Shown in pieces: positions 1-30,674 of a stretch of 30,674 nucleotides of DNA. The DNA is taken from the IMG/VR virus record IMGVR_UViG_3300038701_000521, positions 1 to 30,674 of that record. The stretch is one strand, 5' to 3'. The DNA is from a virus. The position numbers and the translations under genes are program-made. Every line of letters starts with the position of its first letter. Position 1 is the stretch's first letter. Below the pieces are notes generated by a model that was not told the origin of the DNA, ran no database searches, and was given only the letters and a program-made list of their open reading frames with translations.

Positions 1-70
1 GATTAAACTGTGCATCTCAAAGATACCTTTTTTACGGAGAAACGCAATATCTTTTTTTCAAATACGTGAA
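1..70. other. Left-edge non-coding segment
   Basis: A/T-rich, with an ATG on the minus strand at 13-15 that could begin another gene off the left edge (weak AAAGG upstream). Too short to decide. Confidence 0.3.
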
Positions 71-658
71 TTAAAATGGCAATTCATCTTCCTTAAACTC
101 AACCTTTGTGATTTCACTGTCAGGAAATAACTTCTTAATATTCGACACACTATCAACTTTTAGTTCAAATAACCTAACCATTCGGGCTATCTCCACAAGC
201 GAATAAATATTCATGCCTGCGTCTTTTACCATTGAGGCATCGGCACTATCTTTAACAATCGCAAACTCACACGCCTCATGTTTTCCTTCTGCGCCTACAG
301 AGGCAACCCAGACATCAGGTGGGAAAGCTTTATGCCCTGCTTGCGTAGCTTCCTTCTCAAGTGCCTGCCAACCACGGATCATAATATTTACACGCTTAAT
401 CACATCGGTAGGATTGTTGTACGCTATCGCGGCATCGAGCTTTGCTTTAGCTGTTTTGAATTTAGAGGCAGTTTCAGGGCTAACCAGTGCGATTAGTCTA
501 TCCCTGCCCCATTTCACCTCTAAACTGCTTGCCACCTCGTCAAGTGGTCTTAAAGCCCCGTCTATGGCATCATATTCCCACTTGTTACGAGGTATGTAGG
601 GTTCGTGCTTGCCGAACCCCTCTAAGTCATCTCTGGTTTTTGTGCGTTTAGTTTTCAT
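71..658 (-). CDS. Conserved phage protein of unknown function with an SSB-like acidic C-terminal tip
   Basis: A 195-residue soluble protein, charged and mostly helical in appearance, with no domain I can name. The frame is open back to 700, but the ATG at 658 is preferred. It overlaps the upstream gene's stop by only 11 nt, whereas the ATG at 700 would overlap by 53 nt. Neither start has a clear Shine-Dalgarno. The last residues are KEDELPF, which resembles the acidic, Phe-ended tip of bacterial SSB (consensus DDDIPF) that recruits repair proteins. The rest does not look like an OB fold: the middle is rich in Lys/Ala helices and reads AKAKLDAAIAYNN. It is the last complete gene of the leftward replication block, so a DNA-metabolism role is plausible but inferred. 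Confidence 0.75.
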   Translation of the reverse strand: MKTKRTKTRDDLEGFGKHEPYIPRNKWEYDAIDGALRPLDEVASSLEVKWGRDRLIALVSPETASKFKTAKAKLDAAIAYNNPTDVIKRVNIMIRGWQALEKEATQAGHKAFPPDVWVASVGAEGKHEACEFAIVKDSADASMVKDAGMNIYSLVEIARMVRLFELKVDSVSNIKKLFPDSEITKVEFKEDELPF

Positions 659-857
659 CACATACCAACTTTTGAAATTCCGCGTATAATTTACGCCCAT
701 CTATTTTTGCGGAAGGTACGTCAAGGTTTCTTCTTTTAGCATCTTCTACTAATTCATCTGATGAAATCCAACCTAAACATATATATAATATACATATCTC
801 TTCCTCACTAAGTTCCAACGTACATGCTTTTACAACTTTCTTTTCTATAACTCTCAT
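648..857 (-). CDS. Small hypothetical protein in the replication block
   Basis: A 69-residue protein that I do not recognise. It is acidic in the middle (LELSEEEICILYICLGW), with three cysteines in the first half, and has no membrane segment or signal peptide. Its ATG overlaps the TGA of the 41-aa upstream gene in an ATGA arrangement, which indicates translational coupling. Its 3' end overlaps the start of the next gene by 11 nt. Such tight packing supports it as a real gene, although no function can be given. Confidence 0.6.
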   Translation of the reverse strand: MRVIEKKVVKACTLELSEEEICILYICLGWISSDELVEDAKRRNLDVPSAKIDGRKLYAEFQKLVCDEN

Positions 858-979
858 AACACACCCCCACCTAAAGCCATAATGATAACGAGAAACAGAA
901 AGAACCCCGCCACCGCTATCGATCCGAATATAAATTCTAATAGCGTCCCTGTATACGCCTCTTTGATTTTTTTAAACAT
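854..979 (-). CDS. 41-aa predicted membrane protein
   Basis: A short gene encoding a basic N-terminus (MFKKIKEAYTG) followed by one long hydrophobic helix, about residues 14-36 (LLEFIFGSIAVAGFFLFLVI), and a Gly-rich tail. It begins 2 nt after the stop of the preceding gene and ends by sharing ATGA with the next start. The unbroken operon packing on both sides is the main reason to believe it. A GGAG lies 12 nt before the ATG. It is a single-pass inner-membrane peptide of unknown role. Holin-like or host-takeover functions cannot be told apart from sequence. Confidence 0.6.
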   Translation of the reverse strand: MFKKIKEAYTGTLLEFIFGSIAVAGFFLFLVIIMALGGGVL

Positions 980-980
980 C

Positions 981-1220
981 TTAATGCACCGCTCCTTCTA
1001 GTTCACTTGCTTGTTTTAAAATATGATCTGCTACTGAGATTATGTTTACTGATCCAAACTCCCTGATGTACAAATCTTTAAGCTCTGTGAAGATGTCCGT
1101 GCCACCTTCCTGACTGGCAGTGATGTCATCTAACACCACATCACCATATTCACTTTTGTAGTGGCACTCAATCTTGAGTATGATGTCTTGTGCCAAAATA
1201 TAATCGAATGTTACTTGCAT
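981..1220 (-). CDS. Small hypothetical protein, first gene after the non-coding control region
   Basis: A 79-residue, acidic, soluble protein with no recognised domain. It has a strong AAGGAG ribosome site 8 nt before the ATG. It lies directly behind a promoter-like sequence (TTGCAT, 17 nt, TATATT) and a 29-nt leader that is repeated exactly in front of the gene starting at 13405. It therefore probably begins its own transcription unit, which continues through the 41-aa, 69-aa and 195-aa genes. Function unknown. Confidence 0.65.
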   Translation of the reverse strand: MQVTFDYILAQDIILKIECHYKSEYGDVVLDDITASQEGGTDIFTELKDLYIREFGSVNIISVADHILKQASELEGAVH

Positions 1221-1224
1221 GTGT

Positions 1225-1284
1225 TTTTCTCCTTGTTAATTTCAATGTATAAACCAATATAAAGGACACTTTTTAATAATGCAA
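1225..1284 (-). promoter_or_regulatory. Promoter and conserved 29-nt leader, copy 1
   Basis: Read on the minus strand: a -35-like TTGCAT at 1279-1284, 17 nt, then a -10-like TATATT at 1256-1261. A 29-nt leader follows at 1225-1253 and ends in the AAGGAG ribosome site. The same 29 nt occurs without mismatch at 13372-13400 on the plus strand. There too it sits behind TTGCAA-N17-TATAAC with the same distance to the leader. Conserved spacing with diverged spacer sequence is what a functional promoter/leader pair should look like. Activity is inferred. Confidence 0.6.
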
Positions 1285-1357
1285 GCACTTTTTTAAAATA
1301 TATTTAAGTACCCCCTTATCTATACTTTCTCACCTCATTCACCTTACACTTACCCGT

Positions 1358-1390
1358 CTTCCCCCCCTTCCTATATAGGGGGGGGGGAAG
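1358..1390. repeat. Perfect 10-bp inverted repeat with C and G runs
   Basis: CTTCCCCCCC at 1358-1367 is the reverse complement of GGGGGGGAAG at 1381-1390. The 13-nt loop contains CTATATAG, itself a palindrome. No U-run follows on either strand, so this is not a classical intrinsic terminator. The right arm also carries the first AAGAAAGGTA copy. The homopolymer length should be treated with care because such runs are error-prone in sequencing. Confidence 0.6.
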
Positions 1391-1577
1391 AAAGGTATAG
1401 TGTGTACCGATTACCTTTCTTACCTCTAAAATATTACCTTTCTTCCCTTTCTGCCTATGCTAAGTCATTGAAATCATTGAAGGTGGCTAAGAAAGGTAAG
1501 AAGTGCCTTTTGCCTTAAAAATCGCTATAATTACTTTATATTTCATTATAGGGTTCCCCTTCTTATATGTCTTTATA

Positions 1578-3461
1578 TTAATTTACACTACCTCTTTGCA
1601 CTAACTTATTGATAATATTAATATAATTGCGTTTTTCCAGTCTTGTCACAAAGTTATACCATTTTTTTGCATCTTCTAGCTTCGGGATGCTATTTACAAC
1701 ACTATCTCGCCAGTAATCTTGTGGCACTCCATAGTTGCCACGGAAGTCTTTTTCGATCACATTTTCATTTTCTAACATACTATCCAAGACGTCCAATGCT
1801 AGTTTTTGGTCTTGCGAAACGCTCTCTTTTTTCTTCGGTTCGTCACTTGGGTCGAGCACCAATGACGTTCTTTCCACACCAAAATTACTCTCTAGCCACG
1901 ACACCTCACGCGCCTCCATCCAGAGCGGATCGGCTTCCTCAGTGTCTTTTTGTTTCTTCACAGAGAGACAAACATTCATCGTATCTCCATTACGTTTTAT
2001 TTCAAATTCACTATCTACCGCACCTCTCAATGCTGATGAACCACGCATACCTCTGTCGCTGTCCTTACCGCTATGATGGACTGCTAGTGTGGCGCATCCG
2101 TAATGCTGTTTAAGTATATCCATATTGCGTACAAAGATACCCATATCTGTTGCGCTGTTTTCATCCTTGCCTGTGAATGATCTGGCTAATGTATCGACAA
2201 TAATAAGTTTTGGTTTTTCGTCACCAAGCCTGTCATCTAATGATGTTATAATTTCGTGCATATCTGATGTTTCTGTCATCTCATCTGCGAGACTTAGTGG
2301 TGTTACAGCACAGGTTATCTTTGCGTCCTTTAGTAATAAGCCATTATCATTATGCCAAGCGTCCATACGTTGCACTAATCCCGCTTGACCTTCCATTGCC
2401 ATGTAAATCACTCTGCCTTGCTCTACGGCTCTGCCATTCCAATCGACACCGTGTGCAATACATAAAGCCCAATCTAACGCTAAGAATGATTTATAGGACG
2501 CAGGCGCGCCAAACAGTACCGCAAACGAGCTTGTCAACACATAAGGGGGTATAAGGAAGCTAGGCGGTGGCATTTGCTTTAATTCTAACGGGTCATACCA
2601 AGTCACCCTCTGCCTTGTCGCTATTTCGTTTTCATCCACATACTCAGGCATCGGCACTTCTGGCTCTGGATCGTCAAACTCGCCACGTTCCTCTATCGGT
2701 TGCCCACCAAGTTTACGCAGTGTCGAGCGCACCTTTTTCATAAACATTGTGATGCCTCTATCCTCGTTTTCTAGGTCACCAGTGCGCGATTTAACTTTTA
2801 AGGCGTATTGTGTCCAAACATTCGTTACCATCCATTCCTCGGTGGGATTACGCCCGTTATCACGCCTAAAATTCATAACATTTGCGTATATTAGATCAGA
2901 CATATACTTCTCGCGTCCGTCTGTGATGCTACCAAAAGCGTCTGTTGTTTTGGCTGTGTTGTTTGGTGCTGTGCTGTCTATATTTGCGCCAATGAGAAAA
3001 TCTGGAAAGTCAAGTAAATCTTCGTCATTTAAAAACGTGTAGCCTTCACTTGGCGGCATAATCACATAACCACCCTCACCGCGTATGTCGATACACTTGG
3101 CGATCCCTGCGCGGTTAGTGATACCTTCCTGATGCTTGTAATAGTAATGCCAACCGCCTGACTGCGTTCGGACGATGCGCGTTAAGCCGAGGCTCTTCTG
3201 GTTTGCGTAAACCCATTCCTTGCCTTGCTTGCCATCCCTAACATCAACATCAACAACAGATATGCCACTAGCACTTCCTGTCGGTACACCGATCAAAGTG
3301 GCACTTGGTGCTGCATTAAATAATTTAGTGATTTCATCTGGGTCTTGCGTTGCCGCCTTGAACCCACCTTCGCACGTTGGCTGCTTCTTTGCGTTACATG
3401 GGAACACAGGGTATTGATCTGCCAATTCAAGTGCGAGTGATAATAAGTCGTGTTTAGTCAA
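1578..3461 (-). CDS. Fused primase-polymerase (prim-pol) and RepA-like hexameric helicase
   Basis: A 627-residue replication protein. Residues ~5-160 match the archaeo-eukaryotic primase/prim-pol domain: a DVD catalytic acid pair at 71-73, SGGWHYY around H105, and IDIRGEGGYVIMPPS at 124-138. Residues ~300-490 are a RecA-like ATPase of the AAA_25/RepA type: Walker A GAPASYKS at 318-325, Walker B LIIVDT at 419-424, and HHSGK at 462-466. The Walker A has Tyr where Gly usually precedes Lys. The start is a TTG, chosen because TAGGAG lies 9 nt upstream just after the methyltransferase stop. It would synthesise primers and unwind DNA at the fork. It is the only polymerase-like domain in the window. 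The C-terminal ~90 residues are unassigned. Confidence 0.9.
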   Translation of the reverse strand: MTKHDLLSLALELADQYPVFPCNAKKQPTCEGGFKAATQDPDEITKLFNAAPSATLIGVPTGSASGISVVDVDVRDGKQGKEWVYANQKSLGLTRIVRTQSGGWHYYYKHQEGITNRAGIAKCIDIRGEGGYVIMPPSEGYTFLNDEDLLDFPDFLIGANIDSTAPNNTAKTTDAFGSITDGREKYMSDLIYANVMNFRRDNGRNPTEEWMVTNVWTQYALKVKSRTGDLENEDRGITMFMKKVRSTLRKLGGQPIEERGEFDDPEPEVPMPEYVDENEIATRQRVTWYDPLELKQMPPPSFLIPPYVLTSSFAVLFGAPASYKSFLALDWALCIAHGVDWNGRAVEQGRVIYMAMEGQAGLVQRMDAWHNDNGLLLKDAKITCAVTPLSLADEMTETSDMHEIITSLDDRLGDEKPKLIIVDTLARSFTGKDENSATDMGIFVRNMDILKQHYGCATLAVHHSGKDSDRGMRGSSALRGAVDSEFEIKRNGDTMNVCLSVKKQKDTEEADPLWMEAREVSWLESNFGVERTSLVLDPSDEPKKKESVSQDQKLALDVLDSMLENENVIEKDFRGNYGVPQDYWRDSVVNSIPKLEDAKKWYNFVTRLEKRNYINIINKLVQRGSVN

Positions 3462-3477
3462 TTTGGTTTTCTCCTAT

Positions 3478-4248
3478 TTATAATAATTCTTCTTGTATAG
3501 CCTTCTTCGGTGCTTCAACGAACAAATCTGGTTGCTCGTAAGATTTTTTAATGCGCTCACAAGATATATTAAAATAATCTTCGTCTAATTCTATGCCTAT
3601 AAATTTACGCCCTAGCTTAGCACATGCTACGCCTGTTGTTCCGCTTCCCATGAATGGGTCTAAAATTATATCATCTTCGAATGAAAAATCATTCAGTAAC
3701 TCTATCATGAGTGATATTGGTTTCTCCGTGGGATGCCTACCATCACGCAATTTTGAATTTGTGTTATGTGTATAAACCCCACGCTTGCCACCCGAATACC
3801 ACTTTGCAACACCCTTACCATTCCATGAACAAACAAAGCACTCTGCTCCTTGAGCCGGCCCTTGACCGTTCAACTGAGGAGTGCAATCTGGCTTAACCCA
3901 AAAACATGCTCGTTTGTATTTGATTTTTGATGAATTTATAACATCAGCCCACCTTGCTACACCCTCAACTGTGCAAAAAACTATAAACCAACCAATACAA
4001 ACACTTTCCACGATTGTGACGACATCATTTCTAATGGCGTCAATGGATGTAAAATCTAAACCTTTTAGTTCTGGGCCTGAATCAGTGCGGAGACTCCGCA
4101 CTAAAGAATTTTTTGATTTATGTAATGTTTCTTCATAAGGCGGATCTGAAATAATATGGTTAACCTTATCTAAAGTAGGCATCACTTCTAAGCAATCACC
4201 AAGATAAAGTGTACAGTCACCTATTTGTACTTTTCGTTTATAAGTCAT
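3478..4248 (-). CDS. DNA methyltransferase (DPPY type, probably N6-adenine)
   Basis: About 256 residues. The catalytic motif DPPY (in HIISDPPYEETLH) lies near residue 36. The SAM-binding motif DPFMGSGTTGVACAKLGRKF is near the C-terminus, which is the beta-class order seen in CcrM-like enzymes. The last ~25 residues are charged. The frame opens at 4263, but the ATG at 4248 is preferred. It follows the upstream stop by 1 nt (TGAaATG) and has GGAG 9 nt upstream. The DPPY motif favours adenine over cytosine N4 methylation. No partner restriction enzyme is visible, so it is an orphan enzyme likely used for evading host restriction or for regulation. Confidence 0.9.
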   Translation of the reverse strand: MTYKRKVQIGDCTLYLGDCLEVMPTLDKVNHIISDPPYEETLHKSKNSLVRSLRTDSGPELKGLDFTSIDAIRNDVVTIVESVCIGWFIVFCTVEGVARWADVINSSKIKYKRACFWVKPDCTPQLNGQGPAQGAECFVCSWNGKGVAKWYSGGKRGVYTHNTNSKLRDGRHPTEKPISLMIELLNDFSFEDDIILDPFMGSGTTGVACAKLGRKFIGIELDEDYFNISCERIKKSYEQPDLFVEAPKKAIQEELL

Positions 4249-4249
4249 T

Positions 4250-4339
4250 TCACAGCACTCCATATAAATCTAATGAGATTGCAATTAATACTATTGCTGT
4301 GAATATAATCGCGCTTAATACGATGATTGGATCGTTCAT
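4250..4339 (-). CDS. 29-aa predicted single-pass membrane peptide
   Basis: Starts MNDPIIVLSAIIFTAIVLIA and ends LYGVL. Nearly the whole peptide is one hydrophobic helix. GGAG lies 9 nt before the ATG at 4339; an in-frame ATG at 4348 sits too close to this site. The stop is one base before the methyltransferase ATG, implying coupled translation. The small size makes it easily missed, but the ribosome site, coupling and strongly membrane-type composition support it. Function unknown. Confidence 0.55.
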   Translation of the reverse strand: MNDPIIVLSAIIFTAIVLIAISLDLYGVL

Positions 4340-4378
4340 TTTAGTCATCTCCTTTGTTTCATTCCCCTTTTAAGTAGT

Positions 4379-4417
4379 GCCGCGTGGTGGGGAGGAGAAA
4401 AAACACCACCACGCGGC
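4379..4417 (-). terminator. Strong hairpin behind the SSB-like gene (attenuator or RNA-stabilising stem)
   Basis: GCCGCGTGGTGG (4379-4390) and CCACCACGCGGC (4406-4417) form a perfect 12-bp G/C-rich stem with a 15-nt loop. It starts 16 nt after the stop of the SSB-like gene. On the minus strand the bases after it are not a T-run, so complete termination is doubtful. A partial terminator or a 3'-end stabiliser for an abundant SSB mRNA would fit. Confidence 0.6.
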
Positions 4418-4433
4418 TAGATAACACTATCGA

Positions 4434-4988
4434 TTAAAATTCATCATCAATAGCATCGTCTGAAGGTGCGGCAGCGGAAGGGGATGCCGCGCTTGCACCT
4501 TGTTCTAGTTCAGCAGGACGATCCACCCACTTGACAATCTTTAGTGTCGGGATGCGGGTATTGCCCTTACCGATTTTAGTTGGCACTGATCCAGAGTATT
4601 CGACTACAGGTACTTTCCCTTGGTTGTCTGCAATCTCTTTCTCGTACTGAGCGTATAACGCTTGGATACCCATCTGTGGGCCTGTACCTGTTGTGGCAAA
4701 CTCGCGCACTGGCTCATCGCCAAAGGTAGCCTTAGAGAACATGCTAACCTTAAAGCCACGCTTGTAGCCATCTTCAGCAGGTTTTGGTGCAGGTGTGGAT
4801 AAATCGTGATCCATTACCCACTCAGGCGCGACACCTGCCTCGAACTTACCCCAACCTGTGGTGATATTGTCGAGGTCAAAGATACATTGCTTTAACTCGA
4901 TTTCGTCACCATCGAGCATCCACGCACCTATTGATGGCATGAAACGAATGTATGCGCCTGAACCGCCGCCTGTATTGAAATTTAACAT
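4434..4988 (-). CDS. Probable phage single-stranded DNA-binding protein
   Basis: 184 residues. The body is beta-rich with several Trp and Phe residues (GAWMLDGDEIELK, ITTGWGKFEAGVAPEW). It is followed from about residue 160 by a flexible Ala/Ser/Pro linker and an acidic, Phe-ended tail, DDAIDDEF. This layout is that of phage and bacterial SSBs. I do not see a diagnostic signature, so the call rests on architecture and on its place next to an exonuclease and helicase. It has a good AAGGA ribosome site and is followed by a strong hairpin. It would coat ssDNA during replication and recombination. Confidence 0.6.
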   Translation of the reverse strand: MLNFNTGGGSGAYIRFMPSIGAWMLDGDEIELKQCIFDLDNITTGWGKFEAGVAPEWVMDHDLSTPAPKPAEDGYKRGFKVSMFSKATFGDEPVREFATTGTGPQMGIQALYAQYEKEIADNQGKVPVVEYSGSVPTKIGKGNTRIPTLKIVKWVDRPAELEQGASAASPSAAAPSDDAIDDEF

Positions 4989-5012
4989 TTTGTTTTTCCT
5001 TTCGGGAATTTT

Positions 5013-5044
5013 AAGTTTTAAGTTTAAAGTTTAAAGTTTAAAGT
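5013..5044. repeat. 7-bp tandem repeat (AAGTTTA, about 4.5 copies)
   Basis: AAGTTTT, then AAGTTTA three times, then AAGT, filling the gap between the exonuclease stop (5053) and the SSB-like gene. The unit contains TTTAAA palindromes at its junctions. It may be a slippage-prone spacer or a repeated protein-binding site. Nothing decides between these. Confidence 0.7.
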
Positions 5045-5052
5045 GAAGCTAT

Positions 5053-5841
5053 TTAGTAGCCCCATACCTTTCGAGCTTCAGCGAGAGTTACGGGATCGTT
5101 CCAATAAAAGCTACTGGAATAATCTGGTGAAAAGAGAGTAGCAATATCTTTTGGATCGTCAAAGATGTCAAGCATTTTTTCTGCTGACTGTGCGGCTCTC
5201 GTAATTTGCACAATTAATTCGTCTGCCAATTCGTGTGTCATTTCGTATGTCGCAGACTTCTTAGGTGACACATAAGTAATAAGAATTTGATGGTCTGGTT
5301 TCATCTTCTGGTACAGTGCCATCTGCCTTGCATGGCTGTCACTCATTTGAGACGGGACGCGATGCGTTGTTTTAAGGTCAACACATAGCGGCTTGCCATC
5401 ATACATATCAGCCATAGGCGGGAAGTTATAATCGTCATATCCAATAAATGGATCGATCACGCCCTCAAGCTTTAACTCTAACGCATTTTGAGTAGATGTC
5501 GGGAAGCCGAATGGCTCAAAGGCATTAATAGTCTGCTCAATGAAACCTCTAAGGCTGTCACACTCCTTGTCACGCTTTGCCTCGTCCAAACCTTGCAGGG
5601 CAGTATTCTTATTGAAATACCTTGTCGCCTCTGCCACGGCACTGTCTAAATCGCCAAACTCAGACTTGATGTAATGGTTATAGCCAACCTCTGTCGCCAA
5701 CCCACGGGTCATGGCAGGGCTTCCAGAGCCATAGCAACCGTAGATGTATGAGAGTACCCAACTTGCAGGTTGAGCCATCAGCTTATTAATGCTACTGGCT
5801 GACCATGCCTTCTTGCCTATTTTTGATAGTGGTGTTGTCAT
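5053..5841 (-). CDS. PD-(D/E)XK exonuclease (RecB/Cas4-like)
   Basis: 262 residues with the marks of phage PD-(D/E)XK exonucleases. There is an N-terminal RG motif (TRGLATEVGYNHY, ~45-57), then LEGVIDPF (~125-132), then ADMYDGKPLCVDLKTT (144-159) giving the D...D-x-K active site at D145, D155 and K157. Last comes QMALY (173-177), the Q-x-x-x-Y motif. It has an AAAGGAG-type ribosome site before the ATG. Such enzymes resect double-strand ends for recombination or degrade host DNA. Being beside an SSB-like gene suggests a recombination pair, though no annealase is visible here. Confidence 0.85.
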   Translation of the reverse strand: MTTPLSKIGKKAWSASSINKLMAQPASWVLSYIYGCYGSGSPAMTRGLATEVGYNHYIKSEFGDLDSAVAEATRYFNKNTALQGLDEAKRDKECDSLRGFIEQTINAFEPFGFPTSTQNALELKLEGVIDPFIGYDDYNFPPMADMYDGKPLCVDLKTTHRVPSQMSDSHARQMALYQKMKPDHQILITYVSPKKSATYEMTHELADELIVQITRAAQSAEKMLDIFDDPKDIATLFSPDYSSSFYWNDPVTLAEARKVWGY

Positions 5842-5842
5842 G

Positions 5843-6496
5843 TTATTGCTCTCCTTTTTGCTTTTCTAAATCAGCTAATCGTTTCATTTCTTTTAATGCG
5901 CCTTCGTTTGTGTCGTAGAAATTGAGCGCATAAGGAGTGTTAGGATCTGATTTTCTGTAAATTTGATAAGCCGCTGCGGCTGTGCCGATTTCATCCTCTA
6001 GTTTTTTACCCTCTTTTCCCGCAAGGGTAGTTACCCATCCCGCTCTACAATGAGTTGTTTCGCATGTATGCCAACTTCCCATATTAAGAGCTTTATCTTT
6101 ACTTGCCGCCTCATATACCTTTTGATGTATATTTTCGATAATAGGAATCTTAAGGTCTGCGCCTTTAAGGCCTGAGACTTCAAGGTATGCGCCTTCAAGG
6201 TTTGCGCCTCTAAGGTCTGCGCCTCTAAGGTCTGCGCCTCCAAGGTTTGCGCCTCCAAGGTCTGCGCCTCTAAGGTCTGCGCCTCTAAGGTCTGCGCCTC
6301 CAAGGTTTGCGCCTCTAAGGTATGCGCCTGTAAGGTCTGCGCCTGTAAGGTCTGCGCCTGTAAGGTTTGCGCCTTCTCTAAAGGCTTGTTTTACAGCCTC
6401 ACCCAACCTAAGAGCTGCGTTCTTTAATTTTTTACCATCAAACTCAAAAGTGAATTGAGTTTCATTTGTAAATCTGTTTTTAATTTCTAGTTTCAT
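5843..6496 (-). CDS. Pentapeptide-repeat protein with a Cys/His-containing C-terminal domain
   Basis: 217 residues. Residues ~1-42 are a capping segment. About 14 A(D/N)LxG pentapeptides follow (~43-115), predicted to form a right-handed square beta-helix. The C-terminal ~100 residues carry [18 protein letters not shown] and a helical tail, a module I recall in other phage proteins without known function. The repeats are nearly identical at the DNA level (15-bp unit), which explains long shadow frames on the same strand. Some pentapeptide proteins mimic DNA and bind gyrase, but nothing here proves that. It has a strong AAAGGAG site and its own promoter upstream. Confidence 0.85.
6178..6377 (-). 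repeat. 15-bp tandem repeats inside the pentapeptide gene
   Basis: Imperfect units such as GCCTCTAAGGTCTGC are repeated about 13 times in register with the A(D/N)LxG codons. Neighbouring units often match completely, indicating recent expansion or homogenisation. Confidence 0.85.
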
Positions 6497-6527
6497 TTTA
6501 GTATCTCCTTTTTAAAAATGTATCCTT

Positions 6528-6555
6528 AATATAATCAGATATAATTAGATGTCAA
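6528..6555 (-). promoter_or_regulatory. Sigma-70-like promoter before the pentapeptide gene
   Basis: On the minus strand there is a perfect -35 TTGACA (6550-6555), a 16-nt spacer and TATATT (6528-6533). This would start RNA about 25 nt before the pentapeptide-protein ATG. It lies in the gap after the nuclease stop at 6561, allowing separate expression of the downstream replication block. Confidence 0.6.
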
Positions 6556-6560
6556 GATTA

Positions 6561-6959
6561 TTATTTCCAATTAGGTACTATATCTATCATTTCTTTTGCA
6601 AGTTTTTTATATTTAGGGGCATCAATAACAATTAGCTCTATATCAGGGTGGTATTTTGCCATACGTTTTATCTTTGTTTTACTTCGTGCATCCATCCAAC
6701 CTTTTATTTCGTGGAAAACTATATCATCGTTGTTATTTACAATTCTAAAATCTGGTATGTAAGATCGAACACCTCTTTTAATACCTTCAAACCAAAAAGT
6801 TTCAGGTTCATGTTCCCATTCTTTTATTTCACCTTTTTTCTTTAACCATTCTAGGTAGTGAGCGTAATTAACTTCCCATGAACTTCTGTAATAGTTTTTC
6901 TTCCCCCCGATTGTTTCCCATGATTGTTTCCATACAGTCTTCTTCTTTATTCTGGTAAT
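6561..6959 (-). CDS. Small PD-(D/E)XK endonuclease (DUF1064-like), apparent ATT start
   Basis: A 133-codon frame with no usable ATG/GTG/TTG near its 5' end. From an ATT at 6959 it reads ITRIKKKTVWKQSW, then YYRSSWEVNYAHYLEWL, then VRSYIPDFRIV and IVFHEIKGWMDARSKTKIKR. The P-D-F and H-E-I-K strings are the PD-(D/E)XK active-site pattern. The R-S-x-W-E motif and the SKTKIKRMAKYHP segment resemble small phage endonucleases of the DUF1064 kind. GGAG ends 7 nt before the ATT, an ideal spacing. The only nearby ATG (6923) is in another frame and stops quickly. The product is a basic, probable DNA-junction or damage endonuclease. The start codon is the uncertain part; the coding frame itself is well supported. 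Confidence 0.75.
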   Translation of the reverse strand: MTRIKKKTVWKQSWETIGGKKNYYRSSWEVNYAHYLEWLKKKGEIKEWEHEPETFWFEGIKRGVRSYIPDFRIVNNNDDIVFHEIKGWMDARSKTKIKRMAKYHPDIELIVIDAPKYKKLAKEMIDIVPNWK

Positions 6960-6986
6960 TTTATTTCTCCTGTATAAATAAATGAT

Positions 6987-7014
6987 TTGACATATAAAGT
7001 AGAATGTGCATTAT
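6987..7014 (+). promoter_or_regulatory. Candidate rightward promoter
   Basis: TTGACA (6987-6992, 6/6), a 16-nt spacer, then CATTAT (7009-7014, 4/6 to TATAAT). RNA would begin near 7021 and run into the HTH gene at 7101. The -10 overlaps that of the leftward promoter on the opposite strand. Confidence 0.5.
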
Positions 7015-7037
7015 ACAGAAATAGAGGTAAAAAACAA
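7010..7037 (-). promoter_or_regulatory. Candidate leftward promoter
   Basis: On the minus strand TATAAT (7010-7015, perfect -10) is preceded by 16 nt and TTGTTT (7032-7037, weak -35). RNA would begin near 7003, about 45 nt before the ATT-start nuclease gene. The -35 lies inside the inverted repeat at 7019-7072. Confidence 0.5.
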
Positions 7038-7072
7038 GGGTACAAAGCTTCCCGATGTTTTTACCCCTATTT
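7019..7072. promoter_or_regulatory. Long inverted repeat between divergent promoters; candidate operator
   Basis: AAATAGAGGTAAAAAACA (7019-7036) matches the reverse complement of 7056-7072 except for one substitution and one extra A. An inner GGG (7038-7040) and CCC (7051-7053) extend the symmetry. It covers the leftward -35 and the rightward start site. It could be a two-half-site operator or a hairpin in the rightward leader. The next gene encodes a small HTH protein, a natural candidate to bind here. Confidence 0.5.
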
Positions 7073-7100
7073 AACGTATTGATAAAAAAGGACTATATCT

Positions 7101-7295
7101 ATGAACGAGACAGAATTAACACCCCAACAACTAGCAGACCGATGGAAGATCACCCGCGTCTGGCTATATAATTTAAAGCGTGATAAGCGTGTGCCAAAGT
7201 ACCGCCAGAAGGGTACAGGTAAACGTGCGCGGATCACATTTCCGCTTGAGGAAGTGATTAAATTTGAAAAGGAACACTTTGATTTAAGGGGATAG
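7101..7295 (+). CDS. Small helix-turn-helix DNA-binding protein (excisionase/MerR-like)
   Basis: 64 residues, almost all one winged-HTH-like domain: LTPQQLADRWKITRVWLYNLKRD (helix-turn-helix, ~6-28), followed by a basic turn and the ITFPLEEVIKFEKEH strand/helix. This is the helix-turn-helix form common to excisionases and small phage regulators. It is first in the rightward operon, just behind overlapping divergent promoters and an inverted repeat, so it probably regulates one or both. It might instead serve as a DNA-binding terminase small subunit, since the large subunit lies two genes downstream. Confidence 0.8.
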   Translation: MNETELTPQQLADRWKITRVWLYNLKRDKRVPKYRQKGTGKRARITFPLEEVIKFEKEHFDLRG

Positions 7296-7301
7296 AGGGT
7301 T

Positions 7302-7448
7302 ATGGGCGAAGTAATTGAATTTATGTCGAGAGCCGAAATGGAGAAGTTAGCCCTGCAAGTGGAAAGAGAGATAGCTCGCCTAGAAGCAGAGAGAATAATG
7401 GAAGATATAAAAGAATTTTTAAAGGAGAAGCATGATGTACACGACTAA
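7302..7448 (+). CDS. 48-aa charged coiled-coil peptide
   Basis: Starts MGEVIEFMSRAEMEKLALQV and continues as one long Glu/Lys/Arg-rich helix with heptad spacing, ending KEKHDVHD. It begins 6 nt after the HTH gene stop with GAGGG just upstream, and overlaps the next start by 17 nt. Operon packing and helical composition support it. Function unknown; a packaging partner is possible by position only. Confidence 0.55.
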   Translation: MGEVIEFMSRAEMEKLALQVEREIARLEAERIMEDIKEFLKEKHDVHD

Positions 7449-7755
7449 TTTTATAAGAATAACAGAAAAAGGTGCTGCTAGTCTGCACGATGAATACCCA
7501 CTAACCCAAAGTCATGATGTAGTGATACGTTTTCAAAGAGGTAGTGATGGTAAACCTATGAACGCCCAAGTAATACCGCAGGGTAAGAAGCGTACTGAGC
7601 CAGTATTTACATTACGCGCCAATGATAAGATGGCGGCATCGTTTGTACAGTTATGGGCTGATATAGCAGAGGTTCATGGTGGGGATCCTGAAAAGGTAAT
7701 TAGTGCTAAGTCTAAAGCTGAGGCTATGAGGCGGTGGCAGGAGGAACATTCGTGA
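7432..7755 (+). CDS. Hypothetical protein directly before the terminase large subunit
   Basis: 107 residues with a clear AAAGGAG before the ATG pair. It has a beta-rich first half (SHDVVIRFQRGSDGKPMNAQVIPQGK) and a helical C-terminal half (DKMAASFVQLWADIAEVH...KAEAMRRWQEEHS). No HTH of the usual terminase small subunit is visible, so position alone is not enough to name it TerS. Its stop TGA overlaps the GTG start of terL (GTGA), which shows coupled translation with the packaging ATPase. Confidence 0.7.
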   Translation: MMYTTNFIRITEKGAASLHDEYPLTQSHDVVIRFQRGSDGKPMNAQVIPQGKKRTEPVFTLRANDKMAASFVQLWADIAEVHGGDPEKVISAKSKAEAMRRWQEEHS

Positions 7756-9047
7756 GAAAACTCCGAATACCAACGGCAGGTGTCTTTCAGCCCTTATTGG
7801 ATAGGCATCGTTACTTGGCGACTAAAGGCGGCAGAGGTAGCGGGAAATCCCATTTTTTTGCAGGATTAATGATCGAGAGAGCCTTGAGTGAACCCGCCTT
7901 TAGAGGTGTATGTATTCGTGAAATACAAAAATCCCTGAAGCAATCTGCCAAGAAATTAATAGAGGATAAGTTACAGGAATTTGACTTAGGAGAGCAGCAA
8001 GGTTTTAAGGTTTTTCGAGAAGTTATAGAAACACCTTATGACGGACTTATAACATTTACTGGAATGCAAGACCATACAGCGGACAGCGTCAAGAGCCTTG
8101 AAGGAATAGACGTTGCTTGGACAGAGGAGGCGCAAAGCCTTTCTGACCGTTCTATGACGTTGCTGCGACCTACAATCCGTAAGGAAGGTTCGGAGTTGTG
8201 GTTTGGTTGGAACCCTATGCGTCCCACTGACCCTGTAGATATGATGTTTAACGGTGATAACTTGCCAACCGATAGTGCGGTAGTTACAGCTAATTGGAGT
8301 GACAACCCTTGGTTTCCGAAAGTGCTTAATCAGGAACGTCTTGACTGCCTTAATAATACACCTGAACGCTACGACCATATATGGGAAGGCGGTTACGCCA
8401 CAGTGTTGGATGGCGCATACTTTGCCAAACATTTAGTACAGGCACAGTTAGAGAAGCGTATTGGCTTTTTTGCACCTGACCCACTAATGAAGCAATACGC
8501 TGTTTTCGATATTGGTGGTACGTCTGGAAGGTCTGATGCCACAGCTATAACTATTGTGCAGTATATCGGCACTGAGGTGCGTACTCTTAACTATTATGAG
8601 AGTGTTGGGCAACCTTTTGAGACACACGTTAATTGGCTACGCTTTAACGGCTACGAGAAAGCTGTTTGTGTATTGCCTCATGACGGACGTAAGCATGACA
8701 TGGTTTATGATGTGACACCTGAGAGTTATTTGCGTAACGCAGGGTTTCATGTTGAGGTTGTTAAGAACCAAGGCAAGGGTGCTGCGATGCAACGTATTGA
8801 GGCGGTACGTCTTATGTTCCCACATTGCCGTTTCAATGAGGAGACTACAGGCGGCTTGAGAGAGGCACTTGGTTGGTATCATGAGAAGCGTGACGAAAAT
8901 AGAGGTATTGGGTTGGGTCCATGCCATGACTTCAGCTCGCATGCCGCCGATAGTTTTGGGTTGGTTGCGATATACCGTAATGTAATTCTTGCCAAAAATA
9001 AGTGGAAAGGTGGCGCACTTAAAAGAAATTTAAAGGGTGTTTACTGA
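7752..9047 (+). CDS. terL: Terminase large subunit (packaging ATPase/nuclease)
   Basis: 431 residues from the GTG at 7752. This start has GGAGGA 6 nt upstream and overlaps the previous stop, so it is better than the in-frame GTG at 7734. The ATPase half has Walker A GGRGSGKS (26-33) and Walker B plus catalytic Glu in GIDVAWTEEA (118-127). The RNase H-like nuclease half begins YAVFDIGGTSGRSDATAI (D253), with a second acid patch near the C-terminus (CHDFSSHAADSFGL). The pattern fits the PBSX/terminase_3 group. The protein drives DNA into the head through the portal. It is encoded on the opposite strand and about 10 kb from the portal gene, which is unusual. Confidence 0.95.
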   Translation: MRKLRIPTAGVFQPLLDRHRYLATKGGRGSGKSHFFAGLMIERALSEPAFRGVCIREIQKSLKQSAKKLIEDKLQEFDLGEQQGFKVFREVIETPYDGLITFTGMQDHTADSVKSLEGIDVAWTEEAQSLSDRSMTLLRPTIRKEGSELWFGWNPMRPTDPVDMMFNGDNLPTDSAVVTANWSDNPWFPKVLNQERLDCLNNTPERYDHIWEGGYATVLDGAYFAKHLVQAQLEKRIGFFAPDPLMKQYAVFDIGGTSGRSDATAITIVQYIGTEVRTLNYYESVGQPFETHVNWLRFNGYEKAVCVLPHDGRKHDMVYDVTPESYLRNAGFHVEVVKNQGKGAAMQRIEAVRLMFPHCRFNEETTGGLREALGWYHEKRDENRGIGLGPCHDFSSHAADSFGLVAIYRNVILAKNKWKGGALKRNLKGVY

Positions 9048-9048
9048 G

Positions 9049-9201
9049 ATGGTTAAGATTTGTGGGTTAAATAGTAAAGGTGAGCAGACAGATATTTACT
9101 ACGGTATGTCTGATGAAAGCTTACCAGAGTTAGTTAAATTTTTATTAAATGAAGATGACATCGAATTGGTGTCCATAGAAAGAGAGAAAGAAGATGAATA
9201 A
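9049..9201 (+). CDS. 50-aa acidic hypothetical protein
   Basis: Reads MVKICGLNSKGEQTDIYYGM and ends SIEREKEDE. It begins 1 nt after the terL stop and overlaps the next ATG by 8 nt, so it fills the gap in the operon exactly. The predicted fold is a small beta strand pair and a helix (DESLPELVKFLLNEDDIE). Function not recognised. Confidence 0.6.
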   Translation: MVKICGLNSKGEQTDIYYGMSDESLPELVKFLLNEDDIELVSIEREKEDE

Positions 9202-9568
9202 ATTAAGTTGGTTTTTATACGCGGTTGATGTTGTTGGAAGTCTAAGAGAATTGTTAGTTGCCGCATTTATCATAGTTTTTATTGGTATATTATTGACACT
9301 TGTTTTTGGTCATATGGTTATAGATACAAGTCAATATGGAGATGAAAAAAAAGCCTCCCACAAGAAACTAAATGAAGCTTTAATCAAAGCAATTGTGGTA
9401 GCAATGCTAATTTCCTTTTTTACAGTATTTATTCCCTCACAAAAAACAATGTATCTCATACTCGGCTCAGAAGTTGGAGAAAGCGTTGTTATGTCTGAAA
9501 CAGGGCAGCGCGTACAAGACGCTATCAATAAAAGATTAGATGAATATTTAAGTGAGGAAAGTCAATGA
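9194..9568 (+). CDS. Phage membrane protein with two transmembrane helices
   Basis: 124 residues. Hydrophobic helices lie at ~17-43 (LLVAAFIIVFIGILLTLVFG) and ~63-80 (LIKAIVVAMLISFFTVFI), with a basic, polar link between them. A C-terminal soluble part begins PSQKTMYLILGSEVGES and ends in an amphipathic helix. I remember similar TMYLI-x-GSE proteins from other phages, without a proven function. The GAAAGAGAGAAAGAAG region gives a weak ribosome site. The stop overlaps the next ATG (ATGA). Confidence 0.75.
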   Translation: MNKLSWFLYAVDVVGSLRELLVAAFIIVFIGILLTLVFGHMVIDTSQYGDEKKASHKKLNEALIKAIVVAMLISFFTVFIPSQKTMYLILGSEVGESVVMSETGQRVQDAINKRLDEYLSEESQ

Positions 9569-9825
9569 ACGTAACACTTAAAAAAGATGCCTTCCTGATG
9601 GTTGTCCATTACGGAGGTCAAACATATTTCAGACACGCACCACGCGGCAAGGATGAGATTATACAAGACACGCCATTGACTGATAAGGAGTGTGTCAGGT
9701 TAGCTAAAGACCTGTTAAATCATGTCGGGTTAAGTAAGCCGCAGACAGATGACGATCCTGTAGGCTACACCAAGAACGGTGAGCCGTTGTTTATGTCGGA
9801 CTTAAAAGACATAGGAGAATTTTAA
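9565..9825 (+). CDS. Small hypothetical protein
   Basis: 86 residues, soluble, no recognised domain. It starts with beta strands (LMVVHYGGQTYFRHA), has a helix (TDKECVRLAKDLLNHVG) and ends with a tail. ATGA overlaps at its start, and its stop shares a base with the YopX start, so it belongs firmly to the accessory operon. Confidence 0.65.
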   Translation: MNVTLKKDAFLMVVHYGGQTYFRHAPRGKDEIIQDTPLTDKECVRLAKDLLNHVGLSKPQTDDDPVGYTKNGEPLFMSDLKDIGEF

Positions 9826-10280
9826 TGACTACGAAAAAAGAAATAACGAGACAGCTTGATATGAAACTGGCTGAGACAAGAAGAGAAATGAGAGAGAATA
9901 AATTTAGAGGTAGAGAAAAGAACACAGGCGAATGGCTTTATGGTGATTTTTTAACAATATCAAATCGCTTCGGGCCACAACCTTGCATTTATATTGATAG
10001 TGATGATCTAACAACTTCTGTATCAGACGATTTACACGAAATTGATGTACGCACTCTTGGGCAATACACTGGCCTGAAAGACAAGAACGGCACAGAAATT
10101 TATGAGGGTGATATTCTGGGATGGTATGATGCTCGAATGGTTGTTGTTTTTCATGATGGTTCATTTAGAACAAGTATGGGAAAGAGCAATCAATCGGATG
10201 CAGGTTTGGTATTCGATAGAGCTAGAAGAATGTTGATCCGTGGGAACATTCACGAAAACAAGGAATTATTAAATGACTAA
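9825..10280 (+). CDS. YopX-family protein
   Basis: 151 residues. After a charged N-terminal helix, the sequence KFRGREKNTGEWLYGDF, then VRTLGQYTGLKDKNGTEIYEGDIL, then VVFHDGSFRT matches the YopX family (PF09643). This family is common in phages and Gram-positive prophages, with no settled function. The TG-LKD-NG-EIYEGD signature is clear. It sits in an operon of small accessory genes and overlaps the next start by 8 nt. Confidence 0.9.
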   Translation: MTTKKEITRQLDMKLAETRREMRENKFRGREKNTGEWLYGDFLTISNRFGPQPCIYIDSDDLTTSVSDDLHEIDVRTLGQYTGLKDKNGTEIYEGDILGWYDARMVVVFHDGSFRTSMGKSNQSDAGLVFDRARRMLIRGNIHENKELLND

Positions 10281-10425
10281 AAAAGTTACAAAAACAATCG
10301 GTAAAACGGAACGTGATTATACAGGTGTTGAGCTTTATTGTGATAATGAAATTCACAGAGTTAATACATTTGAACAAGCCGTTGCGATGATGTCGAAAGA
10401 CTTAACTAAAGGGCATTTATCATGA
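10273..10425 (+). CDS. 50-aa hypothetical protein
   Basis: Reads MTKKVTKTIGKTERDYTGVE and ends LTKGHLS. The start overlaps the YopX stop and the stop overlaps the next ATG (ATGA), so the operon has no gap here. It has a beta-strand-rich middle and a short helix (TFEQAVAMMSKDL). Not recognised. Confidence 0.55.
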   Translation: MTKKVTKTIGKTERDYTGVELYCDNEIHRVNTFEQAVAMMSKDLTKGHLS

Positions 10426-10703
10426 ATAAAGGATTTCTACCTGCTATACGTGAAAGGTTTCGTGATAAAGATCGTAGTGTTGAAGAATTACTTTTAGAAT
10501 TAAAACGCTACGGATATCCAAATCTTTATTGTATGAAAAGTGGACTATGGTGGTGCACCATAGATATGCGGGTCGGGGTTGAGGGTGCTGATTTTAAAAT
10601 TAAATCTAAAAGTAAACATAGTGATATGAAAGAGGCTGTTTTAGAATGTCATGACCGCGTTCTTGTAGCACTTGAAACTATAGAGGAAGGAATTATTAAA
10701 TGA
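10422..10703 (+). CDS. Small hypothetical protein
   Basis: 93 residues with helical ends and a Trp-rich strand segment (YCMKSGLWWCTIDMRV). Basic in the middle (KIKSKSKHSDMKEAV). No domain recognised. Both ends overlap neighbours by ATGA. Confidence 0.6.
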   Translation: MNKGFLPAIRERFRDKDRSVEELLLELKRYGYPNLYCMKSGLWWCTIDMRVGVEGADFKIKSKSKHSDMKEAVLECHDRVLVALETIEEGIIK

Positions 10704-11062
10704 CTGATAAACTTAAACCCTGCCCGTTCTGTGGTGGTGAGCCAGAATTAAAGCAAGACTTTGACGATAAACAAATTTCTGTTTGTTGTGACAATGAAAC
10801 ATGTGTAACTATTTGCGAGACATTTTGGCACGATACCAGAGAAGAAGCTATCAAAGCATGGAACACCCGCGCAGACGATTGGCAGCCGATTAACGAAGAA
10901 GCAAAAAAAGAATTGCGTTTAGTGCGAACAAAATCAGGGAAAATGCACACCGCATACTGGGACATTTACGAAGGTGGAACATGGTGGATTGCAGGAACAA
11001 CACTAAGCATTAACCCTACCCACTGGAAGCCTCTACCCGAACCACCAACAGGAGAAGAATGA
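10700..11062 (+). CDS. Lar-like restriction-alleviation zinc protein fused to a DUF551-like tail
   Basis: 120 residues. The N-terminal ~58 match the Lar family: LKPCPFCGGEPEL (CPFCGG knuckle, 8-13), VCCDNETC (second Cys pair) and TREEAIKAWNTR. The C-terminal ~60 (WQPINEEAKKELRLV...PTHWKPLPEPP) have the start and end signatures of DUF551. Lar in the Rac prophage reduces EcoKI restriction by promoting modification. With the methyltransferase in the leftward block, this gives a second possible anti-restriction function. The DUF551 half is a divergent partner of the stand-alone DUF551 gene at 11444. Confidence 0.8.
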   Translation: MTDKLKPCPFCGGEPELKQDFDDKQISVCCDNETCVTICETFWHDTREEAIKAWNTRADDWQPINEEAKKELRLVRTKSGKMHTAYWDIYEGGTWWIAGTTLSINPTHWKPLPEPPTGEE

Positions 11063-11235
11063 TGACTGATACACATTGCGCGAGCGTCTTACTACAAGTC
11101 TACGTTGAGATAGATTTTGAAGATAATGGAGAGGGTGATCTGAAAGAACAAGCCATTGAAGTGGCGAAAGAAAAGGTTGGGCTAGACTTTGCAGAAGGTG
11201 TTGAATCGATGGTGGATAGGTTGGAGAAATTGTAA
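11059..11235 (+). CDS. 58-aa acidic hypothetical protein
   Basis: Starts MMTDTHCASVLLQVYVEIDF and ends VDRLEKL. Two ATGs in a row overlap the previous stop, with GGAGAAG upstream. It has a strand (SVLLQVYVEIDFED) followed by two helices (LKEQAIEVAKEKVG, GVESMVDRLEKL) and is very acidic overall. The next gene starts on the last base of its stop codon. Function unknown. Confidence 0.55.
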   Translation: MMTDTHCASVLLQVYVEIDFEDNGEGDLKEQAIEVAKEKVGLDFAEGVESMVDRLEKL

Positions 11236-11447
11236 TGCCAGTAAGTGATAAGATAAAGCGCATATATAGATTATACCGATACGCTCATATAGTTCTTCAA
11301 AGATTTCATCACATTCTAGAGAACGAAACACCCGAAGGTGTCATATCCCTTGAGCAAGAAATCCGCTTTAGCAGAGGGCGGCAGCTTCTTCACTTTATAA
11401 AGACGGGCGAACAACCTACCGTTAGTCAAGTTGAAGGAGAAGAATGA
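11235..11447 (+). CDS. Small hypothetical protein
   Basis: 70 residues, basic and Tyr/Arg/His-rich in the first half (KIKRIYRLYRYAHIVLQRFHHI), probably helical. No recognised domain. It is linked at both ends by overlaps. Confidence 0.55.
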   Translation: MPVSDKIKRIYRLYRYAHIVLQRFHHILENETPEGVISLEQEIRFSRGRQLLHFIKTGEQPTVSQVEGEE

Positions 11448-11806
11448 TGGACGCTAAAATTATTCACTATGATATGGATGCTGCGAGGGAAGCGCAGCAC
11501 GACAAACTCAAAGCAGAAAACAAGCGACTGAAAGAGGCGTTGGAATGGCAACCGATTGAAACAGCACCGAAGGATGGAACAGATATTTTAGTAGCTGACC
11601 CTACTCAGGAGTTTTCACAAGATAGAGTGGAAAGAGCAAGATATTGGGAAGGCAAATGGTGTGTTGTGAACGCTTATTATTTTTTAACTGATTTGAGTAA
11701 AATTGAAGAAATATCAAAAGAGCAAAAGTTAGATGATATGCCTTTGTATATAATTAGCCCAACTCACTGGATGCCCTTGCCAGAACCACCAAAGGAGAAT
11801 GAATGA
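11444..11806 (+). CDS. DUF551-family protein
   Basis: 120 residues. A helical lead-in (AAREAQHDKLKAENKRLKEAL) is followed by WQPIETAPKDGTDILVADP, the standard DUF551 opening, then RYWEGKWCVV and THWMPLPEPP, its closing motif. The family is found in phages and prophages with no fixed function. A related copy is fused to the Lar domain 750 nt upstream, so the domain is duplicated. The gene end runs PPKENE straight into the next ribosome site and start. Confidence 0.85.
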   Translation: MMDAKIIHYDMDAAREAQHDKLKAENKRLKEALEWQPIETAPKDGTDILVADPTQEFSQDRVERARYWEGKWCVVNAYYFLTDLSKIEEISKEQKLDDMPLYIISPTHWMPLPEPPKENE

Positions 11807-13323
11807 TGGCTGAAAATAAACTAACATGCCCCAACTGTGGTGAACAACAAATGGTTAAGAATGGTTTTACTACCAATATAGGTGCGCGAAAGCAAAGATA
11901 TTTATGCAAGGTATGTACTAAAGACACCACCACACCACGCGAGCCAGAGGAGGAGGTGCCGATGAGAACGTCTGTGCCGAAGGTGAGTCGATATATCGTC
12001 ACCACGGCTCAGAACGCCACACCGATACATAAAGACTTCTGGGCAGCACTACAGAACTGTGCGGAGCATTATAAAGCGGAATTAATCGTTATCCCTAGTC
12101 GGTATAAGAACCCCACAAGTAAGTGGACGGAAGTGAATGAGAGTAACGAGTGGTGGGTCAGTGAAGTTATGCCCTACCTAGTTAAAGGTAACATCACATT
12201 GCACCAAGCCTTAATGATCGTGAATACCAAAGTGCAGTTCACAGCGGCTAACCCACTGACGAGTATGGAAACTTTAACAGGCGACAAGTCTGGCATTGTC
12301 GGACACCCACGGATCGCCTTAAAGTCTGTCGCCACACCGCAGCACACTCACCCAAAAATGATGTATACGACAGGCGTTTGTACTGTGCCAAACTATACGG
12401 ACACCAAGGCGGGTCACATTGGTAAGTTTCATCACTCATACGGTGCTTTAATTGTCGAGTGTGCAGATGATCGCTTTCATGTTAGGCAATTAGCCGCCAT
12501 GCAAAATGGGTCATTTTGCGACTTGGGTAAAGAGTTTACGAAGGATGAAGTGCGCGATGCCAAACGCCCGCTAGGCTTGACAATGGGCGACACGCATTGG
12601 GTTAAGATTGATCCAGACGTGTACCAAGCGACCTTTAAAAGTATGATACCAGAGTTAAGACCGCACCATTTGATTTGGCATGACTTGTTGGATCAGTATG
12701 CTCGTAATCACCACCATAAAAATAATTGGATGGTTGACTATAAGAAACATATTAATAATGAAGATTGTATGCGTACTGAGGTTGAGAAAACACTCTGGGG
12801 ATTAATAGACAATACACCAGATGATTGCCTGTCCGTAGTTGTCAGTTCTAACCATGACCGCGCACTTAATCGGTGGCTTATGGAAGCAGACTTTAAGAAA
12901 GATCCTAAGAACGCTGAGTTTTATATTGAGATGGTACACAACATGATTACCACTGATGTCATGGCTGATCCGTTTATAGAGTACGGACGGCAGTATGTTT
13001 CATTGTGGGGCAAAGAAAACATCAAATTCCTAGACGGTGACGAGAGTTTTATGTTAAATGGTGTTGAGCATTGCTTACATGGAGACATTGGCACTAACGG
13101 CTCAAGGGGAACGACCAAGAACTTGTCAAGGATTGGTGTTAAAGTAACAAAGGCGCATAACCATACAGCCGAGATTATTGATGGTTGTTACAGTGTGGGC
13201 AAGTCCACAGGCAAATTGGAATACGAGGCAGGGCCATCTAGCCACAGCAATACTCACTGCTTGCAATACTATAATGGTAAGCGTGCTTTGATTACAATTA
13301 TTAACGGGAAGTGGAAGATTTAA
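11803..13323 (+). CDS. Zinc-ribbon metallophosphoesterase, candidate T5-A1-like nuclease
   Basis: 506 residues. The N-terminus is a zinc ribbon (C9, C12, C35, C38) of the kind seen at the front of IS1-type transposases. From ~255 to the end are the five metal-binding blocks of calcineurin-like phosphoesterases: GDTHW (262-266), HD (293-294), SNHD (349-352), HGD (426-428) and AHNHT (451-455). Residues ~62-250 are unassigned. The T5 A1 protein, needed for host DNA breakdown, is a phage enzyme of this superfamily, so a DNA-attacking role is a reasonable guess. It is the largest gene of the accessory operon. Confidence 0.75.
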   Translation: MMAENKLTCPNCGEQQMVKNGFTTNIGARKQRYLCKVCTKDTTTPREPEEEVPMRTSVPKVSRYIVTTAQNATPIHKDFWAALQNCAEHYKAELIVIPSRYKNPTSKWTEVNESNEWWVSEVMPYLVKGNITLHQALMIVNTKVQFTAANPLTSMETLTGDKSGIVGHPRIALKSVATPQHTHPKMMYTTGVCTVPNYTDTKAGHIGKFHHSYGALIVECADDRFHVRQLAAMQNGSFCDLGKEFTKDEVRDAKRPLGLTMGDTHWVKIDPDVYQATFKSMIPELRPHHLIWHDLLDQYARNHHHKNNWMVDYKKHINNEDCMRTEVEKTLWGLIDNTPDDCLSVVVSSNHDRALNRWLMEADFKKDPKNAEFYIEMVHNMITTDVMADPFIEYGRQYVSLWGKENIKFLDGDESFMLNGVEHCLHGDIGTNGSRGTTKNLSRIGVKVTKAHNHTAEIIDGCYSVGKSTGKLEYEAGPSSHSNTHCLQYYNGKRALITIINGKWKI

Positions 13324-13340
13324 AAAAATAAATTATTTTC

Positions 13341-13400
13341 TTGCAATGTGTAATTTACTTCTTTATAACTATTTATACATTGAAATTAACAAGGAGAAAA
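13341..13400 (+). promoter_or_regulatory. Promoter and conserved 29-nt leader, copy 2
   Basis: TTGCAA (13341-13346), 17 nt, TATAAC (13364-13369), then a 29-nt leader (13372-13400) that includes AAGGAG and ends just before the ATG at 13405. The leader is identical to the one before the minus-strand gene at 981-1220, 12 kb away, with the same promoter-to-leader distance. Confidence 0.65.
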
Positions 13401-13404
13401 CGAA

Positions 13405-14256
13405 ATGAAAAAAATCACAGCATATAAAGCATTTAATAAAGATATGAAATGTCGCGGATTTCAGTATGAAGTCGGCAAAACATATAAACATGACGGTGAG
13501 GTAAGTTTGTGTAATAGCGGGTTTCACGCCTGTACCAAGCCTTTAGATATCTTAAATCATTATGACTTAATTGATAGTAAATTTGCAATTGTCGAAGTTA
13601 TTAAGCCTAAAAAGAAAAAAGGCGGTGACACAAAAATAGCAACCGCAGAGATTACGATTAAAGCAGAATTAACACTACCTGATTTTATAAAAAACAGTGT
13701 TGATTATTTAATTAACGCAACAAAATCTAAAGCATCAAGTGGTGACTACACAAAGCAAGCATCAAGTGGTTACAGAGCACAGCAAGCATCAAGTGGTTAC
13801 GGCGCAAAGCAAGCGTCAAGTGGTGACTACGCACAGCAAGCATCAAGTGGTGACGACGCAAAACAAGCATCAAGTGGTTACGGCGCAAAGCAAGCGTCAA
13901 GTGGTGACGGCGCACAGCAAGCATCAAGTGGTGACTACACAAAGCAAGCATCAAGTGGTGACTACACAAAGCAAGCGTCAAGTGGTGACTACGCACAGCA
14001 AGCATCAAGTGGTGACTACACAAAGCAAGCATCAAGTGGTTACGGCGCACAGCATACTTGCGAAGGTGAAAAATCAGTAATAGCAAGCTCTGGTCGTCAC
14101 TCACAAGTTAAAGGCGTTAAAGGTACATGGATTTCACTAGCAGAATATAAATACGGTGAGTGCGTTGGTTTCGCGACTGGCTGTATTGGAAAGAAGGGGC
14201 TTAAGCCAGATACTTGGTATAAAGCTCAAGATGGCAAGTTAGTGGAAGTAAAATAA
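13405..14256 (+). CDS. DUF7666-type protein with twelve ASSG nonapeptide repeats
   Basis: 283 residues. The N-terminal ~70 (YKAFNKDMKCRGFQYEVGKT, then LCNSGFHACTKPLDILNHY) match the DUF7666 head found in phage proteins. Next comes a tandem of twelve 9-residue units ASSG(D/Y)xxxQ (~110-217). A capping part follows (IASSGRHSQVKG...GTWISLAEYK...DTWYKAQDGKLVEVK). Gly and Ser at fixed spacing suggest a regular beta-solenoid, comparable in idea to the pentapeptide protein at 5843. It has its own promoter and strong ribosome site. Function unknown; surface binding or a DNA-mimic role are both possible. Confidence 0.8.
   Translation: MKKITAYKAFNKDMKCRGFQYEVGKTYKHDGEVSLCNSGFHACTKPLDILNHYDLIDSKFAIVEVIKPKKKKGGDTKIATAEITIKAELTLPDFIKNSVDYLINATKSKASSGDYTKQASSGYRAQQASSGYGAKQASSGDYAQQASSGDDAKQASSGYGAKQASSGDGAQQASSGDYTKQASSGDYTKQASSGDYAQQASSGDYTKQASSGYGAQHTCEGEKSVIASSGRHSQVKGVKGTWISLAEYKYGECVGFATGCIGKKGLKPDTWYKAQDGKLVEVK
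13732..14055 (+). repeat. 27-bp tandem repeat, 12 units
   Basis: Units such as GCATCAAGTGGTGACTACAC are in register with the ASSG codons. The GCATCAAGTGGT core is almost invariant (GCGTCAAGTGGT in a few), while the last 15 nt vary between three or four types arranged in mosaic order. Unequal exchange is the likely cause. Frames in other phases and on the other strand stay open only because of the repeat. Confidence 0.9.
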
Positions 14257-14873
14257 TGACTTTAACAAGAAAAGAAATTATATACGCGATGAGCTTAGAG
14301 AATATACCATTCTCAACACTCTTCCATGAATTACGCAAATACCAGTACGTTTGCAAGTATGATATTAACTATGTAATAGAGAATGGCTGTGACGATGAGG
14401 AACTGGCACTTGACATTGCGTTTATTTTAAGAATGAAAAATAAGTTACCTAAGAATTATAAGCCTAAAACACTTCTGCAAAAACTAGATGAGAAGGCTGA
14501 AGCGTTTGGTATTAAATCAAAAGAAAAAAGTTTAAAGAAGAAAACGTCTGAAGTTGACGCGGCACTAGATAATGGACGTAATAAATCTTACATTGGACGG
14601 TTGATTGCCTCTTTTGGTAATGCTCATAGACTATCTAAAAAGATTGGATGCACAGCTAGAACTGTGTATGGTTGGTCTAAGCCAAAGAAGGGTGTTGTTT
14701 ATGTGTCACCACGCTACATTAATGTTTTAGCAGACTTGGTGCCAAATGATAAGCGTGAGGATGTACTTAATACACTTATCGGTATGTTGCCTGATGAGAA
14801 ACAGGATTTGTATTTTAAAGTTAACCGCGAAGCTATTATTAAGAATAAGAGAGATGAGTACAATGATGAATAA
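14256..14873 (+). CDS. Hypothetical protein with C-terminal helix-turn-helix
   Basis: 205 residues, basic. Residues ~1-80 are helical and unrecognised. A Lys-rich linker (KSKEKSLKKKTSEVD) leads to SFGNAHRLSKKIGCTARTVYGWSKP, which has the spacing of a Cro/YdaS-like helix-turn-helix (~118-142) followed by further helices. It shares one base with the previous stop codon. A DNA-binding regulator acting late in the rightward operon is the simplest reading. Confidence 0.65.
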   Translation: MTLTRKEIIYAMSLENIPFSTLFHELRKYQYVCKYDINYVIENGCDDEELALDIAFILRMKNKLPKNYKPKTLLQKLDEKAEAFGIKSKEKSLKKKTSEVDAALDNGRNKSYIGRLIASFGNAHRLSKKIGCTARTVYGWSKPKKGVVYVSPRYINVLADLVPNDKREDVLNTLIGMLPDEKQDLYFKVNREAIIKNKRDEYNDE

Positions 14874-14931
14874 GATATTGTTTATATCTATCTTTATTGG
14901 ATTAATGAATTACTGTAATATCGTATTTTAA
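14863..14931 (+). CDS. 22-aa hydrophobic peptide
   Basis: MMNKILFISIFIGLMNYCNI plus VF. It overlaps the previous gene's stop and is strongly hydrophobic. No good ribosome site is seen, so translation by coupling is the only support. It may be chance or a decayed gene end. Confidence 0.25.
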   Translation: MMNKILFISIFIGLMNYCNIVF

Positions 14932-14951
14932 AGAAAAAAGAAGGAGAATGA

Positions 14952-15041
14952 ATGATGCGCTTAACATTTAAACAGGCGGCAATGAACACTGATACTCTTG
15001 CGCCAACCGCACCCAATAATCAATCAACGCTTGATCGTTAG
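14952..15041 (+). pseudogene. Possible truncated gene start at the convergent junction
   Basis: The 17-nt string AAGGAGAATGAATGATG (14941-14957) is identical to the ribosome site and start of the metallophosphoesterase gene (11792-11808). Here it leads only to a 29-residue frame (MMRLTFKQAAMNTDTLAPTA...) that runs antisense into the last minus-strand gene. It looks like the leftover of a gene whose body was lost or replaced. Confidence 0.3.
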
Positions 15042-15207
15042 CGCGTTTAGCCTGTATATAGCCCGCTACAATTTGAACACATGCTACATTTTGTAATTGG
15101 TAATGAAATACAGGCCGCGCACCTTCTACATAACTACCTACACCGAGATAGCTAACGAATAGCGGAACCCACCAATATTTTTTTAATATGTTGAAGTCAA
15201 TTTTCAT
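14968..15207 (-). CDS. Small membrane protein at the end of the lysis cassette
   Basis: 79 residues from the ATG at 15207, which shares ATGA with the o-spanin stop; an in-frame TTG lies two codons earlier. It has one hydrophobic segment (~10-30, KKYWWVPLFVSYLGVGSYV) followed by a soluble part with two Cys. Its position after holin, i-spanin and o-spanin suggests a lysis-related or envelope role. It is not recognised otherwise. It is the last gene of the minus-strand virion/lysis block. Confidence 0.6.
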   Translation of the reverse strand: MKIDFNILKKYWWVPLFVSYLGVGSYVEGARPVFHYQLQNVACVQIVAGYIQAKRANDQALIDYWVRLAQEYQCSLPPV

Positions 15208-15392
15208 GTGCAAAGCTCGTCATACACTATATTGTTATTTACGATCTGGCGAATAGTCGCCTCGGTATCATTTTCTAAATCAGCATAGATCGGATTATAC
15301 AACACACAGAAATTACTTCTTGCGGGCGTATTTTTCGCGCACCCTGTCACGCAGACCAATATTATTACGAGCGTTTTTGACAGATTCAACAT
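15204..15392 (-). CDS. o-spanin (Rz1-like outer-membrane lipoprotein)
   Basis: 62 residues. A lipoprotein signal (MLNLSKTLVIILVCVTGC, Cys18 as the lipidated residue) is followed by a short periplasmic part ending YADLENDTEATIRQIVNNNIVYDELCT. That pattern resembles known Rz1-like proteins of aquatic phages (x-D-T-x-x-T-x-x-Q-x-x-x-N-N-x-x-Y-D). GGAG lies 10 nt before the ATG, inside the i-spanin gene, and the first 80 nt overlap that gene in another frame. This is the typical embedded/overlapping Rz/Rz1 arrangement. It joins the outer membrane to the i-spanin in the last step of lysis. Confidence 0.8.
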   Translation of the reverse strand: MLNLSKTLVIILVCVTGCAKNTPARSNFCVLYNPIYADLENDTEATIRQIVNNNIVYDELCT

Positions 15393-15573
15393 CTTCTACA
15401 ATCTCCTGTGTTGCTTCATGGATGGCGTCTTTGCGCCCCTGTTTCTTTCCTTGCCAATAAGCAAGAAATACGGCTATCCATTGCTTAGTCGCGTTAAATA
15501 GCTCGATAAAAATGGAAAGAATAGGCGAGACAAAGCTCATAGCCTTCCCGCCTATTTTTGAAATGGTTTCCAT
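15313..15573 (-). CDS. i-spanin (Rz-like)
   Basis: 86 residues. The hydrophobic part (MSFVSPILSIFIELF...WIAVFLAYWQGKKQG, ~12-43) probably contains the membrane anchor. A charged coiled coil follows (KDAIHEATQEIVEDVESVKNARN), ending GLRDRVREKYARKK. The overlap with the o-spanin gene and its place after the holin support the call. It acts in the inner membrane and periplasm, paired with the o-spanin. Its ATG shares a base with the holin stop (TAATG). Confidence 0.75.
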   Translation of the reverse strand: METISKIGGKAMSFVSPILSIFIELFNATKQWIAVFLAYWQGKKQGRKDAIHEATQEIVEDVESVKNARNNIGLRDRVREKYARKK

Positions 15574-15746
15574 TACTCTGCTGATTTTTCAGACAGAACA
15601 ACAGCAGCAACACCCGCAACAGCGATACCTGCGGCAGAGATTGCACCCCACAACTCTTCTGATACACCAGTGATTGCTAATACAAGCGCACCGATACCCG
15701 CCCAAGTTGAAGGTTCTTTAAGTCTTGAAATTACTGTATCTAACAT
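15573..15746 (-). CDS. Holin
   Basis: 57 residues from the ATG at 15746, which has AAAGGA 7 nt upstream; the frame is open further to 15785, but that start has no ribosome site. The sequence reads LKEPSTWAGIGALVLAITGV then LWGAISAAGIAVAGVAAVVLSEK: two hydrophobic helices with a short turn and charged ends, the layout of small phage holins. It lies between lysozyme and spanins. It opens the inner membrane so that lysozyme reaches the cell wall. Confidence 0.75.
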   Translation of the reverse strand: MLDTVISRLKEPSTWAGIGALVLAITGVSEELWGAISAAGIAVAGVAAVVLSEKSAE

Positions 15747-15756
15747 TTTATTTCCT

Positions 15757-15864
15757 TTAGTAGCAAAATCCACCGTACTTTTCATAGCAGTACATAGTGG
15801 ATGGTTTAATTGTTGAACATGACGTCATTGCCATAATCAACAGGGTTAAAAGTAAGTTACGCAT
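15757..15864 (-). CDS. 35-aa predicted lipoprotein between lysozyme and holin
   Basis: Starts MRNLLLTLLIMAMTSC and ends STIKPSTMYCYEKYGGFCY. A basic N-terminus, a hydrophobic run and a lipobox-like MTSC with Cys16 as the lipid-bearing residue are all present. The mature peptide would have 20 residues with two further Cys and three Tyr. The ATG overlaps the last 8 nt of the lysozyme gene. The stop is 10 nt before the holin ATG, so it fills the only gap of the cassette. No homologue is known to me. It may be a second outer-membrane lysis lipoprotein or a surface-exclusion peptide. Confidence 0.5.
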   Translation of the reverse strand: MRNLLLTLLIMAMTSCSTIKPSTMYCYEKYGGFCY

Positions 15865-16261
15865 CGCGCATCATTTCAGATATACGTTTTGCACGATTTG
15901 GCGTTTGTCGCGCCCACTTTGAATTGAGCATTTCTTTTGATGCTGTTTCAAAATCTTGTTCGTTAATTGCTTTAATTGTTTTTGTAAATTTAGATACGCC
16001 GTTATAACCCATTTGAAAGACCATAGAGACTAGGGCAATCTTTTGATTGTCACTTAGCCGCCAAAAACTTCTAACAAGCCCTGACGCGCAATTCTCGGCC
16101 TTTCTAATATCGTTTTCGAGTAGATATTCCGCTTCATCACGGGTTATGCCTCTATCTTCTATATTACGCCCGTAACCGATTGTTAATTTTCCCTCAGTAC
16201 AACGATAAGGCATTAAACGCAACCCCTCATCTTGCATGATAGTGGCTTTATAATCAGTCAT
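15857..16261 (-). CDS. Lysozyme (GH24, T4-lysozyme type) with Glu-Cys-Thr triad
   Basis: 134 residues from the ATG at 16261, 2 nt after the upstream stop; a TTG at 16282 is also in frame. The active site reads DEGLRLMPYRCTEGKLTIGYG: E12, 8 residues, C21, 5 residues, T27. It corresponds to E11/D20/T26 of T4 lysozyme with the Asp replaced by Cys, a known active variant in phage endolysins. The rest follows the family (AFxG-type helices, W-R residues, SKWARQTPNRA). There is no signal sequence, so it depends on the holin. It cuts the glycan strands of peptidoglycan. Confidence 0.92.
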   Translation of the reverse strand: MTDYKATIMQDEGLRLMPYRCTEGKLTIGYGRNIEDRGITRDEAEYLLENDIRKAENCASGLVRSFWRLSDNQKIALVSMVFQMGYNGVSKFTKTIKAINEQDFETASKEMLNSKWARQTPNRAKRISEMMRDA

Positions 16262-16263
16262 AT

Positions 16264-16548
16264 CTAAAAGCGTCCACCCCAAACTCTAAAGGCTGCATTA
16301 TCTGGATCGGCTAATTCTCTAGCTACCACATCTTTCATACCTTCACTATCTGAGGTTTTTACACCCCACTTCTTAGCCCACATCGCCCATACCTTCATTG
16401 GTATAACGCCAACAAGTTTACTCTCACCAAAATCTGTTGCGCCCGCAGATCGTAATTGTGCTGCTTTCTCTAAATCAGCCGTAAAATCGTGCGTCTCTTG
16501 GACAATAATCTTGTCATCGTCAAAGTGTACTTTTTCATTAATTTTCAT
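16264..16548 (-). CDS. Conserved small phage protein between capsid and lysozyme genes
   Basis: 94 residues. It starts MKINEKVHFDDDKIIVQETH and ends PDNAAFRVWGGRF. The middle holds GESKLVGVIPMKVWAMWAKKWGV. I remember this type of protein near the capsid genes of other short-tailed phages, but not a function. AAGGTGA gives a moderate ribosome site. It is soluble, with several conserved-looking Trp and Asp residues. Confidence 0.7.
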   Translation of the reverse strand: MKINEKVHFDDDKIIVQETHDFTADLEKAAQLRSAGATDFGESKLVGVIPMKVWAMWAKKWGVKTSDSEGMKDVVARELADPDNAAFRVWGGRF

Positions 16549-16568
16549 TTGTCACCTTTTTTAGTAAA

Positions 16569-16596
16569 TGGGGGAGAAAGTTGCCTCACTCCCCCA
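16569..16596. terminator. Hairpin directly after the major capsid gene
   Basis: TGGGGGAG (16569-16576) pairs with CTCCCCCA (16589-16596), an 8-bp stem with a 12-nt loop, 10 nt beyond the capsid stop on the minus strand. Only ATTTACT follows in the transcribed direction, so termination would be weak. Such a stem could lower expression of the lysis genes relative to capsid or protect the capsid mRNA. Confidence 0.5.
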
Positions 16597-16605
16597 CGTT
16601 ATAGA

Positions 16606-17562
16606 TTATGAAGTTGTGTTATCGAAGATACCACCAGATGCTTTTTCATTACAAGCCTCAAGTGTTAGTTCTGTAACAACTTGACGTTTTTCACTGTCAC
16701 CTGTCTTAGCAAGCTGACTGTTTTTAGTTGGACGTAGTGTCGCAACTTTCCACATATCATTTTGGCAGATAAAGACATCACGGCTACGGTTTTCACGGGA
16801 AGGCTTAAACTCTACAGTACCCCAAGGAGTAACGTAAACTGCAAGTGATTTAACAACCTTCTCGTCACCCGCTTGTACGGCTGAACGCTGATTGTTATTA
16901 CCTGTGAAACCTAGTGCCACATCCATTTGGAAGGCAGATAGATATACAGTGTCAGGGTTACCACCATTCTCCCAAATTGATTGCATTACGCCATCGAATT
17001 TAGTTTGAGAGAAGGCTGTTGGTGTACCGTCATCTGTACGCGCATTAGTACCATCGCCTGTAGGCGCTGCACCACTATTACCGCTTTGGAAATCAGTGTT
17101 GGTGATTAACCAAGCGGGCATACCTGCAAGCTCACGCGCTGTAGTAGAGTTACCTGCCACACGTGCGTTATTAGCAAATAGAGCTGCCTCAATGTCAAGT
17201 TTTTGCTCTTTAGCTACCTTCATAACTTGATAAGCCATTTCCTTACCACGACCCGCCTTATTAAGACCGTTATCAGTGTCAGGAGTGACAACTGCGTTCT
17301 TAAAAATTTGAGTGTAGTTACCAAGGCGTGAAGTCGCTGTACGAGCTTCAGCCGCAGTGTCATCACCCTCAATATGAGCGTTAGTGGCACTTGCGCGTAG
17401 TGCGTCTGTTTGCCACTCGTGATAAGTGTTTGTTGCAGATACCTTTTTACATGCACTGTAAAACGGTACTTCTTCTGGTGATATGTCATGAATTATGTCA
17501 GAGAGGTCTTCTCTGATACCATTTGCGTCATAACTATCAAATGTATTTGTTGGTTGTGTCAT
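16606..17562 (-). CDS. Major capsid protein (SU10/DUF5309 type)
   Basis: 318 residues. The N-terminus (NTFDSYDANGIREDLSDIIHDISPEEVPFYSACKK), then TYHEWQTDALRAS, then the strand-rich middle and the C-terminal RDVFICQNDMWKVATLRP match the SU10-like major capsid family (DUF5309) with HK97 fold. The gene lies beside the scaffold and portal genes and has a strong AAAGGA site. A hairpin follows. Hundreds of copies form the icosahedral shell. Confidence 0.9.
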   Translation of the reverse strand: MTQPTNTFDSYDANGIREDLSDIIHDISPEEVPFYSACKKVSATNTYHEWQTDALRASATNAHIEGDDTAAEARTATSRLGNYTQIFKNAVVTPDTDNGLNKAGRGKEMAYQVMKVAKEQKLDIEAALFANNARVAGNSTTARELAGMPAWLITNTDFQSGNSGAAPTGDGTNARTDDGTPTAFSQTKFDGVMQSIWENGGNPDTVYLSAFQMDVALGFTGNNNQRSAVQAGDEKVVKSLAVYVTPWGTVEFKPSRENRSRDVFICQNDMWKVATLRPTKNSQLAKTGDSEKRQVVTELTLEACNEKASGGIFDNTTS

Positions 17563-17582
17563 AATTTTATTCCTTTACTGAG

Positions 17583-18584
17583 CTAACCATTCATTATTAA
17601 ACTTGCGAAATCCTCTAGTTTTCCAGATTGTTTCGCTTTTTGGATTTTTTTCTGCCGTTCAACCTTTTTCGGTGTTCGTCTCTTGGCAGATGGTTTTACA
17701 TTTTTAGGCGCAGTAGGCTTCTTTTTAGCCTTTGCGGTACTATTCTGTAAATCACGCCATCTATATGCGTCACTAAGCACTGCAATCGCTCTAGCATCCA
17801 TAATACTGCTCATTTCATCTTGGGTAAAACCGTAATCATTAATTCCAGTTCGTACCAAACTTTCCTTGAACTTAGTTGCAACTTCAGGATCTTTAAATTC
17901 AGGTACAAATTCTTGAACAAGTTGAGCTTGCTCTTGAATGTATTGCTGTTGACCACGTTGTTGCATCTCTGCATTTTGTTGCTGTACACGTTGTATTTCC
18001 TGTTGTTGTGCTTGGTATTCAGCCAATTCCTTATCATACGCAGCTTTATCTTGCATATAACCAATAGGATCAGTTTCAACTAAACTCTCATCAGGTGCTT
18101 TTGGTGGTGACTTCAAGCCTTGCTCCTGCAATGCCTGAACACTCGCTAAAAACCGTTGTTGTTCAGCTTGAAGGGACTGAAAGACTGCCTCAGACTGCTT
18201 ACGCATCTCTGCCGCTTCTTGCATACCCTTTTGGATTTTACCTTGCCCAGAAAAGGAGCGTTTTAGGTCATCAAGGGTAACCTCAACCTCTTCACCGTCT
18301 ACTTTGACTGTGATTGGTTGTGATGCCTCGTTGCCATCGTCTTCTTCAATATAAGGTTCGTCCGTTTCGTCAGTCGCCTCAACTTCAGGTTGTTCACCCT
18401 CATCATCCTCAACTTCCTCACCAGTAGTTTCTTCAGCCTCTGGTTCTGCTGCCTCAACCTCATCATCTGTTACTTCTTCAGTTTCAACGTCAACGTCTTG
18501 AGTAGTATCTTCTGCCTCTGTCTCAGCTTCTGGTTGTGTCATAAGGCGGTCTGCCGCCTGTTCTATTGTAAGCGTATCGCTCAT
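17583..18584 (-). CDS. Scaffolding protein
   Basis: 333 residues. The first ~95 are extremely acidic (Glu/Asp/Thr repeats such as EVTDDEVEAAEPEAEETT). Then comes a short folded stretch (ITVKVDGEEVEVTLDDLKRSF), a long Gln-rich coiled coil (~115-225), and a very basic C-terminus (KKKPTAPKNVKPSAKRRTPKK) with a final helix. Acidic head, coiled-coil rod and basic tail are typical of capsid scaffolds, and its place between portal and capsid genes agrees. It would guide shell assembly and then leave the head. Confidence 0.85.
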   Translation of the reverse strand: MSDTLTIEQAADRLMTQPEAETEAEDTTQDVDVETEEVTDDEVEAAEPEAEETTGEEVEDDEGEQPEVEATDETDEPYIEEDDGNEASQPITVKVDGEEVEVTLDDLKRSFSGQGKIQKGMQEAAEMRKQSEAVFQSLQAEQQRFLASVQALQEQGLKSPPKAPDESLVETDPIGYMQDKAAYDKELAEYQAQQQEIQRVQQQNAEMQQRGQQQYIQEQAQLVQEFVPEFKDPEVATKFKESLVRTGINDYGFTQDEMSSIMDARAIAVLSDAYRWRDLQNSTAKAKKKPTAPKNVKPSAKRRTPKKVERQKKIQKAKQSGKLEDFASLIMNG

Positions 18585-18814
18585 TTTTTATTCCTCTCTT
18601 CAACCTTTCCATCTACAACGTAGGTCTGGAGTTGGGTTTGAACTTTTTTGAGTGCCAAAATGGATTGCCTTGCATCCAAGACGTCATCCATTGACGAATT
18701 ACCATTAATAATTGTATTAATGTAATGTCTTTCTACCATAGAAAATGCTTCTTGTAAAACATCATCTTGCAATAGACGCTCCGCGTGTTGCGCTCTAGCC
18801 ATTTTATTGACCAT
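18581..18814 (-). CDS. Small helical head-region protein
   Basis: 77 residues, nearly all helical (AQHAERLLQDDVLQEAFSMVERHYINTIING). A second ATG at 18802, just after the portal stop, is an equally good start. It lies between portal and scaffold genes and its stop overlaps the scaffold ATG. A small assembly or connector role is likely by position, but I cannot name it. Confidence 0.65.
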   Translation of the reverse strand: MVNKMARAQHAERLLQDDVLQEAFSMVERHYINTIINGNSSMDDVLDARQSILALKKVQTQLQTYVVDGKVEERNKK

Positions 18815-20903
18815 TTGGAATTACCCCATTAGGTTGTATAGGTCTTGGTGCGGCTTGTTCTGCCTTCACCCTTGCAACATCTACAGTTGTACCGTACTGA
18901 CCTACAATCTTAGCTGTATCAACTAATAAGTCTTGTGCCATTTGATCGCGTTTTAGGTCATCTTCCATCGCCATCTTCTGTGTTTTTTGTTGGTTATCAA
19001 GAGCCATCTTCTGCGCGTCTGTCTGTGCCTTAGTTTGAGCCTTCATTTGCTCAACTTGTAAAAACGCTTGATTTGGATCAGATTGCTGTTGTTGACCTTG
19101 TGCCGCTTGCTGTGCCTGTTGTAGCATTTGCTGCTCTATCTCAGGTGTCATAGGCTGTATATGTCGCTCAACATCGTAAATGCCACCTAGCTTCATAATA
19201 TCAGCTAGTGTGTTACGGATATTTGTTAATGTAACAATACCGTTTTGTGGGCCATAAGCTTGAAAAACTTGCTGTTGGAAAGCTGATGTTTGCATTAATG
19301 TCTGCATACGCTCTGCGTGATGGTTGTGACCTAGCCCAACTTTCGCCACAATGTCAATCTCAGTACCCCAAGAGGAAGGATCGACTGGCACAAACTGACC
19401 ATCTACACTGATAACCTGATCTTCTTTAGGGTGCTGTCTTGCAAGCTTAGCTATGATGTCAAACATTTGCTTCATACCACCTTCTGCTAATGTTCTAGCA
19501 ATAAGTTCTGAAACCGCACTAGCCGCCTGTACAGCCGCGTTAACGCCTGCTGCCGTGTTCGCTGTTAGCGTGTCTGTGTCCATGCCCATAGAAGCACCAG
19601 AAACGCCTGTCTTGACTTTTATAGCCTCATCGTAATATGACATGGCAGGTAGTGCTGATGAACCCGCGCTACCAATCATTAACTCTCTTAATGCGTTAAC
19701 GTCCTGCGCTCGGATAATACCACCAATTTCATTATTAAGTACATCATCTAAGTTGACTGCATTTTCATTGACAACTAATCTAGGGTTATTCATCATTGAA
19801 ATATTATCAAGCAATCCACGTATTAAAGATGTCGATGCGTCCTGATCGTCAATAATAATATCTACTAAAGATTTGCCAAAGAAGGTATGTGGCTCTGGAT
19901 CAACTTCAAAAATAGCAAATGGGTTATAGTCGCATAACTCGTAATCCAATACCTCATAATCTGAGCCACCACATAAAAACTTATACAATTTTGGAATACC
20001 AACACCGTCAATATCCATCTTCATATATGCCTCAGTAATCAATACGCGCCTCATAGACGGATCGATTGAGTTATCCTCACCATTGGTATTACTATGCCCC
20101 TTGCGGGCTATATCTTCCTCTTCTGAGGTTGTTGTTTCGCCTGTGCCAGATAAGCTATATACCTTATCAAAATCAAACCCCATCTCAACAAGATCACCTA
20201 CACGACCTTCGGTTGAGTGACCACAAACAAAACAATCTTTAATTGAAGTCGCATCTTGATCTACAAAGAAATCCTCTGGTGCAATGGCATCAATCTTAAT
20301 ATTGCCATCAGTGCTTGTTAGGATAACCTCAACATCATAAAGCGCGGGTTGTATCACCTGACCTGTCATCTCATCAATAACAGCTTCGGTAGTTACTTCC
20401 ATACTTTTTATTTCAGCTTCTTCACTTTGTTGGATAAAGGTTATTTGCTCTTCTGTGACATTGGAATAGTTATCAAATTCTACCGTCTCAGTTTCATCAT
20501 AATATACCTTTGCCACACCAACTTTTTTTACTAGCGCATCATGAAATACACTTGACAATACAGAGAAGCCATCATTTTGCTGAAAGACAAAGTCTGCAAA
20601 CTTAGTGGCTTGCTCGGCATCCCTTACAGTTTCAGCGCGTCTTGGTGCAAATTCTACAGGAGTACCAGATTGTAAAAAAACCCTCATCAGTGAAGGCTTA
20701 ACCGATCTTATCGTATCACGACATTTAGTCGCAACAACTTGTGATCTGTTTTCCTCAAAATCTACCCTAGACTTACCGTCATAGTATTTCTGTGCAACAA
20801 TGCGATCAGGCGCAATCTCGCTGTCGATAAACTCAACTGCGTCTGTAATCGCTGTCTTTACAGCGTTACTTACTTGATCTTCTGTTAACTCTTTCGCTTC
20901 CAT
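18804..20903 (-). CDS. Portal protein (P22-like group)
   Basis: 699 residues, close to the 725 of P22 portal. The N-terminal helices (AQKYYDGKSRVDFEENRSQVVATKCRDTIRSVKPSLMRVF), the wing region with DVEVILTSTDGNIKIDAIAPEDFFVD, then RVLITEAYMKMDIDGVG, and DPEPHTFFGKSLVDIIIDDQDASTSLIRGLLDNISMMNNPR are the usual succession for these large podovirus portals. The last ~110 residues are Gln/Ala/Lys-rich and probably form the coiled-coil barrel. Twelve copies make the DNA channel at one vertex, the dock for TerL and tail. Confidence 0.9.
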   Translation of the reverse strand: MEAKELTEDQVSNAVKTAITDAVEFIDSEIAPDRIVAQKYYDGKSRVDFEENRSQVVATKCRDTIRSVKPSLMRVFLQSGTPVEFAPRRAETVRDAEQATKFADFVFQQNDGFSVLSSVFHDALVKKVGVAKVYYDETETVEFDNYSNVTEEQITFIQQSEEAEIKSMEVTTEAVIDEMTGQVIQPALYDVEVILTSTDGNIKIDAIAPEDFFVDQDATSIKDCFVCGHSTEGRVGDLVEMGFDFDKVYSLSGTGETTTSEEEDIARKGHSNTNGEDNSIDPSMRRVLITEAYMKMDIDGVGIPKLYKFLCGGSDYEVLDYELCDYNPFAIFEVDPEPHTFFGKSLVDIIIDDQDASTSLIRGLLDNISMMNNPRLVVNENAVNLDDVLNNEIGGIIRAQDVNALRELMIGSAGSSALPAMSYYDEAIKVKTGVSGASMGMDTDTLTANTAAGVNAAVQAASAVSELIARTLAEGGMKQMFDIIAKLARQHPKEDQVISVDGQFVPVDPSSWGTEIDIVAKVGLGHNHHAERMQTLMQTSAFQQQVFQAYGPQNGIVTLTNIRNTLADIMKLGGIYDVERHIQPMTPEIEQQMLQQAQQAAQGQQQQSDPNQAFLQVEQMKAQTKAQTDAQKMALDNQQKTQKMAMEDDLKRDQMAQDLLVDTAKIVGQYGTTVDVARVKAEQAAPRPIQPNGVIPNGQ

Positions 20904-20905
20904 TT

Positions 20906-23125
20906 CTATTCCTTGATAACTGCATCGTTTGTAAGTTTGGATGCTGTGGGCAATGACGCATACCCTGTAAGGGTTAATTGCTGTGTAACAAAATTTAAAT
21001 TATCATCAGATATGTTACCATCTTTTATTGCCTTATTAATAAACCTTAAAGCCTTTATTGCATCTGGCCCACGACTTTCTGTTAATGCCTTCGCCACATC
21101 TGCGTACATCTCTCTAAATAATTTAGGCTCATTAACAGGAGATGAAATTAATGATTTAACAGCATCCCCCAAAGAAGCACCCCTAAAGAAGTTGCCCTCA
21201 TCAACAATCGCCTTATTAAACTCGTTAATAACCTGTCTTGGTGCTGTCTTAGAATTTAATGCTTGGCTTGCTAATATTCTTGAGGATTGTGCCACCTCAT
21301 CTATTTGTGATAAAAACGCATCAGCCTCTTGCCCTAATACAGCTCTTATTTTAGTTCTTGCGTTATCAGAACTTAAATCCTTTACTGCCTGACTAACTTC
21401 TCTTGCACTTAAATCATCAAATTGGTTAGATGCTATATTCTTTACGTTATTTAATATTGTTTCAATCTGAAATCTCAAACCCTGTTTAGCTGCTGCTTTC
21501 TCTGCATCTGAGCCATTACGCATAGCTAAAACAACATCTTCCACCGATGTTTTAGTATTCAATAACTTTGAACCTATACCAAAAGCTGCTTCTTCTGATA
21601 TTTTATCGCCACCTAGCTTTACAGCTTTCCCATATAAAGGTACGGCATCGCTCACAGCGTTCTTTAAATCGCGTGACAACCCTTGGTACACTTGACCATC
21701 TGCTGTTAATCTACCAAAATTATCTAGGTTTGATGATTTATAAGCTAGGTTACCTAATGCCCTTTTCATGTAGTCAAGTTGCATAATATTTGGCATTTTA
21801 TTAGGATCAGATGAGAATATAATATCGCCATTATCTAATATTTCTGCTTTTATATGTTTATCCCTTGTAATACCTGATATTTGCATTAATTCATTAGCTT
21901 TTTCGATTGCCTCTTTTTTTATCCTATTAGGTATTCTATCTAAAACAGATACAATAACGTCACCTTTTTTATTTGCATATGGAATAGGGGAGTTATAAGC
22001 TTCTTCATAGGCTTTATTCCTAGCGTCTTTGGTTCTATTAGCAATATCACCTACAGCCTGTTTTGGCCCTAATGGTGGTGTGCCTAACGTCTCATCAAGT
22101 GTGTCACTTACATTCTCTCTTGATCGTGACATTCTGCCACCAAGATTTTTTGTTGCTGTAGATGCGCCTTCTGGACTTAATGATGACGCGGCATCAAGTA
22201 AAGCTTCAGCAGCCTTACCGCTATCAACAACCATACCCTCCGATCCTGCGCGTTCTATATTAGCTACAGCAACATTTATATCACCGCCACTATCGAATGT
22301 CTCTTTAATAACCCTAGCCGCAGGTTCAGAAATACCTAACTCTTTTGCTATCTTACTTGATGTTGTGCCTACAAAGTTTTCCCATAGCTTTTTACCGCCA
22401 TGTATTAACCCTGCAAACGGCCCTGCTAATGTGCCAAACCCTGTACCAAACGCTGCGCCTGTTACTGCTTGATTTTTTCTATCTTCATCATCTTTACCTC
22501 TGCCATATCCAGATACTAAACCTTCGAGTCCCCCTAAAGCTGAACCATAAACTGATCCTTTTAATATCTTTGGTAACACCTTCTCACCCGCGCCAAGTAA
22601 ACCTGCCGCAGCACCTTCTGGTAATGCCGCCATTATAGGTGCGGTTGCCGCTGCTGAACCTGCAACATTTAGCCCAAATGTCTCGACTGGCTTTTCCGAT
22701 GCCATAGCGTCACGCATCAGCCTTAAATCATTAGTTCCTTGTTCACCATATATATTACCCACAGCCTCGTCTAAATACTCCCCTGCGTATGGAATATTTA
22801 ACACTTGGGCTGCGCGAGAGGAATACGGGCGTTGGTCTAAAACTGATTGGTACATAGAGCTTTTTGATAAGTCAGCAGCGGTTACGTCCTCATCATCTAA
22901 AAACCTTTGTATAGCTTCTTGGTTATTAGTTGAATAAGCAGGCGAAGATAAAGACATGACACCATCATCTTCTCTAACGACTGTGCCATCTTTATTATAC
23001 ATCACACCCGCTTCAGTGTTATAAGCTTCAATAGCCGCTTGGCTGATTTCAGCGTCTGTAGCGTTTTCACCATGCTCTACGGTAATCTTAGTGCCATTAT
23101 CTAATGTAACTACTGACTGTACCAT
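20906..23125 (-). CDS. Large putative internal virion/ejection protein
   Basis: 739 residues. A small N-terminal domain (VVTLDNGTKITVEHGENATDAEISQAAIEAYNTE) is followed by a long Gly/Ala-rich hydrophobic zone (~145-250: GLNVAGSAAATAPIMAALPEGAAAGLLGAG and more) and then a long charged, mostly helical body. A membrane-active Gly/Ala zone plus helical body resembles ejection proteins that form a conduit across the envelope. It lies directly after the portal in the order of podovirus ejection genes. No lysozyme or protease motif is visible. The function is inferred from context. Confidence 0.65.
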   Translation of the reverse strand: MVQSVVTLDNGTKITVEHGENATDAEISQAAIEAYNTEAGVMYNKDGTVVREDDGVMSLSSPAYSTNNQEAIQRFLDDEDVTAADLSKSSMYQSVLDQRPYSSRAAQVLNIPYAGEYLDEAVGNIYGEQGTNDLRLMRDAMASEKPVETFGLNVAGSAAATAPIMAALPEGAAAGLLGAGEKVLPKILKGSVYGSALGGLEGLVSGYGRGKDDEDRKNQAVTGAAFGTGFGTLAGPFAGLIHGGKKLWENFVGTTSSKIAKELGISEPAARVIKETFDSGGDINVAVANIERAGSEGMVVDSGKAAEALLDAASSLSPEGASTATKNLGGRMSRSRENVSDTLDETLGTPPLGPKQAVGDIANRTKDARNKAYEEAYNSPIPYANKKGDVIVSVLDRIPNRIKKEAIEKANELMQISGITRDKHIKAEILDNGDIIFSSDPNKMPNIMQLDYMKRALGNLAYKSSNLDNFGRLTADGQVYQGLSRDLKNAVSDAVPLYGKAVKLGGDKISEEAAFGIGSKLLNTKTSVEDVVLAMRNGSDAEKAAAKQGLRFQIETILNNVKNIASNQFDDLSAREVSQAVKDLSSDNARTKIRAVLGQEADAFLSQIDEVAQSSRILASQALNSKTAPRQVINEFNKAIVDEGNFFRGASLGDAVKSLISSPVNEPKLFREMYADVAKALTESRGPDAIKALRFINKAIKDGNISDDNLNFVTQQLTLTGYASLPTASKLTNDAVIKE

Positions 23126-23133
23126 TATAATCC

Positions 23134-24270
23134 TTATTTGCGCTCTATATTAATTACTTTTACGCCACCCGCGCCATCAGTGCCGCCAATGCCGTTATAT
23201 TTTTGTGAGAATGTATCTATTGGATTAATTAGTGCCGCCTGACGTTTTTCTATCTCAGTCATAACTTGGTGAGGTGTTAAATCTGTCATAGCGTAAACAT
23301 CATTAACCACTTGCCCTAACTGTATTTGGTATTCCGCAATAGACCGCAGTGTTTCTGCTATAAGAGCATTACCTGCTGCTGAAGTCTTTAATTGTGGTAA
23401 GGCATTTCTAAACATATCCAAGTCACGATCAGACATAGGCCCAGAACCTTTTTCCCTTTGCGCGGGAACCATTCTTGATAACATTGCCTCTGCGGATGCT
23501 TGAGCGTCTGAGCGTATATCTAAGCCTAGTTTGTCAGCTAATTCTTGCTTCAATCCTTGTGCAAAACCTGATCCACTTTCTTCTAAGAATGATGAAAGTA
23601 AATTCACTTGTGATAGATTAGATCGAGCTAGACTAGCAGCTTCTTGCATACTAGTGTAACGCGGAACAGACGTTTTTATGCGCTGCGTCATAAAATCTGC
23701 CGCACCGCCATCATCACCTGTATTAACAGTAACGCTTGGCCCACCACCAACTTTATTAATAGTACCATCAGTTTTTACATTGTATAAGCCATCCGCTATC
23801 TCTGCGTTAGGATATAACTGCCTTAACTGAGAAGCGTCTACAGTCCTACCTTTTTCCTTTTGCTCTGCAAACGTCATTTTTAACGCTTCATTAACATTAC
23901 CACCCGCTTGAATATACTTTAAGGCGTTTATCGCCTGTGGTGTACCCATAGATGCAAGATGTTGCATAGTTCTATTTTTTATAGCGTTTTGTTTTTCTAA
24001 AGCTTGTTGTTGTGCCTGATCTCTGCGCCTCAATAACCTGTCATTCTGTGCTGATTGGATAATGCCACGATTAGGGTTCATAGACATACCGCCTAAACCA
24101 ATCGCTAATCTATCCATGAAATCAGGGTTTTGTGTTGCCTGTCTTACACTTGAACGTATATTACCTAGCAAGCCTTGAGGCTTCTGCTGTTGAGGCTGCT
24201 GTTGCTGACCTTGCCACTCAGGAGCTTGTAGTTGTGAGGCATCCATTGCCATCTTGTCAAAGAAATTCAT
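23134..24270 (-). CDS. Putative internal virion/ejection protein
   Basis: 378 residues. It has a Gln/Pro-rich N-terminus (QAPEWQGQQQQPQQQKPQ), then MDRLAIGLGGMSMNPNRG, a Gln/Arg helix, and a helical C-terminal half (TSMQEAASLARSNLSQVNLL...SDRDLDMFRNALPQLKTSAAGNALIAETLRSI). The latter pattern is shared by proteins in the ejection cluster of other short-tailed phages. Clustered with neighbours of similar composition; exact role unknown. Confidence 0.65.
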   Translation of the reverse strand: MNFFDKMAMDASQLQAPEWQGQQQQPQQQKPQGLLGNIRSSVRQATQNPDFMDRLAIGLGGMSMNPNRGIIQSAQNDRLLRRRDQAQQQALEKQNAIKNRTMQHLASMGTPQAINALKYIQAGGNVNEALKMTFAEQKEKGRTVDASQLRQLYPNAEIADGLYNVKTDGTINKVGGGPSVTVNTGDDGGAADFMTQRIKTSVPRYTSMQEAASLARSNLSQVNLLSSFLEESGSGFAQGLKQELADKLGLDIRSDAQASAEAMLSRMVPAQREKGSGPMSDRDLDMFRNALPQLKTSAAGNALIAETLRSIAEYQIQLGQVVNDVYAMTDLTPHQVMTEIEKRQAALINPIDTFSQKYNGIGGTDGAGGVKVINIERK

Positions 24271-24279
24271 TTAACTTCC

Positions 24280-24951
24280 TTACTTATATAAAAATGCGCC
24301 AAGTGATAAATAGTCAAACAATCCTCTTTGTTGAGATGCTGTTGTTGTTCCTTGACCTGCTTGTCCTGCACCAATCGCTGATGTTAGGGCATTAAGTGAC
24401 TGGTATGGGGAATTAGCATAACCTTGATATTGTTGCTTACCTGCATCGATTAACGCTTGGTTTAACATTTGCTGTTGCATACCTTGCTGTGCTTGCTGAT
24501 TACCTATTGACTGACCGAAACCAAAGCCCATATTAGCAAGATTACCTTGCTGCTGTGATTGCATTAATCCTAACTGAGCGTCCTGCAATGCCATGTTTTG
24601 AGCGTTGCCAAACCCCTGCATCCTTAATTGACCTGCTGTATTAGCCGCCCGATCAGCAAAACCCCTATTTGTCTCTGCCTCTGCAATGCCGTGACGATCA
24701 CCACCGAAGGCTCTTGCTTGAGTAGCCGCTGTGCCAATTTGATTAGTTGCCATTTGCCTAGAGCGTTCTAAGTCGTTAAGTGTGTTGTCAACAACTTGGA
24801 TCTCGTAAGGGTTATAGTAGTTTTGTACGTCACCCATCGCTGTCGGGTTAGCTGCGCTACCTAAAGCTTGATTGTATGCACCTGCCGATTGATTATAGAC
24901 ATTTGTGTTCTGACTTGGCGTTACTTGATTTTGTGGGTTACCTGATTGCAT
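24280..24951 (-). CDS. Gln/Ala-rich putative internal virion/ejection protein
   Basis: 223 residues, very rich in Gln, Ala, Asn and Gly. The region YYNPYEIQVVDNTLNDLERSRQMATNQIGTAATQARAFGGDRHGIAEAETNRGF is a motif I recall in structural proteins of aquatic podoviruses. Low charge and few bulky residues suggest a flexible helical protein packed inside the head and released with DNA. It has no membrane segment. Confidence 0.65.
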   Translation of the reverse strand: MQSGNPQNQVTPSQNTNVYNQSAGAYNQALGSAANPTAMGDVQNYYNPYEIQVVDNTLNDLERSRQMATNQIGTAATQARAFGGDRHGIAEAETNRGFADRAANTAGQLRMQGFGNAQNMALQDAQLGLMQSQQQGNLANMGFGFGQSIGNQQAQQGMQQQMLNQALIDAGKQQYQGYANSPYQSLNALTSAIGAGQAGQGTTTASQQRGLFDYLSLGAFLYK

Positions 24952-24952
24952 A

Positions 24953-25957
24953 TTAATATCCTCCTAAGAAGTATTGCTCTTGAAGATCATCATCCGTTAA
25001 AGATTTTGTGGCATACTTGTTAGGGTTTTTCATTAAGTTATACTCCATTCGCGTCATACCGTCTGGTGTTGGATCGTTAGCCTCTAATTGAGCTAGTAAT
25101 GGAGCTAGTATTCTTGACTCCCTTGCCGCCTTTTCGCGCCTTACCGTTTCCTTACCGCTTGGAACACCACCAAATGCACCTAAAGCCACAATAGGAGCTA
25201 TTGCGCCAATACCTGCTAATGTTTGCGCTGCTGTTGCACCGCCTGTACCAAAACCACCTGATAACAGTCCGCTTGATGCGGCATTACCTCCTTGAGATAG
25301 TAATTGCGTTTGTACAGGTTGCACTGCTAAGTTTTGTGATGCTGTTGTAAAACCTGCGGGGATACTTGAAGATGCCCCACCAGTAAGCCCTAAAGCACCA
25401 CCAACCTTACTACCTAACTGTCCTACACCACGCCCTATAGCATTACCAAGACCTAATTGATTGGCTAAATAAGCACCACCTGCAAGTGTTGCTGCGTCAC
25501 CCGCAAAATCACCTACACCATAACCATTAGAGCCATCGCCACCAGAGCCACCACCTACAGCACTGCCAAAGCCGCCCCCACCATAAGTAGAGCCACTACC
25601 GCCAAACATACTCTCTATGGCGTTGTATTGGCTTGGGTTACGTTGTTGAAGCTGATCTTTTGCATGATCGTATAAACCACCAGAAGAATAAGCCGATAAG
25701 CCATCGTAATTCTGAGCTTGTGGCATACCTTGTGACAAGTCTGCGCTTGCCATCCCAAAGGCATCAGCCGCCTGATTAGTGTTGGCAAGTGATGCGTTCT
25801 GCATCGGTGTCATAGCTGCTACATCAGGCCCATAGTAAGGTGTGTAGCCTATTTGACTAGCTGTACTAGCTCTGCCAAGGTTATCTTGTATTGCGCCCTC
25901 TAAGTACGCAGGTATTTGGACATTGGCTGTCTCTGAACCGCCTTTACCGCCTTGCAT
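24953..25957 (-). CDS. Gly/Ala-rich putative ejection protein
   Basis: 334 residues. The N-terminus (IPAYLEGAIQDNLGRASTASQIGYTPYYGPDVAAMTPMQNASLANTNQAADAFG) resembles the same family as its neighbour. A Gly-rich stretch (GSGSTYGGGGFGSAVGGGSGGDG) and an Ala/Gly/Leu hydrophobic zone (~150-275) follow, then a basic C-terminus. A membrane-inserting role during DNA entry fits, but is inferred. GGA 7 nt before the ATG serves as ribosome site. Confidence 0.6.
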   Translation of the reverse strand: MQGGKGGSETANVQIPAYLEGAIQDNLGRASTASQIGYTPYYGPDVAAMTPMQNASLANTNQAADAFGMASADLSQGMPQAQNYDGLSAYSSGGLYDHAKDQLQQRNPSQYNAIESMFGGSGSTYGGGGFGSAVGGGSGGDGSNGYGVGDFAGDAATLAGGAYLANQLGLGNAIGRGVGQLGSKVGGALGLTGGASSSIPAGFTTASQNLAVQPVQTQLLSQGGNAASSGLLSGGFGTGGATAAQTLAGIGAIAPIVALGAFGGVPSGKETVRREKAARESRILAPLLAQLEANDPTPDGMTRMEYNLMKNPNKYATKSLTDDDLQEQYFLGGY

Positions 25958-26314
25958 CTATAATTCCTTTTCCATAACGATCATTTTAGCCTTCCATCCT
26001 TCTTTTGATAGCACTTTTTCCCATCCGCGCCTACCACTGATAGTCATACTATCACACTTTTGCAACTTTGCCCACTCTTTTGCGCTATCTATCATACTTA
26101 TAAGTTCATTCATGTTACCACCTGCAACGAAAACGTGCAAAACCTTTTTCTCAGGGTACGCTAGTATCTCTGTAACTGCCGCACTCTTCTCACCAACCCA
26201 TAACTGCATACTACCTTTTACTAACGCGTTTACTATGTCATCCCACTTGTGGGTATTGCCACCACGATCTAGGGCAGGTTGCAATAACGGTCTAGCCTTC
26301 TCCAAGTCATTCAT
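25958..26314 (-). CDS. GNAT-like acetyltransferase-fold protein of the virion gene cluster
   Basis: 118 residues. The central strands (MQLWVGEKSAAVTEILAYPEKKVLHVFVAGG), a helix (NELISMIDSAKEWAKLQKCDSMTISG) and RRGWEKVLSKEGWKAKMIVMEKEL follow the strand/helix succession of short GNAT-fold proteins found in phage structural clusters. The usual acetyl-CoA loop (R/Q-x-x-G-x-G/A) is not clear, so catalysis is doubtful. It may be a non-enzymatic assembly factor. Its start overlaps the upstream stop. Confidence 0.6.
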   Translation of the reverse strand: MNDLEKARPLLQPALDRGGNTHKWDDIVNALVKGSMQLWVGEKSAAVTEILAYPEKKVLHVFVAGGNMNELISMIDSAKEWAKLQKCDSMTISGRRGWEKVLSKEGWKAKMIVMEKEL

Positions 26315-26976
26315 TACCCTGCAATCCTGTCAATCGTCATTGTAACGCTCGGTGATGCAGGGGAGAAAGCTGTGGCGGCTGTCGCCTCTAATCTTGAGCT
26401 TGTGCTACTCACCGCCCATAATAACTCGATATACTCACCATCTGCCACCGTTACTAGGCAATCCCTTGTTAAGGATGTTGTATCAGTGCTTCCCGTCAGA
26501 ATACCAACCATAGAAGATCCATCAACAACTGTGCTGCCGTTCTTTCTAAGCCATAAGTAAAATGTTACACCCGACCCAACCGTTGCAAACGCCTGTGCGG
26601 AAAACGAAACCCTAAAAGTGCCGCCCTCATCTATAACGAGCCTTGTGGCGTTAGTGCCATCCTTGGCTATGCCACTCTTAGTTGATCCAGTGTCAAATTC
26701 TATAGCATATGCAGTATCAGCAGAAACTGCTGTTATATCCGTATCAACTTCAAAATTAGCGTAACCGCCAACTAAAGATACCTCCCTAAAAACATTACCT
26801 TTAGCCACCACAGGATAACCGTTTACCTCATCCCATAAGATAACACCATTTTCTGTTGGTACGTCATCAGATGTTTTGTAATTAAGTTTAGGTAAAGAGC
26901 GACTAAGGAAGGCGGTTAATTGCCTACCCCAAACCTTCCAGTCAGTTCCTAGTGGTGGTAATACTGGTGCGCTCAA
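26314..26976 (-). CDS. Beta-rich virion protein (possible tail/head-decoration part)
   Basis: 220 residues. A short N-terminal adaptor (LPPLGTDWKVWGRQLTAFLSRSLPKLNYKT) is followed by a beta-sandwich-like part (TFRVSFSAQAFATVGSGVTFYLWLRKNGSTVVDGS...VADGEYIELLWAVSSTSSRLE). That part has the strand pattern of C1q/TNF-like or fibre-knob domains. It is linked by overlaps to the tail hub gene. It is probably an appendage attached to the tail. The exact identity is open. Confidence 0.55.
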   Translation of the reverse strand: MSAPVLPPLGTDWKVWGRQLTAFLSRSLPKLNYKTSDDVPTENGVILWDEVNGYPVVAKGNVFREVSLVGGYANFEVDTDITAVSADTAYAIEFDTGSTKSGIAKDGTNATRLVIDEGGTFRVSFSAQAFATVGSGVTFYLWLRKNGSTVVDGSSMVGILTGSTDTTSLTRDCLVTVADGEYIELLWAVSSTSSRLEATAATAFSPASPSVTMTIDRIAG

Positions 26977-28451
26977 CGTCTGCCCCTCGGTGTTACGTTA
27001 AGACGCATAATACCTACACGCCAATCAGCTAATCGGCTACCATCAATACGCATCCTGATTTGCCTACCAGTAAACCTAACACTTGTTGGATTAGCCATAC
27101 TATACGCACCATAACTACGCTCTGTATCGTTTGGATGAAATCTTGTCTTAAATGTGGCGGTTACATCGCCTTGCGTTTGCTCATCAGGTATTAATTGATT
27201 AACTGTCATCACATTGTCACCAACACCTAAAGATATAGAGCTTGTTTCAGCGTATATTGATGCATCATCATAATTTAACCCTGTTTCATGGTTATACACA
27301 TTACCACTAGAATCTGACCACATAGGGCGACTAAATACACCCCTATCTACACCCGCTGTACGATCAAGAGAACCAACCAACCAGTGACCATCTCTATAAT
27401 TATAAGCAACATACTTGTCTATTTCATTAGAGCCGCCTGACGGGTAATAAAACCACACCTCGCCATGCTCTGCTACCGTTGTAGCCCATGACTTACTTAT
27501 TTGCGCTTGGTTTAAATCTGCAAACACAGTATCCCAAACAGCGCAAGGCAATTCTCTTACATTTGAGCCATCATAGACGAAAAAGTTTTTCTGCCCCATC
27601 CAAAATACGCCAAAGTCTGTTGACACTACAGCATTACGAGCCGCAAGCCCACACGCACTACCAACACGCTCAAAGCTATATACAAACGGTGCGCCTATGT
27701 ACGTTGCGCTGTGAGCATCAATGTCAGTGAGTATTAAGGATTGACCTCGCGTCCTAATACCTGCCATAATCTGACCTGACGTCTGTAACTCTATACCACC
27801 CGCCTCATTGGTTGCTGCTGCAGTCCAAAGCGTATTATCCTCTCTGTCAGACCATTCTATCTTTCTTGGATTACCACCTGCGCCTAACGCAAACATAAAA
27901 CGCTCTTCAGTTACAAGTAATGATAAATTATCTACTGGCGCATTAGATATTTGCGCAGCGTTTAAACCTGTATTTAACTGCCATTCCCACAACTTACCAT
28001 CTGACACTGAGCAAGCCACTAAGTATTCGCCCCAATTATCTAAAGCCCACGTTGTTGCTTCAGAGTAATTGCCTGTGTCCTCTCTGACTGTACCGTAAAA
28101 GTCTGTGCCATAAAAGCCGCCACCATAACCTGTATTAACCGCTGCATCAACAATACCCGCAGTTAAACCCGCAGGTGTAATATCTGTAACCGTTCCTAAC
28201 TTGCTAACCGAGTATAACTTATCAGATGTACCCGCACCTATATATTGGTCACCGCCTAAATCTTGCCAGGTTATCATACCACGTGCAGGATTAGAGAAAG
28301 CAGACGATACACGCTCAGACCACCCACCCATAGGACGCAAACTTCCCTCGCGCCAACGCACAAGGTTACCATCCAACCAACGGTTAGAGTTTTCAAAATC
28401 TGTACCGTTGCTACTAAAACCTATCGGTAAGTCTAAGGGTACTAATGGCAT
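26973..28451 (-). CDS. Tail hub / packaged-DNA stabilisation protein (P22 gp10-like)
   Basis: 492 residues. It begins PLDLPIGFSSNGTDFENSNRWLDGNLVRWREGSLRPMGGW, typical of P22-gp10-type tail proteins (PF11134). Repeated beta-blade-like motifs follow (GDQYIGAGTSDKLYSV, WGEYLVACSVSDGKLWEW, RFMFALGAGGNPRKIEWSD, GQSLILTDIDAHSATYIG). These suggest a beta-propeller. In P22, gp10 closes the portal after packaging and carries the needle and tailspikes. The similarity is by pattern, so the assignment is moderate. Confidence 0.65.
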   Translation of the reverse strand: MPLVPLDLPIGFSSNGTDFENSNRWLDGNLVRWREGSLRPMGGWSERVSSAFSNPARGMITWQDLGGDQYIGAGTSDKLYSVSKLGTVTDITPAGLTAGIVDAAVNTGYGGGFYGTDFYGTVREDTGNYSEATTWALDNWGEYLVACSVSDGKLWEWQLNTGLNAAQISNAPVDNLSLLVTEERFMFALGAGGNPRKIEWSDREDNTLWTAAATNEAGGIELQTSGQIMAGIRTRGQSLILTDIDAHSATYIGAPFVYSFERVGSACGLAARNAVVSTDFGVFWMGQKNFFVYDGSNVRELPCAVWDTVFADLNQAQISKSWATTVAEHGEVWFYYPSGGSNEIDKYVAYNYRDGHWLVGSLDRTAGVDRGVFSRPMWSDSSGNVYNHETGLNYDDASIYAETSSISLGVGDNVMTVNQLIPDEQTQGDVTATFKTRFHPNDTERSYGAYSMANPTSVRFTGRQIRMRIDGSRLADWRVGIMRLNVTPRGRR

Positions 28452-28465
28452 ATCTATATTACCTT

Positions 28466-28741
28466 TTATTTATCAACTTTTTGATCTAGCTTATCTTCAA
28501 TGCGAATTAACGCCTCCGTAATTCTGTCATATCGCTTCGTAGCTTCTGCATAATTACGATCCATACGAGCGTTCATCCTCTCCTCAGACCTAATGATGTC
28601 AGTGGTATTAGCTGCCACCTGTGAAGTAAGCTGCGCGTAAGCAAATGTGGCTGCTATTACTTGAATTACCATCACCATTATTAAAGAAACATTTACCCGC
28701 TTATCTAAATGCCAACTTTCATTATTACTATTTTCACTCAT
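28466..28741 (-). CDS. Single-pass membrane protein with coiled coil (XhlA/holin-accessory-like)
   Basis: 91 residues from the ATG at 28741, which shares ATGA with the previous stop; an in-frame start at 28771 would overlap more. A hydrophilic head (MSENSNNESWHLDKRV), one transmembrane helix (~16-36, VNVSLIMVMVIQVIAATFAY), then QLTSQVAANTTDIIRSEERMNARMDR and a long coiled coil. The layout is like XhlA-type or other holin-associated proteins, usually with the helix at the other end. Function uncertain. Confidence 0.6.
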   Translation of the reverse strand: MSENSNNESWHLDKRVNVSLIMVMVIQVIAATFAYAQLTSQVAANTTDIIRSEERMNARMDRNYAEATKRYDRITEALIRIEDKLDQKVDK

Positions 28742-28995
28742 AAACTTATCCAGACCAGATATGCCGCACAAACTACTGCGGGGCTTAAAAAATCCATTAC
28801 TTCAAAGGCAGAACTTTTTCTAAACTCAAACTCTTTATATTCTCTAGCACCAAACCATGCCAAGGCAAATATAGCCGCCTCATAACCAAGTCCAACTATA
28901 TGCCCCAAACCAATTAGTATGACGGCTAGTGCGGCATGATGTAAACCCGCGCCTTTTAAGAAACCTTTTTCATCCCATGCAATGATAAACTTCAT
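28738..28995 (-). CDS. Small multi-pass membrane protein, possible holin
   Basis: 85 residues with hydrophobic segments (~20-50, AALAVILIGLGHIVGLGYEAAIFALAWFG, and ~66-85, VMDFLSPAVVCAAYLVWISL) separated by the charged AREYKEFEFRKSS. It couples to the neighbouring membrane protein by ATGA and shares a base with the fibre-like gene stop. The pair could be a second holin system besides the one at 15573. Confidence 0.6.
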   Translation of the reverse strand: MKFIIAWDEKGFLKGAGLHHAALAVILIGLGHIVGLGYEAAIFALAWFGAREYKEFEFRKSSAFEVMDFLSPAVVCAAYLVWISL

Positions 28996-29612
28996 TACGC
29001 ATTATCACTTCTAAATAACTCGTACCAAAAAGAGCCTCGGTAAATCAATCCAATAGTATCTTGGCTTGTGCTTAATGTACAATCACCCGCCAAGCGCATA
29101 TTCCCTGTCCCATCTTTTAATGTTGGGTCTTGACCGCTAGTTGCTGACATTACAATCAAAATATCTCCATCACTACCGCCATTAATAGTGTCGAGATCGT
29201 CTGTAGCTGCACCACTTTCATTATTAAGTTGTATTAAAGATTTTGTCGCTGTTACAGCACCAGAAGAAATAACTAATCCTTCCTCAGCCCCTAAGTTTAT
29301 AAAACCCGCAACATCTAAGTTACCCTCAAATGTTGCCTCAGTATCAGTAATCGTTAACTGTGTACTTGTGGCGTTATCGTCAACACCGTTTGATGTAAGT
29401 GCTGCAAACGTACCTGCAGCGGGTGTAGTCCCACCAATAGGTGTCCCATCAATAGAGCCACCATCTATATCAATTCCGTCTACTGGCGTAGTGCCATCAA
29501 GCAAGTCATCAATACTGTCCATATTGGCGTTAAGTTTAGTCCCCCAACTATCCTCTGATGCGCCTATCTCTGGCTTTGTTAAACTGTAAGTTGTTGTGGT
29601 AGTATCAGCCAT
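28995..29612 (-). CDS. Tail-fibre-like protein
   Basis: 205 residues. It opens [33 protein letters not shown], the anchoring head often seen in tail fibres of aquatic phages. Low-complexity Gly/Thr/Ile/Asp loops follow ([24 protein letters not shown]), then a small C-terminal head ([21 protein letters not shown]). Short for a full fibre, so possibly a baseplate-side or adaptor fibre. GGAG is supplied by the last codons of the upstream gene. It probably takes part in host recognition. Confidence 0.75.
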
Positions 29613-29616
29613 TTAT

Positions 29617-30674
29617 TCAGCTCCAATCATTATCTGTGTCTGGTATTTCCGTCCAAATTGTAGTGTCATCGCTCTCACTGCTCCAAGTTTTTATTGTGTC
29701 GTCTATATCAGACCAAATTGTAGTGTCATCACCCTGATCTGACCAGTTACCGTCACCACCATCGATTGCATCCCAACGGAACGCCACAACTGTAGCATTA
29801 GTAGGTGTTATTGTCAACGATGCTGATGTCGCTGTAACAATAACTGTCCGTCCTAACTCTAGCGTTGGATTAGTGGCAGATACCTCAATAGACGCGCCTG
29901 TAGCATCAACAATAGCGTCTACCTCAGTTAATACCGTTGCGTTGGTTGGTGTTATCTGAATAGAGCTTGTTGTCGCCACGACAATAGCATCAAATTCTGT
30001 CGTTACTGTCGCGTTAGTAGGCGTGATCTGAATAGATGCCGTTGTCGCTGTAACTTCTGTATCAGTACCCGCTAAAATTGTCGCGTTAGTCGGTGTAATA
30101 ACGATAGAATTGGTTGTTGCTGTTACCTCAACGTCCTGCTCTGTCGTCACTGTTGCGTTAGTCGGTGTGATCTGAATAGAGTTTGTCGTTGCCGTTACAT
30201 TAGCACTCGCGCCTGTCGTTACTGTCGCGTTAGTAGGTGTAATTTCAATAGACGCAGATGTTGCTGTCACATTAGCGTCTGCCCCAAGTGAGACAACCGC
30301 GTTAGTCGGTGTAATTTGGATCGAGGACGTTGTAGCCTCAACGATAGCATCAGCACCAAGATTAAGTGTTACGTTGGTAGGCGTGATATTAATTGACGCG
30401 GTGGTTGCCGTTACATCTAAATCACTCTGTGCTACAACCGTTGCGTTAGTAGGTGTTATGTTAATAGACGCAGTAGTTGCATCAACAATAGCATCAACCT
30501 CAGTTAACGCTGTCGCGTTAGTAGGCGTTACGTTAATCGTACTTGTTGTTGCTGTCACAAGGGTGTCAATATCTGTCACTACCGTAGCGTTAGTAGGCGT
30601 GATATTAATTGAACCTGTGGTTGCAGTCACATCAAGATCAACATCTGCTATCACTGTGGCGTTGGTTGGTGTCT
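29617..30674 (-). CDS. Repeat-rich surface protein, cut at the right edge (partial)
   Basis: At least 350 residues; the frame runs on beyond the window, and the GTG at 30654 is only an internal codon. It holds twelve or more 24-residue units of the form D(A/x)xVxATTxSIxITPTNATVxxx, Thr/Asn/Ile/Val-rich and probably beta-stranded. A short end domain follows (FRWDAIDGGDGNWSD...TTIWSDIDDTIKTW...TTIWTEIPDTDNDWS) with Trp-Ser/Thr repeats. It lies next to a tail-fibre-like gene, so a fibre shaft or adhesin is likely. The gene's start and full length cannot be seen. Confidence 0.75.
   Translation of the reverse strand, partial: TPTNATVIADVDLDVTATTGSINITPTNATVVTDIDTLVTATTSTINVTPTNATALTEVDAIVDATTASINITPTNATVVAQSDLDVTATTASINITPTNVTLNLGADAIVEATTSSIQITPTNAVVSLGADANVTATSASIEITPTNATVTTGASANVTATTNSIQITPTNATVTTEQDVEVTATTNSIVITPTNATILAGTDTEVTATTASIQITPTNATVTTEFDAIVVATTSSIQITPTNATVLTEVDAIVDATGASIEVSATNPTLELGRTVIVTATSASLTITPTNATVVAFRWDAIDGGDGNWSDQGDDTTIWSDIDDTIKTWSSESDDTTIWTEIPDTDNDWS
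29800..30674 (-). repeat. 72-bp tandem repeat array (continues off the right edge)
   Basis: About twelve diverged units of 72 bp in register with the 24-residue protein repeat; the block coding for ITPTNAT is the best conserved. Units differ at many silent sites, so the array is older or under selection, unlike the near-identical 27-bp array at 13732. Confidence 0.8.

Follow-up and report, generated by a model that had tools for sequence, protein, structure and literature searches.

The nuclease family DUF1064 (PF06356) was predicted to resemble TnsA or T7 endonuclease I (PMC1189080). The members of DUF1064/phrog_190 found in this analysis are mostly about 290-310 aa in length, with a half containing HTH and NUMOD3-like parts on the N-terminal side of the catalytic half. 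T7 endonuclease I is a small stand-alone PD-(D/E)XK protein characterized by a domain-swapped dimer and by junction cleavage, and TnsA of Tn7 has a C-terminal domain and the partners TnsB and TnsC. In the F-CphI/DHHRN homing endonucleases, a phage resolvase-type catalytic domain is located at the C-terminal side of a homing enzyme (PMC6083498), although the catalytic motif is that of Endo VII and not PD-(D/E)XK. Regarding non-canonical starts, those of E. coli infC (ATT) and Streptomyces sigR (GTC) were experimentally shown and are repressed by IF3 (PMC5472188); AUU initiation of infC and its repression by IF3 are established.

The window (the whole stretch of viral DNA analysed, 30,674 nucleotides) is a linear contig fragment of 30.7 kb and carries a gene for a nuclease that shares with DUF1064/phrog_190 the sequence family, the PD-(D/E)XK motifs and the predicted TnsA/T7 endonuclease I-like fold, but that consists of the catalytic half only and has a candidate ATT start, which, unlike the starts of infC and sigR, was read from the DNA sequence alone. 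Like T7 endonuclease I it is a small stand-alone protein with motifs in the order E, PD, ExK, whereas the identity between the two is about 20%. Elsewhere in the window, a protein encoded on the plus strand (13405-14256) has a central part in which a QASSGDYT/YGAK-like motif is repeated many times in tandem, and a long run of ITPTNATV repeats is encoded at the contig end on the minus strand (29617-30654), probably as part of a structural protein that lies close to the end of the record or is truncated there.

The nuclease gene and its product

The nuclease gene (6561..6959) is located on the minus strand and consists of 132 open codons followed by TAA, read from 6959 down to 6561. The sequence-only reading had proposed a PD-(D/E)XK nuclease frame at this place without naming the strand; the open frame was upheld and assigned to the minus strand, the plus strand there having several stops. 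The nucleotide identity to the homologue L090 at the first, second and third codon positions was 0.66, 0.77 and 0.47, respectively, and thus lowest at third positions, as in a coding gene. The GC content over the region of the gene (6400-7000) was 0.29-0.32, versus 0.42 for the whole window, which is in line with a recent acquisition as far as base composition can indicate it.

The product contains the motifs Y-R-S-S-W-E29, Y-I-P69-D70-F and H-E84-I-K86-G, and the catalytic residues E29, D70, E84 and K86 are all intact. In an alignment of 38 sequences, R25, S26, W28 and E29, P69, D70 and F71, and E84, K86 and G87 (ExKG) were invariant, and the window nuclease kept 35 of the 36 columns conserved at 97% or more in the 37 homologues. 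The PF06356 profile gave 29.1 bits, above the Pfam gathering cut-off of 24.7, and phrog_190 (annotated as Holliday junction resolvase) was matched with an E value of 4e-21 over profile positions 166-290 of 338, corresponding to its catalytic half. No match to PF05367 (T7 endonuclease I family) was listed for the nuclease, a profile search with PF05866 (RusA) gave no match for the nuclease or the window (tblastn, none of note), and no meaningful match was obtained in a sequence search of the PDB. In the nuclease tree, the window copy was placed on a long branch (0.71, versus a median end branch of 0.24).

In an AlphaFold2 model (pLDDT 91.9), residues 1-10 were poorly ordered (about 51) and the fold began near residue 11, so that a start at the ATT would give a complete domain. 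The best structural match in the PDB was TnsA (VIA Z score 8.8 over 120 residues; Foldseek E value 9e-4), yet the identity to it is 11-12%, and the C-terminal domain and the partners of TnsA distinguish it from the window nuclease; lower matches were the catalytic domain of the homing endonuclease I-Bth0305I (Z score 6.1) and T7 endonuclease I on a junction (Foldseek probability 0.92). The fold matches agree with the resemblance predicted for DUF1064. From motifs, Pfam score and fold, the gene almost certainly encodes a PD-(D/E)XK nuclease, and the earlier identification holds as that of a genuine, well-conserved protein of DUF1064 type.

Start codon, leader and homologue N-termini

The nuclease frame is closed by an in-frame TAA located 18 codons 5′ of the ATT, and the first in-frame ATG is at 6695 (residue 89), past all catalytic residues. 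Between the two no ATG, GTG or TTG occurs in frame, which bears out the claim that a usual start is missing. A start at ATG 6695 was rejected, as the whole active site would be lost, and so were a start at the out-of-frame ATG 6933, as the conserved W-x-x-IGG sits in the main frame, and a frameshift at the six-G run (6903-6908), as the alignment has the conserved W-x-x-I-G-G-K in one frame across the run.

The candidate initiation codon ATT (6957..6959, minus strand) was confirmed to stand exactly 7 nt behind AGGAG (6967..6971, minus strand), a Shine-Dalgarno (SD) sequence read directly and found at exactly this distance from 0.06% of window positions (chance 0.0006), and at 5-9 nt from 0.3%. 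Among the start candidates, the ATT alone is preceded by an SD. In most of the neighbouring leftward genes of the operon, a similar AGGAG or AAGGA leader closely precedes the ATG or TTG by a few bases, and the sequence upstream of the ATT resembles an ordinary phage leader. As for the promoter proposed ahead of the ATT, a perfect -10 element of a leftward transcript, TATAAT (7010..7015, minus strand), was read directly about 50 nt upstream, but the -35 element is poor and a consensus scan made no call. An RNA hairpin hiding the SD was no stronger than in shuffled sequences (z 0.47). A small upstream ORF of 10 codons, MSNHLFIQEK followed by a stop (6961..6993, minus strand), ends 1 nt before the ATT and contains the SD; a coupling of the two is possible, but the arrangement may be due to chance.

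A gene starting with AUU should have no canonical start and an AUU at the proper distance from an SD, and the window has both. Natural AUU starts are very rare. A search of viral contigs for a second copy of the start site, the window's own record being left out, gave 0 matches with G or T. On the signals in the DNA, we consider it an even question whether AUU is used as the start in nature.

The homologues, comprising 77 distinct sequences of at least 45% identity, gave a different picture. It had been expected that they would begin with Met at the position of the ATT, and homologues reaching well upstream in frame had been named as evidence against that start; none began there, and all but four were extended in frame at the N-terminus by over 80 codons, in most cases by 130-220. 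By that criterion the ATT-start reading is weakened, although the gene is real, lacks a usual start and has the ATT ideally placed behind the SD. The window, in which the frame is closed 18 codons before the ATT, does not encode this extension, which consists of HTH plus a NUMOD3-like part. In the representative L127 the extension folds into helical HTH-like units, and NUMOD3 (PF07460) was matched in 4 of 29 family members. Relatives show two features of homing endonucleases, a domain that targets DNA and a location inside a target gene; the window copy has neither.

Besides the window copy, four copies stand alone (L133, L177, L178 and L182). Relative to the ATT position, their first ATG or GTG is at -4 codons in L133, at -5 or +3 in L177, at +11 in L178 and at +8 in L182, and the conserved region implies that a start is needed at or before about residue 9. 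Divergent homologues of the nuclease were also found on two contigs (L183 and L184) of one Candidatus Woesebacteria MAG.

The rusA slot and broken rusA genes

Five relatives (L018, L016, L011, L015 and L012) were tied to the window phage through the terminase. As a marker of the slot, a divergent small HTH gene (7101..7295, plus strand; weak HTH_17 match) was used, which is 60-75% identical in the RusA-bearing relatives; this gene and the gene at 7432 were present in all five, and the downstream exonuclease-like PDDEXK gene (5053..5841, minus strand; phrog_69 exonuclease, 3.5e-5) in three (L018, L016 and L011, 62-87% identical). Beyond the HTH gene, away from the terminase, each of the five carries rusA (PF05866, E values of 5e-11 to 5e-14) and none a homologue of the nuclease. 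The rusA gene is divergent from and adjacent to the HTH gene in L018, L016, L011 and L015, which matches the arrangement of the nuclease gene in the window. In L012, rusA has the opposite orientation and is separated from the HTH gene by other genes. The three closest rusA genes (L018, L016 and L011) have the direction and SD spacing of the nuclease gene and nearly its distance to the divergent gene: GGAG precedes their ATG by 7 nt, and the HTH gene starts 139-140 nt away from this ATG; for the ATT of the window the corresponding distances are 7 nt, to AGGAG, and 142 nt. A promoter-like TTGACA-16-TATATT for the next gene (6528..6555, minus strand; 11 of 12 consensus bases) stands behind the nuclease stop, and a TTGACA element toward the next gene was found behind rusA in L018 as well. 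That next gene (5843-6496, minus strand) encodes a pentapeptide-repeat protein, was not found in the syntenic relatives, and has similar repeats in Vibrio phage CP-T1.

RusA is of another family with no sequence similarity to the nuclease and has an ATG start. The leader of the window could not be shown to be homologous to those of rusA: for L011, L016 and L018, between 1 and 9 of 300 shuffles scored as high, and for L015, 171 of 300. RusA was absent from the window by PF05866 profile and tblastn; the contig being a linear fragment, one may be encoded in sequence missing from it. With RusA in the slot of the relatives and none in the window, the window has one predicted junction-cutting enzyme at the place where a different one would be expected, and the nuclease very probably occupies the rusA slot of this phage lineage.

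Pieces of broken rusA genes were found around other members of the family, in many phages and prophages. The nuclease begins in frame with a RusA start in L116 (MIQFTIPGAPVAKGR), L098 (ITFEIPGRPVPKGRPRH) and L127 (MTNELQFTVPGQPFGK), and in L130 VPMVPVAKGR and a stop precede the nuclease ATG immediately. Directly behind the nuclease stop, a RusA end is encoded in L127 (MNGVVWRDDRQVVDARQKKRYAETPGVVVIVREL) and likewise in L124, L174, L108 and L157. Using profiles made from 23 RusA proteins and a threshold of 6 bits, RusA pieces reaching the threshold were detected upstream at 11 and downstream at 12 of the 77 loci, whereas equally sized control windows at a greater distance gave 0 upstream and 0 downstream, and the reverse-strand control gave 1 and 0, respectively, the single match (L152) being an oppositely oriented RusA end beside the nuclease. 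The upstream pieces were N-terminal (profile positions 3-53) except in L118, where the RusA core was matched weakly (6.9 bits), and the downstream pieces were always C-terminal (77-146). Both ends were present in L127 and L174; in such loci the RusA core with the PDxDN motif was lost, which indicates replacement and not a clean insertion. Among 50 nuclease-bearing records, RusA occurred only as C-terminal pieces and never whole. On the nuclease tree, which was made from few columns and has many weak forks, the RusA types were distributed much like shuffled labels, and this scatter suggests, but does not force, many separate entries into rusA. No published report of rusA disrupted by homing-type nucleases was found in the open-access literature.

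Origin and use of the nuclease

As an explanation of the locus, we propose that a minimal stand-alone DUF1064/phrog_190 nuclease displaced RusA and is translated weakly from AUU, a proposal to which we give an even chance. In the family, nucleases with a DNA-targeting N-terminal half would enter rusA and replace RusA, and the loss of RusA would be tolerated by the phage because a nuclease resembling T7 endonuclease I or TnsA may itself resolve branched DNA. The window copy would be derived from such longer members by loss of the targeting half, its catalytic domain being retained in an operon with replication and recombination genes. The strong AGGAG, 7 nt away, would direct initiation to the AUU, and with such a start translation would be weak and IF3-sensitive, which, as a speculation, may limit a nuclease harmful in excess. 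The window nuclease is somewhat more probably a functional resolvase than not; from slot and fold, it most likely does the work of RusA, cutting Holliday junctions and replication forks for DNA packaging.

The absence of a usual start codon would also be explained if the gene were an untranslated remnant, in which the cassette lost its N-terminal half or the start codon was mutated and the catalytic part fell silent; the 80-220 additional N-terminal codons of nearly all homologues and the long branch of the window copy point in the same direction. We regard this as doubtful, since an intact frame of 132 codons, the conserved columns and catalytic residues, an SD at a distance rarely met by chance, and a leader spacing and a promoter for the next gene that have been retained as in the rusA-bearing relatives would fit only a very recent loss. 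Alternatively, the true start may be ATG. The ATT of this record would then be an erroneous base from sequencing or assembly, or a minority variant of the population would have lost its start codon by mutation. One base change would restore the usual context of the lineage (GGAGAAATAAAATGACA stands before another gene in L015), and the other likely genes of the window begin with ATG, GTG or TTG, as follows from how they were listed. Consensus errors, however, are rare in assembled contigs, and no second record of the locus showing ATG was obtained (0 matches, the window's own record left out); such an origin of the ATT is unlikely.

Re-initiation, by which ribosomes leaving the 10-codon ORF (6993-6961) would restart at the ATT one base on, would keep the ATT as the start and agrees with the position of this ORF (ATG-TCA...AAA-TAA), which ends 1 nt before the ATT with the SD inside. 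It was considered very improbable, as the ORF lacks its own SD, no such ORF is present in the rusA leaders of L018, L016 and L011, and short ORFs are common by chance. The function of the product can be questioned as well, as it may be a homing-type endonuclease, and thus selfish DNA, instead of a resolvase, and the wider family could likewise consist of homing-type enzymes. The longer relatives, which combine HTH with NUMOD3-like sequence (PF07460 in 4 of 29) and are located inside broken rusA genes, the resemblance of the fold to I-Bth0305I and the example of F-CphI, a phage resolvase domain in a homing enzyme (PMC6083498), speak for this; but the window copy has neither the DNA-targeting half nor flanking RusA pieces, no intron or intein was seen, and the nuclease stands alone in a resolvase slot, making a homing enzyme distinctly unlikely here. 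A stand-alone nuclease that displaced RusA and is translated weakly from AUU is the reading we retain.

That a PD-(D/E)XK nuclease stands in the place of RusA, and that relatives of this nuclease are found within broken rusA genes, was missed in the sequence-only reading and is more informative than the ATT start. As a tentative extension, which we hold to be rather less probable than its opposite, the phrog_190 nucleases may be mobile cassettes that repeatedly enter different rusA types, remove the core of RusA and assume its function; the window would then represent the end point, a domesticated catalytic core devoid of the targeting half, with AUU keeping the dose low. An AUU start in a phage would join very few characterised cases, and such starts are missed by gene finders. 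With a nuclease recurring within broken rusA genes, the displacement of one junction-cutting enzyme by another becomes open to testing, as does the idea of a possibly selfish nuclease that compensates the phage by performing the function of the gene that it destroyed.
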